A DNA stretch of 64,000 nt, taken from Leptolyngbyaceae cyanobacterium CSU_1_3. GTDB taxonomy: Bacteria; Cyanobacteriota; Cyanobacteriia; Leptolyngbyales; Leptolyngbyaceae. The notes beneath the pieces were generated by a model. It was not told where the DNA came from, searched no databases, and was given only the letters and a program-made list of their open reading frames with translations. Positions 1 through 64,000 of this stretch are shown here, piece by piece. The position numbers and the translations under genes were made by a program. The DNA lies in the NCBI GenBank assembly GCA_012034655.1, contig JAAUOZ010000002.1, positions 1-64,000 of the forward strand, read 5' to 3'. Each line of letters starts with the position of its first letter. Positions within the stretch are counted from its first letter, which is position 1.

Positions 1-139
1 AGAATGCAACTAGGGTAGGGCATACCCGAAGTAACGCTTGGGGAGAGTCCCACCTCTGGGCTAGACGCTGCAAGGTATCTAGTTTAAGTGGTCTCGGTGA
101 GCCAAGAATCCCCATCCGCCATGCGGTGGGGAGTGTCAA
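1..139 (+). ncRNA. Omega-RNA-like right end of a TnpB element (5' part outside the window)
   Basis: The stretch at 106-139 reads GAATCCCC, a compact hairpin, then GGGGAGTGTCAA. The hairpin pairs CCCCA (110-114) with TGGGG (127-131) and CCGC (116-119) with GCGG (123-126), with loop CAT and one bulged T. A 'GAATCCCC-hairpin-GGGGAGTGTCAA' end is the usual right end of cyanobacterial IS605/IS1341 elements. In this class it is the 3' scaffold of the omega RNA that guides TnpB, and the guide would begin just after the transposon boundary near 139. The exact 5' end and expression cannot be read from sequence. Confidence 0.55.
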
Positions 140-149
140 TCCTGCCTAA
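1..149 (+). pseudogene. tnpB: TnpB (IS200/IS605-type RNA-guided nuclease), C-terminal end, cut by the window edge
   Basis: An open frame runs from the window edge (base 3) to a TAA at 147-149. It reads NATRVGHTRSNAWGE and continues into a Ser/Arg-rich tail. A VGHT..NAWG.. stretch followed by a low-complexity tail is typical of the C-terminus of cyanobacterial IS1341/IS891-group TnpB proteins, whose coding end overlaps the transposon right end. The catalytic RuvC part lies outside the window, so integrity cannot be judged. The coding tail overlaps the omega-RNA-like hairpin at 106-139. Recognition rests on the short tail plus that hairpin. Confidence 0.6.
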
Positions 150-1276
150 TAATCCCATCCCCTTCAATTTTCAATTTGCGTCCGCGCCAATATACACCTC
201 GACCAAAGGCCCCGATCGCCCACTCAACCAAACTCAACCCATCGCGCAAGGGCAACACCCAAAACCAGCGCAACAGCCCCCACACCCCATACTCAACGCA
301 GCGACGAATGCCTGACTATATCGAATCGTGAATGTCAACAAAGTCACCCCGATCGCCAAGGCGGAGAACCCTGACACCACGAGCAAGGGAATGCAAAACA
401 CAGTGCCATAACAAAAGATCATGGTGTAATAAATTGCACCGCGATTAAAGCGAATGGTTCTTGACCAGCGCAGTTCTCGCTCGAAGAGTTGCTGAAGGGT
501 TTCACGTCCTGTGTCAGACTCTAAAATGCACTCAGATAGATGAATCTGATAGCCTGCCAGCGCTGCTCGCTTGCCCAGATTATAGTCTGAGCCAATGCGA
601 TCGAGGTGCAAGCCACCAAAGTCAGCCAGCGTCGATTTGCGCGTTGCGATCGTGGCCCCCACCGCAAACCGAACGCCACCATCCAGCAGACGAGCCACCA
701 GCGCACTCGGAATAAAATCGCAGCAGCGACCCAAAGCTGCTAGAGCCGACCCCAAAAACTGCGGATTACGAGCCACAAAAGCACAGGTGACAAGTCCAAT
801 TTTGGCCTCTGCTAAGGGAGCCGTCACCGTGCGAAGGTAGTCGGGCTTCACCTGAATATCACTGTCTGCGAAGACGATCGTTTCATAGCGCGTCGCTTCC
901 AGGAGATAGCTCAGCGTACTGTCTTTGTAGTTGATGCCCCGTGGTTGCAACCCGTCAACAGCCGGGCGCGATCGGGAAACAAGGCGACCAATTCTTCTAG
1001 AAGCGGAATGGCCGGATCGTTACGATCGACCACGCCAAACAACACTTCGTAACAGGGATAATCTTGCTGACAGAAGGCTGACCAGTTCTCCCAGGCTCCG
1101 GCATCTAGCCCGCAGATTGGAACCATCACCGACACCCCCATAGACGGGCGATCGGTTGCCGTGGTTTTTACCAGTTTGGGGGCTGCAAAAAACTGATAGG
1201 TCACCCATGCACAGGCAATGTAGAACACCAGCGACCCCGCAATCAATATCAAGAAAACGACTTGCAGCAGAATCAT
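136..1276 (-). pseudogene. HpnI-like ceramide/hopanoid glycosyltransferase (family 2), two frameshifts
   Basis: A membrane glycosyltransferase of the ceramide glucosyltransferase/HpnI type. The start at 1276 gives an N-terminal membrane helix (MILLQVVFLILIAGSLVFY), then a GT-A fold with DSDIQV as the DxD motif and ELRWSRT as the (Q/R)xxRW-type motif, then C-terminal hydrophobic segments. The reading frame breaks twice. Near 940 the frame ending in LLTGCN must shift by one base to continue as PRGINYKDSTL. Near 285 it must shift again to continue as VWGLLRWFWVLPLRDG and end at a TGA at 136-138. Each break is repaired by one base next to a short homopolymer, so this may be a sequencing indel rather than decay. 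The stop lies at the TnpB right-end boundary. Confidence 0.7.
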
Positions 1277-3273
<1,997 letters not shown>

Positions 3274-3331
3274 GCGCAGATCCCTAAAGATTGTGGATTC
3301 AATAAACTGTAAAACTGATAAGTCTCTTCTG

Positions 3332-3422
3332 CCCTCATCCCCAACCCTTCTCCCAAGTTGGGAGAAGGGGAACCGGACTCTTGCCCCCTCTCCCAAGTTG
3401 GGAGAGGGCTGGGGTGAGGGTG
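3332..3422. repeat. Dispersed palindromic CCCTC...GGGTGAGGG repeat
   Basis: Contains two copies of a near-perfect palindrome, TTCTCCCAAGTTGGGAGAA and CTCTCCCAAGTTGGGAGAG, flanked by CCCTCATCC and GGGGTGAGGG. Related copies lie at 4473-4575 and 45469-45574. This is a common kind of interspersed repeat in cyanobacterial spacers. It may act as a bidirectional hairpin downstream of pgm, but no T-tract makes it a clear terminator. Confidence 0.7.
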
Positions 3423-3570
3423 AGAAGTTGCACCTTAATAAATTCTCATCCCTAAGTATCGGGCACTTTGAGCGGCCTCGAATTCACATTAAACTAGCAC
3501 CAGTAAAGGGTTTAGAGGCTCAACCTAGAAATTGGAGATCTGGCCCCCCTGCTTTTACCCAGTTCAAACG

Positions 3571-4443
3571 ATGACAGACCCCCCACCTTCCCCGCCGATC
3601 GCCTGGGTGTTGCGCGACCGTCCCTTTATTTGGGGACAGCAAACCTACCTGATGGGCGTGCTCAACGTCACCCCCGACAGCTTCAGCGATGGGGGGCAGT
3701 TCAACACGCTAGAAACCGCCCTCACCCAGGCGCAGCAGATGGTTCGCAACGGAGCCGACCTGCTCGACATTGGCGGGCAATCGACTCGCCCCAACGCCAC
3801 CGAAGTCACCCTGGAGGTAGAACTCGATCGCGTCATTCCCATCATTCAAGCCCTGCGGCAAGACGCAACTTTTGCAACCGTGCCAATTTCAGTAGACACC
3901 ACACAGGCAGAAGTAGCGAAGGCCGCGATCGCCGCCGGGGCAGATTTCGTCAATGATATCTCTGGCGGCACGTTTGATGCAGACATGCTCTCAGAGGTGG
4001 CAAAGTTGGGCGTTCCGATCGTGCTGATGCACCTGCGGGGCAACCCTCGCACCATGCAACAAATGACGGACTATCAAGATCTAATGGGCGAAATCTATCA
4101 CAGGTTGCAGCATCAGATCACCGCCGCGATCGCCGCTGGCATCGATCGCACCCAAATCATGATTGACCCTGGCATCGGATTCGCCAAAAAACCTGCCCAA
4201 AGTCTAGAAATCCTTCGCAAACTGCCTGTTCTGCATCGTTTGAACTGTCCAATTTTAGTCGGAGCATCCCGCAAAAGCTTTATCGGTCACATTCTCGATC
4301 AGCCCGACCCAAAACAACGAGTCTGGGGAACCGCCGCCGCCTGCACGATCGCAATCATCGGCGGAGCGCACATGTTGCGAGTCCACGATGTGGCAGAAAT
4401 GCGCGATGTCTGTCGAGTCGCCGACGCAATCTGGAGAGGCTGA
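3571..4443 (+). CDS. folP: Dihydropteroate synthase
   Basis: Condenses 6-hydroxymethyl-dihydropterin diphosphate with p-aminobenzoate to form dihydropteroate in folate synthesis. The ATG at 3571 gives 290 aa starting MTDPPPSPP; the frame opens earlier (3532) but that part is unlike the family. The diagnostic first motif LMGVLNVTPDSFSDGG is followed by GADLLDIGGQSTRP, the VPISVDTT strand, FVNDISGG, MIDPGIGFAK and the C-terminal GASRKSF and RVHDVAEM segments, so the TIM barrel looks complete. It stands alone between two copies of the dispersed repeat. Confidence 0.96.
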   Translation: MTDPPPSPPIAWVLRDRPFIWGQQTYLMGVLNVTPDSFSDGGQFNTLETALTQAQQMVRNGADLLDIGGQSTRPNATEVTLEVELDRVIPIIQALRQDATFATVPISVDTTQAEVAKAAIAAGADFVNDISGGTFDADMLSEVAKLGVPIVLMHLRGNPRTMQQMTDYQDLMGEIYHRLQHQITAAIAAGIDRTQIMIDPGIGFAKKPAQSLEILRKLPVLHRLNCPILVGASRKSFIGHILDQPDPKQRVWGTAAACTIAIIGGAHMLRVHDVAEMRDVCRVADAIWRG

Positions 4444-4472
4444 TTTTATTGACTTAGAAGTCGCTCAAAGTG

Positions 4473-4575
4473 CCCTCATTCTCCCATCCTCTTTCTCCTT
4501 GGGGAAACGGAGGAGCCATGCCAGGGTCAGGCTTTGAGCGCGACTCGCTCTGGGGTGAGGAGTTGGATGTGAGGG
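4473..4575. repeat. Second copy of the dispersed CCCTC-type repeat
   Basis: Begins GTGCCCTCATTCTCCCA and continues through GGGGAAACGGAGGAGC and TCAGGCTTTGAG to GGGGTGAGGAG. It shares the order and several blocks of sequence with the copy at 45469-45574, which runs GTGCCCTCATCCTCCCA, GGGGAGATGGAGGAGC, TCAGGCTTTAAAG. It fills most of the folP-exporter convergent gap. Confidence 0.6.
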
Positions 4576-4608
4576 CAAAAAAAGTCCAGTCGTCGGGCTG
4601 ACCTTAAT

Positions 4609-7143
4609 TTAAGCCGCCGCCTGCTGACGCTGATAGAGCGAATAGTATAAACCCTTCGATCGAATCAAATCGTCGTGCGTCCCCTTCTCAGCAATTACGC
4701 CCTTCTCCATCACGAGAATCAAGTCGGCGCGTCTGAGGGGGGCAAATCGGTGGGCGATCAGAAAAACGGTGCGATTTTCAGCGTGTTTCTTGAGATTTTG
4801 CAACACCTGCTGCTCAGTTTCGCTATCTAGCGCACTGGTGGCTTCATCCAACACCAGCAAGGGCGAGTCAGAGAGAAACAATCGCGCCAGAGCAACCCGT
4901 TGGCGCTGCCCCCCCGACAGAGCCGTGCCGCGCTCACCCACATCGGTTTCGTATCCCTGGGTTAATTCGCTGATAAAGTCGTGGGCTGCCGCCAGTCGGG
5001 CCGCCTCTACCACCTGTTCTGCCGTTACATCAGCCCGCCCCAGACTGATATTTTCGAGAATGCTGCCCTTAAACAGAAAATCTTCTTGCAGCACCACCCC
5101 CATCTGACTGCGAAGCGAATGTAGGTCAGCGCTCTTGATGTCGATGCCGTCTACGAGAATCTGTCCTGCTTCGGGCACATACAAACGTTGGAGCAGCTTC
5201 GAGAGCGTACTTTTCCCAGACCCACTGCGACCGACCACGCCCACCAGCATTCCAGGCTCCGAGGCGAAGGAAATACCCTTGAGCACAGGCTCCTGATTGG
5301 GGTTATAGCGGAAAAATACCTGATCGAAGGTGACTTGGCCGCGCAAGGGGGGCAACACCAGTCCCGAGCCCGGTTCTGCTTCGGGTGCGACGTTGAGAAT
5401 ATCCCCAATTCGATCGACCGACAACAACACTTGCTGCAAATTCTGCCAAAGCTGCACCAACCGCAACAGCGGCCCCGTCACCCGCCCCGACAGCATTTGG
5501 AAGGCAACCAACTGCCCCACCGTCAGTTCTTGGTTGATCACCAGGTTTGCGCCCACCCAAAGAATCAGCAAATAGGAGAAGTTGGTGAGAAAGTCGCCCA
5601 AATTATTGCTGATATTGGAAGTTGTAGAGGCTTTAAAACTGGTGCGAATGTAGCGAGCAAACAGTCCTTCCCAGCGATCGCGCGACGGTTTTTCGGCCGT
5701 GTGCGCCTTGACTGAGTGAATCCCCGTCACGGTTTCGACCAAAAAGGATTGACTATCGGCGCTGCGGTTAAAGGTCTCATTCAACCAGTTGCGAAGAATT
5801 GGGGTCGTTGTCAGCGTTAGAGCGGCATATAGCGGCAACACCGCCAACGCCACACCCGTCAGTGGAATGCTATAGAAGAACATCAGCGCCAGGTAGACCA
5901 CGGCAAAGATGCTGTCCAAAATCACCGTCAGCGCCGTCCCCGTAAGAAATTGGCGAATATTCTCCAACTCTTGCACCCGTGCCACCGTGTCGCCCACTCG
6001 CCGCGACTCAAAATAAGCCAGAGGCAAGCGCATCAAGTGGCGAAACAACTGAGCAGACAGGCTCAAATCTAAGCGGCGAGCGGTGTGGGTAAAGATGAAC
6101 AGGCGCAAAATTCCCAGCAGGGCCTCAAAGATGGCCACACTCAGCAGGGCGATCGCCATCACATCCAGCGTCGGAATGCTGCCCTGCACCATCACTTTGT
6201 CGATCACGACTTGTGTGATCAATGGAGTCGCCAAGCCCAGCAGTTGCAGCGTAAAGGAAGCAAACAGCACCTCGCCCAGCAATCGGCGATAGCTCCAAAC
6301 CGCAGGCAAAAACCAACTGAGGTTAAATCGCTCCTGTTTCTGAACCAACTCAACTTGCCAGAGTTGCCCATCCCAGGCTGGCTCAACGTTCGATCGATGC
6401 ACACTCTGGCAGGTCTGCGTCGGGTCGAGGGGGTCAGCCATAATCAAGCGATCGCCTCGCACCCCATAGACCATCACCCAGTGAGGCTCTCCCTCCGCGC
6501 CGCCTTGCCAGAGGGCGATCGCAGGAAAGCTCAACAGCCGCAGCCCTTGCCAATTGGTTTCAATGCGGCGTAGATGCAGCCCCGACTTTTCGGCCGCCTC
6601 GACTAAATGATTGGGTCGTTGTCCTCGAATTTGTCGCTGCACCTTATCCAACTGGACGGGCATCTGCAAGTGACTGGCTGCCATCGTCAGACATGCCGCC
6701 GCCGTATTCACCCCCGACACAAAGGGAAACCCCGTCACAGGCTGAGACGATCGATCGGTTTGCGGCTGATAGCGACCCCTCTGAACTGACCAAAAACGCT
6801 CAATCTCCGGTGACGACAGCACCGCCCAACTGCTAGCACTCCACTGCACCACCTGCACATCATTACTAGCGGCTCTCGCCTTCCAGCCAGGCAGTTCTAG
6901 CAGTTCGCCCACCCATTCCCCAGGCTTGAGGAGAATCGATCGTCCCTCATCGGCAACCAGACGGACTTTCCCCGCCAGCACGATCAGTTGGATATCGGGC
7001 GTTTCTTCCGACCAAAGCAATTCTCCGAGCTTACAGCGACGAATTTCGGCTTTAGTCTTAAATTGAACCTGTTGTTCTGGGTTGAGGTAGCTGAGAGGCG
7101 GCGCATCCCAGGGTAGGCTGGCGGCAACATCATTAGTAATCAT
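4609..7143 (-). CDS. Type I secretion-like ABC exporter with cyclic-nucleotide-binding-like and inactive C39-like domains
   Basis: An inner-membrane peptide or protein exporter of 844 aa. In order: a cyclic-nucleotide-binding-like beta domain (about 25-125), a C39 peptidase-like domain (about 135-265), an ABC transmembrane domain (about 285-580) and an ATPase domain with Walker A GRSGSGKST (638-646), signature LSGGQRQR (742) and Walker B LLVLDEATS (762). In the C39-like domain the usual DCGxACL is NTAAACL, so Thr147 replaces the catalytic Cys, while His221 and Asp237 are kept. This resembles the C39-like domain of HlyB, which docks substrate without cutting a leader. A parvulin gene lies directly upstream. 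No HlyD adaptor gene is in the window, so the adaptor and cargo must be elsewhere. Confidence 0.9.
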   Translation of the reverse strand: MITNDVAASLPWDAPPLSYLNPEQQVQFKTKAEIRRCKLGELLWSEETPDIQLIVLAGKVRLVADEGRSILLKPGEWVGELLELPGWKARAASNDVQVVQWSASSWAVLSSPEIERFWSVQRGRYQPQTDRSSQPVTGFPFVSGVNTAAACLTMAASHLQMPVQLDKVQRQIRGQRPNHLVEAAEKSGLHLRRIETNWQGLRLLSFPAIALWQGGAEGEPHWVMVYGVRGDRLIMADPLDPTQTCQSVHRSNVEPAWDGQLWQVELVQKQERFNLSWFLPAVWSYRRLLGEVLFASFTLQLLGLATPLITQVVIDKVMVQGSIPTLDVMAIALLSVAIFEALLGILRLFIFTHTARRLDLSLSAQLFRHLMRLPLAYFESRRVGDTVARVQELENIRQFLTGTALTVILDSIFAVVYLALMFFYSIPLTGVALAVLPLYAALTLTTTPILRNWLNETFNRSADSQSFLVETVTGIHSVKAHTAEKPSRDRWEGLFARYIRTSFKASTTSNISNNLGDFLTNFSYLLILWVGANLVINQELTVGQLVAFQMLSGRVTGPLLRLVQLWQNLQQVLLSVDRIGDILNVAPEAEPGSGLVLPPLRGQVTFDQVFFRYNPNQEPVLKGISFASEPGMLVGVVGRSGSGKSTLSKLLQRLYVPEAGQILVDGIDIKSADLHSLRSQMGVVLQEDFLFKGSILENISLGRADVTAEQVVEAARLAAAHDFISELTQGYETDVGERGTALSGGQRQRVALARLFLSDSPLLVLDEATSALDSETEQQVLQNLKKHAENRTVFLIAHRFAPLRRADLILVMEKGVIAEKGTHDDLIRSKGLYYSLYQRQQAAA

Positions 7144-7353
7144 TTAGCAAGGATGAAAGGGGGCTGGGGAGGAGGGCGTAACAAAAACAGGGAGGAAGGA
7201 GTCAAAAAAAGGGCGCGATCGATGCGGGGAAGGGAGCGAAGAGTAAAGAAAAGAAAAGAGTCGTAACTCTATGAAGGGTATGGGTCAAAGCTGGGATTTT
7301 GGGTCAAAGCTCACAGTTTCTACCCATCCCTCATTCCTCATGTCTAGTTTTTG

Positions 7354-8112
7354 CTATTCGACTTGAAGTTTGACGGACATTTTCTGAATTTTTTCAGAGA
7401 GCCATCGCTCAAAGAGTTCGTTTTGCAAGGCTTGTTTGAGTTGAGAGTTATCGAGGGTTGCGGGTAAGATTTGTTCGATTCTGAAGAGGGCCCAGCGATT
7501 TTCAAGCTCGATCGGCCCGACCAAATCTCCAGCATTCGAGGAGTCGATCGCCGCTCGCACCGTATCCGGCATCGTACCGCGACTGACGGGCCCCATCATG
7601 CCGTTGGAGATGCGATCGTCGGCGATCGAATGCTCTTGGGCTAACTGCTCAAAGCTGGTTCCTTCTTGAATCTGAATTTTTAGCTCGTCGGCAAGTTCTT
7701 TGTTGTCCACAATGATCCGTGAGAGCACGACGCGATCGAGAAAAACTTTGCGCTCAATAAAGTATTCGGGAAGTTTGGTCTCCGTGATCACACTTTTGAG
7801 CTTTTCTGATTTGAAGTTGGAAGTGATTTGGCTGTGGAAAGTAGCATAATCTGAACCGTTGCGGTTGAGCCACTCTTGGAACACACCGGGATCAGTGAGT
7901 TGTTGCTGAATCCGAAAATCAATCACCGCTTGTTCAATGACGGCGGAGTTGACTTCCAGATCTTCTCTGGTGTTGAGTTCTTGGTCTAGCACGTACTGGC
8001 GCAGAATGTCTCCTAAGAACCCCTGTAGTTTGCCAGAAGTCTGAAGGTATTTCAAACATTCTCGCAGGGTTAACGGCTGCTCATCGACAGTGAGAAAGGG
8101 TTTGGCATCCAT
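7354..8112 (-). CDS. Peptidylprolyl isomerase, parvulin (PpiC) type, cytosolic
   Basis: A 252-aa protein with an N-terminal SurA/PrsA-like helical part and a parvulin domain at about 125-220. The parvulin part shows VVLSRIIVDN, FEQLAQEHSI, NGMMGPVSRG and VGPIELENRWALFRIEQI. It has no signal peptide or membrane segment, so it should act in the cytoplasm. It lies 210 bases upstream of the exporter on the same strand, a pairing recurrent in cyanobacterial type I secretion loci, where the isomerase probably keeps cargo export-competent. The link to cargo is inference. Confidence 0.85.
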   Translation of the reverse strand: MDAKPFLTVDEQPLTLRECLKYLQTSGKLQGFLGDILRQYVLDQELNTREDLEVNSAVIEQAVIDFRIQQQLTDPGVFQEWLNRNGSDYATFHSQITSNFKSEKLKSVITETKLPEYFIERKVFLDRVVLSRIIVDNKELADELKIQIQEGTSFEQLAQEHSIADDRISNGMMGPVSRGTMPDTVRAAIDSSNAGDLVGPIELENRWALFRIEQILPATLDNSQLKQALQNELFERWLSEKIQKMSVKLQVE

Positions 8113-8565
8113 AGAATTTCTACTACGCAGTTTCCAAGTCTGATAATATCTTGACTGAGATAGATCCTTCCTTTATGAGGGATTGATGAACCTCTCTGAG
8201 AGTTAACGTAAACCTCTGTGATTAAACTTGAGAATCTGTTGCTTTCGATTCAGCATTTTCAACGAACTTAGGGTGAGGTTGGCACTAATCTAATGATTCC
8301 TACGGAATTTTAGTTCTAATTTTGGCTGAACACTTCTAATACTTCCCTAGTTCGTGGGTTAAATTACGGAGTCAGGAATTTTTAGGGCGATCGCAGGTGT
8401 ACCGATCCGCGCCAAAATTCACCGTATCTTCTCGGAGCCTTGCGATTGGTCGGCTCACAAAATTAAGCCTCGAATCATAAATAAGATCTGTAAACCGACC
8501 GGAGAACCGGGGCTTTATGGCATGATCCTTGAGTAACTATCCGTGATCAAACAGGAAAATCGGTT
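8113..8565. other. Divergent intergenic region between parvulin and peroxiredoxin genes
   Basis: An AT-richer gap of about 450 bases that must carry the promoters of both divergent genes. A GC-rich block CGACCGGAGAACCGGGGC (about 8496-8513) lies just upstream of the peroxiredoxin gene and can fold weakly. No ORF or known riboswitch was recognised. Confidence 0.4.
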
Positions 8566-9201
8566 ATGGCTCTCCGACTAGGCGATACAGTTCCCAACTT
8601 CTCTCAAGACTCTTCCGAAGGTACGATCGATTTCTACAATTGGGCGGGCGATAGCTGGGTGATTCTCTTCTCCCACCCCAAAGACTTTACCCCCGTTTGC
8701 ACCACCGAACTCGGTGTCGTCGCCAAGCTCAAGCCCGAATTTGACAAGCGCAATGTCAAGGCGATCGCCCTCAGCGTCGATGATGCCGAATCCCATAGAG
8801 GATGGATTGGCGACATCGAAGAAACTCAAAACGCCCAGCTTAACTATCCGATCTTGGCTGACCCAGACCGCAAAGTGTCTGATCTATATGACATGATCCA
8901 CCCCAACGCCAACAACACGCTGACGGTGCGATCGGTCTTCATCATCGATCCCCAAAAGAAATTGCGTCTCACCTTCACCTACCCTGCGAGCACGGGGCGC
9001 AACTTTGACGAGATTTTGCGCGTCATCGATTCGCTGCAACTCACGGATGACCACAGTGTAGCCACGCCTGCCAACTGGACGGATGGCGGCGACTGTGTAG
9101 TTGTGCCTTCTATCCCCACTGATGAAGCCAGAGTCAAGTTTCCCAAGGGTGTCACCGAAGTGAAGCCATATCTGCGGATGACTCCTCAACCCAACAAGTA
9201 A
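8566..9201 (+). CDS. 1-Cys peroxiredoxin (Prx6 type)
   Basis: A thiol peroxidase that reduces hydrogen peroxide and alkyl hydroperoxides in the cytosol. The protein is 211 aa, the usual Prx6 length. The peroxidatic Cys sits in HPKDFTPVCTTELG. The Prx6-type C-terminal half is present, with PANWTDGGDCVVVPSI and the end KPYLRMTPQP. There is no resolving Cys in the 2-Cys position. It stands alone, followed by a strong terminator hairpin at 9259. Confidence 0.95.
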   Translation: MALRLGDTVPNFSQDSSEGTIDFYNWAGDSWVILFSHPKDFTPVCTTELGVVAKLKPEFDKRNVKAIALSVDDAESHRGWIGDIEETQNAQLNYPILADPDRKVSDLYDMIHPNANNTLTVRSVFIIDPQKKLRLTFTYPASTGRNFDEILRVIDSLQLTDDHSVATPANWTDGGDCVVVPSIPTDEARVKFPKGVTEVKPYLRMTPQPNK

Positions 9202-9258
9202 GAGGCTTGCAGATCAATAAGCTCCCGATGAATCGGGACTCGCCTTGACTATTTGTTT

Positions 9259-9286
9259 ACAGGATGGCACTGTCCATCCTGTTTTT
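9259..9286 (+). terminator. Rho-independent terminator after the peroxiredoxin gene
   Basis: ACAGGATGG (9259-9267) pairs perfectly with CCATCCTGT (9274-9282), loop CACTGT, followed directly by TTTT. It lies about 60 bases after the peroxiredoxin stop. Confidence 0.85.
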
Positions 9287-9580
9287 GCAGGCAGGTTATG
9301 GAAAAGTAGTCACGGCGAGTGTTGTAGGTAGTGGAATGAAATTAAAGCAAACTAGAGGCCGAGTTTCGACTGATCAATCATTATGATCAATCATTTCACC
9401 TTCCTATTTATAGATAGCTGGATAGCATTTTGGACTTTAGAGGGGCGATTTTAGAGTCTAGAAGCCTGATCGAAGGAAGGGTCTGAGAACCATCGATCGC
9501 GCTAATTCGTTCAATCGATAGGCCGATCGGTGAGCACTTTAGCCAGCACACACGTCTAACGTTCTAGATTCTCAAACATT
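9287..9580. other. Intergenic spacer with a TGATCAATCAT direct repeat
   Basis: TGATCAATCAT occurs twice, at 9371-9381 and 9384-9394, two bases apart; each contains the palindrome TGATCA. It could be an operator for the downstream lipoprotein, but nothing else supports this. No gene is seen. Confidence 0.35.
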
Positions 9581-10117
9581 ATGAAAAAATTTCTCATCGT
9601 GACCTATCTTGTGGCACTGGGCTTCTTACCCACTGCCTGCAATCCTGTCGCTAAATCTGAAGAATTTAAGTCGCAAACGGGTCAATTTTCGGTGACGGCC
9701 CCGATCGCACTCAAGGAAGAAACGCGATCGCTAGACACGACGGCTGGCAAAATCAATTTGCATATGTTCACAGCAACCGAGAAAAATAAGGCGTATTTTG
9801 TGGCCTACGCAGACTACCCCGAGCAAATTCTCAAGCTGAGCAACCCTGAAAAGATGTTAGATGGAGCACGAGATGGGGCGATCGGCAATGTAAACGGCAA
9901 ACTGGTGTCTGAGGCAAAGGTGTCGATCAATGGCGCGCCAGGTCGAGAATTAGTCATCGAAGCTAAGGGCAAGAATGGAGAAAATGGCACGGTGAAGGCG
10001 CGAGTGTTTTTAGTCAAAAATCGCCTCTATCAAGCGATGGTGGTTGCCCCCCAAGCAGAGGTCAATTCAGCCGAAATGGATAAATTTCTCCAATCCTTTA
10101 AGCTGACTCAAAAATAA
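9581..10117 (+). CDS. Conserved lipoprotein of unknown function
   Basis: A 178-aa protein with a lipoprotein signal peptide: MKK, a hydrophobic stretch, and the lipobox LPTAC with Cys20 as the lipidated residue. The mature part alternates beta strands (for example GQFSVTAPI, AYFVAYADYP, RELVIEAKG, RVFLVKNRLYQAMVV) and ends in FLQSFKLTQK. This pattern resembles small cyanobacterial periplasmic lipoproteins with a PsbP/Mog1-like fold, but I do not recognise the exact family. It stands alone between peroxiredoxin and cysteine synthase. Confidence 0.8.
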   Translation: MKKFLIVTYLVALGFLPTACNPVAKSEEFKSQTGQFSVTAPIALKEETRSLDTTAGKINLHMFTATEKNKAYFVAYADYPEQILKLSNPEKMLDGARDGAIGNVNGKLVSEAKVSINGAPGRELVIEAKGKNGENGTVKARVFLVKNRLYQAMVVAPQAEVNSAEMDKFLQSFKLTQK

Positions 10118-10206
10118 GTTTTAACGTTCTTCAAAATCCTTGCGGCGACTGGTCGTTCTGCCCTGCATCCTCGTACCAGAATAAGCCAAAATTCAGAAAG
10201 GGAAAC

Positions 10207-11205
10207 ATGCAGGATGGTATGCAAATGGATATCAAAAATGGCTTTGTTGGTGCAGTGGGCAACACACCCCTGATTCGACTCAACAGCTTCAGCGACGAAA
10301 CAGGCTGTGAAATTTTGGGTAAAGCAGAATTTCTGAATCCGGGTGGGTCGGTCAAAGATCGGGCTGCACTCTACATTGTTGAGGATGCCGAAAAAAAAGG
10401 TCTCCTCAAGCCTGGCGGAACCGTAGTCGAAGGCACTGCGGGCAATACGGGCATCGGGCTGGCCCACATCTGCAATGCCAAAGGCTATAAATGCCTGATT
10501 GTTATTCCTGAAACGCAATCTCAGGAAAAAATTGAACTGCTCCGCATGTTAGGGGCTGAAGTGCGGACGGTTGCGGCGGTTCCCTACAAAGATCCTAACA
10601 ACTACGTCCGGTTGTCTGGCAGAATCGCCGCCGACATGGAGAATGCCGTTTGGGCCAACCAATTCGAGAATCTAGCCAACCGCATCGCCCACTACGAAAC
10701 CACTGGCCCCGAAATCTGGGCCCAAACCGACGGCAAAGTAGACGTTTGGGTGACATCAACCGGAACAGGCGGAACCTATGCAGGGGTGTCTATGTTTCTC
10801 AAAGAGAAGAATCCTGAGATCCAGTGTATTTTGGCCGATCCGATGGGCAGCGGACTCTATAGCTACGTCAAAACGGGCGAAGTGCATTCAGAGGGCAGTT
10901 CGATTACAGAAGGCATTGGCAACAGTCGGGTGACTGGCAATATGGAAGGCGCTCCGGCGGATGATGCGGTGCGGGTAGATGACAAAGAAGCCGTTCGGGT
11001 CATTTATCAACTGATGAAGAAAGACGGATTGTTTATGGGTGGTTCGGTGGGCATTAATGTGGGCGCAGCGGTGGCACTTGCGAGGCAGATCGGGCCGGGC
11101 AAAACGATCGTCACCATTCTTTGCGATGGGGGTAGTCGCTATCAGTCGAAGCTATTTAATCGATCGTGGTTGGCTGAGAAAGGATTGTGGCCCGACGGGG
11201 TATGA
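10207..11205 (+). CDS. cysK: Cysteine synthase A-like PLP enzyme
   Basis: Fold-type II PLP enzyme making cysteine from O-acetylserine and sulfide. At 332 aa it has the PLP lysine in NPGGSVKDRAA, the substrate loop GTAGNTGIGLA, the phosphate-binding loop TGTGGTYAG and the C-terminal serine-containing LCDGGSRYQSKLF. The start at 10207 has AAAGGGA just upstream; ATG codons at 10219 and 10225 are alternatives. The protein is distinct enough from canonical CysK (for example the VDDKEAVRVIYQLMK region) that it may be a second isoform with another beta-substitution substrate. The next gene begins 10 bases after the stop, so the two may be co-transcribed. Confidence 0.9.
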   Translation: MQDGMQMDIKNGFVGAVGNTPLIRLNSFSDETGCEILGKAEFLNPGGSVKDRAALYIVEDAEKKGLLKPGGTVVEGTAGNTGIGLAHICNAKGYKCLIVIPETQSQEKIELLRMLGAEVRTVAAVPYKDPNNYVRLSGRIAADMENAVWANQFENLANRIAHYETTGPEIWAQTDGKVDVWVTSTGTGGTYAGVSMFLKEKNPEIQCILADPMGSGLYSYVKTGEVHSEGSSITEGIGNSRVTGNMEGAPADDAVRVDDKEAVRVIYQLMKKDGLFMGGSVGINVGAAVALARQIGPGKTIVTILCDGGSRYQSKLFNRSWLAEKGLWPDGV

Positions 11206-11215
11206 GGATCAACAA

Positions 11216-11706
11216 ATGAACGATCGCAGCTTGGTAGAAATACAGAAGGCAACGGAGGGGCACAAATCGCTGGGTGGCGAGACGACCTTGGAGCCGATCG
11301 CCCATTTGTCCGAGGTTCCTTCTGTTGAACCAGTTGTGGTGCAGGTTGTTGCCATCGCTCCTGTCGTAAGCTGGGAGCGATGGCGGTGTTGAACGCATTT
11401 CAGGTGAACCCCGTTTCCAAGGTTGGCGTGGTGGAGTCTGGCTGCCTAGGGCAGTGTGGCAATGGGCCAATGGTGCTGGTGTTGCCAGAACAGACCTGGT
11501 ATTGGCAGGTGCAACCCGATGAGGTGAAGGCGATCGTCGATCGCCATCTCCAGGGAGGTTGCCCTGTTTCAGCGATGCTTTACCCAAAATTTCATCCCAG
11601 AGGCTCATCCCCAACTAAAGCGCTCAAATCGAGCCAATCTAGCAGCGATTCTAGGGAGAGCAAAGAATTGGCGACCACCCCATCGGTAAGGCCGGGTATG
11701 CTTTGA
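11216..11706 (+). pseudogene. Thioredoxin-like [2Fe-2S] ferredoxin, one frameshift
   Basis: The first frame starts at 11216 (MNDRSLVEIQ) and reads to EPVVVQV. One base is then missing near 11347, and the second frame continues as CCHRSCRKLGAMAVLNAF. The cluster ligands appear as CxxxxC in the first loop, then SGCLGQCGNGP, followed by LPEQTWYWQV and YPKFHP, the usual end of small cyanobacterial (2Fe-2S) ferredoxin-domain proteins. The frame then runs about 30 residues past this natural end and overlaps the opposite gene by 115 bases, so the normal stop may also be lost. An electron-transfer role is expected. Both defects could be assembly errors. Confidence 0.7.
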
Positions 11707-12587
11707 GTCTGGCAAAAAATGGGCAGCAAGCTTTGAGCGATCGCAGGAAAATCTACGGTCTGCCGGATCGTTCCTAGGGGGCCCGTTACGTCGATCGTCG
11801 CTATGCCCGCCTCAAAAATGACAGTTCCGCTGCCCTTGAGGGCATCTGTCACCAGGTCATCCGCTAATTGTGAGAGGTCTAAGACCATTGAGAGTGTGCC
11901 AAAAATACTGGGGATCTCGATCGCGGCTTGGCCCGCAGAGAAACTGATTGTGCCAGACAGATCCTTCAGCGCTATGGCAATTTCTCCACCGAGCGTATTC
12001 GGCATTAAATCGACCACTGCCAACTCTTTGGAGAAATCCAACACAGCCGGATAACCTCTGACCGTAAACTGAATTTTGTCAGTCTCTCGAAAGGGAACTG
12101 CAAAATCGAGGTCTCCCAAAGGAGTCGTCAAACTTGTCACCAGCACACCCCTGCCAAACTCGATCGTGCCAGCAATTGTGCCAAAAACACTGGGGAAATC
12201 GATCGCCACTCGCCCATCGCTAAAATCCAGCGTTCCAGTAAGATGCTCAAGAAAATCACCCATAAAATCGCCTGCTCGCTGGGCAAAGTCTACCGTTCCT
12301 TGCAGGGTTCCAAGGGGTGTCACTAGATCGCCGACCACCACGCCTTGATCAAAAAAGAGGCTGCCAGACAAATGTTGCAGAGATGCTGAAAGCTGAGTGG
12401 CCAGTTTCTTCAGATTGCTTTCTGATGAGTAAGCAAGGGCAAAGCTGCTGCTAGAGATCGTCAATGGATGGGGGGCGATCGTACCTAGGGCAGGGGTCAA
12501 CGGGTAACTCGTCAGACTACTGTTAATTAGCAGCCCATTATTTAGCGACGTTGTACTCGTGAGATTCAGGATTGTCTCATGGGGCAT
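11592..12587 (-). CDS. Protein of six repeated beta-like units, unknown family
   Basis: A 331-aa protein with no signal peptide, membrane segment or family I recognise. It contains about six degenerate copies of a 28-residue unit at roughly 74-101, 117-144, 140-166, 179-207, 211-238 and 253-280. Examples are SGSLFFDQGVVVGDLVTPLG, TGTLDFSDGRVAIDFPSVFG and SGTISFSAGQAAIEIPSIFG. The consensus is G-(T/S)-h-x-F-x-x-G-x-h-x-I/D-x-P-x-x-h-G-T-h-x-x-T-h-D/E-F, predicting paired beta strands per unit. The composition is low in charge and rich in Gly, Ser, Thr and Leu. This fits a beta-solenoid or a secreted protein, and it could be cargo of the exporter 5 kb away (speculative). The 3' end overlaps the opposite ferredoxin frame. 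Confidence 0.75.
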   Translation of the reverse strand: MPHETILNLTSTTSLNNGLLINSSLTSYPLTPALGTIAPHPLTISSSSFALAYSSESNLKKLATQLSASLQHLSGSLFFDQGVVVGDLVTPLGTLQGTVDFAQRAGDFMGDFLEHLTGTLDFSDGRVAIDFPSVFGTIAGTIEFGRGVLVTSLTTPLGDLDFAVPFRETDKIQFTVRGYPAVLDFSKELAVVDLMPNTLGGEIAIALKDLSGTISFSAGQAAIEIPSIFGTLSMVLDLSQLADDLVTDALKGSGTVIFEAGIATIDVTGPLGTIRQTVDFPAIAQSLLPIFCQTQSIPGLTDGVVANSLLSLESLLDWLDLSALVGDEPLG

Positions 12588-12804
12588 GGTTACTTTTCCT
12601 ACTCGCTCAGTCAGTAGATTAACAAAAGTCTCTCCGAAGAGCTTTTTTCAAAAGTAGCGTTTTGTTAAGTTAGGCAATCAACTTAACCTAAAGATACGAT
12701 CGCCCCTAGAGGCTTGCAGGTGAATCAATGCCTCCTCGATCGCGCTTCGACGTTGCTCAACCGACAGGCAAATCAGCAAAAAATTTTACTCTCCCGCAAG
12801 ACCC

Positions 12805-13122
12805 TTAGTGCTCAGAAGCTAGCTGTTCTTGCTGATCGGGCAAATTATTTCCTTGCTGGCGAAGTTGTGAATCGCGGTAGAGCCAATAGAGAATTTCTTC
12901 GGCTCGATCGCGCTGCTGCGACAACTCACCCAGTCGATGGGTAAAGGCTGCGTGCTCATCGGGAGCGGTCTGCTGAAATGCTTGCTCAAACTGCACTCGA
13001 TGTCGTTCTTGAATCAGACGAAATAGAAAAGCATGTTCGTCTCGATCGGGATCTTCGACCATCCAACAGTGATCAATCAGGTGTAGAATCTCCTCCCTAG
13101 ACCGTGGCAACTCTAGCTGCAT
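12805..13122 (-). CDS. Small hypothetical helical protein
   Basis: A 105-aa acidic, Gln-rich protein, starting MQLELPRSREEILHLIDHCW and predicted all-helical. The middle (HAFLFRLIQERHRVQFEQAF, then LGELSQQRDRAEEILYWLYR) looks like a short coiled-coil hairpin. No signal or catalytic motif is seen. Codon use and HIP1 content match the neighbours, supporting a resident gene. Function unknown. Confidence 0.65.
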   Translation of the reverse strand: MQLELPRSREEILHLIDHCWMVEDPDRDEHAFLFRLIQERHRVQFEQAFQQTAPDEHAAFTHRLGELSQQRDRAEEILYWLYRDSQLRQQGNNLPDQQEQLASEH

Positions 13123-13411
13123 AGCTTCTTCTCCACTCCTTACAAAGTCAGCGACAAATCAGCAAAAATAATCATTCATCCGCTCAATTTACTGTCTTTC
13201 AAACGGTTGATTTTATTGTGTCGCAGTTATTACACCAGGTTCAAGATGGGGCTAATTTTTAGAAAAAATTTAGATTGAGTTTGTACCATTTTCTACATAA
13301 ATAGAGAAGATTTTTAATGTTGAGAATTGCAAAAACTCTGAAAAAGCACATCCCTAATTCGCTAATTTAAGGTTCACAAAGAACTTTTTCTCGAATTTTA
13401 AACTTACAGAA

Positions 13412-13864
13412 ATGAGAATTCGGCTTGAGCGTAAATTAAAAACCTGCCCTGACCAATTAGTTTGTACGGTCTGTCGCGAACCCTTCTTTACGGGCAAAAT
13501 TCGCACTCTTTTATATAACGATCGTGGCTTCATTCAAGGAGACATCTGCCCGGTTTGCATCAAGCTCAAAGCAACGGAGATTCGCAAGAAAATGCGCGAA
13601 CAAGCCAGCCTTTTAATGCAGCAACCCGTCACCTGTGTGGTGCAAACTCTGTCCTGTCACGATCGAGCCATTGAGCTTTTAGAAGCCTCCCAAGAACTTA
13701 TTACATTCCCTACCTTCTTACATTGGTGGCTCAAAAAAATAGAAATTCTGTCGGAAGAATCCCAGGAGCTAGAAGCGGACAGAGTGAAGCTCAAGCAATG
13801 CCAACGTGTAGAACGATCGCGGCTGCAAAAAATGTTGGAGGACGATCGCAAGGATGAGGAATGA
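13412..13864 (+). CDS. Hypothetical protein with a zinc-ribbon-like N-terminus
   Basis: A 150-aa protein. Cysteines fall in pairs, TVCREPF preceded by TCPDQLVC and then CPVC at about 46-49, consistent with a four-Cys zinc site. The rest is helical and ends in a charged coiled coil (EESQELEADRVKLKQCQRVE). The spacing suggests a structural zinc ribbon rather than an enzyme. It is preceded by a 270-base AT-rich gap and followed by the SLH lipoprotein gene. Function unknown. Confidence 0.7.
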   Translation: MRIRLERKLKTCPDQLVCTVCREPFFTGKIRTLLYNDRGFIQGDICPVCIKLKATEIRKKMREQASLLMQQPVTCVVQTLSCHDRAIELLEASQELITFPTFLHWWLKKIEILSEESQELEADRVKLKQCQRVERSRLQKMLEDDRKDEE

Positions 13865-13927
13865 TTCGGCAAAGTCGAGTTATAGAATCGAGCTATAGAA
13901 TGGAGTCAGTGATTTATTAATGCGATC

Positions 13928-15250
13928 GTGCTGCTTCCTAATCGACTGAATGCAATTGGTTTCGCTGCTTTTCTGCTGCTTCCGTTGGCAGGTTGTGCGA
14001 GTTCTGCTAACAAATCGCTTCAAGATGCGCTTGCGGCCGATCCACGCCTCAAAGAAAAGCCTGTGGTGCTGGGTTCGTCGCCAACTTCTCAGCCTAGCCC
14101 AGCCAAACCCATTCAGCCGACCCAGACCGATCAGATCGAGCTTCCGGCTGACTTTCCGGCAGAGGTTCCGCTCTACCCTCAGCGATCGCTTTTGGCGGTC
14201 GAGCAACCCGACCAAAATCTTCTGACGCGTTGGAGTAGCCCCGATCCGAGCGCTCAAATTATGGCGTTTTATCGCCAAGAACTTCAGAAGAACGGCTGGA
14301 AGCTAGAGGGGCAACCGATCGACCCAACCCAGGGTATTTTGGAGGCCAGTCGAGAGACGCTGCAACTAAGGGTGAACGTTCAGGCTGGCTCAGAATTTAC
14401 GCTGCAAGTTGAAGGGTTGCCAGCCTCGGATGCCTCAGCACCAAATACCTCAGCACCAAATACCTCAACTCCTTCACCAGGCAGTTCTGAATTTATCGGC
14501 CCGATTTCGCCTGCGATCGTCCCGTCGCCAGCCAGTTCTCCTGTCGCCACTGGAGGTTTCACCGACCTCGACAAAGCACCCAACGAACTTCAGCAGCCCA
14601 CCAGAGACTTGACACAGTTGGGCGTGTTGGCGCTGCCATCTAGCAACAAAGCCAATTTAGCCAAAAGTCAAAATTTCTTTGAACCCAACAAAGCCATTAC
14701 CCGGCGAGAATATGCCCGTTGGCTTGTAGCGGTCAACAATCGCCTCTATGCCAGTCGCCCAGCGCGACATATTCGTCTGGCCGTTGAAACTGCCTCACCC
14801 GCTTTTCAGGATGTGACCCGTCGCGATCGCGATTTTTCTGCCATTCAGGGTCTTGCCGAAGCCGGGCTGCTGCCCAGTTCACTTTCTGGAGACAGCACCG
14901 CGACGTTATTTCGCCCCGACGCTCCCCTGACGCGCGAAGAGATGATTCTCTGGAAGATGCCCGTCGATATGCGACAAGCATTGCCCACCGCAACGATCGA
15001 CTCTGTGAAGCAAACCTGGGGCTTTCAAGATGCCGCTCGAATTGAGTCTAGAGCGCTACGAGCCGTGTTAGCCGACTTTCAAAATGGCGACCAATCTAAC
15101 CTGCGTCGTGCCTTCGGGTATACCACCCTATTTCAGCCCAAGCGATCGGTCACTCGTGCCGAAGCCGCCGGTGCTCTGTGGTATATCGGCTTTCAAGGCG
15201 ACGGCATTTCCGCTCAAGAAGCCCTCAAAGGTTCGCTCTCTAAACCTTAA
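13928..15250 (+). CDS. SLH-domain-containing lipoprotein
   Basis: A 440-aa protein starting at a GTG at 13928 (a nearby ATG at 13920 is out of frame). The N-terminus has a hydrophobic stretch and the lipobox LPLAGC. A Pro/Ser/Thr linker with two TSAPN repeats (about 165-180) separates an N-terminal domain (about 60-155) from SLH-type modules. One is near 210-275 (FTDLDKAPNE to ITRREYARWLVAVNNRL), with a second near 295-345 and a third to about 430 (SVTRAEAAGALWYIG). SLH modules bind cell-wall polysaccharide, so the protein probably tethers envelope layers. Confidence 0.85.
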   Translation: MLLPNRLNAIGFAAFLLLPLAGCASSANKSLQDALAADPRLKEKPVVLGSSPTSQPSPAKPIQPTQTDQIELPADFPAEVPLYPQRSLLAVEQPDQNLLTRWSSPDPSAQIMAFYRQELQKNGWKLEGQPIDPTQGILEASRETLQLRVNVQAGSEFTLQVEGLPASDASAPNTSAPNTSTPSPGSSEFIGPISPAIVPSPASSPVATGGFTDLDKAPNELQQPTRDLTQLGVLALPSSNKANLAKSQNFFEPNKAITRREYARWLVAVNNRLYASRPARHIRLAVETASPAFQDVTRRDRDFSAIQGLAEAGLLPSSLSGDSTATLFRPDAPLTREEMILWKMPVDMRQALPTATIDSVKQTWGFQDAARIESRALRAVLADFQNGDQSNLRRAFGYTTLFQPKRSVTRAEAAGALWYIGFQGDGISAQEALKGSLSKP

Positions 15251-15327
15251 GATCTCCTTACGCCCTCATCAATCAGTGCTGGCGAATTGAATTCGCAGCT
15301 ACCCTTCAAAATCTGTCTACGCAGGAG

Positions 15328-15352
15328 ACAGCTTAGGATTGTGAATTAAATA
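15328..15352. repeat. Copy of a short dispersed repeat (TTAGGATTGTGAATTAAATAA)
   Basis: The string at about 15331-15351 matches one at 55319-55339 (TTAGGATTGTGGATTAAATAA) with one mismatch, and a weaker copy lies at 3286-3306 (AAAGATTGTGGATTCAATAA). All three follow genes or sit in spacers, suggesting one end of a small dispersed element. Confidence 0.5.
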
Positions 15353-15454
15353 AGATCGGGTCTGGCTCCAGTCGTTCACCCTCATCCCTGTTAACCCTCT
15401 ACGGAATTTGGGATAAATGGGGTGAATTGATTAATGATGGCTTGAGGGAGCGCA

Positions 15455-16438
15455 ATGGCTGATTTGAGGACTGACTTGAGGGTTGATTTTAGCGTTGCAA
15501 TTTGCACTTACAACAGCGAAAACCGCATTGGGCAAGTCTTAGAGCGGCTACGATCGCAACTCAACACCGACTCCTTCACCTGGGAGATCATCGTTGTAGA
15601 CAACAATAGCAGCGATCGCACCCAGTCCGTTGTTGAAGCCTATCAAAGCGACTGGAATCATCCGTTTGCACTCAACTATCAGTTTGAGCCAAAGCAAGGG
15701 GCCGCCTTTGCCCGATCGCGAGCCGTGCGAGAAGCCGCCGGGGCGTGGGTTGCCTTGCTCGACGACGACACACTGCCAGACGAAAATTGGGTCGCGCAGG
15801 CTTACCAGTTTGCCCAAACTCATCCGAAAGTAGGGGCGTTTGGCGGTCAGATTCATGGTGACTTTGAGGTCGAGCCGCCCGCAGACTTTAAAAGAATCGC
15901 CGTCTTTCTGGCCATTATCGAACGGGGCGCAAAACCTTACCGCTATGAACCTCACAAGCGAGTGCTGCCGCCCAGCGCCGGATTGGTAGTCAGAAGACAG
16001 GCATGGCTAGATCATGCGCCCCAAAAGCCCGTGTTGATTGGTCGCACCTCCAAACTCATGCTGGCCAGCGAAGATATCGAAGTCAATGCTCATCTGCAAA
16101 ATGCAGGCTGGGAAATTTGGTATAACCCCGACATGCACCTCTATCACCAAATTCCCCAATGGCGATTAGAACGGGATTATCTCTTGTCGCTAATGAACGG
16201 CATCGGGTTAGCCAAATATCCGATTCGGATGGTGCGACTTCAGCCTTGGCGGCGGCCGTTCGCTGTGCCCATCTACTGGCTCAACGACTTGAGAAAAACC
16301 ATTTTCCATGCTGTAAAGTATCGTCAAACGATCGTCACCGATCTAGCCGCCGCCTGTGAGATGCAGCTATTGGTCGGCAGTTTGGCCAGCCCGTTTTATT
16401 TTTGGCGACGATCGCTCACGAAGGAAACATCCAGTTGA
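15455..16438 (+). CDS. Glycosyltransferase family 2, HpsE-like
   Basis: A 327-aa GT-A glycosyltransferase. The start of the fold reads VDFSVAICTYNSENRIGQVLERLRSQ, followed by EIIVVDNNSSDRT, the DDDTLPDENWV DxD region, GGQIHGDFE and EDIEVNAHLQNAGWEIWY. It ends with a membrane-associating region. It resembles HpsE of the hormogonium polysaccharide locus of filamentous cyanobacteria; the match is by pattern only. Its stop overlaps the next start (TGATG), so the two glycosyltransferases are translationally coupled and probably extend the same glycan. Confidence 0.85.
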   Translation: MADLRTDLRVDFSVAICTYNSENRIGQVLERLRSQLNTDSFTWEIIVVDNNSSDRTQSVVEAYQSDWNHPFALNYQFEPKQGAAFARSRAVREAAGAWVALLDDDTLPDENWVAQAYQFAQTHPKVGAFGGQIHGDFEVEPPADFKRIAVFLAIIERGAKPYRYEPHKRVLPPSAGLVVRRQAWLDHAPQKPVLIGRTSKLMLASEDIEVNAHLQNAGWEIWYNPDMHLYHQIPQWRLERDYLLSLMNGIGLAKYPIRMVRLQPWRRPFAVPIYWLNDLRKTIFHAVKYRQTIVTDLAAACEMQLLVGSLASPFYFWRRSLTKETSS

Positions 16439-17628
16439 TGCTCAGAAAAATGTGCGATCGCCTGGCACTATTGTGCTCTGGCAACAGGGTAGGGGGCGAT
16501 ACAAAAGTGGCTCTCAATCTCCTTAGAGGGTTGGCAGAGCGAAACATTCCCGTTGATTTGGTGCTCGTCTCTGGGGCGGAACTGTCCCTGGAAGACTTAC
16601 CCCCCCTCGTGCGAGTGGTTGATCTGCGAGTAGCCGCCCCGCCCAGAGCGTCGAGTGCCCTCAAGATTTTGCGACCTTTGAGCCGCTATCTACGCCAAGA
16701 AAAGCCTGCCGTTCTGATTGCCCATCTCAGCTACACCAATGTGATTCCGGTGCTGGCAAAATGGTTGGCTTTCGCTGGCACTCGCCTGATTTTGGTCGAA
16801 CATTTGGTCGCGTCTAATTCTCGGCGATCGCTCGAACGGCGCAGTTGGCTTGTCCCCTGGCTTATGCGATCGCTCTACCCCCTCGCAGATGCTGTAGTTG
16901 CGGTGTCTCAGGGCTTAGCACACCAATTGCAAGCTGACCTCAACCTAAAACCAGGCTTGCTCAAGGTCATTTACAATCCGGTGGTAGACGCAGCACTGCA
17001 CCAAAAAGCGCAAAAGCCTGTGGATCACCCCTGGCTGCAACCCGGACAGCCGCCTGTTTTTTTGGGAGTCGGACGGTTAGACCCCCAAAAAGATTTTGTC
17101 ACCCTAATTCAGGCTTTCTCGCACCTGCGTCAACAGCGCCCTGCCCGCTTGGTGATTTTGGGAGAGGGCGGTTTGAGGGGGCAGCTACAAACCCTGATCA
17201 AAGAATTGGAGCTAGAAGCAGACGTTGACCTACCTGGTTTTGAGGCAAATCCTTATCAGTATATGAGTCGGAGTCGTGTGTTTGTGCTGTCTTCTCGCTG
17301 GGAAGCGCTGCCGACGGTGCTGATCGAGGCAATGGCCTGTGGATGCCAGGTCGTCGCTACAGATTGCCCCTACGGGCCAGACGAAATTTTGGCAGGCGGA
17401 GAGTTTGGCCAACTCGTTCCGATCGCTGATCCGATCGTCCTTGCTAGCGCCATGCAGCAAGCCCTGGATGCTGAAGTTACACCCCAAATCATTCAGCAAC
17501 GAGCCGCAGACTTTGGCTGCGATCGGGCGGTTTCTCAATATCTGTCGTTGGTCGAGCAAATATCCAGCCGACCCAAGGCAACCAGATCTTTATGTTCTAG
17601 ATCAACACAAATTCTGCTACAAAAATGA
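16438..17628 (+). CDS. Glycosyltransferase family 4 (GT-B fold)
   Basis: A 396-aa retaining GT-B enzyme. It starts with the ATG overlapping the previous stop (TGATG at 16436-16440); an alternative start is 16450. The N-terminal half has SGNRVGGDTKVALNLLRGL, typical of GT4 acceptor domains. The C-terminal half shows GVGRLDPQKDFVTLIQAF, LVILGEGGLRGQLQ, LPGFEANPYQYMSRSRVFVL, SSRWEALPTVLIEAMACG and TDCPYGPDEIL (the E-x7-E donor-sugar motif). It acts with the upstream GT2 in surface polysaccharide assembly. Confidence 0.88.
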   Translation: MLRKMCDRLALLCSGNRVGGDTKVALNLLRGLAERNIPVDLVLVSGAELSLEDLPPLVRVVDLRVAAPPRASSALKILRPLSRYLRQEKPAVLIAHLSYTNVIPVLAKWLAFAGTRLILVEHLVASNSRRSLERRSWLVPWLMRSLYPLADAVVAVSQGLAHQLQADLNLKPGLLKVIYNPVVDAALHQKAQKPVDHPWLQPGQPPVFLGVGRLDPQKDFVTLIQAFSHLRQQRPARLVILGEGGLRGQLQTLIKELELEADVDLPGFEANPYQYMSRSRVFVLSSRWEALPTVLIEAMACGCQVVATDCPYGPDEILAGGEFGQLVPIADPIVLASAMQQALDAEVTPQIIQQRAADFGCDRAVSQYLSLVEQISSRPKATRSLCSRSTQILLQK

Positions 17629-17696
17629 ATTCTGGCAGGGGCGTGGCGCTACCATGCCCTCAAAGCTGGTAGAGATTGCCCAAAACCGAAGATTTC

Positions 17697-18613
17697 TTAA
17701 TTGCGATGATGGTTGCTATATCGAATCCGCGCTCCCGCCCATTGCAGCTTCTCCCTGAGCGTCTCGTAATAGGAGTAGTTTTCGCGCAAAATAATGAATT
17801 GAGCGTCGTAGTCTGCCATACGAATATCAACACGTTGCCCTGGCCAGATTGTAGTCGCCATTACGCCATCCATCCAAAGTTTTGTCGTTAGGTCACGATC
17901 GACCAGGGGCCAGATGCTCACCACTGAGCCAGGCGGCAAAATGATGGGGCGACTCGAAAGACTCAACGGACAAATAGGCGTGACCGAAATCGCCGCCATA
18001 CCAGGATGAATGATCGGGCCATTCGCCGCCACCGTGTAGCAGGTTGAACCCGTAGGAGTTGACACAATCAACCCATCCCCCTGATATTGATCCACCACTT
18101 CGCCATCGATCTCCATTTCCAAGATCGATGTGATCATGCGATCGGCAGACGCGGGTTTGACACACATCTCGTTCAGCGCCAGAAAGCGATCGCTCATGGG
18201 TTCCTGATTAGAGCGATTGCCCTCAACACCCTCGCTTGCAGCATCATGCGTCGCTGTACTGCAAACCGATCTTCGAGCAGCCGCTCCCACACGGTTTCGG
18301 TGTTGAAGTCTTCAGACGACTCGGTCAAAAACCCCAAGTGCCCGCCTACATTCACTGCGAGAATGGGAATTTTGTCTGCCGCCAGATTTCTCGCCGCCGA
18401 GAGGGCAGTGCCGTCGCCCCCTAGAACGATCGCCAAATCGATCGGCTGAGTCGCCGATGCCAAAAATACCGGATACGGATTATCACTCGCCCCACTAGGG
18501 CCGAGTAATACGTGACAGCCCAATGTTTCTAATTGACGAGCACATTTTTCAGCCCAACTGCGACTCAGAGGATCGCCCGCTTTGTGAATAATAATGACCT
18601 GGTTTAGTTGCAC
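17697..18613 (-). pseudogene. nadK: NAD kinase, one frameshift
   Basis: Phosphorylates NAD to NADP. The N-terminal frame begins at 18613 ([13 protein letters not shown]) and carries the catalytic [14 protein letters not shown] and NVGGHLGFL. After MMLQARVL a single base is missing near 18222, and the next frame continues [19 protein letters not shown], then GDGLIVSTPTGSTCY and MDGV and ends at 17697. The joined protein is about 305 aa, normal for the family, with all motifs present. Because at least one NAD kinase is essential, an assembly indel is more likely than true loss, although many cyanobacteria carry a second copy. Confidence 0.88.
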
Positions 18614-18958
18614 AGTGCTTTAACGGGGTGCTTTGACTGGATACTTTAACTCGATCGTGAGACCAAGGGAGATGCACATTAATCAAGTGCCCACGCTTGG
18701 GGTACTTGCTCTGACCAAGATTTATCTTGAGGGGGCACTTTTTTCGCGCTTGTCCCTAATTTTGTCGGCGTTTTAGAACCGTGAGCGATCGTTAATCAGT
18801 GATTTAAGTGAGCAATATGCGTAGCCAACGCTAATTTTTTCACTGCCTAATGGTATCGTCCAAAGTCTAACCGTTCTGCAAAGTCTCACTGTTTTGAATC
18901 TATCAGTTTTTCGATCGTCCCTATGCCAAGATCAACACTCCCAAAATCTGACACCAAA
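18614..18958. other. Divergent spacer between nadK and cytochrome c6
   Basis: Must hold the promoters of both genes. The only clear structure is the terminator-like hairpin at 18685-18744; the remainder shows no ORF or known regulatory RNA. Confidence 0.4.
18685..18744 (+). terminator. Terminator-like hairpin upstream of cytochrome c6
   Basis: AAGTGCCC (18685-18692) can pair with GGGCACTT (18733-18740), followed by a run of Ts. Inside the loop, CCAAGAT and ATCTTG form a second small stem. On the plus strand it does not follow any gene, because nadK is on the minus strand. It would therefore end either an unannotated small RNA or a leader transcript of the cytochrome gene 215 bases downstream. 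Confidence 0.5.
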
Positions 18959-19297
18959 ATGCTTAAAAAATTTATGGCCGCTGTCCTGAGTGCAATTCTT
19001 TTAGTCGGAGTTTTATTCACCACTCCAGGGTTGGCCGCCAATCTGGAGAACGGGAAACAGGTGTTTGCGGCAACCTGTTCTGGGTGTCATGCCAATGGTG
19101 GCAACATCGTGCGCCGCAACAAAACCCTGAAACTTAAGGCATTAGAACAAAATGGATACGCCACAGTGGCTGCAATCGCTCAAATTGCTCTCAACGGCAA
19201 AAACAATATGCCCGGCTACAAAACCAAGCTCACCGCAGCTCAGATTGAAGATGTCTCCGCCTATGTCTTAGACCAAGCCAAGAAAGGATGGAAATAG
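18959..19297 (+). CDS. petJ: Cytochrome c6-family protein (soluble photosynthetic electron carrier)
   Basis: A thylakoid-lumen c-type cytochrome that can carry electrons from cytochrome b6f to photosystem I or terminal oxidase. The start at 18959 gives MLKKFMAAVLSAILLVGVLF, a signal peptide cut near GLAANLENG. The haem motif is CSGCH, and the axial Met lies in NNMPGYKTKLT. The end, IEDVSAYVLDQAKKGW, is canonical. NMPGY instead of the common AMPAF suggests it may be a c6B/c6C-type paralogue rather than the main PetJ. Confidence 0.9.
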   Translation: MLKKFMAAVLSAILLVGVLFTTPGLAANLENGKQVFAATCSGCHANGGNIVRRNKTLKLKALEQNGYATVAAIAQIALNGKNNMPGYKTKLTAAQIEDVSAYVLDQAKKGWK

Positions 19298-19383
19298 GCA
19301 AAATGGGCAGCCGAGTCGTTTCTGATCTTGAATTAAAGGTGTATCTTTAGAACCTAAGCAGGCAGCGATCGAGGGGCAGAGGC

Positions 19384-19833
19384 ATGTCGGATCAGGTAGT
19401 TCAGTGGTTGAATGAAATCAAAGATCTCAAGCAGCAGTTGCAGACAGCACAGGCAGCGCAGAACGCAGCCGACGCAAGTGCAGACAACTGGCGAAAGCGT
19501 TACGAAACCGAAGCGCAGCAGCGTCGAACCGAAGTGATGTTGACTCGCCAAACGATCGACACCCTGAAGTTAGAGATCTCTCAACTCAAAAATCAGCCCC
19601 AACCCTCCGCCGATGTGCCCATCCTCCAGTCAGGCATCGAGCGCGCGATCGAGACCCTAGAAACCGTCGCCGACCTGAAACTCAAACTATTAGAAGTTTG
19701 GACAGAACGCGATCGTCTGGCTCAAGAGCTAAAGATTGAGCAAGCCAACCACGTTCAAACCCGCAAGAACCTGACGACTGCCCTAGGCGACACAATAGAT
19801 ATGTTGACGAAGCAGCAAAAGTCCGAATCGTAG
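19384..19833 (+). CDS. Coiled-coil hypothetical protein
   Basis: A 149-aa soluble, almost wholly helical protein. It opens with MSDQVVQWLNEIKDLKQQL and holds heptad-like stretches at about 5-72 and 85-140, with a short Pro break (KNQPQPSADVP) between them. The charge pattern and Gln content suggest a coiled-coil scaffold. It lies 86 bases after the cytochrome c6 gene on the same strand, probably with its own promoter. Function unknown; it seems to be a cyanobacteria-specific small protein. Confidence 0.7.
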   Translation: MSDQVVQWLNEIKDLKQQLQTAQAAQNAADASADNWRKRYETEAQQRRTEVMLTRQTIDTLKLEISQLKNQPQPSADVPILQSGIERAIETLETVADLKLKLLEVWTERDRLAQELKIEQANHVQTRKNLTTALGDTIDMLTKQQKSES

Positions 19834-19940
19834 TTTCTGAGGAATAAGGGGTAGAAAGGAACGGGTCGAGATTTCTGCGCTGCCTACGGCTAGTAAAAAC
19901 GGCTGACAGATTACCGAATTGCTACGATCGTATCCTCTCC

Positions 19941-21023
19941 CTATCCTTCTTCGTCCTGAAACACCTCACTCGAAAACATCTCCGTCAGCGTTCGTAGATA
20001 GGGAATCAAAATCGTCATACTATCGGCAGGCAGTTGCCCATACATCTCCCAGCCTATCACCTGCAACATGTCTTGCACCATCTGCCACTTCACGTTTAGA
20101 CGGGGGTAGAGCATAATGCACAGAGGAAACAACTGCCGCTGCACCGCCAACACATCACCCTCTAAGACACACAAACACAGATAGACTAAAAACATTTCAA
20201 CATCGCGAATGCTGGAAGTACGAACAGCAGAGGAGTTGAGACTTCCACTCAAAGTTTGATAGCCAGGATTGAGCCGCCGAATCTGATCGCAAACCCGATG
20301 AGCAATTCGACTGCTGATAGGCAATAAGTTTTGTACCGCTAACAGGGCAGGAGAATCAGCCTCATGCCTAGCCGCCGCCTGGTAGGCATCGCGCAACGGC
20401 ATGTACATGTGATCGTCCATGACCTTGAGGTAGGGGGCAAACAGCGATCGTTCGGCTGGTTCTAGTTGCCCCAGGAGAATTTTGCCTGTGTGGTGAAACT
20501 GCATACTCACAAAGCCGATCACCCGTGGATCTTCTGCCGTATATTTTTGGCGCAGTTGCCCACAATCGTCTCCGACAATGACCGCTAGACGCGGGGCGGT
20601 GAGGCGATTGCTGTAGGCGGTCAGTGCTTTCTCGAACAACTGATGGGAGTCTGCTGCAATCTTCCAGGGGTCGAGCAAACTAGGGTCAATGCTGTGCCTC
20701 AGCATTTCTTCGGATAGGAGATTTTCAGTCATTGACCAAGCTTGAGCGGTCGAGAGCTTCAGATTTTGCATCAGCTTCTCAGTGGTGTATTGCCGCCCCT
20801 CTGGGGCTTCATAATCTGAGAGGCGATCGAGCTTCTTGACCTGCGCTGCATCATAATCTGAAGTCACTGCAACAAAGTACTTCCGTGCCCAGATTGCTGG
20901 AAGCGAGTGCAGATTAGATTGAGGAACCTGGGGAGCTTTGAGCGGAGGATAGGGATTAGGTGACAAGTCAAGCGATCGGGAAATCGGTGAAACCTGAGTA
21001 TGAATGGATACGGGTTGTGTCAT
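19941..21023 (-). CDS. Conserved hypothetical protein, cyanobacterial
   Basis: A 360-aa soluble protein without signal or membrane segments. The N-terminal 45 residues are Pro/Ser-rich and probably disordered; the remainder is helical. Distinctive stretches are LPAIWARKYFVAVTSDYDAA, FVSMQFHHTGKILLGQLEP, DDHMYMPLRDAYQAAARHE and IRDVEMFLVYLCLCVLEGD. No catalytic signature is recognised. It is preceded by a long AT-rich, repeat-containing spacer, suggesting independent regulation. Confidence 0.7.
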   Translation of the reverse strand: MTQPVSIHTQVSPISRSLDLSPNPYPPLKAPQVPQSNLHSLPAIWARKYFVAVTSDYDAAQVKKLDRLSDYEAPEGRQYTTEKLMQNLKLSTAQAWSMTENLLSEEMLRHSIDPSLLDPWKIAADSHQLFEKALTAYSNRLTAPRLAVIVGDDCGQLRQKYTAEDPRVIGFVSMQFHHTGKILLGQLEPAERSLFAPYLKVMDDHMYMPLRDAYQAAARHEADSPALLAVQNLLPISSRIAHRVCDQIRRLNPGYQTLSGSLNSSAVRTSSIRDVEMFLVYLCLCVLEGDVLAVQRQLFPLCIMLYPRLNVKWQMVQDMLQVIGWEMYGQLPADSMTILIPYLRTLTEMFSSEVFQDEEG

Positions 21024-21704
21024 TTCGGCATTCCAAAATCATCAACGGAGAGACGATTTAACAGGGCATAGACGCGAAGATCAGCGCTAGATAACGCTTT
21101 AGGGGTCGCAAATTGGCAGCACAAAGGGAAATAAAATGGATAATGCTGCCTGTAAAAATACTGAAATGTATTTGACTAAGTAATTACTAGCATCAATATA
21201 TCGCACTGCCACACTCAAAACAACTACTTTGTGAAGTTAAAAACTTCTTTGTGGCAAGATATTTATAGAAACTTTACATAACCTGACAAATTGTAGAAGA
21301 ACAATACAAGTTATGAAGTAAGCAACATATTTTTAGAAGCGTAGCTAAAAGAACACATTATATTTACGGCGTTTTGTTAGAGGATTTTTCAACTTTTCGG
21401 AGGTCATGAAATTGCCAAAGGGTGGTAGCACTTTAGACTTTAGAGTTGTGACTTTAGAGTTGTGACTTTAGAGTTGTGATTTTAGAGCCTAGAGCGCGTC
21501 ATCAATTAAATCTGGATGCCTTGCGATACAAGGTTCTCAGGCTTAAAGTCTTGAGAGGAGAGGCGAAACCCATTACCCTTGTCTAGCAAAGCTTCTACAG
21601 CTAATTGATGACAGTCCCTAGATTGCAGCAGTGGACTCAAGTTGACGGGGTTGTGTTCGAGATCAAGTTAGGATGCGAGTAGCTGTAGAAATAAGCCAAC
21701 TGTG
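21024..21704. other. Long AT-rich spacer with tandem repeats
   Basis: About 680 bases with no supported gene. It contains the 14-base tandem repeat at 21436-21487. The rest is AT-rich and would include the promoter of the minus-strand 360-aa gene. It marks the left edge of the accessory region up to about 26.6 kb. Confidence 0.45.
21436..21487. repeat. Tandem repeat, 14-base unit GACTTTAGAGTTGT
   Basis: Three exact copies of GACTTTAGAGTTGT (21436-21477) are followed by a partial copy GATTTTAGAG. This is the kind of short tandem repeat found in spacers of filamentous cyanobacteria. Confidence 0.85.
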
Positions 21705-22454
21705 ATGAAGCCTGAAGTCTTCGCTGCCATCATTTCCGCGATCGTTGCTGCCATTAGTGTCGTTATCAGTGTTTACGGTCAGACTCGCATTGCCCAATTG
21801 ACTGACCGGCTGACGAAACAACGGGAAGCCGAATCGCGTGAAGCTCAAACGGCTGCTTTGATGTCTAAGTATCGCGATCCTCTACTGCGTTCAGCGATCG
21901 ATCTTCAGAGCCGCTTATACAACATTCATCAGAACAGGTTTTTAGAACGTTTCTATCGTCAATCCCCTTCTGCACAAAGTTATGCAGCCTACAACACGCT
22001 GTATGTTGTAGCGGAGTTTCTGGGCTGGGTAGAAATTCTGCGTCGAGAAATTCAGTTTTTGGACTTGGGTGATCTAGAACTTAATCGTCGCTTGAGTGAG
22101 CTTTTGGCCAGTATTAATCAAGCATTTGGACGCTACAAACCTGGAGACAATTTCCGACTTTTTAACGGTGAACAGCGCGCGATCGGGGAAATCATGACGA
22201 TTCCTCGTTCTAATAGCGAAGCGATCGGCTATGAATGCATCGGCTATGCCACGTTTGTTAAGAAGATGAACGATCCAGAGTTTGCAAGTTGGTTTGTCAA
22301 TCTAAAAGAGTCGATAGATGCGATCGCCAATTCACCAAACATCAAGATAGAGAGACTTGTATTAATTCACAGTCGGCTGATCGATCTCATTGATTTTCTT
22401 GACCCTCATTGCATCAGAGTACCCCCCAAACATAGAACCAGGATTGAACATTAA
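21705..22454 (+). CDS. Membrane-anchored hypothetical protein
   Basis: A 249-aa protein starting at the ATG at 21705 (a GTG directly precedes it). One N-terminal membrane helix (MKPEVFAAIISAIVAAISVV) leads into a basic/acidic coiled-coil stalk (QLTDRLTKQREAESREAQ). A helical domain follows, with KYRDPLLRSAIDLQSRLYNI and LYVVAEFLGWVEILRREIQF, ending in LIDLIDFLDPH. The same layout, an N-terminal anchor plus a soluble helical domain, occurs in scattered bacterial proteins of unknown role often found in accessory islands. No enzyme motif is seen. It precedes the motif-sharing pair at 22920-24350 on the same strand, but a 465-base gap argues against one transcript. Confidence 0.7.
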   Translation: MKPEVFAAIISAIVAAISVVISVYGQTRIAQLTDRLTKQREAESREAQTAALMSKYRDPLLRSAIDLQSRLYNIHQNRFLERFYRQSPSAQSYAAYNTLYVVAEFLGWVEILRREIQFLDLGDLELNRRLSELLASINQAFGRYKPGDNFRLFNGEQRAIGEIMTIPRSNSEAIGYECIGYATFVKKMNDPEFASWFVNLKESIDAIANSPNIKIERLVLIHSRLIDLIDFLDPHCIRVPPKHRTRIEH

Positions 22455-22919
22455 CAAGAAGGTTAGACTACCTGTGGATGTGGTGAGTGCTCGATCGCTC
22501 TCATGTCCAGTCCCCCCTTGTTCTCTTCACTCTGGTTTCTGGTCTTCCGCACCGCCTTATCTCTCGGTAAGAAGCCAACCTGCAAATGCAAGCGTAAGTA
22601 CGGCGAATTGACAGGATAAGTCGGTCAGGCTCAGCCATTTCTACAAAAGTGACAAATAAGCAAGTGTAATGTGACACATCTCACAATAGTGGACACCAGC
22701 ACATCGGTATAATTTTTCCGTCAGTTTTATCTGTCTACTACCTAAATTTCACATCTATTTCACATCTATATAGAGTATCCGTCGGCCTTGTCTCTGAAAT
22801 TGACTCTGCTAGGTGGAGGTTGACCCGACCGAACAAAATGCAGCATCGGGAAGTGCAACATGCCGAGATTCGAGATCGCACCGCATCAAAACCCAACTTA
22901 CTTAGGAGTTTTATTCAGT
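22455..22919. other. Spacer upstream of the motif-sharing gene pair
   Basis: Holds no clear gene. A TATAAT-like box (about 22709-22714) and the direct repeat TTTCACATCTA (about 22747-22768) lie upstream of the 22920 gene and could be promoter elements. Neither can be confirmed by inspection. Confidence 0.35.
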
Positions 22920-23393
22920 ATGGTAGATCCAGTGTCCGCTCTCACAATTATTTCTCTTGCTGTCACTCCATTTCTCAATACGGAAGCAGGCAAAGCAAGC
23001 GTTGGGAAAATAGCAGAGAAACTTACAGAGGGCACGCTTAAAAAAATGGGTGAACTCTGGGCACTGGTTCACAAGAAACTGTGCAGCAAAAAACTACCAG
23101 AAGTAGATATAGCAGTTAGGAAAGCCCAGCAAGGCGATCAATCTGCAATCAATAACGTGGCGAAATACCTGGAGCAAGTCATGGGGACGGATAATGACTT
23201 CGCTACTGAAGTTCAGAAGCTAACCCAGGAAATTCAGCAGGAGATTACAATTCAACAGGGCGCAGGTAGTAAGGTCTACAACGTCTTCGGCGGAAAGGTT
23301 GAAGAGAACACCTTCACCGAAAATAAAGCACCTATTATCAAAGACAATAATGGAACGATCACTATCAATTGGGGAATTCCACCATCTCACTAA
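22920..23393 (+). CDS. Helical effector-like protein with a C-terminal amyloid-type motif
   Basis: The start at 22920 (MVDPVSALTIISLAVTPFLN) gives 157 aa; the frame opens at 22860 but the internal ATG fits the hydrophobic N-terminus better. Residues 1-112 form an all-helical domain with a hydrophobic first helix, resembling small effector-associated domains of bacterial conflict systems. After a short linker (QQGAGSK), residues 120-147 carry YNVFGGKVEENTFTENK, then APIIKDNNGTI. This matches the N-terminal motif of the next protein at 17 of 28 positions. A C-terminal Asn/Gly-rich motif shared with a neighbouring gene product is the layout of effectors in homotypic amyloid signalling (BASS-type pairs). 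Function is inferred, not shown. Confidence 0.65.
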   Translation: MVDPVSALTIISLAVTPFLNTEAGKASVGKIAEKLTEGTLKKMGELWALVHKKLCSKKLPEVDIAVRKAQQGDQSAINNVAKYLEQVMGTDNDFATEVQKLTQEIQQEITIQQGAGSKVYNVFGGKVEENTFTENKAPIIKDNNGTITINWGIPPSH

Positions 23394-23573
23394 CAACTTT
23401 GACTGATTGAGAGTATCGAAAAGAATCCGTGACTTAGTGCCATTCTAAACAAAGCGCAGTGCAGCAAAGAGTTTTAAGATAGCAATGATAGAACATGATT
23501 CCATATCACATTTTGCCACATTCAGATTGAGGGACTCCTTTTTTGGTGGAGTGTTTCTGAAGATTTTCCAATC

Positions 23574-24350
23574 ATGAGGCTCTCTATGGAAGAAGAACAG
23601 AAGCCCCCGGAGACGTGGAATGTTTCGGGTGGTGAAACAGAGAAAAACAGTTTTGATGGAAATAATGCTCCGATTATTAAAGATAATTCTGGTTCAATCA
23701 TAAATAATACAACTAACACAATTAATAATTATAATTGCGCTAATCCGAACGCTTCCCCTGATAGTAATTTAGGTGAAGTTAAAGAGTTAGATATCAATGC
23801 TAATCCCTCTTATGAGAACAAATTTGATGATAGCGAGTCTATACAAATTGGAAAGAAGTTGAATGATCTTCTTACTCAAAAAAGAGATTTAGAGATAAAA
23901 CTTAAGCGCGTCGAGTCAGAAATTAATCGAATACAATCTGCTTTAAAGAGTGAAGTTGACCCAGGCTTGGCTCCCCTCTTACATTGGCTATCTGGCAGGA
24001 AGCACTTATCTAGAAAGTATGGCAACATAGCACTTAGGAGCTTTCAAAGTTTAAAACAAGAAGCCGAAGCAAAAGGGAATATAGATGACTTCTATTTCCA
24101 AATAGAAAGTTATTTGGAGTTAATTTACTTCTCTTTGTCAAGGAACAAAAAACTCTTTTTGCGAGAACCAGGAGTTCCTCCCACCTATGCAGATTTTAAC
24201 CTCTATGATCATGCATCCAAAAGCCTATATGAAGAGGCATTTAGAATTCTCAAGGAAAACATTCCTCAAGACAACGTTGAGCCATCGTTAAAAGTTAAGG
24301 TCGAACACCATTTCGACGAGCTGCTCAAAAGACTCCAAGCCTACTTCTAG
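23574..24350 (+). CDS. Motif-partner protein: N-terminal amyloid-type motif, coiled coil, helical C-domain
   Basis: A 258-aa protein; a second in-frame ATG at 23586 (MEEEQ) is an alternative start. Residues 15-42 read WNVSGGETEKNSFDGNN, then APIIKDNSGSI, nearly the same as the C-terminal motif of the upstream protein. An Asn-rich stretch (NNTTNTINNYN) follows, then a coiled coil at about 90-127 (KRDLEIKLKRVESEINRIQS). The helical C-terminal domain includes LHWLSGRKHLSRKYGNIALR and FQIESYLELIYFSLSRNKKL. It has no NB-ARC, TPR or protease signature that I can see, so it is not a classical NLR partner. Composition is AT-richer than housekeeping neighbours, suggesting transfer. Confidence 0.65.
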   Translation: MRLSMEEEQKPPETWNVSGGETEKNSFDGNNAPIIKDNSGSIINNTTNTINNYNCANPNASPDSNLGEVKELDINANPSYENKFDDSESIQIGKKLNDLLTQKRDLEIKLKRVESEINRIQSALKSEVDPGLAPLLHWLSGRKHLSRKYGNIALRSFQSLKQEAEAKGNIDDFYFQIESYLELIYFSLSRNKKLFLREPGVPPTYADFNLYDHASKSLYEEAFRILKENIPQDNVEPSLKVKVEHHFDELLKRLQAYF

Positions 24351-24382
24351 CTAGATATATTATGGCTACCCTTATTATTTAA

Positions 24383-24553
24383 CTATAGACTAAGCATTCT
24401 ATCAATCTCATCAATTCTGTCTAGGAGCTTCTGAACTTTTTGGACATTCTTAGTTAATTGTCTAAGCTCCCACTTTAAGCGGTGCTTTTCATTAATAAGG
24501 TCTGAAAACTCCTCATCGGTCATAGCAAATTTTAGGGATTCAGTACACTCCAT
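24383..24553 (-). CDS. Mini coiled-coil protein, tandem copy 1
   Basis: A 56-aa frame starting at 24553 (MECTESLKFAMTDEEFSDL), or 46 aa from the inner ATG at 24523. It reads DLINEKHRLKWELRQL, then NVQKVQKLLDRIDEIDRML. It is clearly paralogous to copy 2 (DLLNEKQRLEWELSQI), including the region between the two possible starts. The conserved pattern in spite of DNA divergence supports coding. Predicted as one long helix. It is too short for most gene callers. Confidence 0.5.
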   Translation of the reverse strand: MECTESLKFAMTDEEFSDLINEKHRLKWELRQLTKNVQKVQKLLDRIDEIDRMLSL

Positions 24554-24653
24554 ACTTGCCAGTTAATTTAGAAACATCCGGAGAAGAGAAAGTTTTTTAG
24601 AGTAAGTTTCAATTTGAGCCATTGAAATTAAGGTTTCATGAAGAAATACAAAT

Positions 24654-24842
24654 TTACCCTGGTTGTTTTGTGTCGTCCTGTGAGCTATTAGTTTGTTTGG
24701 GTGTCTCTTCATTTTGCTCTTTTACTTGCCGGGGTTTCTTTTTGATCTGGCTAAGCTCCCACTCTAAGCGCTGCTTCTCATTGAGAAGGTCTGAAAATTC
24801 CTGATCGCTCATAACAAGTTTCAAAAATTTAGTACATTTCAC
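24654..24842 (-). CDS. Mini coiled-coil protein, tandem copy 2
   Basis: A 62-aa frame starting at 24842 (MKCTKFLKLVMSDQEFSDL), or 52 aa from 24812. The helix DLLNEKQRLEWELSQIKKK is followed by a Gln/Glu/Thr-rich disordered tail. It is the closest relative of copy 1 and lies about 290 bases away in the same orientation, implying local duplication. Function unknown. The heptad-like pattern resembles the coiled coil of the 24350 gene product, which may be a partner (inference). Confidence 0.5.
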   Translation of the reverse strand: MKCTKFLKLVMSDQEFSDLLNEKQRLEWELSQIKKKPRQVKEQNEETPKQTNSSQDDTKQPG

Positions 24843-24943
24843 ACTTGCTAGTCGATTTAGAGATCTCCGGAGAAGAAAAATCTTTCTAAAATAACTTTCA
24901 AACTAAGCTGTTGAAGTTTAAGCTCTCGCAAAGAAGTACAGAT

Positions 24944-25099
24944 TTATCTTGCTTGATTTGTGTTGTTAGGTAAGAGATCGATTTGCTTTTCTGTTTCTCT
25001 AATTTGCTCTTTCAGTTGCTGTCCTTCCACAACCAGCTCTCTAAGTTTTTCGCAAAGCTCGTCTTTTGAAGTTGCTTGTGAGCTATTATTTTCTGACAT
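24944..25099 (-). CDS. Mini coiled-coil protein, tandem copy 3 (divergent)
   Basis: A 51-aa frame: MSENNSSQATSKDELCEKLR, then ELVVEGQQLKEQIRETEKQI and a short Asn-rich end. It shares the MS-x-x..EL..L-x-E-x-Q-x-L-x-x-x-I pattern and tail composition with copies 1 and 2 and continues their 300-base spacing. The DNA after it (GATTTATCTTGCTTGATTTGTGTTGT) resembles that after copy 2 (AATTTACCCTGGTTGTTTTGTGTCGT), supporting common origin. Confidence 0.45.
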   Translation of the reverse strand: MSENNSSQATSKDELCEKLRELVVEGQQLKEQIRETEKQIDLLPNNTNQAR

Positions 25100-25207
25100 A
25101 ATCTGAATCTTTGTAGTACATTTTTACTATACAAGCAATTCCCCTAGTTATCAGGATGTTTTCCAAGAAGAAACTGAGGTGGCATTGTGTCTGCAAGGCT
25201 TATTTCT

Positions 25208-25480
25208 TTAGTGCCAATCATTTTCTGGAATAGCTCGGAAAGACTCATAACGGGTCAAATTCGGGAAGGCTTGGCGCTGCCGATCAAGAAATGCAATCAG
25301 AAATTGCAGTAAGGATCTAGCATGTGTCTCGTTAAAAGCTGCTCTGTAGTAATTCATGTTCAGACATCTGGACTCATGCAAAACCTGCAAAAATTTGATG
25401 ATTTTTCCCCTGACCTCAATGCAAATCAAATAGCTGCCCAGCGTGAAGCGGTAGAAAATTTCGCTGGAGCCATTGGGCTA
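25208..25480 (-). pseudogene. Decayed RelE-like toxin fragment
   Basis: Reading from about 25480 the minus strand encodes SSEIFYRFTLGSYLICIEVR then GKIIKFLQVLHESR. This is nearly the same as the C-terminal part of the intact toxin-like protein at 26080 (SSEIFYRFTLDQYLICVEIT). Stop codons interrupt the frame just upstream, and the sequence after HESR is unrelated. It is therefore a broken paralogue of the 26080 toxin, probably left from duplication or recombination. Confidence 0.6.
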
Positions 25481-25632
25481 AGATTCTGATAAGTCTTACA
25501 ATTGACTCGTCCCCCTGAGCAGTCGATCGCCTTTTATGCGATCGCTAAATTGGAAGCAGCTATGGCAGAACCACAGGAAATTTTGCAAGAATTTGGGTGA
25601 AGAAATCATTTCGTAAGCGCGGGGCAGCAACG

Positions 25633-25899
25633 ATGGAGAGCATTAAGGTACGTCGGCACATTGGGCAAGATGGCATTCTTCATCTCGATATTCCCGTTGG
25701 CATTACAGAACGAGATGTGGAAGTGATGGTCATCTATCAGTCTGTTCCACCATCAACAACAGATGGGCGATTGGCTTCGTCAAGCTCCGAAGGATCGCTA
25801 GAACAGTTCTATGGCATCTGTGCAGATGATCCCATTATTCTGGATGATCAAGGAGTTTTAGAGTGCCTTGACGATGACCTTGCTGGAGCTTTTGACTAG
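25633..25899 (+). CDS. VapB-like antitoxin
   Basis: An 88-aa protein from the ATG at 25633. The N-terminus MESIKVRRHIGQDGILHLDI and PVGITERDVEVMVIYQSV is typical of the short antitoxins paired with PIN-domain toxins in cyanobacteria. The acidic C-terminus (LECLDDDLAGAFD) would wrap the toxin. The partner start lies 3 bases after the stop but encodes only a toxin stub, so this antitoxin appears orphaned. Confidence 0.6.
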   Translation: MESIKVRRHIGQDGILHLDIPVGITERDVEVMVIYQSVPPSTTDGRLASSSSEGSLEQFYGICADDPIILDDQGVLECLDDDLAGAFD

Positions 25900-25902
25900 A
25901 GA

Positions 25903-26034
25903 ATGCGTTATCTGTTGGACACCAATGTTTGTGTCATGTATTTGAATGGTCGTTCGATATTTGGTGCGCGATCGCTTGAGCAAACTTCCTCAAAACTCGA
26001 CTTTATCAGGGCAGATATTAACTGGACTTTCTAG
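25903..26034 (+). pseudogene. Truncated VapC-type PIN toxin
   Basis: The frame begins MRYLLDTNVCVMYLNGRS, the canonical N-terminus of VapC with the first catalytic Asp, three bases after the antitoxin stop. It stops after 43 aa. A one-base shift would give VRDRLSKLPQN, the expected next segment, but beyond that no PIN sequence follows, so most of the toxin including the other acidic residues is lost. Confidence 0.7.
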
Positions 26035-26079
26035 TGACTATCCTGTGCCAATGTCTAAGGTAGATATTCCAATGGGTCA

Positions 26080-26382
26080 CTAAACATCTGGCTTGGGCAA
26101 AATTCGTAAAAATTTGATGATTTGTCCCGTGATTTCAACGCAGATTAAATATTGATCTAACGTAAAGCGATAGAAGATTTCGCTGGAGCCGAGGGGCTGA
26201 AATTCGCATAGGTCTTGCAGTTGCCCCATCTGAAAAAAATCGCTAAACACAAACTTCTGAATGACTGGAAACACAGCCGTTTCTAGACTTTTGAGATCCA
26301 TTAAAAAAGTCCGATCGTAGCGGACTTCAAGCCGTGCCGGAAGCAACAACCCACCCATTGAGTTTGGCTTTGTCGTGTTCAT
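26080..26382 (-). CDS. RelE-like toxin
   Basis: A 100-aa protein. A basic N-terminus (LPARLEVRYDRTFLMDLKSL) is followed by helices and the strand-rich end SSEIFYRFTLDQYLICVEIT then GQIIKFLRIL. This is the pattern of cyanobacterial 'cytotoxic translational repressor' toxins related to RelE, which cleave or block mRNA at the ribosome. The start ATG overlaps the stop of the upstream antitoxin by four bases, so the pair is translationally coupled. A decayed second copy lies at 25208. Family identity is moderate. Confidence 0.6.
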   Translation of the reverse strand: MNTTKPNSMGGLLLPARLEVRYDRTFLMDLKSLETAVFPVIQKFVFSDFFQMGQLQDLCEFQPLGSSEIFYRFTLDQYLICVEITGQIIKFLRILPKPDV

Positions 26383-26597
26383 AGCGATCGAGGGGCGGGT
26401 TGAGCCAAAGGCAACAGACGCAAAGCTTCTTCGCGAGTCAGCGTGTCTCCAGGGTTGTGTCCCTTTTTCGACGCTTGGATAGCCTTCATCACGTAGAGGT
26501 CATAGAACAGCGTTTCTAGCTCAACCCAACTGTCTTCGAGTTCTTCGTCGGAGAGGCGATCGATTAAATGGTGAGCACGGCTGCGAAACAAATTCAT
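26379..26597 (-). CDS. Antitoxin of the RelE-like pair
   Basis: A 72-aa protein: MNLFRSRAHHLIDRLSDEEL, then EDSWVELETLFYDLYVMKAI and a tail with DTLTREEALRLLPLAQP. Length, acidic helices and position directly upstream with a four-base overlap to the toxin fit a type II antitoxin. It shows the 'LIDRLSDEEL.DSW..LE.LFYDLYVM.AI' pattern of small cyanobacterial proteins in such pairs. It likely autoregulates the operon. Confidence 0.6.
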   Translation of the reverse strand: MNLFRSRAHHLIDRLSDEELEDSWVELETLFYDLYVMKAIQASKKGHNPGDTLTREEALRLLPLAQPAPRSL

Positions 26598-26782
26598 AAT
26601 TAACTGCCAGAATTCAAGCTAGAACTGTACTTTGAGATGCATCAAGAGTGCCCAACTTGCAGGTTAACCTGGCCACCCTCGCCCATCGCGATCTTGGGCC
26701 ACTTGGTATGAATCGTTACGGTTCCTGTCCTCTGTTACGATACGATTTCAATACCGATTCTCCACCCCTACCCCTGCGCTCT

Positions 26783-28094
26783 ATGGTTGGCTATCTCGTT
26801 TCGCTGATTGTGCTCACCGCAATCTATGCCCTCTTTAGTTTGGGGCTAAACCTGCACTGGGGGTTTACTGGGCTGATTAACTTTGGACATGCGGCATTTT
26901 TGGCGATCGGAGCCTACACAACCGTTTTGCTGAGTTTAGCGGGTGTGCCAATCGGGTTGGCAGCCCTAGCAGGAGGAGCGTTGGCAGCCTTGTTGGGGCT
27001 GGCGATCGGGGTTTCAACCTTACGCCTGCGAGAAGATTATCTGGCGATCGTGACGATCGGAGTTTCAGAATTGATTCGTCTGATGGCACTGAATGAAGAA
27101 TGGCTGACGAAGGGATCATTTGGGGTGCAGGGCTACGACTTGCCTTTGGCAGATTTTCGTCCGACTGTGGCAACGAGAATTGGCATGATTGCGATTTTGG
27201 GAGCGATCGCGGCGCTGAGCGGTTGGCGGCTGTGGCAGTGGATGGTTCGGCGCTTGCGAGGGGTCGATCGCGCCCAGTTGGGGCAAACTGCGCTAGTTTT
27301 GGCTGGCTATGTTGCTTCGCTGGTGGTGCTGTTCTCCGGCATTGGTATGACTTCTCGTGCCCTGAAACTGGCTAATACTCTGCCGGGTGGTGTTCTCATT
27401 CTGCTGCTGCTGGGTGCGATCGTCGCAGTCGGGTGGCTCTATGGGTGGATCGCTCGACGGTTGATAATACCCAAGTTGCCCCATTGGGAGGCGGGCGCGG
27501 TGCTGCTGTCTACGATCGCCCTTTCGGCCTTTGGCTTCTGGATCTTTGGCGTGAGTGCTGTTGCACTCTACAACTATCGAGAAAATCCGTCTCGCAATGG
27601 GCTGATGTTTCTCGCGCTGATCACCGTTGCTGTGACGTTTTGGGCATTGGAACGGTTGGTACGATCGCCCTGGGGCAGAGTGCTCAAGGCAATTCGAGAA
27701 GATGAACAGGTGGCGAAAGCGCTAGGAAAAAATGTCTTCGCCTACAAACTGCAATCTTTGATGATTGGCGGTTTTATTGCGGGGTGGCGGGGCGTTTCTG
27801 GCTTGGCAGTTGAGTACGGTATATCCGCGCAGTTTCGAGACGCAAATCACCTTTGACACCTGGACGATCATTGTGTTGGGTGGGGCGGGCAGCAACGCCG
27901 GAACGCTACTCGGTGCGGCAATTTTTTGGGCATATACGACACTGACGCGATCGCTCGATCAGTTCATTCCTCTAGGGGCTGACCAGGTTGGCGCGTTGCG
28001 AATTATGCTCATCGGTCTACTGCTGATGGTGCTGATGATCTGGCGACCCCAGGGAATTTTGGGCAACAAAGACGAACTGACCCTCGGTAAGTAA
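26783..28094 (+). pseudogene. livM: Branched-chain/neutral amino acid ABC permease LivM (NatC-like), two frameshifts
   Basis: An inner-membrane permease of the LivM family. The start at 26783 (MVGYLVSLIVLTAIYALFSL) fits the family; the frame open from 26648 is non-homologous. It shows GLNLHWGFTGLINFGHAAFL, IVTIGVSELIRLMALNEEWL, KAIREDEQVAKALGKNVFAY and, in the second frame, FETQITFDTWTIIVLGGAGS and MIWRPQGIL. Two Gs appear to be missing near 27785 and 27796, both in runs of four Gs, and restoring them rejoins FIAGVAGAFLAWQLSTVYPR. This strongly suggests homopolymer undercalls. livG follows in the same direction; no livH, livF or binding protein is next to it, as is usual for scattered cyanobacterial Nat systems. 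Confidence 0.88.
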
Positions 28095-28111
28095 GCACAT
28101 TTTGATTGAAC

Positions 28112-28894
28112 ATGAACGACACAACAACCATTCCCATACTTCCTGTGCTCTCGGCCGCTGGCTTGGTCAAAAGTTTTGGAGGCGTAGTTGCGGTGAATGA
28201 AGCGGCGATCGAGGTGGTTCCTGGCAGCATCACAGGGCTGATTGGCCCCAACGGCGCAGGCAAAACGACTTTGTTCAATCTGCTGTCAAATTTTATCCAT
28301 CCCGATCGGGGGCGCGTGATTTTTGATGGTGAACCGATTCAAAATTTGCCCCCACACGAAATCACCCAACGCGGTATGGTGCGGACGTTTCAGGTCGCTC
28401 GCGTTTTATCTCGTCTGTCGGTGCTAGAAAATATGCTGTTAGCCGCGCAGCAGCAAACGGGCGAAAACTTTTGGAGCACCTGGTTTCTGGGGGGCAGAAT
28501 TGCCAAAGAAGAGCGAGAAGCCCGCGATCGAGCTATGGAGATTCTCGCCTCGATCGGTTTAGTAGAAAAAGCCCAAGACTATGCAGGCGGTCTGTCTGGA
28601 GGGCAGCGCAAACTGTTGGAAATTGCCCGCGCGTTGATGACTCGTCCTAAGTTAATTTTGTTGGATGAACCTGCCGCCGGAGTGAACCCCACTTTGATTC
28701 ATCAGATTTGCGAATATATTGGCGATCGCAATCGTCAGGGTATGTCTTTTCTCATCATCGAGCACAACATGGATGTGATCATGTCGCTCTGCGATCGCGT
28801 GTATGTTTTGGCAGAAGGCAGCAACCTTGCTGTCGGCACACCCAGCGAAATTCAAACCAATCCAAACGTTCTAGAAGCTTATTTGGGTCAGTGA
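28112..28894 (+). CDS. livG: Branched-chain/neutral amino acid ABC transporter ATPase LivG (NatA-like)
   Basis: A 260-aa ATPase. The ATG at 28112 is preferred over the TTG at 28106. Walker A GPNGAGKTT, signature LSGGQRKLLEIARALM, Walker B LILLDEPAAGVNP, switch His in IIEHNMDVIM and the LivG-type end VLEAYLG are all present. It lies 17 bases downstream of livM and forms the transporter's energy module with it. The second ATPase (LivF) is not in the window. Confidence 0.93.
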   Translation: MNDTTTIPILPVLSAAGLVKSFGGVVAVNEAAIEVVPGSITGLIGPNGAGKTTLFNLLSNFIHPDRGRVIFDGEPIQNLPPHEITQRGMVRTFQVARVLSRLSVLENMLLAAQQQTGENFWSTWFLGGRIAKEEREARDRAMEILASIGLVEKAQDYAGGLSGGQRKLLEIARALMTRPKLILLDEPAAGVNPTLIHQICEYIGDRNRQGMSFLIIEHNMDVIMSLCDRVYVLAEGSNLAVGTPSEIQTNPNVLEAYLGQ

Positions 28895-29044
28895 ATCTAG
28901 AGTGCTCGAATTCACCAGAGCATCAGGACGATCGCAGATTTTTGCTGAGTCTTCGAGGGTTGAAACCCGATCGCAGAGGGTGACATCTCCCTCTTAGACT
29001 AAAGTGGGGTTGAGTTTGTAGAACGCAGTACCTCGGAGGTCTAG

Positions 29045-30130
29045 ATGGCAAGGGTTCGCTTAGAGGATATCACGCGACGGTTTAGCAAATCTGTCGCGAT
29101 CGCAGACATCTCGTTTGAGGTTCCTGATGGCGAGTTTTGGGTGCTGGTCGGCCCATCTGGATGCGGTAAGTCTACGATTTTGAGGACGATCGCCGGATTG
29201 GATGCCGCCACCTCTGGCAACCTGTACATTGGTGACACGCTGGTCAATCAAATTCCGGCTCGGCAGCGAGATGTTGCGATGGTGTTTCAAAACTACGCCC
29301 TCTACCCTCACATGACGGTGGCTGAAAATATTGCCTTTGGGCTGAAGATGCGTCGCGCAGACTCTAACACCCTGCAAGAACGCATAGAGACAGTGGCTCA
29401 GATTTTGGATATTGCCCATCTGCTCGATCGTAAGCCCCGCCAGCTATCGGGTGGGCAGCAGCAGCGAGTGGCACTCGGAAGAGCGATCGCCCGTCAACCC
29501 CAGGTGTTTCTGCTCGACGAACCTCTGTCTAATTTGGATGCCCAACTGCGCGATGGCACTCGATCAGAACTTAAACAACTCCATCAGCGCGTCGGCATCA
29601 CTACGATCTACGTCACCCACGATCAGGTCGAAGCAATGACTTTAGCCGATCAGATTGTGATTTTAGAGCGAGGCACGATTCAACAAATTGGCACTCCCCA
29701 ATCTATCTATGCTCAACCTCAAAATCGCATGGTAGCCACGTTTTTGGGCAGCCCCGCGATGAATATTTTGCCCGTCACCTATACGGGGTCAGGCTTTGCG
29801 ATCGCCGGACAGACCATCCCCTGCCCCGCAGCGCTTCAGTCCAAGCTTGTTCCTAGACAGCAGCTTGACCTCGGCATCCGTCCCGAACATCTGCAAATCA
29901 GCCCTGATTCGGGCCATTTGATTACCGAAGTCAGCCTATCCGAACCTCTAGGCAAAGAAACCCTGGTTCGAGTGACATTACCATCCCAGCGATCGTTGAT
30001 TCTCAACCTGCAAGTTTCACCCCATCTCAATCTGCGTCAGGGCGATCGCCTGCCTCTGACTCTGGATCTGACTCATCTTTTCCTATTTGATCCGGGGACG
30101 GGCGATCGTCTCTACCCCAAAAGTTATTAA
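29045..30130 (+). CDS. ugpC: Sugar/glycerol-3-phosphate-type ABC transporter ATPase (UgpC/MalK family)
   Basis: A 361-aa ATPase of the carbohydrate CUT1 class. A strong Shine-Dalgarno GGAGGT lies 4 bases before the ATG. Walker A GPSGCGKST, Q-loop FQNYALYPHM, signature LSGGQQQRVALGRAI, Walker B FLLDEPLSNLD and switch YVTHDQVEAMT are followed by the MalK-type OB regulatory domain (about 240-355: GIRPEHLQIS, EPLGKETLVRVTL). No cognate permease is adjacent, so it probably energises several sugar or osmolyte permeases encoded elsewhere. It ends at a good terminator. Confidence 0.93.
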   Translation: MARVRLEDITRRFSKSVAIADISFEVPDGEFWVLVGPSGCGKSTILRTIAGLDAATSGNLYIGDTLVNQIPARQRDVAMVFQNYALYPHMTVAENIAFGLKMRRADSNTLQERIETVAQILDIAHLLDRKPRQLSGGQQQRVALGRAIARQPQVFLLDEPLSNLDAQLRDGTRSELKQLHQRVGITTIYVTHDQVEAMTLADQIVILERGTIQQIGTPQSIYAQPQNRMVATFLGSPAMNILPVTYTGSGFAIAGQTIPCPAALQSKLVPRQQLDLGIRPEHLQISPDSGHLITEVSLSEPLGKETLVRVTLPSQRSLILNLQVSPHLNLRQGDRLPLTLDLTHLFLFDPGTGDRLYPKSY

Positions 30131-30166
30131 CCCGGCAGCCTTTGTTCGTGCATAGAGCCGGGTTTT
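30129..30166 (+). terminator. Rho-independent terminator after ugpC
   Basis: AACCCGGC (30129-30136) pairs with GCCGGGTT (30157-30164), followed by TTTT. It starts within the stop codon of the ATPase gene. Because the opposite strand has no matching T-run it should act mainly on the plus strand. Confidence 0.8.
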
Positions 30167-30219
30167 GACTTCGCTCAAGTTTGAAAGACGGGAAGCCAGA
30201 AAATTATGATTCCTGACCG

Positions 30220-31170
30220 TCAACGATACAACTCCTGAATCCATTCCCATTCTCGTGCTAGACCTTCTGCCAAAGACACCTGCGGCTGATAGCCCAAAAT
30301 TGTCTGCGCCTTAGAAACATCGGCCGCCGTGTGCCGTGCATCTCCCATTGCTTTCTCAACATACTTGCGACCAATCGGACGGCCCACGATCGCCTCCATC
30401 GTGTCGATCACTTCTGCCAAAACGACCCGACTGCCGCCGCCAATGTTAAAAACTTCTCCCACAGACTCCGAGACCACCGCCGCCGCCAGGTTGGCCGCGA
30501 TCGCATCACTCACAAAAGTGAAGTCTCTGGTTTGCTGCCCATCTCCATAGATAGCGATCGGTTGCTCATCTAACACAGCCTTAAAAAATTTGTGGAACCC
30601 CATATCTGGACGCTGCCGCGGGCCATAGACGGTGAAGTAGCGCAATGCACAATAGGGAACCCCAAAGTTGTGATGATACAAGCCACACAACCTTTCTGCG
30701 GCCAGCTTCGTGATGCCGTAGGGCGAAACAGGCTGGGGGCAAATCGTCTCATAGGTTGGCAGCGTTTCCGCATTGCCATACACCGAAGAGGTCGAGGCGT
30801 AGATAAATCGCTTTAGGTTTTTGGCATCTTTCGCGGCTTCTAGCATCACCTGAGTGGAACTGATATTTCGCTCGGTGTAAGCCCGAAAGCCTTGCCCCCA
30901 ACTGGCCCGCACTCCCGCCTGGGCTGCTTGATGGTAAACCACATCCACATCGCGCAAAAGGGATTGCCAATCGAGAAACTGAATGTCTCCCTCAACTAAA
31001 TTAAAAGCAGGATTTTCAGCGAACTTGGAAACATTCTTCCACTTCAAGGTGGGGTCGTAGTAGTTGTTGAATTCGTCAATGCCGATGACGTGTTCTCCGC
31101 GATCGAGCAGCGCTTCTACAAGATGAGAACCGATAAACCCTGCTGCGCCTGTGACGATATTTGTAACCAT
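30220..31170 (-). CDS. NAD-dependent sugar-nucleotide epimerase (UDP-glucuronate/UDP-glucose 4-epimerase type)
   Basis: A 316-aa extended SDR. Rossmann motif GAAGFIGSHL, NAD-binding acidic residue in VIGIDEFNNYYDP, then HQAAQAGVRAS, STSSVYG, the catalytic YxxxK in YGITKLAAE and RYFTVYGPRQRPDMG. The 'DxFNDYYDxxLK'-like segment and QRPDMG are typical of UDP-glucuronate 4-epimerases and related enzymes, but substrate cannot be fixed. It is the first sugar-nucleotide gene of the glycan cluster 30.2-37.8 kb, at the promoter-distal end of the minus-strand genes. Confidence 0.88.
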   Translation of the reverse strand: MVTNIVTGAAGFIGSHLVEALLDRGEHVIGIDEFNNYYDPTLKWKNVSKFAENPAFNLVEGDIQFLDWQSLLRDVDVVYHQAAQAGVRASWGQGFRAYTERNISSTQVMLEAAKDAKNLKRFIYASTSSVYGNAETLPTYETICPQPVSPYGITKLAAERLCGLYHHNFGVPYCALRYFTVYGPRQRPDMGFHKFFKAVLDEQPIAIYGDGQQTRDFTFVSDAIAANLAAAVVSESVGEVFNIGGGSRVVLAEVIDTMEAIVGRPIGRKYVEKAMGDARHTAADVSKAQTILGYQPQVSLAEGLAREWEWIQELYR

Positions 31171-31230
31171 ACTTTTCCTCTGCCTACGAAGGGTTATCTC
31201 AATATAAATTTGCGATGATTTTACTAAGTT

Positions 31231-32141
31231 TCATCGCTTGATCTTGCTAACAAGCTGTTGCAAGATTCCTGATTTCTTAGGGGTTTGAGATTGTACGATC
31301 GACGGCTTTGCTTCGTGCAAATAGCGATGGTGCTCCCAGATATCCCAATAAGGGCAACCTGGCTGAATTCTAATACCAGCCCAGTGTAAATATTGAAGTG
31401 ATTGCTCGACATTTGGATCGATCAATTGGTGGTTTCCAGTGGGGACAAAATGGCTCGTGCCTCCCCAGTTTCCAGGAGCACCGCCAAGTCGGCGGACGAT
31501 ATTAAATCGATGCTGTATTCGCTTCAAAATCATGTAGTTGATGATTGGCTGATCGGAGGTCTTTTGAGAAAAATCAAAATACTCAGGATGTGCCGCACAT
31601 TCTGCAAAGGTGTCGTAGATTTCTTGCTCAGAAATCAAGCCTTTTTTAGAAGCCCAAAATCCACCATTAAAAATATCTTTCAGATCGGTTTGGGTAAAGA
31701 TATTTTCTTCGAGCACTTTGGAGGTGAAAACATTTTTAATTCCGCCCAGATGTTGATAGTCGCAGCAGAGGAAATCGTACTCAGAAAAGTAGTTTAGATT
31801 GTCGATAATCTTCTCGAACACCACAATATCGGTGTCGATGTAGAGAAATTCATCAAACTCACCAAACCAACAAGCCTGCTTGCGAAACTGATTGGGGCGC
31901 GCAAAAAAGTTGCCGCCAAAAACTTCGTGTAGCCGCTTAGATAAGCGATCGATAAACTCCAGATCTCCATAGACTTCAACACCATGACGCTGCTTGAGAA
32001 TTTCTGCAACATTGTGATAGTTGTCGTCATAGGGAATCAGCACGATCGGTGTTTCTGAATCATAAATGCGAATGCTATTGATCAGAGCGATCGCATGATC
32101 CGTTACTTTATCATTGCAGTAATGTAAATTCCGCGACTCAT
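31231..32141 (-). pseudogene. Glycosyltransferase-like protein, Npun_R2821/R2823 family, one frameshift
   Basis: The true start is the ATG at 32141, with GGAG upstream and 2 bases after the previous stop. It reads MSRGIYIT, then one base is missing near 32112, and the next frame continues CNDKVTDHAIALINSIRIYD and on through LIPYDDNYHNVAEIL, DEFLYIDTDIVVFEKI (a DxD motif), CCDYQHLGGIK and FNGGFWASKKG to the stop at 31231. The GT-A-like fold with IDTDIVV resembles its neighbour at 32144, and both look like paired family members of a Nostoc glycan locus. Activity is inferred from the DxD. Confidence 0.75.
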
Positions 32142-32143
32142 GA

Positions 32144-33160
32144 TCAAACTCCTGTAGCTGACTTAATTTTTTGCAAAACTCGACTCACCAAACTTGGTTC
32201 TGAAGGCAAATAGGAGCGGGGTGGCTCCGTAAAAACGGGTCGATTTTCTAACTCGTATAAATATCGATAGTGCAAGAATAAATCTCGATAGGGAAACTCA
32301 ACGTTTTCTCCTGCACAAATTTCTTGAAATAGGCTAGACGACAACCCAATGTAGTGCAAATAAGTCAGGCGGTTGCCTCGATCGTACAGGATATGATTTT
32401 GCTCCACAAAGTGAGATGAGGTCACACAGCACCCTGTTTTTTGATCCGTAGGCAGTTCTAAGGCAAAGTTGTAAACCGATCGCTCCGATCGCATGACCAT
32501 ATAGTTCAAAACTGGCTGATCGGCAGACATCAGATATAAAATTTCTGATTCTCCCTCCTTCAGGTTCGACAGCAACTTGTCTCTTTGTTCTTGATTAAAA
32601 CTATCTTTTTTGGCTGCATAAAAGCCTGAACAAAAGATCGTAGATTGCATTTTTTCAGGCGGAAGCAATGCAGCAAGTTTGGGTGAGTTAATGTTGTAGA
32701 CATGACCCGGATCGGTGTATTGAAAATCGTAAACTACCCAATCATGAGTATCTAATTGACGGAAAATCTGCTCAACTTCTCCCATCAACAGTGTATCGGC
32801 ATCCATGTAGATGAAGCGATCGAAGGGGCCATCAAACGCACACATCCGACGATGGGCCCCAAAGCGATGCACACCATGCTGCTGATAAGACCGACTGCAT
32901 ATCTTCTGCCAATGGGCTTCGGCATTGGCATTTGTTGCCCAAACCTCCCGAAAAAATTGATCCCAACGGGCGATCGATGCTTGATCTTGATAGAGATGAA
33001 CGTTGGGTCTACGGGCAATTTCTGCCGTGATTTTCTCGATGTTGTTGTCGTAAGGATAAACACAAACAGGCATGTCTCCCAAAATGGACTCAATGCTGTT
33101 GAGTAAGGCAATTAACTGATCGTAAACGTTGTCGTTGGCGAGGGTGCAGATTCCATTCAT
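32144..33160 (-). CDS. Glycosyltransferase-like protein, Npun_R2821/R2823 family
   Basis: A 338-aa paralogue of the next gene. It opens MNGICTLANDNVYDQLIALL, with a strand-helix pattern as in GT-A enzymes. It contains VCVYPYDNNIEKITAEIARR, the DxD segment DRFIYMDADTLLMGEVE, VYDFQYTDPGHVYNIN and FCSGFYAAKKD, and ends with YRDLFLHYRYLYELENRPVF. Two bases separate it from the following family member, so they form an operon, and the twin genes may add alternating sugars. Confidence 0.8.
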   Translation of the reverse strand: MNGICTLANDNVYDQLIALLNSIESILGDMPVCVYPYDNNIEKITAEIARRPNVHLYQDQASIARWDQFFREVWATNANAEAHWQKICSRSYQQHGVHRFGAHRRMCAFDGPFDRFIYMDADTLLMGEVEQIFRQLDTHDWVVYDFQYTDPGHVYNINSPKLAALLPPEKMQSTIFCSGFYAAKKDSFNQEQRDKLLSNLKEGESEILYLMSADQPVLNYMVMRSERSVYNFALELPTDQKTGCCVTSSHFVEQNHILYDRGNRLTYLHYIGLSSSLFQEICAGENVEFPYRDLFLHYRYLYELENRPVFTEPPRSYLPSEPSLVSRVLQKIKSATGV

Positions 33161-33186
33161 AGAAAGGGATGAGGGATAAGGGATGA

Positions 33187-33246
33187 ACTAGAATTTTGGG
33201 TCTAGAATTTTGGGTCTAGAATTTTTGGGTCTAGAATTTTTGGGTG
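33187..33246. repeat. Tandem repeat, unit about 15 bases (GGGTCTAGAATTTTT)
   Basis: Four copies of CTAGAATTTT(T)GGGT follow one another, each with the palindrome CTAG. The last copies extend into the stop codon of the adjacent glycosyltransferase (TTC TAG on the minus strand), so the repeat supplies that gene's end. Confidence 0.8.
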
Positions 33247-34183
33247 TAGTCGGAGAGCCAGTTTAAGAGGTTGAGTTTGTGGAGAATGATTTGTCTGGCT
33301 TCGGCGATCGCGTCTTTTGCGGCGTACCAGGCATCGGGGGTGGCGGTGACTTCTTGAATGTAGACCATGCCTTTTTCGTCCAAGCTAGGTAATCTTAGAA
33401 AACTCCCAGGCGGCAATAATTTATCGGCTGCCGAGCCACCATAGTAAATGGGCAGACACCACGACAGCAGAGAATCCCAGAGTTTTTCGCTCACATACCA
33501 GTCGTTGTCGGCGTAGTTTTCGATCGCCAGATTGTAGCGATAGGGAGACATGGCATACCATTGCTGTTGACTTTGCCCGTAGTTTGCGCCCAGGTGGGCA
33601 AGTCGCGACCATATAGGTCAAAAACAACTTGGTTAGATTGCAACAGGCGCAGAAAGTCTAGACGTTTGCGGTGATTCTCGGTACGGCTGATGCCAGAGGT
33701 GATCCAGCTACAAGGGCGAACTTTTGCCGGGGGTGGCATTTCGTCCAGTTCGCGGAACGAGTTGTGGATGTACCAGATCGCAGGCATGTAGTCAGGGACG
33801 GGCGCAGCATCATCGGGGCCAGAAACATAGCCGCAATATTGTTCTGCTCCACGGTAATTGCGCGTGTTGGTGGCGATTACTTCCTCTAGAGGAGGTTCTC
33901 TCAGCAGGTAGAGAATGTGATCTTTGGGCACGCCGCGCAGTTGAGCCTGAATGTCGGGGAGGGGTGTGGGCTTGCGAAACTTGTCTCGCCAAGAACGGGG
34001 CACGGGCGATCGCGGAAAATCAAATTGATACATCAGCAGAAAGTCTGGTTGTGCCGCCGAAGCCTGAATTTCGATATTGCCCCACTGCCCAAATGGGTAG
34101 GGCGTTTGCTGCCACAGCCAATCACTCGGACTTGGATTTAGCCCTGCATAACTACTCAGCATTCCGACCACTTTTCTGCTCAT
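33231..34183 (-). pseudogene. Glycosyltransferase with GT10 (fucosyltransferase-like) C-terminus, one frameshift
   Basis: The N-terminal frame starts at 34183 (MSRKVVGMLSSYAGLNPSPS) and runs to DLYGRDLPTWAQTTGKVNS. One base is then needed near 33560 to continue as WYAMSPYRYNLAIENYADND and WYVSEKLWDSLLSWCLPIYYG. The last segment, with 'ENYADNDWYVSEKLWDSL...PIYYG', is the donor-binding signature of GT10 fucosyltransferases and related GT-B enzymes. The joined length is about 316 aa. It lies between the exporter and the R2821/R2823-like pair, so it belongs to the same glycan operon. Confidence 0.78.
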
Positions 34184-34246
34184 ATCCTCACAGGGTTCCT
34201 TCGATACAAAAAGTCAATACAAAAAGCTCGATACAAATAATTAGGA

Positions 34247-36295
34247 CTATTTAATCTCTGCTGCCTGATGCCGCAGCGTGGAAGGCTCCCCAGAAGTCTG
34301 ACTGCGCGCCTCTAGCGATTCCAGTTCTTCTAGCAAGTGCAGCGCTGAGTGATAGGCATCTTGGGTAAACTTCGCTTGATCTTCTGCGTCATCAATCACG
34401 CCATCTACAACCAATCTCAGAGAGCCAATCATTGCGTTGAGCGAGGTTCGCAGTTCGTAGGAGGTTTGGGCCAGCAGGGTGTCAGAGTTTTTGCCTTGCT
34501 GCTCTTTGTCTGAAAACTGCATGGCGTATAACCGGGCGTAGTGCCCATCGCGGCGGAGCAGTTCTGCGTGGGAGCCGACCTCTACCACTCTGCCTTTGTC
34601 GAGCACTGCGATTTGGTGGGCTTTCTGAATGGTAGATAGGCGGTGGGCAATTACCAGCGTGGTGCGATCGCGGCTTAGGTCATCTAATGCCTGTTGTACC
34701 AATCGCTCAGACACGGTATCTAGGGCACTCGTTGCCTCATCCAAAATCAGAATGTCTGGGTTTCGCAGCAGGGCGCGGGCGATCGCTAATCTTTGGCGCT
34801 GTCCACCGGAAAGCATGACCCCGCGATCGCCGATCGTGGTGTCAAACCCCTGGGGTAGTTTGATGATGAATTCGTAAGCATTGGCACGTTTTGCGGCTTC
34901 GATCACGTCGTCGTCGGTGGCGTTGTCGCGGGCGTAGGCGATGTTGTTGCGGACAGAATCATTGAACAAAAAGGTATCTTGGCTGACAATGCCCATCGAT
35001 CGGCGCAAGTCTCTGGGGTCAAAATCTTTGAGGTCTGTGTCGTCGATCGTAATCTGCCCGCCTGTGGGGTCATAAAATCGCGGCAACAGGTCTGCCAGGG
35101 TCGATTTTCCTGCGCCGGAGGAGCCAACTAGCGCTAGGGTCGTCCCTTTGGGCAACCACAAATCAATGCCGTTGAGCACGAGATCTTGATGGTTGGGGTA
35201 GGCAAAGCTGAGCGACTCAAAGCGAATCCCAGTTTGCATCGGCGTATAAGACTTAGCCCCATTTTGCATGAAAGGCTTGTTGTCGCGTCTGAGAAAATCG
35301 TGCACCACTGCCACACTAGGAGCGGCACTAGCAAAACTGCTGCGAATGCCGTTTAGTTGAGAGACAAACGGCAAAAGGCGAAAGAGAATCAACAAATAGG
35401 TGAGCAACACCGTAGAGAGGGCGGCAATCTGATCGGCGAAAAAGGCACGACCCAAAACGACGATCGCCAGCACCGTAAGAATTCCCGCCATTTCGTTGAT
35501 CGGCCCGACGAGGGCGGTGTTGGCCTGCGACTGAAATTCTGCCTTTTCTCGCTGGCGAATCAGTTGATTGAGTTTCTGATATTCTTTGGCTTCGCTGCCC
35601 GTTGATTTGACTAGACGCATTCCGTTCAAAATTTCGAGCAGTGCCACTGAATATTCACGGGACTGTTCTGAAAGCTGCTTGCCGTAGATTTGGGCACGTT
35701 TGACAAAATAACTATTTGCCAATGACACCAAAAACAACAGCGCTGTAGAAGCGAGAGTTAGCTGCCAGGAGATCGCCAGCAACAACCCGACGAATACTAA
35801 AACAGTCGCAGAAACTGTCACCATTTGAATCGCTACTCGGATGGCTCCCGCTGCCTGGGCAACCTCTGCACCCAGACGATTGATCAAGTCCCCCACTTTG
35901 GTTTTGGCGTAGAAATCAATATCGACATCTAGCAGTAGTTTCAGCCCTTCGTTGCGGATATCGTTGACCAGTGCACGCGACAGATGGCTGGAGGCGAGAG
36001 AACTTACATAGGTCGTGGCGTTTTTGAGCAAAATTGCCAGCACAATCAACCCCAGCATGATCAAAAGCTGATTGCTGCCGCCACCATTCATCTGAGCCAA
36101 AATTGGTTGCAAAATCGGTGGTGCACCTTTGAAGTTGACCTGTTGCCCCAAAAATCCCAAAATCACAGGGACAATCAACACCGTGCTGACACCGTTAAAC
36201 AACGCTCCTGAGAATCCTAAAACGATCGTCACGACGATCCATAGGGGATAGCGGAGAGCAAAGTTGAGGAGCAGTTTGTTGGGGGACATGCACAA
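34247..36295 (-). CDS. HepA/MsbA-like ABC exporter with a HisKA-like C-terminal tail
   Basis: A 682-aa full-length half-exporter: six membrane helices (about 15-310), Walker A GSSGAGKST, signature LSGGQRQRLAIARAL, Walker B ILILDEATSALD and AHRLSTI. It resembles HepA, the polysaccharide exporter needed for heterocyst envelope, but similar proteins occur in other glycan loci. The unusual part is residues 597-682: TLLAQTSYELRTSLNAMIGS and QDAYHSALHLLEELE match the dimerisation helix of histidine kinases, where SHELRTPLN is expected. The phosphoacceptor His is Tyr here, so this is a pseudo-HisKA tail. It heads the glycan cluster on the minus strand. An alternative start is the ATG at 36289. Confidence 0.87.
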   Translation of the reverse strand: MCMSPNKLLLNFALRYPLWIVVTIVLGFSGALFNGVSTVLIVPVILGFLGQQVNFKGAPPILQPILAQMNGGGSNQLLIMLGLIVLAILLKNATTYVSSLASSHLSRALVNDIRNEGLKLLLDVDIDFYAKTKVGDLINRLGAEVAQAAGAIRVAIQMVTVSATVLVFVGLLLAISWQLTLASTALLFLVSLANSYFVKRAQIYGKQLSEQSREYSVALLEILNGMRLVKSTGSEAKEYQKLNQLIRQREKAEFQSQANTALVGPINEMAGILTVLAIVVLGRAFFADQIAALSTVLLTYLLILFRLLPFVSQLNGIRSSFASAAPSVAVVHDFLRRDNKPFMQNGAKSYTPMQTGIRFESLSFAYPNHQDLVLNGIDLWLPKGTTLALVGSSGAGKSTLADLLPRFYDPTGGQITIDDTDLKDFDPRDLRRSMGIVSQDTFLFNDSVRNNIAYARDNATDDDVIEAAKRANAYEFIIKLPQGFDTTIGDRGVMLSGGQRQRLAIARALLRNPDILILDEATSALDTVSERLVQQALDDLSRDRTTLVIAHRLSTIQKAHQIAVLDKGRVVEVGSHAELLRRDGHYARLYAMQFSDKEQQGKNSDTLLAQTSYELRTSLNAMIGSLRLVVDGVIDDAEDQAKFTQDAYHSALHLLEELESLEARSQTSGEPSTLRHQAAEIK

Positions 36296-36721
36296 GTTCC
36301 AAATAAACGATAGGGCTTAGAAAATTTAGAAAATGATTGATAAAACTTTTGTTGACAAAACTTTTGGGCGGCAATTCTTTCTTATTTATCCCGTCATTGC
36401 TAGAAGTCGATCAGGTTGATTCAAAAACAGGTGGGCTAAAAAAACCGACCGGATGAGATATGACAGAGGATACTGCGATCGCACCGCCTTTTCCTGATAG
36501 CAAGGCTGGAAAGTTTTACACCTTAAAGATGAGACGATCCAAGACACTCGATTGCTCCTTCAGTTTTAAACTGGAATCGTGGGTTCGATCCGGATTTAAG
36601 GCGATCGGCGAGTACACCAGATTACCCAGAGAGCTACTTAGTCCTTGAGAAATGGGAAAGTGGTGGATTGGGTGGGTATTTTTAGGAAGTTATCTTAGTC
36701 AGCAAATTTTAGTCAGCAAAT
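36296..36721. other. Divergent spacer between the exporter and a glycosyltransferase
   Basis: Contains a direct repeat AAAACTTTTG (36343-36352 and 36357-36366) and one small frame (36460-36648). The remaining sequence shows no recognised signal and must carry promoters for the two divergent transcription units. Confidence 0.35.
36460..36648 (+). CDS. Possible small protein, unknown
   Basis: A 62-aa frame, MTEDTAIAPPFPDSKAGKFY, then TLKMRRSKTLDCSFSFKLES and a basic end. It has no recognised relatives or clear ribosome-binding site. It lies 73 bases upstream of the glycosyltransferase in the same direction. HIP1-like sites inside it may simply reflect genome composition. A real gene is possible but weakly supported. 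Confidence 0.25.
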   Translation: MTEDTAIAPPFPDSKAGKFYTLKMRRSKTLDCSFSFKLESWVRSGFKAIGEYTRLPRELLSP

Positions 36722-37810
36722 ATGATCAGCACCGAGATCAGCACCCATGAGTTAGAACTGCCGCAGTCACTTGATCACGTCTCGCTGCCCGATCAACTGC
36801 CGCCGATCGTGCTCGTTGCCTTTACCCGTCCTGAGCTTTTGCAGCAGGTTCTTTTGGCGATTCGTCAGCAAACGCTATTGCCCCGCCAGATTATTGCCTT
36901 TGTCGATGGGGCGAGAAGCTCCAAAGATGAACCTTTAATTCATGAATGTATTGAGTTACTAAAGGATTTTTCGCGGCAAATTCCCGTCGAGGTGATTGCC
37001 AGACCTAAAAATTTGGGCTGCGATCGCAATGTCGTTTTGGCTCTGACTGAGGTATGTTCTCGCTACGATTCGCTGATCTATTTAGAAGACGATGTAGTTC
37101 CCAATCCGGGCTTTTACGATCGCATGTGTCGTTTGCTGACAGCGTATCGCCCCTATCCTCAAGTTGGCTCGGTCTCAGCCTTTGCCAATTTTCCTCATGA
37201 GCTAGAACCCCTGATCGATCGCGATTTTATGGTATCTAACCGGATTTTTGCCTTGGGGTTTGGCATTTGGCGCGATCGCTGGCAAAAACTCAATTTGGCG
37301 GGTCAATCTCAGGGGGCAAATCCCTTCAAAAACTTCTACAACATTCCGGCAACCATTCAAACTAAGCACACGCTGTTAAATCAGTTCTTCCTAGAAAAAA
37401 ATAAACAAACTGATTGGGTCATCACCCTGACGCTGAATGCACTGGCTCACGATCTGATCCATATCACACCCAAAGTATCTTTTGTGCGAAACATTGGATT
37501 TGGACACCCAGAAGCCAAGACCTACCGGGGAGCCGAACCCGACTGGATTAATTTCAGGTTTGACCCGACCGCTCACCCAGACAGTTTGCCCTCCAGTCTA
37601 GACTTGATGCCTGTGTTGGCAAAGCCCTTGGAGGGCATTGAGTTAGCGGCGCACCTAGAAAAGGCGAGCGGCGTGTGGTTGAGTTTGCCTGCGATCGGGC
37701 ATTTCTGGCGTAAATATCCAGGCTTCGAGAATTTCTCTGCGTTTCTGAAGCTATTCTTAGCCCGTCTGCCGATGATGATCAGACGCTGGCGAAAGGGTTT
37801 GCTTGTATAA
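36722..37810 (+). CDS. Glycosyltransferase (GT-A, GNT-I/GT2-like)
   Basis: A 362-aa GT-A enzyme. It opens the fold with PPIVLVAFTRPELLQQVLLA, then IAFVDGAR, RPKNLGCDRNVVLALTEV and the DxD region LIYLEDDVVPNPGFYDRM. The nucleotide-sugar site continues with GFGIWRDRWQKL. The ending, HFWRKYPGFENFSAFLKLFL then a basic tail, suggests membrane association. 'LEDDVVPNPGFYD' is characteristic of a family often found beside wzy/wzx-type glycan loci. It is divergent from the exporter and probably adds a sugar to the same polymer. Confidence 0.85.
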   Translation: MISTEISTHELELPQSLDHVSLPDQLPPIVLVAFTRPELLQQVLLAIRQQTLLPRQIIAFVDGARSSKDEPLIHECIELLKDFSRQIPVEVIARPKNLGCDRNVVLALTEVCSRYDSLIYLEDDVVPNPGFYDRMCRLLTAYRPYPQVGSVSAFANFPHELEPLIDRDFMVSNRIFALGFGIWRDRWQKLNLAGQSQGANPFKNFYNIPATIQTKHTLLNQFFLEKNKQTDWVITLTLNALAHDLIHITPKVSFVRNIGFGHPEAKTYRGAEPDWINFRFDPTAHPDSLPSSLDLMPVLAKPLEGIELAAHLEKASGVWLSLPAIGHFWRKYPGFENFSAFLKLFLARLPMMIRRWRKGLLV

Positions 37811-37909
37811 GAGAGCAGGAGCAGTTCTTTTTATCTCTACGCACAGACTTAATAGTACAATCCATTGTCCTACCTCCACATTACCGACCTAATCAGCCAC
37901 TGATATATC

Positions 37910-38940
37910 ATGAGTCAATACAAGCGTACTTTATCAGAGCTGAAGGGAAAAGCAACACTGTACTGGCCTCAAGAACTACTTCAACAAGCTGGCGAGGTCA
38001 GTGTTCTTCCATTACTCCTGAAGACTCAGGATAAATTTATCAGTGTTCTAACGTTGGCGGATGATGCGCCAGATGCATGGAGAAAACTTGTAGATGTGTC
38101 TGCAGAAATGAAGGGCAACATTTTCCTAAAACATCTGATGGTGTTGAGCGACCTTGCTGGAGAAGCGCTGAACAAATACCCGCCTCTATCTAATTTTTTT
38201 ACGGACGGGGTAATGGAATATACATGGCGTGAACAATTATATTCTTACAAATTCAAACAAATCTCTAAAAAAGTTGCTTTAACCAATTCTTCTTTATTAG
38301 TTGATGGAAAAATCTTATCAAAGGACGAGAACTAAGTGAGAAAATGGAAGACGTTGTTATGCTTTTGCTACATGGTTCTTCTTCAAGCAATAACACCTTT
38401 CCAGAAGATGCTAAAGAAAAATGCTTGCTAGGTAGTCTTCTTGGAAACTCTGAAGAACTGAAAAAGTTCATCAAGCAGAGTTATATCAGGGTAAGTCGTC
38501 AAATTGGAGGAGCTAATGCGGCAAAACTAGGAAAAGTAGCAGAAGACTTTGTGCTCAAAATTTTAAAGCGCGAACTTTCTGGCTGGACTCTTAAAAGAAA
38601 TGGAAAAGTCACAGGTATCAGTCATACAGATGACGGGAGGGAGACTTCTTTCGATATCGTTGCTAAGTCGCCAAACAGCAAATATTTTGCTATTGAGATC
38701 AGTTTTCAATTTACAACTAATGGAACGATTGAAAGAAAAGCTCGTGAAGCTAAGGATAGAGCGCGCTTACTTCAAAGCGCAGGGCATTTTATTTGCTATG
38801 TCATAGATGGTGCAGGAAATATTAATATTAGAGAAAATGCAGTGAAGACAATTTGCAATTATAGTGATTGTACAGTTGCTCTATCCGAGACTGAAATTGT
38901 TCTTCTTTCTCAGTTCTTAAAAGTAGCTTCCATCGAATAA
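37910..38940 (+). pseudogene. PD-(D/E)xK-type restriction endonuclease, split by one frameshift
   Basis: Two adjacent frames look like one gene. The first (37910-38335, MSQYKRTLSELKGKATLYWP) ends ILSKDEN followed by TAA. Adding one base there gives LSEKMEDVVMLLLHG, which runs straight into the second frame (38344-38940). The second part carries ANAAKLGKVAEDFVLKILKR, then SFDIVAKSPNSKYFAIEISF and TNGTIERKAREAKDRARLL, the Asp/Glu and basic residues of a PD-(D/E)xK fold. The joined protein would be about 343 aa. It directly precedes a DNA methyltransferase, so it is the restriction half of an R-M system. Recognition site unknown. Composition is AT-rich relative to neighbours, consistent with transfer. 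Confidence 0.65.
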
Positions 38941-39068
38941 TTGGATTCATAACAAATGGCGCATTGGAGTGAAAATAGTAAAAAATTAAATATAAGATTT
39001 ATTAGAGTTGTAAGCTTGGCGCAACTCAGGCAAATTGACTCAAACTTGCCTGCCATTTATTTTTTTGG

Positions 39069-40703
39069 TTGCCTTATTCAAAGACATCTGATGGTTCGCA
39101 GGTTTCCGCTCCCTTTCTCAATAGTTTTGCTCAGTTCTGCTCTAAATTACACCAACAATCTGTTGTCTGTATCTTAACTTCTCCACCCCATGCTGCGACG
39201 ATGTTGCCGTCCATACAAAGTAGTCTGAAGCTGCATTTATGGATAGCAATCAAAACTAATTTTGCAGCATATATTCACGAAGAAGGAACACTTCGTAAAA
39301 GCCATATTTCTCTCTTGATTTTAAGTCAATATAAGGGATCATTGCAGCATACCAAAACACGAGTTAAGTACTCTTACTGCCCTGCCTGCAATAAAACTAC
39401 TAAAGATTATGGCGGTAAAAAGCACACCTACCATGAATATGGCACACTAATATCAGATGTTTGGAGAGATATAGAGTTTGATCCAGATCAAGGCATTGGT
39501 TCTATCGTCGATCGCTTAAGCGATCTTTTTGGACTTGATCCGTACAGAGATCTGTTTTCAATAGACTCTCAGGACTTGCTTGAATTCTTTGAAGACACAA
39601 GCTCACCCCTTGTAGAAGAATTGGATTTCAATCTTAAAACTGATGTTCAGGTAAGCGGTCACTTATCTAGCCATCTCATCAATGATGATTGCATCAAGGC
39701 ATTACATCGCCTGCCTGATAACTCAATCGATTTTTGTTTTGCCGATCCACCCTATAATCTAAAGAAAAAGTACGATCGTTGGGACGATTCTCTCGAATCA
39801 ACTCAATACTTTGAGTGGTGCGACCGCTGGCTCTCTGAAATGTATAGAGTTCTCAAGCCGGGGCATACTTTAGCTGTGCTAAATATTCCCCATTGGGTAG
39901 TTCGGCACTATCAATTTTTAGCATCAAGAATGCAGTTTCAGGCATGGATCGCTTGGGAAGGATTGAGTTTTCCTGTCAGACTGATTATGCCCGCTCACTA
40001 TGCAATTCTATGTTTCTCCAAGGGATATCCACGATCGCTTCCAGGACTTTCGAGCACGGAGAATTCCTATCTTCAACCTTTAGGTGAAAACTATTGCTTA
40101 AGATCAAGATGTGTCTCTAAAAGAAATGCATTGGGAGCTTCAGATAGAACAGCCATTTCAGACATTTGGCATGATATTCATCGCCTCAAGCATAATAGTC
40201 GTCGAGTCGATCACCCCTGTCAGTTGCCTCCGTTATTAATGCGTCGCTTGTTCGAGTTATTTACCGCTCCAGATGAAATAATTTTAGATTGCTTTAATGG
40301 AGCAGGAACTTCAACCCTGGTAGCCCATCAATTGCATCGAAGATTTATAGGCATTGAGCTTTCCAAGCAGTATCATGAAATCGCTCTAGCAAGACATAGG
40401 CAACTAGAAGAGGGGGGCGATCCATTTGCAAAAGTTAACGCAATTCCAAAAGCAAAAAATAGCCCAGTAGAACGTTTAGTTAAACAAAAATATCAAGTCT
40501 CTAAGAAGACGCTTCAACTAGAAGTCAAGCGAATTTCAAAGGAAATTGGGCATCTGGCCTCTAGAGATGAAGTAGAGAAATTGAGCCAATTTTCTATCAC
40601 CTATTTTGATGAGTACTTCAGTAGCTGGGGTGAGGTTTGCGCTGCGGCTAGAACTACTGGAATGGCTGAAGTTCCTCAAAAAACCGTGCAGTTGGATGAT
40701 TGA
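39069..40703 (+). CDS. DNA methyltransferase with an inactive N-terminal duplicate and a C-terminal HNH-associated repeat
   Basis: The active module spans about 200-450: FADPPYNLKKKYDRWDD (motif IV, DPPY at 226) then ILDCFNGAGTSTLVAH (motif I, FxGxG at 409) in the order of beta-class adenine/N4-cytosine methylases. Residues about 20-165 look like a degraded copy: HLWIAIKTN, RKSHISLLILSQYKG and SDVWRDI align with QAWIAWEGL, PAHYAILCFSKG and SDIWHDI. It lacks DPPY and FxGxG and gains CPAC...KTTKDYGGKKH, a possible zinc site. Residues about 485-533 match the homing-endonuclease-associated repeat. The first codon used here is a TTG; the true start is uncertain. It protects sites against the upstream endonuclease. 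Confidence 0.82.
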   Translation: MPYSKTSDGSQVSAPFLNSFAQFCSKLHQQSVVCILTSPPHAATMLPSIQSSLKLHLWIAIKTNFAAYIHEEGTLRKSHISLLILSQYKGSLQHTKTRVKYSYCPACNKTTKDYGGKKHTYHEYGTLISDVWRDIEFDPDQGIGSIVDRLSDLFGLDPYRDLFSIDSQDLLEFFEDTSSPLVEELDFNLKTDVQVSGHLSSHLINDDCIKALHRLPDNSIDFCFADPPYNLKKKYDRWDDSLESTQYFEWCDRWLSEMYRVLKPGHTLAVLNIPHWVVRHYQFLASRMQFQAWIAWEGLSFPVRLIMPAHYAILCFSKGYPRSLPGLSSTENSYLQPLGENYCLRSRCVSKRNALGASDRTAISDIWHDIHRLKHNSRRVDHPCQLPPLLMRRLFELFTAPDEIILDCFNGAGTSTLVAHQLHRRFIGIELSKQYHEIALARHRQLEEGGDPFAKVNAIPKAKNSPVERLVKQKYQVSKKTLQLEVKRISKEIGHLASRDEVEKLSQFSITYFDEYFSSWGEVCAAARTTGMAEVPQKTVQLDD

Positions 40704-40755
40704 CAAAGCTCTCATCACCCTCATCTCAAATCCTCTCATGAAGGGATCTATGAAA

Positions 40756-40778
40756 AGTCTCCCATTTGATGGGAGACT
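40756..40778. other. Perfect 10-bp hairpin between the methyltransferase and menG
   Basis: AGTCTCCCAT (40756-40765) pairs perfectly with ATGGGAGACT (40769-40778), loop TTG. AAAA precedes it on the plus strand, so a T-run follows it on the minus strand only, where there is no gene to terminate. On the plus strand it lacks a T-tract and may be an operator, attenuator or RNA-processing site in the menG leader. Confidence 0.6.
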
Positions 40779-40805
40779 AAACCAAAATTGGCACTGCAAA
40801 ATCGG

Positions 40806-41507
40806 ATGAACTCTGACCAAATTCAAGCCCTGTTCGATCGCATCGCCCCGGTATACGACGAACTGAACACCGTCCTCAGTTTGGGGCAGCACCGCATCTG
40901 GAAGCAAATGACCGTCAAGTGGAGCGGTGTTAAGCTGGGAGATACGTGCCTCGACCTGTGCTGTGGCAGTGGCGATATTGCCCAGATGTTAGCGGAAAAA
41001 GTCGGGCGGGCGGGGCAAGTTTACGGGGTAGATTTCTCGTCGGCTCAGTTAGAAGTGGCCCGCGATCGTGCCGAACGTCGCTGCCTGAAGCCGCCCATTC
41101 AGTGGGTCGAGTCAGATGTGTTGAGCTTGCCCTTTGAGGACGATCGTTTCGATTGCGCCACGATGGGCTACGGCTTGCGGAACGTGTTAGATATTCTTCG
41201 CAGCCTCAAAGAAACTCATCGCGTTCTCAAACCTGGAGCTACGGCGGCAATTCTCGACATGCACCGACCCAGCAATTCCTTAGTCAGAAGCTTTCAGCAG
41301 TGGTATCTCGATGAAGTCGTAGTTCCGGCCGCGCAAAAGTTTGGCTTCACCGAAGAATATGCTTACATTGCGCCCAGCCTGGATAAATTTCCCACGGGTG
41401 CAGAACAAGTCAGCTTTGCGCGTCAAGCAGGTTTCTCGGTTGCCACACACTATCCGATCGCGGGCGGTACGATGGGAGTGTTAGTCATTCAGAAGGGACG
41501 ACGGTGA
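40806..41507 (+). CDS. menG: Demethylphylloquinone/demethylmenaquinone methyltransferase (UbiE family)
   Basis: SAM-dependent methylation at the last step of phylloquinone synthesis (photosystem I quinone). The start at 40806 (MNSDQIQALFDRIAPVYDEL) matches the family; the frame extends to 40788. Motifs seen are CLDLCCGSGDIAQML (SAM site), GVDFSSAQLEVAR and the UbiE signatures FDCATMGYGLRNV and SFARQAGFSVATHYPIAGG, then GVLVIQKG at the end. All expected residues are present; 233 aa is normal length. It is preceded by the hairpin at 40756. Confidence 0.95.
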   Translation: MNSDQIQALFDRIAPVYDELNTVLSLGQHRIWKQMTVKWSGVKLGDTCLDLCCGSGDIAQMLAEKVGRAGQVYGVDFSSAQLEVARDRAERRCLKPPIQWVESDVLSLPFEDDRFDCATMGYGLRNVLDILRSLKETHRVLKPGATAAILDMHRPSNSLVRSFQQWYLDEVVVPAAQKFGFTEEYAYIAPSLDKFPTGAEQVSFARQAGFSVATHYPIAGGTMGVLVIQKGRR

Positions 41508-41632
41508 GCAAAGAAAGAAGGGCAACCTGAGCCGCTCTGATTTTCAGAGTTCTAGCCTTTTCTTCTGGATGGGTTGATCGACCCTTAGCTCAATTTCCCT
41601 TCACGTCTCCTCCTTCCTTTCTCCGTACCCCT

Positions 41633-42862
41633 GTGGATCTCTCTAATTTTTGGCTCTTTGCGGCTCCCCCGGTTGTGGGTGGCATTATTGGCTATTTCAC
41701 CAACGATATTGCCATCAAGATGCTATTTCGCCCCTATCGGGCGCTCTACATTGGCGGCAAAAAAATTCCTTTTACGCCCGGTCTGATTCCGCGAAACCAG
41801 GAACGATTGGCGAAACGGATTTCTGACACCATTATGGGGTCACTGCTCACACCAGAAGAACTGCAAAACTTAGCACGCAGGCTACTCAAAACCGAACGAG
41901 TTGAAGCGGCTTTGCTCTGGCTATTAAAGCTGGCGCTAGATCAAGTTCAGTCTGGAAAGGAGAAAAAAACCGCTAAAATTTTGGCGAGCATTTTGCGAGA
42001 TTTGTTTAGCCAATCGCTGCCTCGACTGCTAAAAGTGCTGGCACGGCGCGAAGATTTTTTGGAAGATCAGCTCAACCAAATTTTTGATCAAATTGTTCTC
42101 GAATTTCAGCTTAGTGATGAGCAGTCGGCTAACTTATCAGACTGGCTTTTGCAAGTGGTTTTGCCTCCCGATCGCATTCGCCTGGTGTTGATTGATTTTT
42201 TGACCGATCGTAACATTCAAGTCATTGACGAAGGGTTTCGTGAGAAAACAAGTGGAACCTATTGGGTGGTTGCCAATCTTTTTGGGGTGAGAAATTCTCT
42301 GACTCGTCTGCGTACATTTTGCCTCGACGAGCGCGAGGCCTGTAATACCGTCTTAGCCGAATTGGTATTTTCGCTGGGCGTGAAATCTCGATCGAAGGAG
42401 TGGCTGCAAAATCTTTCGTTACAAAATCTGCCCGTTTCAACAGTTAGGCAACTCCGCAAAACTATGCGTGAGAGTGTGCGTACCTATCTGCAAGATCGGG
42501 GGTCAGATGTGCTGCAAGGTTTGAGTGAGTCAGTCGATTGGGAAAATGTTGCTAATGTGATCTTAAATCGTCTTCAAACTTCAGAAGCGGTGAGCAGTTC
42601 TTTAGAGTTAATTAGTCAAGAACTTGCCTTAATTTTGGAGCGCTATTTAGAGCGAGATTTAGAAAAAATTGTCGAACAGGCAATTCCAATTTTGAACATT
42701 GACCAAGTGATTATCGATCGGGTTAAGGCTACTTCTCCGGGCGACTTAGAGAACGCAATTAATGGCATTGTGCAAAGTGAATTGCAGGCGATCGTCAATC
42801 TAGGCGGCATTTTAGGGTTTGTGATCGGGCTGCTACAATCCGCCGTTCTTTTGCTGCGTTAA
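41633..42862 (+). CDS. DUF445-family membrane protein
   Basis: A 409-aa protein starting at GTG (41633). The N-terminal membrane helix and conserved block [40 protein letters not shown] and [14 protein letters not shown] define DUF445/YheB-like proteins. A long helical middle ([27 protein letters not shown]) is followed by a C-terminal membrane helix ([19 protein letters not shown]), so both ends enter the membrane. Role unknown; broadly conserved in cyanobacteria. Separate from menG (125-base gap with possible leader). Confidence 0.85.
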
Positions 42863-42908
42863 TTTGGCATCGTGAAGAATGCCAGTCATTTTAATTGTCC
42901 CGTTCGAT

Positions 42909-44146
42909 TCAATCTCTCAATTGTTCAGGCGCATTCAAGGCGGTTTCAAGAAGCGCTACGATCGCTGTTTTATTTTCATACACGAAAACTAGGTGATCTT
43001 TGGCACGGGTCATTGCCGTGTAAAGCCCTGCTTTGGTTTCAAAATTACGATCGCTGTCTTCGAGTGCTTCAGTCATAAAGTCAATTCCTACCAAGATTAC
43101 TGCCTCAAACTCTACCCCTTTAACCGCATTCCAGGAATCTATAATGACGTAAGAACGATCGAACCTATCTGTAACTCGTTCTCTCGAATTCATCGGTGCA
43201 TGATGATTGATTGCCAGGTTTCTTAGCTCTTTGCTAATCGCTTGCTTAATGGATTTTGCAGATGGATTAGTGGGATCGACTAAAATCGCGATCGACGATT
43301 CTGCATGAGATTCTAGAGCCATTTTTACTTGCAAAGCTACTTCGACTGCCATACGATCGCCACTAACCTGTAAGAGCATAGGACGCAGACCTGAACTTCT
43401 TAATAATCTTTTTCTAGGTTCAACAATTTTGTCGATCGTAGGACTATTTTCGCGCTTTTCAGTTTTCATTCCTGCCTGTTCTAGCGCAGGTTGAATAAAC
43501 TTCCAGGCAAGTTCAAGAATTTCAGGTGCGTTTCGATAGTTCAGATCAAAATTTGCGATCGCCCTACTACATCAATTCCTAGTTTCGACCAACTCCAGTC
43601 GCTTTTTCTGCGATGTGCTTGCCCATAAACAGATTGAGCATTGTCGTAAACAAAAAACAAAGAATTAGTTTGTGGATCTAAAACTTCTAGCAATGCTTGA
43701 AACCATTCATCATAAAAATCTTGTGCTTCGTCGATCAAAATAGCTTGATATTTTTGCTGTGCAAATTTTGATTTTTGGGCAAGCTCGATCACTTTCTGCC
43801 TTGAAGTTTGCTCCTGATCAAACCGATAATCATATTGAAACTGATAAGCCCATTGATGAAATGTACAGCATTCTACTTTTAGCTCTTTTTGTTTGAGTTG
43901 AGTTTCAATCCATCCTTTCATGAAGCGGTTGTAAGATAGAACGAGAACCCGATCGAACTTCTCTGCTACAGCTTTTTCAACTCGATCTTTGAGCACTAAA
44001 GACTTTCCTGAACCTGCAACTCCTCGGATTAGTGAATGGCCACTAAAATTAAAGTTTTTTGCTTTGTTTTGTGGGTCATCTGATATCGTTTGACTTGCCC
44101 TCTGGTTAATCGTTTGCCGAAAGTCGATCCACTGCATTAATGACAC
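42909..44146 (-). pseudogene. UvrD-like superfamily I helicase, one frameshift
   Basis: The first frame (from 44146, MSLMQWIDFRQTI) has Walker A GVAGSGKSLVL and the DEAQ box ILIDEAQDFYDEW, and motif III FVYDNAQSVYG. It stops after GIDVVG. One base is needed near 43552 to continue NFDLNYRNAPEILELAWKFI, then IAILVDPTN, VKGVEFEAVILVG and the motif VI-like GLYTAMTRAKDHLVFVYEN. The joined protein of about 410 aa is a compact SF1A helicase/ATPase lacking the large 1B and 2B insertions of UvrD, similar to short cyanobacterial DNA/RNA helicase-like proteins. It is downstream of the ParA gene on the same strand, 245 bases away. Confidence 0.8.
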
Positions 44147-44310
44147 TCCTCAATCCCTGGGTGTTTAGGAAGAGTGCCCAATGACGATCGCAATCTAACC
44201 GATATCTGGCATTCAGAACCGTGAACACAAATCGCTCAATAATTAGTAGCAAAAATACATCAACTCATTCTTTCTGTAGCAGCCCTAAATAATTTGTGAG
44301 GAGAAAGGTA

Positions 44311-44348
44311 TTGTGAGAAAGGATTCCGCAGAAATTCTTTCTCGCAAT
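44311..44348. other. Inverted repeat between parA and the helicase gene
   Basis: TTGTGAGAAAG (44311-44321) faces CTTTCTCGCAA (44338-44348), ten of eleven positions pairing, loop of 16 bases. There is no T-run on either strand, so an operator or an RNA-processing stem is as likely as a terminator for parA. Confidence 0.45.
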
Positions 44349-44391
44349 GCAGATAGAATCGCTATTTCTCTCATTTCTTTCGCTAGATTTC

Positions 44392-45333
44392 TTAGTCGTC
44401 CAACGAAGCCAGCGCAAACTTAGACGGCGGCTGATCAATTCGGGCGGCCGTTGCTAACTTTTGCAGAAACTCTTCTGCAAGCGATACAAATGCTTTCGAC
44501 CCGGCCGTCCCCGGATTAGACAACACAACAGGCGTAAAACTATCGACTGCTCTCGACACATTCACATCTGGCGGAATGCGAGTTTTAAACAGCTTTGCCT
44601 CACTAAAATCTTCGTTCAGTCGCCGCATCACCTGCCCATAATAGCGGCTCGAAAACACGTTTCCTGATAAAGAAAAGGCGATTCCTAGTAAATTGGGAGC
44701 GCTTGGCGTATCTTCTTTATGGGTCTCTTTGAGTTTAGAAATTCGTCTTTCTAATAACTGAATTCCAATTAGCGAGAGTGGCTCAGGCTTAGCTGGAATA
44801 AGGTAAAAATTACTAGCCAGTAAGGCACTGCGAGTAATCAAGTTATACCCAGGTGCACAGTCAAGAATAATCAGATCATAGTTTTTAGCGATCGGCTGCA
44901 AAATACTCTGAATTAATGTTTTCTCAAAGCCATTCCAAATCGTTTCAAAGTTGACTTGCCCTTGCTGAATTGCCTTGCGATGCAGCATTTCTGACACCAA
45001 ATATTCATCATAGAGATCGATATCTCCTGGCAACAAATCTAACCCTTTAACATTACAAACATACGATCGCACTGCCTCTGAAACCGTCGTTGTAAGTTGA
45101 GGATCTGAGAGAATCGATCGCTTGATTAATTGCCTCAAGGTTCGCTTTTCGTTGCGAATTTTTGCAAAATCTGCGGGGGTCATCAAGCTCAGTGTGGCGC
45201 TGATTTGAGTATCTAAATCTACGATCAAAACTTTTTTGCCATGATTCTTCGCAAGGCAAGTTGCAAGATTAACGGTGAGCGTTGTTTTGCCGACTCCACC
45301 CTTCATATTTGCGGTTGCGATTACGAATGTCAT
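44392..45333 (-). CDS. ParA-family ATPase
   Basis: A deviant-Walker ATPase of 313 aa. The start at 45333 gives MTFVIATANMKGGVGKTTLT; the frame extends to 45381. It has the KGGVGKTT motif with signature Lys, IVDLDTQISATLSL (Walker A'), DLIILDCAPGYN (Walker B-like) and ENIEL-like helices. The C-terminal half is not plasmid-type ParA but resembles chromosomal orphan ParA proteins of cyanobacteria that position carboxysomes, pili or other cargo. No ParB-like gene is next to it. The helicase gene follows, but whether they work together is unclear. Confidence 0.88.
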   Translation of the reverse strand: MTFVIATANMKGGVGKTTLTVNLATCLAKNHGKKVLIVDLDTQISATLSLMTPADFAKIRNEKRTLRQLIKRSILSDPQLTTTVSEAVRSYVCNVKGLDLLPGDIDLYDEYLVSEMLHRKAIQQGQVNFETIWNGFEKTLIQSILQPIAKNYDLIILDCAPGYNLITRSALLASNFYLIPAKPEPLSLIGIQLLERRISKLKETHKEDTPSAPNLLGIAFSLSGNVFSSRYYGQVMRRLNEDFSEAKLFKTRIPPDVNVSRAVDSFTPVVLSNPGTAGSKAFVSLAEEFLQKLATAARIDQPPSKFALASLDD

Positions 45334-45468
45334 GGGCGATTCCTCAGCGTGCTTGCTAGTTCCAGACAAGAGGTTAGGCACTCAATATACTACCTGTCGG
45401 TGAGAATCTTGCAACTAAACTTGCAACTATAGTTGCGAATTAGTAGTGAACTCGATATCGCTAAAAGT

Positions 45469-45574
45469 GCCCTCATCCTCCCAGTTTCCGCCTATTTGGG
45501 GAGATGGAGGAGCAAGAAAGGAATCAGGCTTTAAAGTCCCTCGCCCGCCCTGGGAGAGGGATTGGGGTGAGGGT
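45469..45574. repeat. Third copy of the dispersed CCCTC-type repeat
   Basis: GTGCCCTCATCCTCCCA, GGGGAGATGGAGGAGC and TCAGGCTTTAAAG occur in the same order as at 4473-4575, and the end CTGGGAGAGGGATTGGGGTGAGGG matches the palindromic ends at 3332-3422. It separates ParA from the radical SAM gene. Confidence 0.65.
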
Positions 45575-45770
45575 CTTCTGAATTTTGTCGGTCAACCGGG
45601 ATAGAGGTGTCAGCTACTCAGAATGCTTGCGCCTCTTCTCCGGAGTCAGATCGTCCCCAAGTTACACACTCACAAAGCAGAATGGTAGGCTGAAGCTAGA
45701 TAAATTGTGGAGGATTGCGATCGTTGCATCCCCATCTCTTCCCAACCACTTGCACTTCACTGGCTGATCT

Positions 45771-47416
45771 GTGACTCCTTCTCCCCTGACCTCCGAACGC
45801 CTCCTCTTCACCCCTGCAACCCCCGATGCAGAGGCAATTCCCCTCATTTTTGCCTTTCCGAACGAATACAGTGTGGGCATCACTAGCCTGGGCTATCAGG
45901 TTGTGTGGGCGACCTTGGCGGCTCGGAGTGATTTGCAGGTCAGTCGTCTGTTTACCGATTGGCATGAATCTCTACCCCTGGAGCCAAAAATCCTCGGTTT
46001 CTCGATGTCGTGGGAGCTTGATTATGTCAATATTTTGAATTTATTAGAGTCGCTAGGAATTCCGGTTAGCAGTCGCGATCGCAGTGATCGTCACCCTATC
46101 GTTTTTGGGGGTGGCCCCGTTCTCACTGCTAATCCGGAACCGTTCGCAGAGTTTTTTGATGTCTTTCTTCTGGGCGACGGAGAGATATTGCTGGATGCAT
46201 TCATCCATGCGTATCAAGAAGTGCGTGACTGCGATCGCCAAACTCAATTGCATCATCTCGCTCAAGTGCCCGGAATCTATGTTCCTAGCTTATATGCAGT
46301 CACTTATAGAAGCGCGGACGGCGCGATCGAGAAAATTGCACCGATCGACCCCACCACTCCCCCCTGCATTGAGAAGCAAACCTATCGCGGCAACACCCTT
46401 TCTGCCTCCACCATCGTCACCGAAAAAGCCGCCTGGGAAAACATCTACATGGTAGAAGTGGTAAGGAGTTGCCCAGAAATGTGTCGCTTCTGCCTGGCCA
46501 GCTATCTGACGTTGCCCTTTCGGATTGCCGATGTCGAAGCGGCGCTGATTCCTGCGATCGAACGCGGCTTGAAAGTCACCGATCGCCTAGGCTTACTCGG
46601 TGCATCTGTCACCCAACATCCTGAATTTGAGGCGTTGCTAGATTACCTCAATCAGCCTCAGCACGATCACGTTCGGGTCAGCATCGCCTCAGTGCGGACA
46701 AACACCGTCACCGAAAAACTGGCTCAAACTCTGGTAAAACACGACACAAAATCAATCACGATCGCCGTCGAAAGTGGCTCCGATCGTCTGCGGCAAATTA
46801 TCAACAAGAAGCTGAGCAACGACGAAATTTTGCAGGCAGCCACCCACGCAAAGGCAGGTGGGCTGAGCGCCATCAAGCTTTATGGCATGGTCGGAGTTCC
46901 TGGAGAAGAACCCGACGACCTCGAACAAACCGTCGCCATGATGCGAGATCTCAAAAATCAGTTCCAGGTCTCCGCTTAACTTTAGGATGCAGCACCTTTG
47001 TACCCAAGGCTCACACGCCGTTTCAGTGGTTTGGGGTCAACTCTCAGGCAGAAAAACGGCTGCAATTTTTGCAGAAGCACCTGCGTCCTCAAGGAATCGA
47101 TTTTCGCCCTGAAAGCTACAACTGGTCAGTGATTCAGGCACTTTTGTCGCGGGGCGATCGCCGGCTCTCAAAACTATTGCAGCTCACCCGACACTACGGC
47201 GACTCCCTGGGCAGCTATCGGCGGGCTTTCAAAGAACTGCGGGGGGAGATTCCGGATCTCGATTTCTATGTTCACGATACTTGGTCTCTGGAGCAAGTCT
47301 TACCCTGGAGTCACCTGCAAGGAGCCTTGCCCCAAACCACGCTGAAAAAGCATTTGTTGAGCGCGACTGCCCAGTTTAGTCAACCGCCACAGGAACTGGC
47401 GATCGCCGCTTGCTGA
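45771..47416 (+). pseudogene. B12-binding radical SAM protein, one frameshift
   Basis: The first frame starts at a GTG (45771) and carries a cobalamin-binding-like Rossmann domain: IPLIFAFPNEYSVGITSLGY, EPKILGFSMSWELDYVNIL, VFGGGPVLTANPEPFAEFFD, FLLGDGE. The radical SAM cluster motif is SCPEMCRFCLASY (CxxxCxxC) and SAM-binding segments follow (AVESGSDRLRQI, KLYGMVGVPGEE). Near 46977 the frame ends NQFQVSA; one base joins it to LTLGCSTFVPKAHTPFQWFG and on to the stop at 47416. The layout is that of the widespread TIGR03960-like B12-binding radical SAM proteins of cyanobacteria, reaction unknown. Its 3' end overlaps the opposite esterase gene by 41 bases. Confidence 0.85.
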
Positions 47417-48463
47417 GTTTCTGCCGCCGCAGCGATTTTGCACCCAACCACACCCCTACTACCAGGACACCCAAGGCAGCAGATCCTTCAGGAACCGACT
47501 TCCCAGGAGGAACTTTTGAGTGCAGCACCGAGTAAGCCAAATCGCTAATCTTCTGATGCTCTCTCGCAGTCGGATGCAAGTTATCCCAAAACAAATATTG
47601 GTCGGGGTTGCTGCAATTTCCTGTAAAAAAGGGCAGCGGTACATTCAGGCAGGCATCGGTTGTGTTGGTAAAGCCAGAATTGGGATCGGCGATCGCCTGA
47701 TTGACCAGTGAAAACACATCCAAAGACATCAGGTTTAAGCCAGAGTCAGGATTTAGCAGCGGCAGGCTCTTCAGCAGTTGAGACAAGGCATCATTGTGGG
47801 ACTGGGTAATCAGCCCTAAGCCCCCAGCCACGATCGGGTTTTTATTCGTCTGGGGGAGCTTGCCCAAGTCAGCTAGGTTGGGAATGAGAAAGTTCTTTGC
47901 ACCAATCTTGGCCAGATGAGTGATGGCGTTACCCAAATTGCTAACAGCAGTGTTAATTGTAGTCTGAGCAACTACAGGGTCGGCAAGGTTCAGTTGTTCG
48001 TTGAGATAGTCGTTCGCGCCTGCCCAGAGAATGTAGAGCGCATCGCCATCGGCCTTGGAGTTTTTGGCTTTGAAGCTGTCAATCTGCTGCTGCAAGCCTG
48101 GTAGCGTCACGCCAAGCGGGCTGAAAAGCGGATTCAGTTCGTTATCAGTGCCAGTTCTGGCTCCACCAACGGCAAAATTATTTTCGGTTGTTACTGATTT
48201 CCCAACTGGGTGGCTAGGTTTTCTACCCAGACGGGGCCGTTCGAGAACCGTCCGGGGCTGTAGGCAGGAGCATCGGGCAAGGGGAAAATTGATTTTGTAG
48301 CGTTTAGCGTATTGCCAACGTCTGAAAGGCTGTCTCCAAATACGTAGAGATTGCTAAAGGAAGCGGCTTCTGAGACCTTGGGTAGGGCCGTCAGAACGGC
48401 GATCGGTAAGGCGGTTAAAGTTATAGCTCTTGAAACTTTGGAGGCAATTTTGAGTAGAGTCAC
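47376..48463 (-). pseudogene. SGNH/GDSL esterase with a PEP-CTERM-type sorting tail, one frameshift
   Basis: The first frame starts at 48463 with a signal peptide ([20 protein letters not shown], cut near VSEAASFS) and has the catalytic block [15 protein letters not shown] and [16 protein letters not shown]. One base near 48190 (in a run of As) restores the frame, which goes on with NNFAVGGARTGTDNEL, LYILWAGANDYLNEQ and the catalytic DNLHPTAREH. The C-terminus VPEGSAALGVLVVGVWLGAK followed by a basic tail is a PEP-CTERM sorting signal, so an exosortase would anchor it at the surface. The likely role is an extracellular lipase/esterase. The joined length is about 360 aa. Confidence 0.85.
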
Positions 48464-48732
48464 GTAATTTTTCTACCTAAAAGTGAGATTTGCGAGTTTT
48501 CTAGCAGTTTGAGAAAATTTTCTAGCAGTCTGAGAAAATTAAGTGAGGGTTTTACTATTACAGCAAAGCTCAGTGAGACTACGTCCCCTATTTACAGAAT
48601 CTTCACTCAAGATAAGGCATTCTACGGAGGGCAAATTTTATGGGCGGCGATCGTTGCGTCTTTTGTCGATTCCGACCAGCAGGAACGCTCAACCCTAGAA
48701 TGAAAGGATTACCCTCTCATCCCTGATCTACT

Positions 48733-49452
48733 GTGCTTTTCTGGTCAGCCCTGCTGCAACTTCCTAACGTCTCACTCTCCTCAAATCTGGGCTTTCAAGT
48801 CGCCGTCGTGCTTGTCTGGTTGACGATCGTCGCCCTCCTCGCCGAAGGAGTTAACCGCTTCACGCCCTCCAATGCCGAACTCGTTCGCAAAGTCGTCCAC
48901 ATCGGCTCTGGCAACGTGATTCTGATTGCCTGGTGGCTCAAAATTCCCGCGTGGGTCGGTGTTTCTGCCTCAGTGGTGTTTAGCGCGATCGCCTTGCTTT
49001 CCTATTACGTGCCTATTCTTTCTAGCATCAACGGCATCGGCCGCAAAAGCTTGGGTACGTTCTTTTATGCCGTTAGCATTGGCGTGCTGGTTGCCTGGTT
49101 TTGGGGGCTGCATCTGCCTCAGTTTGCAGCTTTAGGCGTTCTAGTCATGACCTGGGGAGACGGGTTTGCTGCGATCGTCGGTCAGCATTTTGGTCGCCAC
49201 CCCTATAAGTTGTGGGATATGCAGAAAACCTGGGAAGGCTCCACGGTTATGGCGCTGATTAGCTTTATCTTGAGTTTACTGATTTTGCTTGGAACTCAGG
49301 AAAACAGTTGGCAGGTATGGGCGATTTCTCTACTCGTTGCGATCGCCGCCGCCAGTTTAGAAGCCTTCTCAAAATACGGCATTGATAATTTGACCGTCCC
49401 CATTGGCAGCGCAGCGATCGCCTATTTTCTTAGCCAAACTCTGCTACCCTAA
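48733..49452 (+). CDS. Phytol kinase-like membrane protein (VTE5 family)
   Basis: A 239-aa protein with seven or so membrane helices, starting at GTG 48733. The CTP-dependent kinase signature is spread over VRKVVHIGSGNVILIAWWL, INGIGRKSLGTFFYAVSIGV, MTWGDGFAAIVGQHFGRHPY and KTWEGSTVMALISF. It phosphorylates phytol freed from chlorophyll (or related polyprenols) to feed tocopherol and phylloquinone synthesis. It fits the cyanobacterial slr1652-type family. A gap of 162 bases and its own promoter separate it from DUF3038. Confidence 0.9.
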   Translation: MLFWSALLQLPNVSLSSNLGFQVAVVLVWLTIVALLAEGVNRFTPSNAELVRKVVHIGSGNVILIAWWLKIPAWVGVSASVVFSAIALLSYYVPILSSINGIGRKSLGTFFYAVSIGVLVAWFWGLHLPQFAALGVLVMTWGDGFAAIVGQHFGRHPYKLWDMQKTWEGSTVMALISFILSLLILLGTQENSWQVWAISLLVAIAAASLEAFSKYGIDNLTVPIGSAAIAYFLSQTLLP

Positions 49453-49614
49453 TTCTTACAAAATAATTAAAAATAAGGGTCTTAGCCCGCCCTCGGCCGC
49501 CATTCTCTAGATCGCGAACTTCTAACTCAGAAACATTTCCACTCACCCTAAAGTCGCTGTTTCAAGACTCGAAACGATCGTATCCTCCCTCAGATTGCCG
49601 CTTATCCTGAAAAC

Positions 49615-50229
49615 ATGACCTCTACCGTGAAGCCTCCTAGCCCCGCTCCTCATTGGGAAGATCTGCCCCTGACCTCTCAGCCAGATCCCGACCAACTGGA
49701 TAATATCAAAGCCCAATTGGATCTGATTTTGCTGGCGTTGGAGGCGATCGCGGGCATCAGTTCCGAAGCAATGCTGCAAGCTGCGGCTGATCTAAATCTA
49801 GAATCGATGATTGCCGATCGCGTCTCCCTCTGGCGGTTGCGTCAATCGAGTCCCCTACGCAAAGGTCAAGGCGGACGCAAAAAACTCGATGTCGAAGAAG
49901 CGCGCGCCCTGTCGCTGATTAGCTGTCATCTCGCTAAACAACACAACGAACTTATTCGTCGAGCCGTTGCTTTGCTAGAACAGCTTGCCGAACAACATCG
50001 CGAACCCCACGAAGCTTCCCTCCTCGGCAACTATCTCGACACCTTCCACAATACCTATCAAGAACGCATGGAAAATGGTGAATCCGTGCCGACAGAAACC
50101 TTGACTCACCTGGCCCTAAAATTGCTGATCGATTTACTTTTCTATGGCAGTTCCAATGGTGTTCGTCGCTTGTGGATGACTTTATTGGAGCGATCGATTT
50201 CCCCCGCAAAACCCTCCCTCAATTCCTAA
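49615..50229 (+). CDS. DUF3038-family protein
   Basis: A 204-aa soluble protein found only in cyanobacteria. It is helical (IKAQLDLILLALEAIAGISS, LDVEEARALSLISCHLAKQH, LTHLALKLLIDLLFYGSSNG). The stop is followed after 33 bases by the DUF4335 gene, and this order is conserved in many cyanobacteria, suggesting a shared function. No catalytic motif is seen. Confidence 0.88.
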   Translation: MTSTVKPPSPAPHWEDLPLTSQPDPDQLDNIKAQLDLILLALEAIAGISSEAMLQAAADLNLESMIADRVSLWRLRQSSPLRKGQGGRKKLDVEEARALSLISCHLAKQHNELIRRAVALLEQLAEQHREPHEASLLGNYLDTFHNTYQERMENGESVPTETLTHLALKLLIDLLFYGSSNGVRRLWMTLLERSISPAKPSLNS

Positions 50230-50262
50230 ACTCTTACCCCTCAACTCTTACACCCTCGCCCC

Positions 50263-51630
50263 ATGCCCAACTCCGTTCTCCGCAAGTACACGCCTCCTAC
50301 CTGCACTCTAGAAATCTCTGCAAAGGAATCGCCCCTCTCGCGCTGGATGGGTCAATCTGTACTCAAGCATCTGCGGTTCAAGCTCAGCTTTGACGATCCG
50401 CGAGTGAGCGAGGATCAGTGGGCCACCGTGCGGGGCGATCGTTCTCAGTTAGAAACACTCTGCGAAGTCGTCACGACCTACGTACAGCAGTTTCTCAACC
50501 AGTCTACAAGCCTGCTCACAGAAGGGCATTCAGGTAGTACGCTGCTCCGCACCTCAGAAGAACCGCCCTCCACTCTGAGCGTTCTCGATCCACCCAGCAC
50601 TTCTAATGCCATCCCGCCTAACCCCAAAGGCATCTCGATTCAGCCTAGGGGCATTCTCTCCCACGAACTCTCACTTGGCAGCCTGGCCACCGAAGAAGCG
50701 GGTGCATCCATTCGTCTGAGTGCCGTCCAACTCGCAGATCTGGCAACCGCTTTAGATGAATACGCTGCCGATGTGACCGCTCTGCCTAATCTGAGCCGTC
50801 CGAGTTGGGTGCAAAATCCACCGCAATGGACGACGATCGCCGCAACTTTTTTAGTCACCCTTGGGCTAACTACTTCCGCCTTGCGACTCTTTGATCGCCC
50901 CAACCCCACCACTGCCGACGCACCTACCACCAGCCAGGGAGCCAGTAGTGCCGATCAGCGCCTTGCCCTTCAGCCGTTGCCGAGCAGCCCTTCTCCTCTT
51001 CCAACGGCCCCGCCTCCCCTGTCAGCAATCCCCAATCCGCCCCCGCTCACCGCAGGAGCACCGGAAACGACCAGTGACGACCCAGCCAATAGCGCAAACG
51101 ACACACCCAAAGTGAGTGTGCCACCGACCAATCCCCCCAAAATCAAGATTACCGAACCACCTGAAGGCTCAGTGTTGGTGAATCCAATTCCAACCCAGGA
51201 GTCTCCAGCGAATCTCTCGCCAGATCCGATTCCTCCCAGTAGTGCCATCACCCAACCCAGTCGAGCCGCTGCTAATCCTGAAGCCAGCGCATCCGCCAGT
51301 CGAGCAGAAACGGCCCCCAGCAAAGACAGCACCGCTTTTGACACCATTCCTCAAGTTGCCGAAGTGAGGCAATATTTCCAGGGGCGGTGGAAGCCTTCGC
51401 CAGGTCTGACTGAAGATTTGCAGTATCGGCTTGTTCTCAACCCCGATGGCTCACTCAACCAAAATTTGCCGCTCAACGATGCGGCTGGCGTGTTTCTCGA
51501 TCGTCCCGAAGTTGGGATGCCCCTCTACAATACGCCTTTTGTCTCGCCCCTTAAAAACGGACGCACTGCCATTATTCGTGTAGTGTTGGGTCAAGACGGC
51601 AGCGTTCAAACTTTCAACGAGTCGGAATAG
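50263..51630 (+). CDS. DUF4335-family protein
   Basis: A 455-aa cyanobacterial protein. The N-terminal domain (1-175) holds KYTPPTCTLEISAKESPLSR and HLRFKLSFDDPR, with RLSAVQLADLATALDEYAAD near its end. A membrane helix follows (about 190-207, TIAATFLVTLGLTTSALRLF). Then comes a long Pro/Ser/Thr-rich disordered linker (about 212-370) and a C-terminal domain from about 375 to the end (YFQGRWKPSPGLTEDLQYRL, GRTAIIRVVLGQDG). It is paired with DUF3038 in an operon. This domain order suggests a cytosolic N-domain and a periplasmic C-domain. Function unknown. Confidence 0.88.
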   Translation: MPNSVLRKYTPPTCTLEISAKESPLSRWMGQSVLKHLRFKLSFDDPRVSEDQWATVRGDRSQLETLCEVVTTYVQQFLNQSTSLLTEGHSGSTLLRTSEEPPSTLSVLDPPSTSNAIPPNPKGISIQPRGILSHELSLGSLATEEAGASIRLSAVQLADLATALDEYAADVTALPNLSRPSWVQNPPQWTTIAATFLVTLGLTTSALRLFDRPNPTTADAPTTSQGASSADQRLALQPLPSSPSPLPTAPPPLSAIPNPPPLTAGAPETTSDDPANSANDTPKVSVPPTNPPKIKITEPPEGSVLVNPIPTQESPANLSPDPIPPSSAITQPSRAAANPEASASASRAETAPSKDSTAFDTIPQVAEVRQYFQGRWKPSPGLTEDLQYRLVLNPDGSLNQNLPLNDAAGVFLDRPEVGMPLYNTPFVSPLKNGRTAIIRVVLGQDGSVQTFNESE

Positions 51631-51635
51631 AAAAA

Positions 51636-51661
51636 TGGGGACGTTGGCAACAACATCCCCA
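51636..51661. terminator. Bidirectional terminator hairpin between convergent genes
   Basis: TGGGGA (51636-51641) and TCCCCA (51656-51661) pair, with CGTTG/CAACA next to them. AAAAA precedes the stem, which becomes a T-run on the minus strand for the kinase gene. On the plus strand a weaker AATTTT lies about 7 bases after it, for DUF4335. Confidence 0.6.
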
Positions 51662-51686
51662 CTCCCCAATTTTGAGGTTTTGAACG

Positions 51687-53577
51687 TTAGTAAATCTCAA
51701 AGGAGAGGGCATAATCTCCAGCCTTCGTAGACGCAACCTCGATCGTGTAGTCGCCCTCTACCGCCAGTTTCCCATGCCAGTCGCGAGACTTCCGAGAACT
51801 GCCGCCAAGTCGTTGACCATTGGGTGACAGGGCAGTCAGAGTGACGTGGCTCCCCTGAAGCACCTTGACACCCATCATTGATTGCCCTTCGCTTTGAGAA
51901 GATAACGCCGAATCTGATTGGGCTGAATGTTTCCGGTCACGGTGGTTTCAGCCTTTCCGCGTGAAAATTTGACTCTTTGCGTCTCAGAAGACTCGACGCG
52001 AGACAAAGGAGTAACTGCCACATCTAGGGCGTAAGTTCCAGAACCCGTCACCCGAATCGTATACTGATCGTCGGCGGGGAGGGGCCCTGTCCAGTTGCGC
52101 GTTTGGTATGCGGAATTATCGATGCCCTGTTGATTAGAACGCAGCACATCCATAACGACTCCCGATCCTTCGAGCATCACACTCATGATTTGCCCCTGGG
52201 ACGCTTCAATGATGTAGGGTTGAGCGTTTTTATCCTGCAAGTTTCCCTGCCTCATGGCAGAGATTTCATTGGGCGCGAACTCGATCCGATGGGGCTGCCC
52301 ATTGCTAGCAGGTAGGGTCTGAGACGGCGAACTCCCCCCTCGAAAATCGATGACTTGCGTTGTCCTCAGGGGTGGCGTGATCTTGAACAAGTGCGCCCCA
52401 ATTCCCAATGCCACCAAAAGGCTGGCAGCGATCGCACCTCCTGGGCCCAACCCAAACCTGCGCGGGGGTTTGAGTTGTGGCGAAATATCATCTGCACGAG
52501 GCGGCTGCGAAGCGGGTACGCCTTCTTGATTGGTAGAAGCCATATACAGTTTTGTTTTGATAGTGGTGTTTGCTCGATCGCTGCTGTCTCGTGCAGCAGG
52601 TGCAATGTCGTGGTGAGCCAGTTGTAGGGAGGCAGTGCTGGTTGAATTCAGCATCATCGGGTTAAGCAACGTACTCTGCACAGCTTCTTCCATCAAAGGT
52701 TGTAGATCTGCCCATACCTCGCGTGCTGATTGGTAGCGTTCGTTGGGCTGTAAGGCCAACATTTTCTGCAAGACTGTCGCCAATACATCGCTCAACTTGG
52801 CATAGGGTTGCCACTGCCAGGTGAGAGTCTGGCTATCTAACAGCACTTGAGGTTCTCGACCTGTCAGCAACACTAGGCTGGTTGCACCTAGCGCATAGAG
52901 GTCACTATGGGGCGAAACATTTCCAGTCTGAAGTTGTTCTGGAGGCGCATACCCCACTTTGCCGACCCGAGTGATGGCTGAAATAATGGGCCAGTGGCTT
53001 GCCGCTTCTTTCACGGCTCCAAAATCGATCAGAACGGGCAACGGGGGCACAGCGCTGCTGGTCTCAGGCTGGCCAAATAGAAGAGCTTCACTATCTGAAG
53101 CTCTCAGAATAATATTTTCTGGCGAAATATCTCGGTGAATGATGTCGCGATCGTGCAAGTAACTGAGAACTGGCAGCAGATGGTTTAGGCAATGCAACAC
53201 CTCTGCCTCAGAAAACGCTTGTCCTTGGTGTTTTCGCGCTTGCAACAACCGTCGATACGTCTCTCCTTTGATAAAGTCCTGCACCAGAAACAGTCGCTGC
53301 TCATCCTCAAACGCCGCCCAAAAGCGAGGAATCTGAGGATGCTGAATCTGGTAGAGCGTACTGGCTTCTCGCTGAAAGAGAGTTTTGCCTTTTCGACCAG
53401 GGCATCATCGTGGTAGGGAACCGTAAACTCCTTCAACACACACGGTTCATTAAATCGCTCCTGATCGATCGCCAAGTAGGTACGGCCAAAGCCACCTTGA
53501 CCCAGAATTTGCTTGATCAAATACCGATGTCGAAGGATGGTTCCTACAGGAATCGAAGATGCCATTTCAGTTTGCAT
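51687..53577 (-). pseudogene. Membrane Ser/Thr protein kinase with C-terminal beta repeats, two frameshifts
   Basis: The first frame (from 53577) opens the kinase with HRYLIKQILGQGGFGRTYLA and VLKEFTVPY (catalytic Lys). One base near 53370 joins it to FQREASTLYQIQHPQIPRFW. The kinase core follows with IIHRDISPENII, LIDFGAVKE and GYAPPEQL and looks catalytically intact. After a Ser-rich region comes a membrane helix (LGPGGAIAASLLVALGIGAH). Outside lie two beta domains of about 75 residues each, ending GSGTYALDVAVTPL and KAGDYALSFEIY, like bacterial pre-peptidase C-terminal domains. The second frameshift, near 51880, lies at the start of the last domain (RYLLKAKG then QSMMGVKVLQGSH). The expected role is envelope-sensing signal transduction. 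Indels may be assembly errors. Confidence 0.82.
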
Positions 53578-54130
53578 AGCTTCAGAGAACAGAAAGTAAG
53601 CACATGAGTAAAATACTCAACGTAATAATTGTTACTTGATCTGCTATTCATTTCTTATGGGGCTTGACCCCCTTAGGGAAATAGATTCTAATTAAAAAAC
53701 CTTTATAGAACAAAGCTTTTAGCCGTTATTAGCAAAACAAAAAACATGAGAATAGACTTTTAGAAAAAATCAGTTTTCAGCCGCTTAGTATCAAAAATTT
53801 TTATCGAATCACTGTTATCTTAGGTTCGCGTTTGGGTAAGGAAGGAGCAATGAACCCGTATCTCAGTCTTCTGAGGGAAGAAACAACGTATTGATTAAGT
53901 TTATAAATCTTTATATTAGAACTCATTGGCTTCTCATCTTGACTGCAATCTGAAGTTAAGCGAAACTGACATTTATAGTTGAGCCGCTCCTGCTAATTAC
54001 TAAGTTGTGTAACTTTTAATTCAGACTGAGTGGATTCGTCAAAATTGGTAAGTAGCTATTTTTCTCGCTTACCAAGCTCCAGGTTCCAGCGATACCGATC
54101 AGCAAATCCCATCGTTATAGAGTTGCAAGT
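53578..54130. other. AT-rich intergenic region
   Basis: About 550 bases with many runs of A and T and no supported gene or clear palindrome. It carries the kinase promoter on the minus strand and that of the DUF2997 operon on the plus strand. Confidence 0.4.
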
Positions 54131-54340
54131 ATGGAAACGTTAGAGTTCGTGATATTTCCAGACGGTCGCGTGCAGGAGAAGGTTACAGGTATCGTTGGTG
54201 CATCCTGCGCGGAGGTGACAGCGGCGATCGAAGCTCAACTCGGTCAGGTTATCACTCAAGAACAGACTTCCGAATATTTCACTCAAGCTGTGCAGCCATA
54301 TGCAAGGGTCACAACTCAGGCAACGTTTAGAGACTGGTAG
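54131..54340 (+). CDS. DUF2997-family small protein
   Basis: A 69-aa protein, METLEFVIFPDGRVQEKVTG then IVGASCAEVTAAIEAQLGQV. The single DUF2997 domain with 'hEFxIxPDGxVxExVxGxxGxxC' is complete. It is the first gene of the DUF2997-Ycf35-ferredoxin cluster, which keeps this order in many cyanobacteria. Function unknown; the partner ferredoxin suggests a redox or biogenesis task. Confidence 0.85.
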   Translation: METLEFVIFPDGRVQEKVTGIVGASCAEVTAAIEAQLGQVITQEQTSEYFTQAVQPYARVTTQATFRDW

Positions 54341-54390
54341 ATTTCTCCGTTCAATTCCTACAAGCAAAACTTAGTGCATTAATAATTGCC

Positions 54391-54777
54391 ATGTCACACT
54401 TTAGCCAAATCAAAACTCAAATCCGTAGTTTGCCCGCCCTAAAGTCTGCTTTGACCGATCTTGGAATCGACTGGAAACCTGGCCCTCGTGAGGTTCGAGG
54501 ATACAAAGGTTTGACAAGTAGCGCAGAAGTTGTGATCGAACAAGACAATCAATATGACATTGGCTTTGCTTGGAACGGTCAAGAATATGAGCTAGTGGCC
54601 GATCTACAGTTTTGGAAGCAAGACAGTACGCTGGATCGTTTTCTCAGCAAGGTGACGCAGCGCTATGCTTACCATACGATCGTGAGTGAATCTGCCCAAA
54701 AAGGCTTTCAGATTTCTGAGCAAGAGCGCAACCAAGATGGTTCTATTCGTCTAGTTTTACAACGCTGGAGCGCCTAA
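54391..54777 (+). CDS. ycf35: Ycf35/DUF1257-family protein
   Basis: A 128-aa protein conserved in cyanobacteria and red-lineage plastids. It begins MSHFSQIKTQIRSLPALKSA and contains DIGFAWNGQEYELVADLQFW and the C-terminal YAYHTIVSESAQKGFQISEQ. Two residues away the QDGSIRLVLQRW ending closes the domain. The stop overlaps the next start (TAATG), so it is translationally coupled to the ferredoxin. Role unproven. Confidence 0.92.
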   Translation: MSHFSQIKTQIRSLPALKSALTDLGIDWKPGPREVRGYKGLTSSAEVVIEQDNQYDIGFAWNGQEYELVADLQFWKQDSTLDRFLSKVTQRYAYHTIVSESAQKGFQISEQERNQDGSIRLVLQRWSA

Positions 54778-55238
54778 TGTCCCACGCCTCCCAACCGTCC
54801 GATCGTTTAGATCACCCTCCTGCTAGAACTGGATTCGAGCCAGAATTGGGGGGGATGCTGCGAGATTCAGAAGCTCGGTCAGGCTTTGAGCCAGAGTTGG
54901 GAGGATCTTTGCGCCAGAAAGGGGTATATGTCGATGAGCTAACCTGCATTGGCTGCTTACATTGTGCTCATGTCGCTCGAAACACTTTCTACATAGAGCC
55001 AGACTATGGCCGTTCGCGTGCAATTCGGCAAGATGGAGACTCAGAAGAATTAATTCAGGAAGCGATCGACACCTGCCCCGTTGACTGCATTCATTGGGTT
55101 GATTACACAAACTTAAGAAAGCTTGAAGAAGACCGCAAATATCAGGTTATTCCCATTGCTGGCTTCCCTGTCGATCTAGCTGTGATTGCAACAAATCGCC
55201 GTAGGCAAAGGATGGAGTCCAAAAACGCAAGGGGCTAG
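54777..55238 (+). CDS. [4Fe-4S] ferredoxin with a duplicated FEPELGG N-terminal motif
   Basis: A 153-aa protein. The cluster ligands are CIGCLHCAHV and the downstream TCPVDCIHWV, giving CxxCxxC...CP, with the second set incomplete, so one [4Fe-4S] cluster is likely. The N-terminal 45 residues hold two copies of a motif, RTGFEPELGGMLRDSEA and RSGFEPELGGSLRQKGV, with eleven of sixteen positions identical, unusual for small ferredoxins. The domain is like the ferredoxins fused to DnaJ in other cyanobacteria. It overlaps ycf35 by one base. Electron partner unknown. Confidence 0.88.
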   Translation: MSHASQPSDRLDHPPARTGFEPELGGMLRDSEARSGFEPELGGSLRQKGVYVDELTCIGCLHCAHVARNTFYIEPDYGRSRAIRQDGDSEELIQEAIDTCPVDCIHWVDYTNLRKLEEDRKYQVIPIAGFPVDLAVIATNRRRQRMESKNARG

Positions 55239-55315
55239 CCTCTATCAATAATTAATTTCTGTCAAGATAATGTTTGATTGCTCTAGTAAGGTTCTGCTGG
55301 GCTTTAAGTTTGAGA

Positions 55316-55725
55316 AAACTTAGGATTGTGGATTAAATAACCTGTGGGTCGGGTGTCTCACCCATTCAAACAGGCAAGATGACCGCCCCACAAGAATTGC
55401 TGAATGCAACGAACGAAACGCTTGAAATACCACTGATTGAGAATAGTGCAAGATCTTAGAAAAGTTACCTAATTCGCCGGGAATGCCCCCGCCATAGTGG
55501 TCCTCCACTGGGCGGCGGGAATGAAAAGCAGGGCGATGATGAATGACTGCCTTCTTACTCAATCCTCTACGGAGGGAAACCCTCCTCCAAGGTTGAGCGC
55601 TTAAATGATGTGAAGCGACGCTGAACGAAAGCTTGGCAGGCATGAGGAATCGCCACTCTCTCAGAACTTTCAACGCACCGTTGTAATACACTTGCATTAG
55701 TTACGTGGATGAGTAGCGCGTAAAC
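55316..55725. repeat. MITE-like dispersed element and structured remnant
   Basis: Starts with TTAGGATTGTGGATTAAATAA (copy at 15331). It includes a strong nested hairpin at 55488-55519: CCCGCC pairs with GGCGGG, and inside AGTGG pairs with CCACT, loop TCCT. A 10-base direct repeat CCGGGAATG/GGCGGGAATG flanks it. The region has no convincing gene; the 125-aa minus-strand frame (55320-55697) looks like a shadow of this element. It ends at the TnpB fragment, so it may include the left end of that transposon. Confidence 0.45.
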
Positions 55726-55842
55726 ATGTTGGTATTGGAGGCAAAACTCAAGGGCGAAACACAGCAGTTCGAGTTGCTCGATGAAGCAATCCGCACCGCA
55801 CAGTTGTCAATCTTCAGGGCTAGCAGTTTCATGAATGGATGA
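55726..55842 (+). pseudogene. tnpB: TnpB N-terminal remnant
   Basis: The frame begins MLVLEAKLKGETQQFELLDE followed by AIRTAQ, the normal first 26 residues of cyanobacterial IS1341-group TnpB. Homology then stops and the frame ends 12 residues later at 55842. Its 3' end runs into the stop codon of the opposite hypothetical gene at 55807. Over 90% of TnpB is missing, so this is a fossil of an insertion. Confidence 0.7.
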
Positions 55843-56394
55843 GCTAGCGATCGCTGCTGCTTCGAGATCGCCATCCTGCATCACAAAAGGCAAATGCGCT
55901 CCCTTTAGTCCTCGTTTGATGCGCTCTGGCGTTTCCTCAAACAGCACAAAGAGCGGGTATATTTTCTCTGCTCCTTCGTTGAGAATATGCTGATATCGGG
56001 AGGGCATCACCCACTCATAATCTTTTCCGAGCAAAACTTGAGTCCGCCGCCAACGACCGAGCAAGTCTGAGAAGTCCTCTTCGGGCTGGTGGATAAATAC
56101 AAAAATCTCCTTACCCGTTTTAATCTTCCATTCTGGGTCGCACATTAGCATAGCAACCTCGCAGGGCAACATGAGAGACTCGACCGACGTGAGGTTGCTG
56201 TGCCCGTTTGGAGAAGGGGCTGAGTGGCGAATTTTGGCGATCGGTAACGGAATTGTAATCACGCTTTCTTCGGGGCGACGCATACTGGGCATGAGTTCCA
56301 GATAGGGGCGATGCCGCTTGAGGAGAGCGATCGCCTCCGCAGACTGACTGTAGGTTGCTAATGATTCTTCGTATTGAGATTTTTGAACTGACAT
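55807..56394 (-). CDS. Hypothetical protein
   Basis: A 195-aa soluble protein: MSVQKSQYEESLATYSQSAE and AIALLKRHRPYLELMPSMRR, then CEVAMLMCDPEWKIKTGKEI, FVFIHQPEEDFSDLLGRWRR and KIYPLFVLFEETPERIKRGL. It looks like one alpha/beta domain with no motif I recognise. The 3' end touches the TnpB remnant, so the natural C-terminus may have changed. It lies 112 bases before the end of pilC in the same direction but is probably not part of the pil operon. Confidence 0.6.
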   Translation of the reverse strand: MSVQKSQYEESLATYSQSAEAIALLKRHRPYLELMPSMRRPEESVITIPLPIAKIRHSAPSPNGHSNLTSVESLMLPCEVAMLMCDPEWKIKTGKEIFVFIHQPEEDFSDLLGRWRRTQVLLGKDYEWVMPSRYQHILNEGAEKIYPLFVLFEETPERIKRGLKGAHLPFVMQDGDLEAAAIASSSIHETASPED

Positions 56395-56505
56395 TGACTT
56401 AAATCCATTTCAACAAAAAGAGGTCAAAAGGTCATAGAGCGCTGGATTTTATCAACCACTCAACTCTTAGCCTCCGACCCCACTCTATCGAGAGCCTATC
56501 CCTGA

Positions 56506-57735
56506 TTAACCCAACGTCTCAAAGACTTTGAACATGGGCAAATACATCGCTAGCAAAATGCTCCCAACCATGCCTCCCAAAAACAAAATCATGATTGGCT
56601 CCATGATGCTGGTTAAAGCCTTGACAGCCTGTTCTACCTCATCCTCATAAAAGTCGGCTACTTTCATCAGCATCTTGTCGAGTTCTCCCGTCTCTTCTCC
56701 AATGCTGATCATTTGAATCGCCATCGGTGGAAATACCTGTTCCTTTTGTAGGGCAATGCTGATCATGCCGCCCGTCTGGATTTCCTTTCGGGCTTCATCG
56801 ATCGCGTTCGCAATAATCTGGTTGCCTGAGGTGTCGCGCACAATCTCTAAGCAGGTGAGAATTGGAACACCCGATCGAGTCAGAGCGCCAAACGTCCGGC
56901 AAAACCGAGCCGTTGCAGTCTTCTGGATCAAATCACCAAACAAAGGCATGTTCAGGAAAAAGCGATCCATTGTTTCCCGTCCTACCCGTGTCTTGTAGTA
57001 CTGGTTATAAACGAAAATAACCAACGGAATCAGAATCACCAAAATGATGACATTAGGGCTGCGGAGAAACTCGCTGATGCTTAGCATCGCCTGAGTAAAA
57101 GCAGGAAGTTCCGTCCCAATCTCCTTAAAGATGCCCGCGAAAATCGGAATCAAAAAGATCGTCATTCCTAAGAAAATCAGGGTAGCCAAAACCCCCACCA
57201 CCACGGGATAAGCCATTGCCGATTTAATTTGGTTCTGCAACCGAGAAACATCTTCTAGAAGCTTGGCCAGACGGTTTAATACCTCATCCAAGACACCGCC
57301 AACCTCTCCTGCCTGCACCATGCTGGTGTAGAGACCATCGAAACATTCAGGGTGTTTTCGCATTGAGTCAGACAGGTTTGTGCCCTGTTGAACATCAGAG
57401 CTAATCTCCATGAGCGCCTTCTTGAGTTTGGGGTTGGTACACTGCTCTGCCAAAACACCCAGACCTCGAACCATTGCCACCCCCGCGTTGACTAGGGCCG
57501 CAAACTGGCGAGAGAAAACCGCTTTGTCTTTGATCGTCACCGATGTCATTGAGGCCTGAATGCGGCTGAGATCAAAAATGTTAGCTGGACTAAATCCATC
57601 CGATTCTTTCAACTCTTGCACAAAAAGACCCTGATCTCGCAGGGCAGATCGGGCATCCCCCAGGGTGTCGGCCACGATCTTTTCTCGTTTGGCGTTTCCT
57701 TTTGCGTCTCGGACGCGGGCAACATAGGTAGGCAT
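56506..57735 (-). CDS. pilC: Type IV pilus inner-membrane platform protein PilC
   Basis: The inner-membrane GspF/PilC platform protein that links the motor ATPases to the growing pilus. It is 409 aa, normal for the family. The two T2SSF domains are seen at about 70-195 (FSRQFAALVNAGVAMVRGLG, GVLDEVLNRLAKLLEDVSRL) and 275-398 (FCRTFGALTRSGVPILTCLE, ISIGEETGELDKMLMKVADF). Three membrane helices lie at about 170-195, 222-245 and 378-400. It is last in the pilB-pilT-pilC order; 348 bases separate it from pilT, with a tandem repeat in the gap. Confidence 0.95.
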   Translation of the reverse strand: MPTYVARVRDAKGNAKREKIVADTLGDARSALRDQGLFVQELKESDGFSPANIFDLSRIQASMTSVTIKDKAVFSRQFAALVNAGVAMVRGLGVLAEQCTNPKLKKALMEISSDVQQGTNLSDSMRKHPECFDGLYTSMVQAGEVGGVLDEVLNRLAKLLEDVSRLQNQIKSAMAYPVVVGVLATLIFLGMTIFLIPIFAGIFKEIGTELPAFTQAMLSISEFLRSPNVIILVILIPLVIFVYNQYYKTRVGRETMDRFFLNMPLFGDLIQKTATARFCRTFGALTRSGVPILTCLEIVRDTSGNQIIANAIDEARKEIQTGGMISIALQKEQVFPPMAIQMISIGEETGELDKMLMKVADFYEDEVEQAVKALTSIMEPIMILFLGGMVGSILLAMYLPMFKVFETLG

Positions 57736-57852
57736 GGTTCAGAGTCTAGAGGATGAATTGAGTTCAGGAAGCAACTGTACAGATAGTAGCCCTGTTCTGG
57801 TGAAGTAGCAGAACAAGATTTACGCTGGCATCCTGCTCTGAAGGGCTGAGAA

Positions 57853-57935
57853 ACTGTGACGGTTGACAAACTATGAGAGTTGAGAAACTGTGACGGTTGA
57901 GAAACTTGTAAGGGTTATAGGAACGGTTGAGAACC
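57853..57935. repeat. Tandem repeat of about 17 bases, ACGGTTGAGAAACT type
   Basis: Copies read GACGGTTGACAAACTATGA, GAGTTGAGAAACTGTGAC, GGTTGAGAAACTTGTAAG and AACGGTTGAGAACC. They fill the pilT-pilC gap and differ by a few bases each. Such a repeat could slow transcription read-through between the two pil genes or be neutral. Confidence 0.7.
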
Positions 57936-58083
57936 TTTGGCTCATGGGCTGCGATCGCTTCTACTCAAGCCAGTTGTTACCAGTCAAGAACTAGGGGGCT
58001 GTCAAGAATTTTTTGAGGAGCTGAAACTCCCTCAAAACCAGCCTTTCCCCCTTCTCTATCTGTCTAATTTGAAAGGTTGGCTA

Positions 58084-59187
58084 CTAGCGTTTTGCAGCGC
58101 CTGCGGCTGCGGGGGTTCCGCCAATCAATCGCTGAAGCTCATCTGGGCGGGAGGTTTTGGACATGGCAGACTCAAAGGTGATCAGCCCAGCTTTGTATTG
58201 GTCTGCCAATACTCTCTCTAGGGTTTGCATTCCCAATTTACCCCCAGTTTGAATAGCGGAGTAGATTTGAGCCGTTTTACCCTCGCGGATCAGGTTGGAG
58301 ATAGCCGGAGTGATGACCATAATTTCTTGAGCCATAATCCGTCCGTATTCACCAGGTTTGGGGTTCTTTTTGGGAACAAGGGTTTGGCTGAAGACGGCTA
58401 CCAGGGAGTTTGAGAGTTGCACCCGGACTTGAGTTTGACGCTCGGCGGGGAATACGTCGATCATGCGATCGACCGTCTGAGAAGCAGAACTGGTGTGTAG
58501 CGTCCCAAACACCAAGTGACCTGTTTCTGCGGCAGAGATTGCTAGAGAAATTGTTTCCAAGTCTCGCATTTCACCCACTAGCACGATATCTGGATCTTCT
58601 CGCAAGGCTGCTTTCAGGGCGTTGGCAAAACTCTTGGTGTCTTCACCAAGTTGGCGCTGGTGGACGAGACTTTTGATCGGTTCGTAGACGAATTCGATCG
58701 GGTCTTCGATGGTGAGAATGTGCTCTGCACGAGTGCGGTTGATCAGGTCGATCATCGCTGCCAGGGTGGTGGTTTTTCCAGAACCGGTAGGGCCAGTCAC
58801 CAGGATTAAGCCCCTGGGCTTTTCTGACATTTCTCGCACCACATCGGGCAGTCCGAGTTTCTCGAAGTTAGGAATCTTGGAACTCAAGGCTCTCAGGCAG
58901 GCCGCGTAGGTTCCCCGATCTTTGTAGACGTTGACTCGGAAACGTGCCAAACCACGAACTCCGTAGGAGCAATCTAATTCCCAGTTTTGCTCCAGGTTTT
59001 TGCGCTGAGTGTTGTTGAGCATACTAAAGATCAGCCGCTGGCATTCTTCGGAACTCAAGATTTGATCGCCGATCGGCTGCAAGTGTCCACTGATCCGAAA
59101 GTAGGGGGGCAAACCTGCGGTCAGGTGCAAGTCAGAGCCGCCCATTTCGATGAGTTGTTCCATCAAGTCTTCAATCATCAATTCCAT
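58084..59187 (-). CDS. pilT: Type IV pilus retraction ATPase PilT
   Basis: Hexameric ATPase that retracts type IV pili for twitching motility. The start at 59187 (MELMIEDLMEQLIEMGGSDL) fits the family; the frame runs to 59379. Walker A VTGPTGSGKTTTLAAM, Asp box EDPIEF, Walker B DIVLVGEMRDLETI, His box HLVFGTLHTSSA and the PilT-specific AISNLIREGKTAQIYSAIQT are all intact. The 367 aa are normal length. It lies 122 bases after pilB. Confidence 0.96.
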   Translation of the reverse strand: MELMIEDLMEQLIEMGGSDLHLTAGLPPYFRISGHLQPIGDQILSSEECQRLIFSMLNNTQRKNLEQNWELDCSYGVRGLARFRVNVYKDRGTYAACLRALSSKIPNFEKLGLPDVVREMSEKPRGLILVTGPTGSGKTTTLAAMIDLINRTRAEHILTIEDPIEFVYEPIKSLVHQRQLGEDTKSFANALKAALREDPDIVLVGEMRDLETISLAISAAETGHLVFGTLHTSSASQTVDRMIDVFPAERQTQVRVQLSNSLVAVFSQTLVPKKNPKPGEYGRIMAQEIMVITPAISNLIREGKTAQIYSAIQTGGKLGMQTLERVLADQYKAGLITFESAMSKTSRPDELQRLIGGTPAAAGAAKR

Positions 59188-59309
59188 GCGGGTTGTTCCT
59201 CTGGTGATTGGGTGGTGTGGGTCAGATAGCGGTTTGGAATTTAGTTTACCCGGCGATCGGTTTTCTGCTGTCACCTGTCTGGAGATGGGAGGGTTCGTCG
59301 TCAGCAGCG

Positions 59310-61307
59310 TCAATCTTGGAATCGAGGCGTGGTGCAGTAGGGGCAGTCTAGCCATTCTTGTTGCAATTCTGCGCCACAACCTCGACAGGTGAGAGAGGTT
59401 TTGCGTTTTGCTCGGAGTTCTGCTTCTAACCCTGTGTCGGTGAAGGTGACACGCTCAATTTCTTCGAGGGTCGTGTAGCCTTCGCGTACTAGATTCAAGC
59501 TGTAGGAGAGAAGCGTTTGCATTCCTTCTTCAACGGCGACTTCTTTGAGGCGCTCGGTGGGTGCGCCTTCGTTGATCATGGTTTGCAGCCGTTCTGAGAT
59601 CTTCATGACTTCGTAAACGCCGAGCCGGCCCTTATAGCCACCGCCGCCACATTTTGGGCAGAGTGTGCCCTGCGATCGGGCTTCCGAGATTTCGTAGGGT
59701 TGGAGGGTGTTGGCTCTGTAGAGCGTTAGCTGGTTGTCACGAGAACTGCTCAGACCAAAACGCGAGAGTTCGGCGGGGCTGGGCGTGTAAGGCAGACGGC
59801 ACTCATCGCACACGCGGCGTACTAGACGTTGAGCCACGACACCCAACAGTGCCCCCGACACCATGAAAGGTTCAACGCCCATTTCGTCTAGGCGAGCGAT
59901 CGCGCCGGCTGCGTCGTTGGTGTGAAGTGTGGTCAAGACTAAGTGCCCTGTGAGGGCAGCTTCGATCGCGGTTTTAGCGGTTTCTCGGTCGCGAGTTTCA
60001 CCGACTAAAATTACGTCGGGATCTTGACGTAGAAAGGCCCGAAGGATCACCGCAAAGTCCATTCCTTTTTCTCGCAGAACTTGTACCTGGGTGAGACCGG
60101 GAAGAGAGTACTCGATCGGATCTTCTACGGTGCTAATGTTTACACCTGGAGCGTTGCGTTCTGCCAAAGCGGAGTAAAGAGTGGTGGTTTTACCGGAGCC
60201 TGTGGGGCCAGTCACTAAGAGTAGCCCAAAGGGACGGCTGACCATTTCTTGAACGGTTTCGAGGGAGGTGCGATCGGTAATCAACTTATCTAACCCCAAC
60301 TGGGTAGCCGAGTTGTCGAGAATTCGCAACACTACTTTTTCACCGTAGCGGCTGGGCAGCGTACTGACTCGGAAGTCGATCTTACGGCCGTCGTAGATAC
60401 GGCGAATTCGACCGTCTTGGGGCACGCGCCTTTCGGCAATATCCAACAGAGAAATGATTTTGAAGCGAGCCGTTACGGCTGGGATGATCTTCTTGGGAAG
60501 CGGATCAAACGCCTGTTGCAGTACTCCGTCTTTGCGGAAGCGAATTCGCAGGGTTTCTTCTTGCGGCTCAATGTGAATGTCAGATACGCCTAGCTGGAGT
60601 GCTTTGATCAAGATTTTGTTGACGAGGGCAATAATGGGGGCGGCTTCTGCGTCGGCGGCATCTAAGTCCATGTCGGCAGCGTCTTGCTCGTCAGCTTCGG
60701 CAAGTGACTCTAGACCTTCTAGGTCAGATTTAACGTCTACTTTTGCCTGTTGATCTAGCTGCTTTTGCCGCTCAACCTGCTCGTCTAGATACTTGGAGAT
60801 TAGGCGCTGATAGTCTTCTAGGGTAATCACCAATCGCTGGAGGCTCAGACCTTTGCCGCGGAGGATGCGATTTAAATCGTCCTGAGCGTCTAGGTTATCT
60901 GGATCGACCATGGCGACGAGCACGAAGGGCGGCTGTTTGTCGCTTTGCGAGAGGGGAACCAGTCGATAACGACGACACAATTCGATCGGGATCAGCGAAT
61001 CGATCAGTTGACTAACCTGATTTGTCGCCACCTGAGTAACTTCAGGGTCAAGCGACTCGACTCCGTAGAGGATTTTTAGCTCAAATAGCTGCTGCTTCTT
61101 GTACTGCCGTAGAAGGTCTGGTGGCAATGCCTGCCCTGTGATGTCTACCAGAACTTGGGTGAGAGGTCTACCAGACTTTCTGCATTCGGCAAGTGCCTGT
61201 TTCATCTGGTCGTTGTTGGCATAACCAGACTGCACCAATTTATTTTCAAATGGGGAAAGGTTGCTTTGAACAACCAGAGCACGCCGCTGAGATGAGGAGT
61301 TAGTCAT
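59310..61307 (-). CDS. pilB: Type IV pilus assembly ATPase PilB
   Basis: Extension motor ATPase. The 665 aa include a MshEN-like N-terminal domain (about 15-180), an acidic linker (about 195-225) and the GspE ATPase domain. The latter shows Walker A VTGPTGSGKTTTLYSAL, EDPIEYSLPGLTQVQV, Walker B DPDVILVGETRDRETA and the His box HLVLTTLHTNDAAG. The zinc tetra-Cys site is CDECRLPY...CPKCGGGGYKG. An additional C-terminal ribbon CRGCGAEL...CPYCTTPR adds a second possible zinc site. It heads the pilBTC cluster, divergent from grpE-dnaK. Confidence 0.95.
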   Translation of the reverse strand: MTNSSSQRRALVVQSNLSPFENKLVQSGYANNDQMKQALAECRKSGRPLTQVLVDITGQALPPDLLRQYKKQQLFELKILYGVESLDPEVTQVATNQVSQLIDSLIPIELCRRYRLVPLSQSDKQPPFVLVAMVDPDNLDAQDDLNRILRGKGLSLQRLVITLEDYQRLISKYLDEQVERQKQLDQQAKVDVKSDLEGLESLAEADEQDAADMDLDAADAEAAPIIALVNKILIKALQLGVSDIHIEPQEETLRIRFRKDGVLQQAFDPLPKKIIPAVTARFKIISLLDIAERRVPQDGRIRRIYDGRKIDFRVSTLPSRYGEKVVLRILDNSATQLGLDKLITDRTSLETVQEMVSRPFGLLLVTGPTGSGKTTTLYSALAERNAPGVNISTVEDPIEYSLPGLTQVQVLREKGMDFAVILRAFLRQDPDVILVGETRDRETAKTAIEAALTGHLVLTTLHTNDAAGAIARLDEMGVEPFMVSGALLGVVAQRLVRRVCDECRLPYTPSPAELSRFGLSSSRDNQLTLYRANTLQPYEISEARSQGTLCPKCGGGGYKGRLGVYEVMKISERLQTMINEGAPTERLKEVAVEEGMQTLLSYSLNLVREGYTTLEEIERVTFTDTGLEAELRAKRKTSLTCRGCGAELQQEWLDCPYCTTPRFQD

Positions 61308-61776
61308 AGTTGATGAACGAAGATCTCCTGATAGAGTGTTCCCACAAAACTTGAAGAAGACGCGCTAAACGCCACGCAGGGTTCATAGAAGCTTTATCGA
61401 TCGTCTTCTGGAAGCCCTTTAAAGTAAGTAATAAGCTATTACAAAGCAGCAGGGCTAGATACAGATAATAGCCTGTGTGCATGGTTATCGTCGGATTTTT
61501 TCGATACACCCTTGGTTTGTTGGATACTTTGATGGGTTTAGATTTGTGTCTTCAGGTGTGTGGTCAAACATCGATCGACTTGTCACAGACTACCGTTTGA
61601 CTCTGGGATGAGATTTCTAGAGGGTTCAAGCGATCGATTCGCCACTCAGCTTTTGGAATTAGCGAGTATCATACTCACGCCTAGCTGCTCTGGTAGATTG
61701 AGTCTCCTGGCAAGATTTAGGTACGATGAAATTGTTAGCCCACGCTAATGATTCTTTACAGGGGAATAAGCGCACG
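61308..61776. other. Divergent promoter region between pilB and grpE
   Basis: About 470 bases with promoters for the pil operon (minus) and grpE (plus). No CIRCE palindrome (TTAGCACTC/GAGTGCTAA) was seen, so HrcA control from here is not supported. Confidence 0.4.
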
Positions 61777-62487
61777 ATGATCGAAGAAGAAAATCAGCTA
61801 GAAGAGACACAGGCCTCAGCCGAGCAGACCTCAGACCCTGAAGCCTCAGCCGAGCCGAGTGTCAACGCTCCAATTTCTGAAGCCGAGCCAAGTCACGAGC
61901 AAGCCGTCGCTGAGACAGGCGACACCGAGACAGACGACACCGACTACCAAGCCGCTTTTATGGATTTGAGATCGACCTTTGCTGCCAAAGAGCGCGAGGC
62001 CGAAGCCCTCAAAGCCCAACTCGAAGACCGCAACGGTCAATACATGCGAATTGCGGCCGACTTTGAAAACTTCCGTAGACGCACCCAAAAAGAGAAAGAA
62101 GACCTCGAACAAAAAATCAAAATCGACACCATCAATGAGTTGCTGCCGGTTGTTGATAACTTCGAGCGGGCCCGATCGCAGATCAAACCCCAAAACGATG
62201 GGGAAATGAACATCCACAAAAGCTACCAAAGCGTTTACAAACAGTTGGTCGATTGCCTCAAGCGGGTCGGTGTTGCACCGATGCGATCAGAGGGCAAAGA
62301 CTTTGACCCCAACCTACATGAAGCCGTGATGAGGGAACCCACCCGTGAATTCCCCGAGGGGGCAGTGGTCGAAGAACTGGTGCGTGGGTATATGATAGGC
62401 GATCGCGTGCTACGCCATGCGATGGTCAAAGTAGCCGCCCCCCCCGAAGAGGAGGCCGGCAGTGCAGACGTAGGATCGGCTGAATAA
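61777..62487 (+). CDS. grpE: GrpE nucleotide exchange factor
   Basis: Cofactor that releases ADP from DnaK. The ATG at 61777 ([12 protein letters not shown]) has AGGGG upstream; an in-frame ATG at 61726 is an alternative. The first 75 residues are acidic and disordered, typical in cyanobacteria. The coiled-coil dimer helix ([36 protein letters not shown]) is followed by the beta domain with [17 protein letters not shown] and [19 protein letters not shown]. The 236 aa match family length. It is followed by dnaK after 280 bases. Confidence 0.95.
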
Positions 62488-62766
62488 GCCCATTTGAGAG
62501 AATTTCTCCTTTCAAGATTCGACTCGTTTAGTTGCTGTGGCTGAAAGCCCGTGTTACTCTCGAAGCCAGGTGATCAGAGAGGCATGGCTTGCTCAACCTG
62601 CACTCAAGACGTTACGAATATTTTGAATTGGGGAATAATCTCGATCAAGCTGAGCTATTTCGTGAATAGTTTGCGAAGTTGTGGACAATCAGCAGTGTTG
62701 ATTGCATAGATCTACATAAATCCTTAATTCTGCATTTCACCTTATATACCTTCACCACCGCTAGCT

Positions 62767-64000
62767 ATGGGAAAAGTCATCGGTATCGACTTGGGCACAA
62801 CGAACAGTTGCGTGGCTGTTTTAGAAGGTGGTCAACCTGTCGTCATCCTAAACTCTGAGGGCGGACGGACGACCCCCAGTATTGTGGGCTTCGGCAAAGC
62901 AGGCGATCGTCTGGTGGGTCAACTGGCCAAGCGTCAAGCCGTCACCAACGCCGAAAACACAATCTTCAGCATCAAGCGCTTTATCGGCCGCCGCTGGGAT
63001 GACACGCAGATTGAACGAACTCGCGCTCCTTATATTTGTGTCAAAGGCAAAGACGATACCGTTGATGTCCAGATTCGAGGACGCAACTACACCCCTCAAG
63101 AAATTTCCTCTATGATTCTGCAAAAGCTCAAGCAGGATGCTGAAAATCACCTAGGCGAGGAAGTGACGCAAGCAGTAATCACCGTTCCAGCTTACTTTAG
63201 CGATGCTCAACGGCAGGCAACCAAGGACGCAGGCACGATCGCCGGGCTGGAAGTACTGCGGATCATTAATGAGCCAACTGCTGCTGCCCTCGCCTACGGC
63301 TTAGACAAGCAAGATCAGGATCAGTGCGTTCTGGTTTTCGACCTGGGGGGCGGCACATTTGATGTCTCCATTCTTCAGCTAGGCGATGGCGTGTTTGAAG
63401 TCAAGGCCACTTCTGGGAACAACCATCTGGGCGGCGACGACTTTGATGACTGCATTGTGCAGTGGATGATGACAGAATTTAGGCGGCAGGAGACGATCGA
63501 CCTTTCTGAAGACAAAATGGCTCTGCAACGCCTCCGAGAAGCCGCAGAAAAGGCCAAAATTGAACTGTCTGGGACGTTGAGCACTTCGATCAATTTGCCC
63601 TTCATCACCGCCGATGCTACTGGGCCCAAGCATCTAGAAATGGAGCTAACACGATCCAAATTTGATGAATTGGCTGGCAGCCTGGTACAGAGTACGCTTG
63701 AGCCAATGGAGTCTGCTCTCAAGGATGCAGAACTGACGATCGACGACATCGATCGCATTATTCTCGTGGGCGGTTCGACTCGGATTCCGGCTGTGCAGGA
63801 TGCCCTGCGAAAATTTTTCAACGGCAAAGCGCCCGATCGCTCTATCAACCCCGATGAAGCAGTTGCGGCTGGGGCCGCCATCCAAGCAGGTGTGCTAGAC
63901 GAAGGGGGGCAAGACCTAAACTTGCTGCTCTTAGACGTAGCTCCTCTCTCACTGGGGATCGAAACCCTGGGCGAGGTCTTCACCAGGGTCATCGAGCGCA
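62767..64000 (+). CDS. dnaK: DnaK chaperone, N-terminal part (continues beyond the window)
   Basis: HSP70 chaperone. The frame from ATG 62767 ([20 protein letters not shown]) is open to the window end. The phosphate-1 motif [28 protein letters not shown], the phosphate-2 [14 protein letters not shown] and the adenosine-binding [12 protein letters not shown] are present, as is the start of the substrate domain ([17 protein letters not shown]). The nucleotide-binding domain is complete; the lid is outside. The nearby pil genes and grpE match the DnaK2-type locus found in cyanobacteria. Confidence 0.97.

What the first reader, a model, noticed from the sequence alone, without database searches (positions are those of the whole stretch)
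37910..40703. R-M system whose methyltransferase carries a dead duplicate, zinc-like site and homing-endonuclease-associated repeat
The first half of the methyltransferase aligns with its own catalytic half (for example SDVWRDI with SDIWHDI, and a gap-free 25-residue block ending WIA) but lacks DPPY and FxGxG and has CPAC plus KTTKDYGGKKH. It may act as a target-recognition subunit. The C-terminal homing-endonuclease-associated repeat is an extra DNA-binding unit. The adjacent endonuclease is split by one base.
Basis: partly seen in the sequence, partly recalled or inferred. Interest (0 to 1): 0.5.

Follow-up and report, generated by a model that had tools for sequence, protein, structure and literature searches.

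The report
Methyltransferase fused to its dead twin
A bacterial defence gene pair carries a DNA-marking enzyme built from one working copy and one dead copy of the same domain, and the dead copy, kept almost unchanged across distant bacteria, probably reads the DNA sequence while the live copy does the chemistry.

Summary
Window 37910-38940 is a BanI-type endonuclease (PF24447) split over two frames. Intact relatives (24 loci including the window; bacteria, one archaeal MAG, viral contigs) share a ~590-residue plan: dead N-module, catalytic PF01555 module, C-terminal HNH_repeat-like domain. A BanI-type enzyme lies directly upstream in 21 of the 23 loci that could be judged. The N-module is a beta-class methyltransferase fold by profile and by predicted structure, without DPPY or glycine loop. 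Its CPxC-TTKDYGGKKH-SDVWRDI block is nevertheless the most conserved stretch of the protein (21 of 21 rows). That block is the recognition-region block of active single-domain enzymes, including BamHI-type ones; the catalytic module lacks it. I favour duplication with complementary loss: the N-module reads the site, the C-module methylates, as in EcoP15I and METTL3-METTL14 but in one chain. BanI homology and near-absence of GGYRCC (2 found, 105 expected) point to GGYRCC, hence probably N4-methylcytosine. In the window both genes are frame-broken, by error or decay. Zinc is untested and the HNH_repeat match weak. New variant of a known kind.

The parts
37910..38335 (+). N-terminal piece of the BanI-type restriction endonuclease
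   Evidence: PF24447 positions 1-137 of 338, E 7.6e-46
38344..38940 (+). C-terminal piece of the same endonuclease, in another frame
   Evidence: PF24447 positions 144-335, E 3.8e-76; one ORF in relatives such as L013 668-1705; frame change near 38,307
38956..39068 (+). start (MAHWSE...) and first ~40 residues of the methyltransferase, in a different frame from the rest
   Evidence: P0004 matches residues 1-43 of intact relatives; frame change near 39,060
39069..39578 (+). rest of the dead N-module (degenerate beta-class methyltransferase core without DPPY or motif I loop)
   Evidence: family profile matches the catalytic module, P 4.3e-5, and single-domain methyltransferases, P 1e-13; fold of the relative's N-module Z 11.0 to M.MboIIA
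39378..39473 (+). CPAC-KTTKDYGGKKH-SDVWRDI block: predicted target-recognition element
   Evidence: invariant core in 21 of 21 rows; same block in active BamHI-type and viral single-domain enzymes
39654..40418 (+). catalytic beta-class amino-methyltransferase module (DPPYN, FNGAGT)
   Evidence: PF01555 E 3e-41; PDB matches M.MboIIA, CcrM, AvN4CMT, PvuII
40500..40649 (+). C-terminal helical domain related to the homing-endonuclease-associated (HNH) repeat
   Evidence: PF18780 22 bits, below cut-off 26, in the window; over cut-off in L002, L013, L018 and L026, below in L030

Best explanation
This is a Type II restriction-modification pair of BanI type whose modification enzyme is a single-chain pair of methyltransferase cores. 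SHOWN by sequence and model: the N-half is a methyltransferase fold with no DPPY and no SAM-binding loop; the C-half has both; the N-half keeps a recognition-region block that active single-domain relatives have and the C-half has lost. INFERRED: an ancestral single-domain enzyme was duplicated in tandem and the copies split the work. The N-module became a reader of the target, most likely the GG/CC part of GGYRCC, and the C-module flips and methylates the base, most likely cytosine N4. The enzyme would act on one strand at a time, as EcoP15I Mod does between two subunits. The C-terminal repeat probably adds DNA contacts. In the window both genes carry a frame break, so this copy is either mis-sequenced or inactive; intact copies exist elsewhere.
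For: Same architecture in 24 loci; BanI-type RE upstream in 21, absent in 2 (L016, L025), unknown in 1 (L028 at a contig edge). DYGG exactly once and DPPY exactly once per row in 21 of 21 rows. Mean column entropy 0.34 bits for N residues 139-172, against 0.91 for catalytic motif IV-V and 1.17 for the whole catalytic module. N core (1-128) is closest to the C-module, P 1.9e-5; N tail with the block (129-208) is closest to single-domain enzymes, P 2.4e-10, and poor against C, P 3e-3. Fold of the N-module alone: all 50 listed VIA rows are amino-methyltransferases of the beta-class kind, including METTL14 chains. Four single-domain methyltransferases with CxxC-DYGG lie beside BamHI endonucleases, PF02923. 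M.BamHI makes 4mC in GGATCC (PMC9150344, passages). BanI cuts G/GYRCC (PMC7337904, passages). GGYRCC 0 found/42.1 expected in the window and 2/62.9 in five other stretches of the genome, lowest z of 237 palindromes; 215/318 in 20 same-family genomes. DPPY occurs in proven 4mC Type III enzymes (PMC8259958, passages).
Against: No biochemistry, methylome or DNA complex exists for this family here. GRCGYC is depleted just as strongly (1 of 103), and some same-family genomes lack GGYRCC without a BanI hit, for example G002, 1 of 13.4, so depletion does not prove this system's site. The conserved block 150-164 is disordered in the N-module model, so no contact could be read. Two relatives keep the enzyme without the endonuclease. 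Within the single window protein the duplication signal is weak.
Confidence: 0.7

Rival explanations
1. The N-module is not a reader but a structural stand-in for the second subunit of a beta-class dimer: it holds the catalytic module in its dimer shape and contributes little sequence specificity, which sits in the C-module and the C-terminal repeat.
For: Beta-class enzymes such as CcrM work as dimers (PMC6787082, abstract start seen in the listing); the N-module fold covers the whole core.
Against: The most conserved stretch measured is the recognition-region block, not the core, and it is the same block as in active single-domain enzymes.
Confidence: 0.17
2. The N-module came from fusion with a separate BamHI-like methyltransferase rather than from duplication of the same gene; the function as reader would be the same, so this is a rival on origin only.
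For: The N tail matches single-domain enzymes far better than the C-module.
Against: The N core matches the C-module better than it matches the single-domain set (P 1.9e-5 against 1e-3); the order is collinear over 171 columns. The profiles differ in depth, so this is not decisive.
Confidence: 0.25
3. A decaying locus: the N-module is a relic and the whole system is a pseudogene pair.
For: Both window genes have a frame break; the endonuclease is interrupted in L014, L015 and L018 as well.
Against: The N-module block is invariant in 21 of 21 rows over several phyla, which a relic would not be; the two breaks are the only frame-changing gaps inside the coding regions against L013.
Confidence: 0.08

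Closest known systems
BanI-type Type II restriction-modification (G/GYRCC)
   Same: The endonuclease is PF24447 RE_BanI by sequence, and the site is depleted in the genome.
   Different: In 13 of 16 cyanobacterial RE loci examined the partner is a C5-cytosine methyltransferase (PF00145); here it is an amino-methyltransferase with a dead duplicate.
M.BamHI-type N4-cytosine methyltransferases (beside BamHI, PF02923)
   Same: PF01555 enzyme with CxxC-DYGG recognition-region block, site of the form GGNNCC.
   Different: Single domain with DPPF and DYGG together; no N-module, no C-terminal repeat.
EcoP15I Mod2 (Type III)
   Same: Two methyltransferase cores, one reading DNA and one methylating (PMC4490356, passages).
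   Different: Two copies of one Mod subunit and a helicase Res partner; here one chain, one core dead, no Res.
METTL3-METTL14, MTA1-MTA9
   Same: One live and one dead beta-class core acting together (METTL14 EPPL motif, PMC4490356; the dead state of MTA9 is recalled); the N-module model matches METTL14 chains, Z about 8.
   Different: Eukaryotic, two chains, MT-A70 family; the window protein has no MT-A70 Pfam match.
Single-domain viral-contig methyltransferases L074-L082
   Same: DPPF and KKDYGGKK...DVWNDIHRVKH...DHPCQLP in one domain; the endonuclease beside it has a weak BanI/DpnII match.
   Different: About 320 residues, not duplicated, no CxxC.

Membership tests
BanI-type endonuclease (PF24447) | profile match over the curated cut-off | tested here: met
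   157 and 256.6 bits for the two pieces, cut-off 28
BanI-type endonuclease (PF24447) | one intact reading frame | tested here: not met
   two frames in the window; intact in most relatives
BanI-type endonuclease (PF24447) | cleavage of GGYRCC | not testable with these tools
   only indirect: GGYRCC depletion
beta-class amino-methyltransferase (PF01555), C-module | motif IV DPPY before recognition region before motif I, profile over cut-off | tested here: met
   142.2 bits, cut-off 26.7; order DPPY 226, SDIWHDI 364, FNGAGT 409
beta-class amino-methyltransferase, N-module | fold | tested here: met
   Z 11.0, rmsd 4.2, 166 aligned to 1g60_B; Foldseek best E 4.8e-6 to CcrM, on the N-module of L013
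beta-class amino-methyltransferase, N-module | catalytic motif IV and SAM loop | tested here: not met
   one DPPY and one FxGxGT-type loop per row, both in the C-module, 21 of 21 rows
HNH_repeat (PF18780) | profile over cut-off 26 bits | tested here: inconclusive
   window 22; L002 40.6, L013 26.9, L018 26.9, L026 27.0, L030 24.5
M.BanI-like C5 methyltransferase (PF00145) | PF00145 match | tested here: not met
   no PF00145 in the window protein
Type III Mod | adjacent helicase Res subunit | tested here: not met
   the partner is a BanI-type endonuclease; the UvrD-like pieces at 42.9-44.1 kb lie on the other strand beyond two other genes
zinc-binding recognition domain | four metal ligands in one place | not testable with these tools

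The most novel reading that the evidence does not exclude
A widespread prokaryotic family in which a dead methyltransferase core has become the sequence reader of a single-chain Type II methyltransferase, a one-chain counterpart of METTL3-METTL14. The duplication parcelled out functions that single-domain BamHI-like enzymes combine: the CPxC-TTKDYGGKKH block of the dead core reads the outer GG/CC of a GGNNCC-form site, and the live core writes N4-methylcytosine in GGYRCC, in place of the C5 methylation that most BanI-type systems examined here use.
Probability: 0.45. Interest if true: 0.65.

Novelty: new variant of a known kind. Interest (0 to 1): 0.5.

Why it matters
Division of labour between a live and a dead methyltransferase core is best known from the eukaryotic RNA writer METTL3-METTL14 and, between identical subunits, from EcoP15I. 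A compact one-chain bacterial version with a partner endonuclease gives a clean test: mutate the dead half and read out the methylated sequence. The block shared by BamHI-type and BanI-type amino-methyltransferases also offers a concrete guess for which residues read GG/CC. On the endonuclease tree the methyltransferase type changes at least three times, an example of partner exchange beside one endonuclease family.

Tried and rejected
N-module as an unrelated domain: rejected by fold and profile. N-module hiding a DPPY in an upstream frame: rejected. N-module against the C-terminal repeat: no match (P 0.55). Plasmid and annotated-phage collections: no record covers 80% of the query in one place (one search hit its 5000-record limit). 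Single-sequence comparison of the halves was too weak to rest on. A genome-wide count of GGYRCC was not possible, so stretches were used. Literature: six searches showed, in the titles and abstract starts listed, no paper on a Type II amino-methyltransferase fused to a dead copy of itself; one search found no paper with both the repeat's name and methyltransferase. The library lacks most subscription journals and REBASE was not available, so this is not proof of absence. The fold search of the full model filled its list with the catalytic module only, hence the separate N-module model.

Full report
Observation. In that one protein the similarity of the halves is marginal (BLASTP E 0.023; the best ungapped match, TLISDVWRDI/TAISDIWHDI, just exceeds all of 200 shuffles), so relatives were needed. 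The upstream ORFs 37910-38335 and 38344-38940 are consecutive pieces of one BanI-type endonuclease (PF24447). Aligned with the closest relative L013 (2023 of 2942 aligned bases identical), the coding regions show one frame-changing gap in each gene, near 38,307 and 39,060, and otherwise gaps in multiples of three.

Family. One genome-contig scan (19 loci: L013-L031), the relatives and class searches (L002, L068) and one viral-contig scan (L072, L073) give, with the window, 24 loci of the same architecture; L028 and L031 are cut by contig ends. Hosts named in the records include Cyanobacteria, Chloroflexi, Planctomycetota, Nitrospirae, Acidobacteria, Deltaproteobacteria and an archaeal Methanoperedens MAG. 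L072 and L073 look near-identical, and L028 and L031 come from one MAG, so the loci are not all independent. A BanI-type endonuclease lies directly upstream on the same strand in 21, is absent in 2 (L016, L025) and cannot be judged in 1 (L028, contig edge). It is interrupted in the window, L014, L015 and L018, and cut by the contig end in L020. The 16 full-length methyltransferases aligned run 559-605 residues and mostly begin M-x-H-x-S-E.

The dead module. In A2 (21 rows, some partial) DPPY and the FxGxGT-type loop occur exactly once per row, both in the C-module, and DYGG exactly once per row, in the N-module. Where the catalytic module has DPPY the N-module has a leucine-proline pair or similar. 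The block CPxC-x-(K/R)TTKDYGGKKH...GTLxSDVW is invariant at its core in 21 of 21. Mean column entropy is 0.34 bits for residues 139-172, against 0.91 for catalytic motif IV-V and 1.17 for the catalytic module. The N-module of L013 alone folds to pLDDT 79.6, pTM 0.80, with 135-140 and 150-164 under pLDDT 50. Its best matches are M.MboIIA (Z 11.0, rmsd 4.2, 166 aligned), M.BceJIV, CcrM and M.RsrI, and all 50 listed rows are amino-methyltransferases of the beta-class kind, METTL14 chains among them. The full model (pLDDT 77.4, pTM 0.77) is matched only through the catalytic module, residues 235-493.

Origin of the block. Active single-domain enzymes carry both catalytic motifs and the DYGG block. 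Four lie beside BamHI endonucleases (L003, L004, L127, L128; CRHC-GEI-(R/K)DYGG with DPPF; PF02923 in all four). Another group is in viral contigs (L074-L082; DPPF and KKDYGGKK...DVWNDIHRVKH...DHPCQLP; the block in all nine; whole proteins read for L074 and L080 and aligned for five of the nine) beside an endonuclease with a weak BanI/DpnII match (L074, L080). Profile comparison: N-module against seven of these single-domain proteins P 1e-13; N against C P 4.3e-5; C against single-domain P 5e-62; shuffled columns reach at most 23.4 (against C) and 21.1 (against single-domain), real scores 39.3 and 95.3; the reversed profile gives nothing. Split in two, the N core (1-128) is closest to the C-module (P 1.9e-5; single-domain 1e-3), while the tail with the block (129-208) is closest to single-domain enzymes (P 2.4e-10) and poor against C (P 3e-3). 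That is the pattern expected if a single-domain ancestor was duplicated, the N copy kept the recognition block and lost chemistry, and the C copy did the reverse. Fusion with a related enzyme is not excluded.

Partner exchange. Among 291 cyanobacterial-class genomes searched with PF24447, 19 were over the cut-off. I fetched 16 loci besides the window; two over-cut-off genomes, G238 and G213, were not examined further. The neighbour is a C5-cytosine methyltransferase in 13 and the tandem enzyme in 3. On an endonuclease tree of 26 rows the partner label needs three changes, forced by well-supported branches, so the partner has been exchanged more than once.

Target and base. BanI cuts G/GYRCC (PMC7337904, passages). 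GGYRCC occurs 0 times against 42.1 expected in the window and 2 against 62.9 in five other stretches of this genome. Together this is the lowest z of 237 degenerate palindromes with expectation over 15, but GRCGYC is equally depleted (1 of 103). In 20 same-family genomes pooled it is 215 of 318, with single genomes down to 0 of 9.6 (G033). In three genomes with the tandem system it is 14 of 44.8, 15 of 69.4 and 16 of 26.8, so depletion there is weaker. In 20 loci from the scans (L014-L031, L072, L073) it is 72 of 206.8, against 44 of 100.6 for the control GGRYCC. The GGCGCC form of GGYRCC contains no adenine, so an amino-methyltransferase that protects the whole set must act on cytosine N4. 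M.BamHI does so in GGATCC (PMC9150344, passages), and DPPY is used by proven 4mC Type III enzymes (PMC8259958, passages). 4mC is therefore an inference, not a result.

Mechanism. EcoP15I shows one Mod subunit reading DNA and the other methylating, and its authors extend the idea to METTL3-METTL14, whose METTL14 motif IV is EPPL (PMC4490356, passages). The window family looks like the same division made permanent in one chain. Shown: dead core, retained recognition block, complementary loss, conserved pairing with the endonuclease. Inferred: DNA reading by the N-module, GG/CC contacts, 4mC, one strand per event, DNA binding by the C-terminal repeat. Not shown: zinc; C142, C145, H157, C385 and C390 are invariant, but the viral single-domain relatives lack CxxC.

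State of this copy. With one frame break in each gene and a third split gene nearby (UvrD-like helicase), sequencing or assembly error and true decay cannot be told apart without reads.

Verdict. It is a real and widespread variant of Type II modification enzymes, not found described in the searches made. Interest 0.5.

Noticed in passing
window 42909-43469 and 43541-44146, minus strand: UvrD-like helicase in two ORFs (C-terminal and N-terminal Pfam domains apart), another split gene in the same window.
   Followed up: partly
window and five other stretches of G000 (L118-L122): Other palindromes are also almost absent: GRCGYC 1 of 103, CYCGRG 9 of 99, CTGCAG 1 of 58, as if many restriction systems had acted on this lineage.
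   Followed up: partly
L073 1856-4626 and 6252-7874: In a viral contig the same R-M pair lies about 1.6 kb before an ORF that reads like a large terminase subunit (my reading, not tested by a family search).
   Followed up: no
L016, L025: Full-length tandem methyltransferase without a BanI-type endonuclease upstream; possibly an orphan modification enzyme.
   Followed up: partly
L074-L082: Single-domain ~320-aa methyltransferase with the DYGG block beside an endonuclease with weak DpnII/BanI matches, site unknown.
   Followed up: partly
L015 3821-3946: A relative in a Nitrospirae MAG has a stop between the MAHWSE start and the rest of the methyltransferase, and an interrupted endonuclease.
   Followed up: partly
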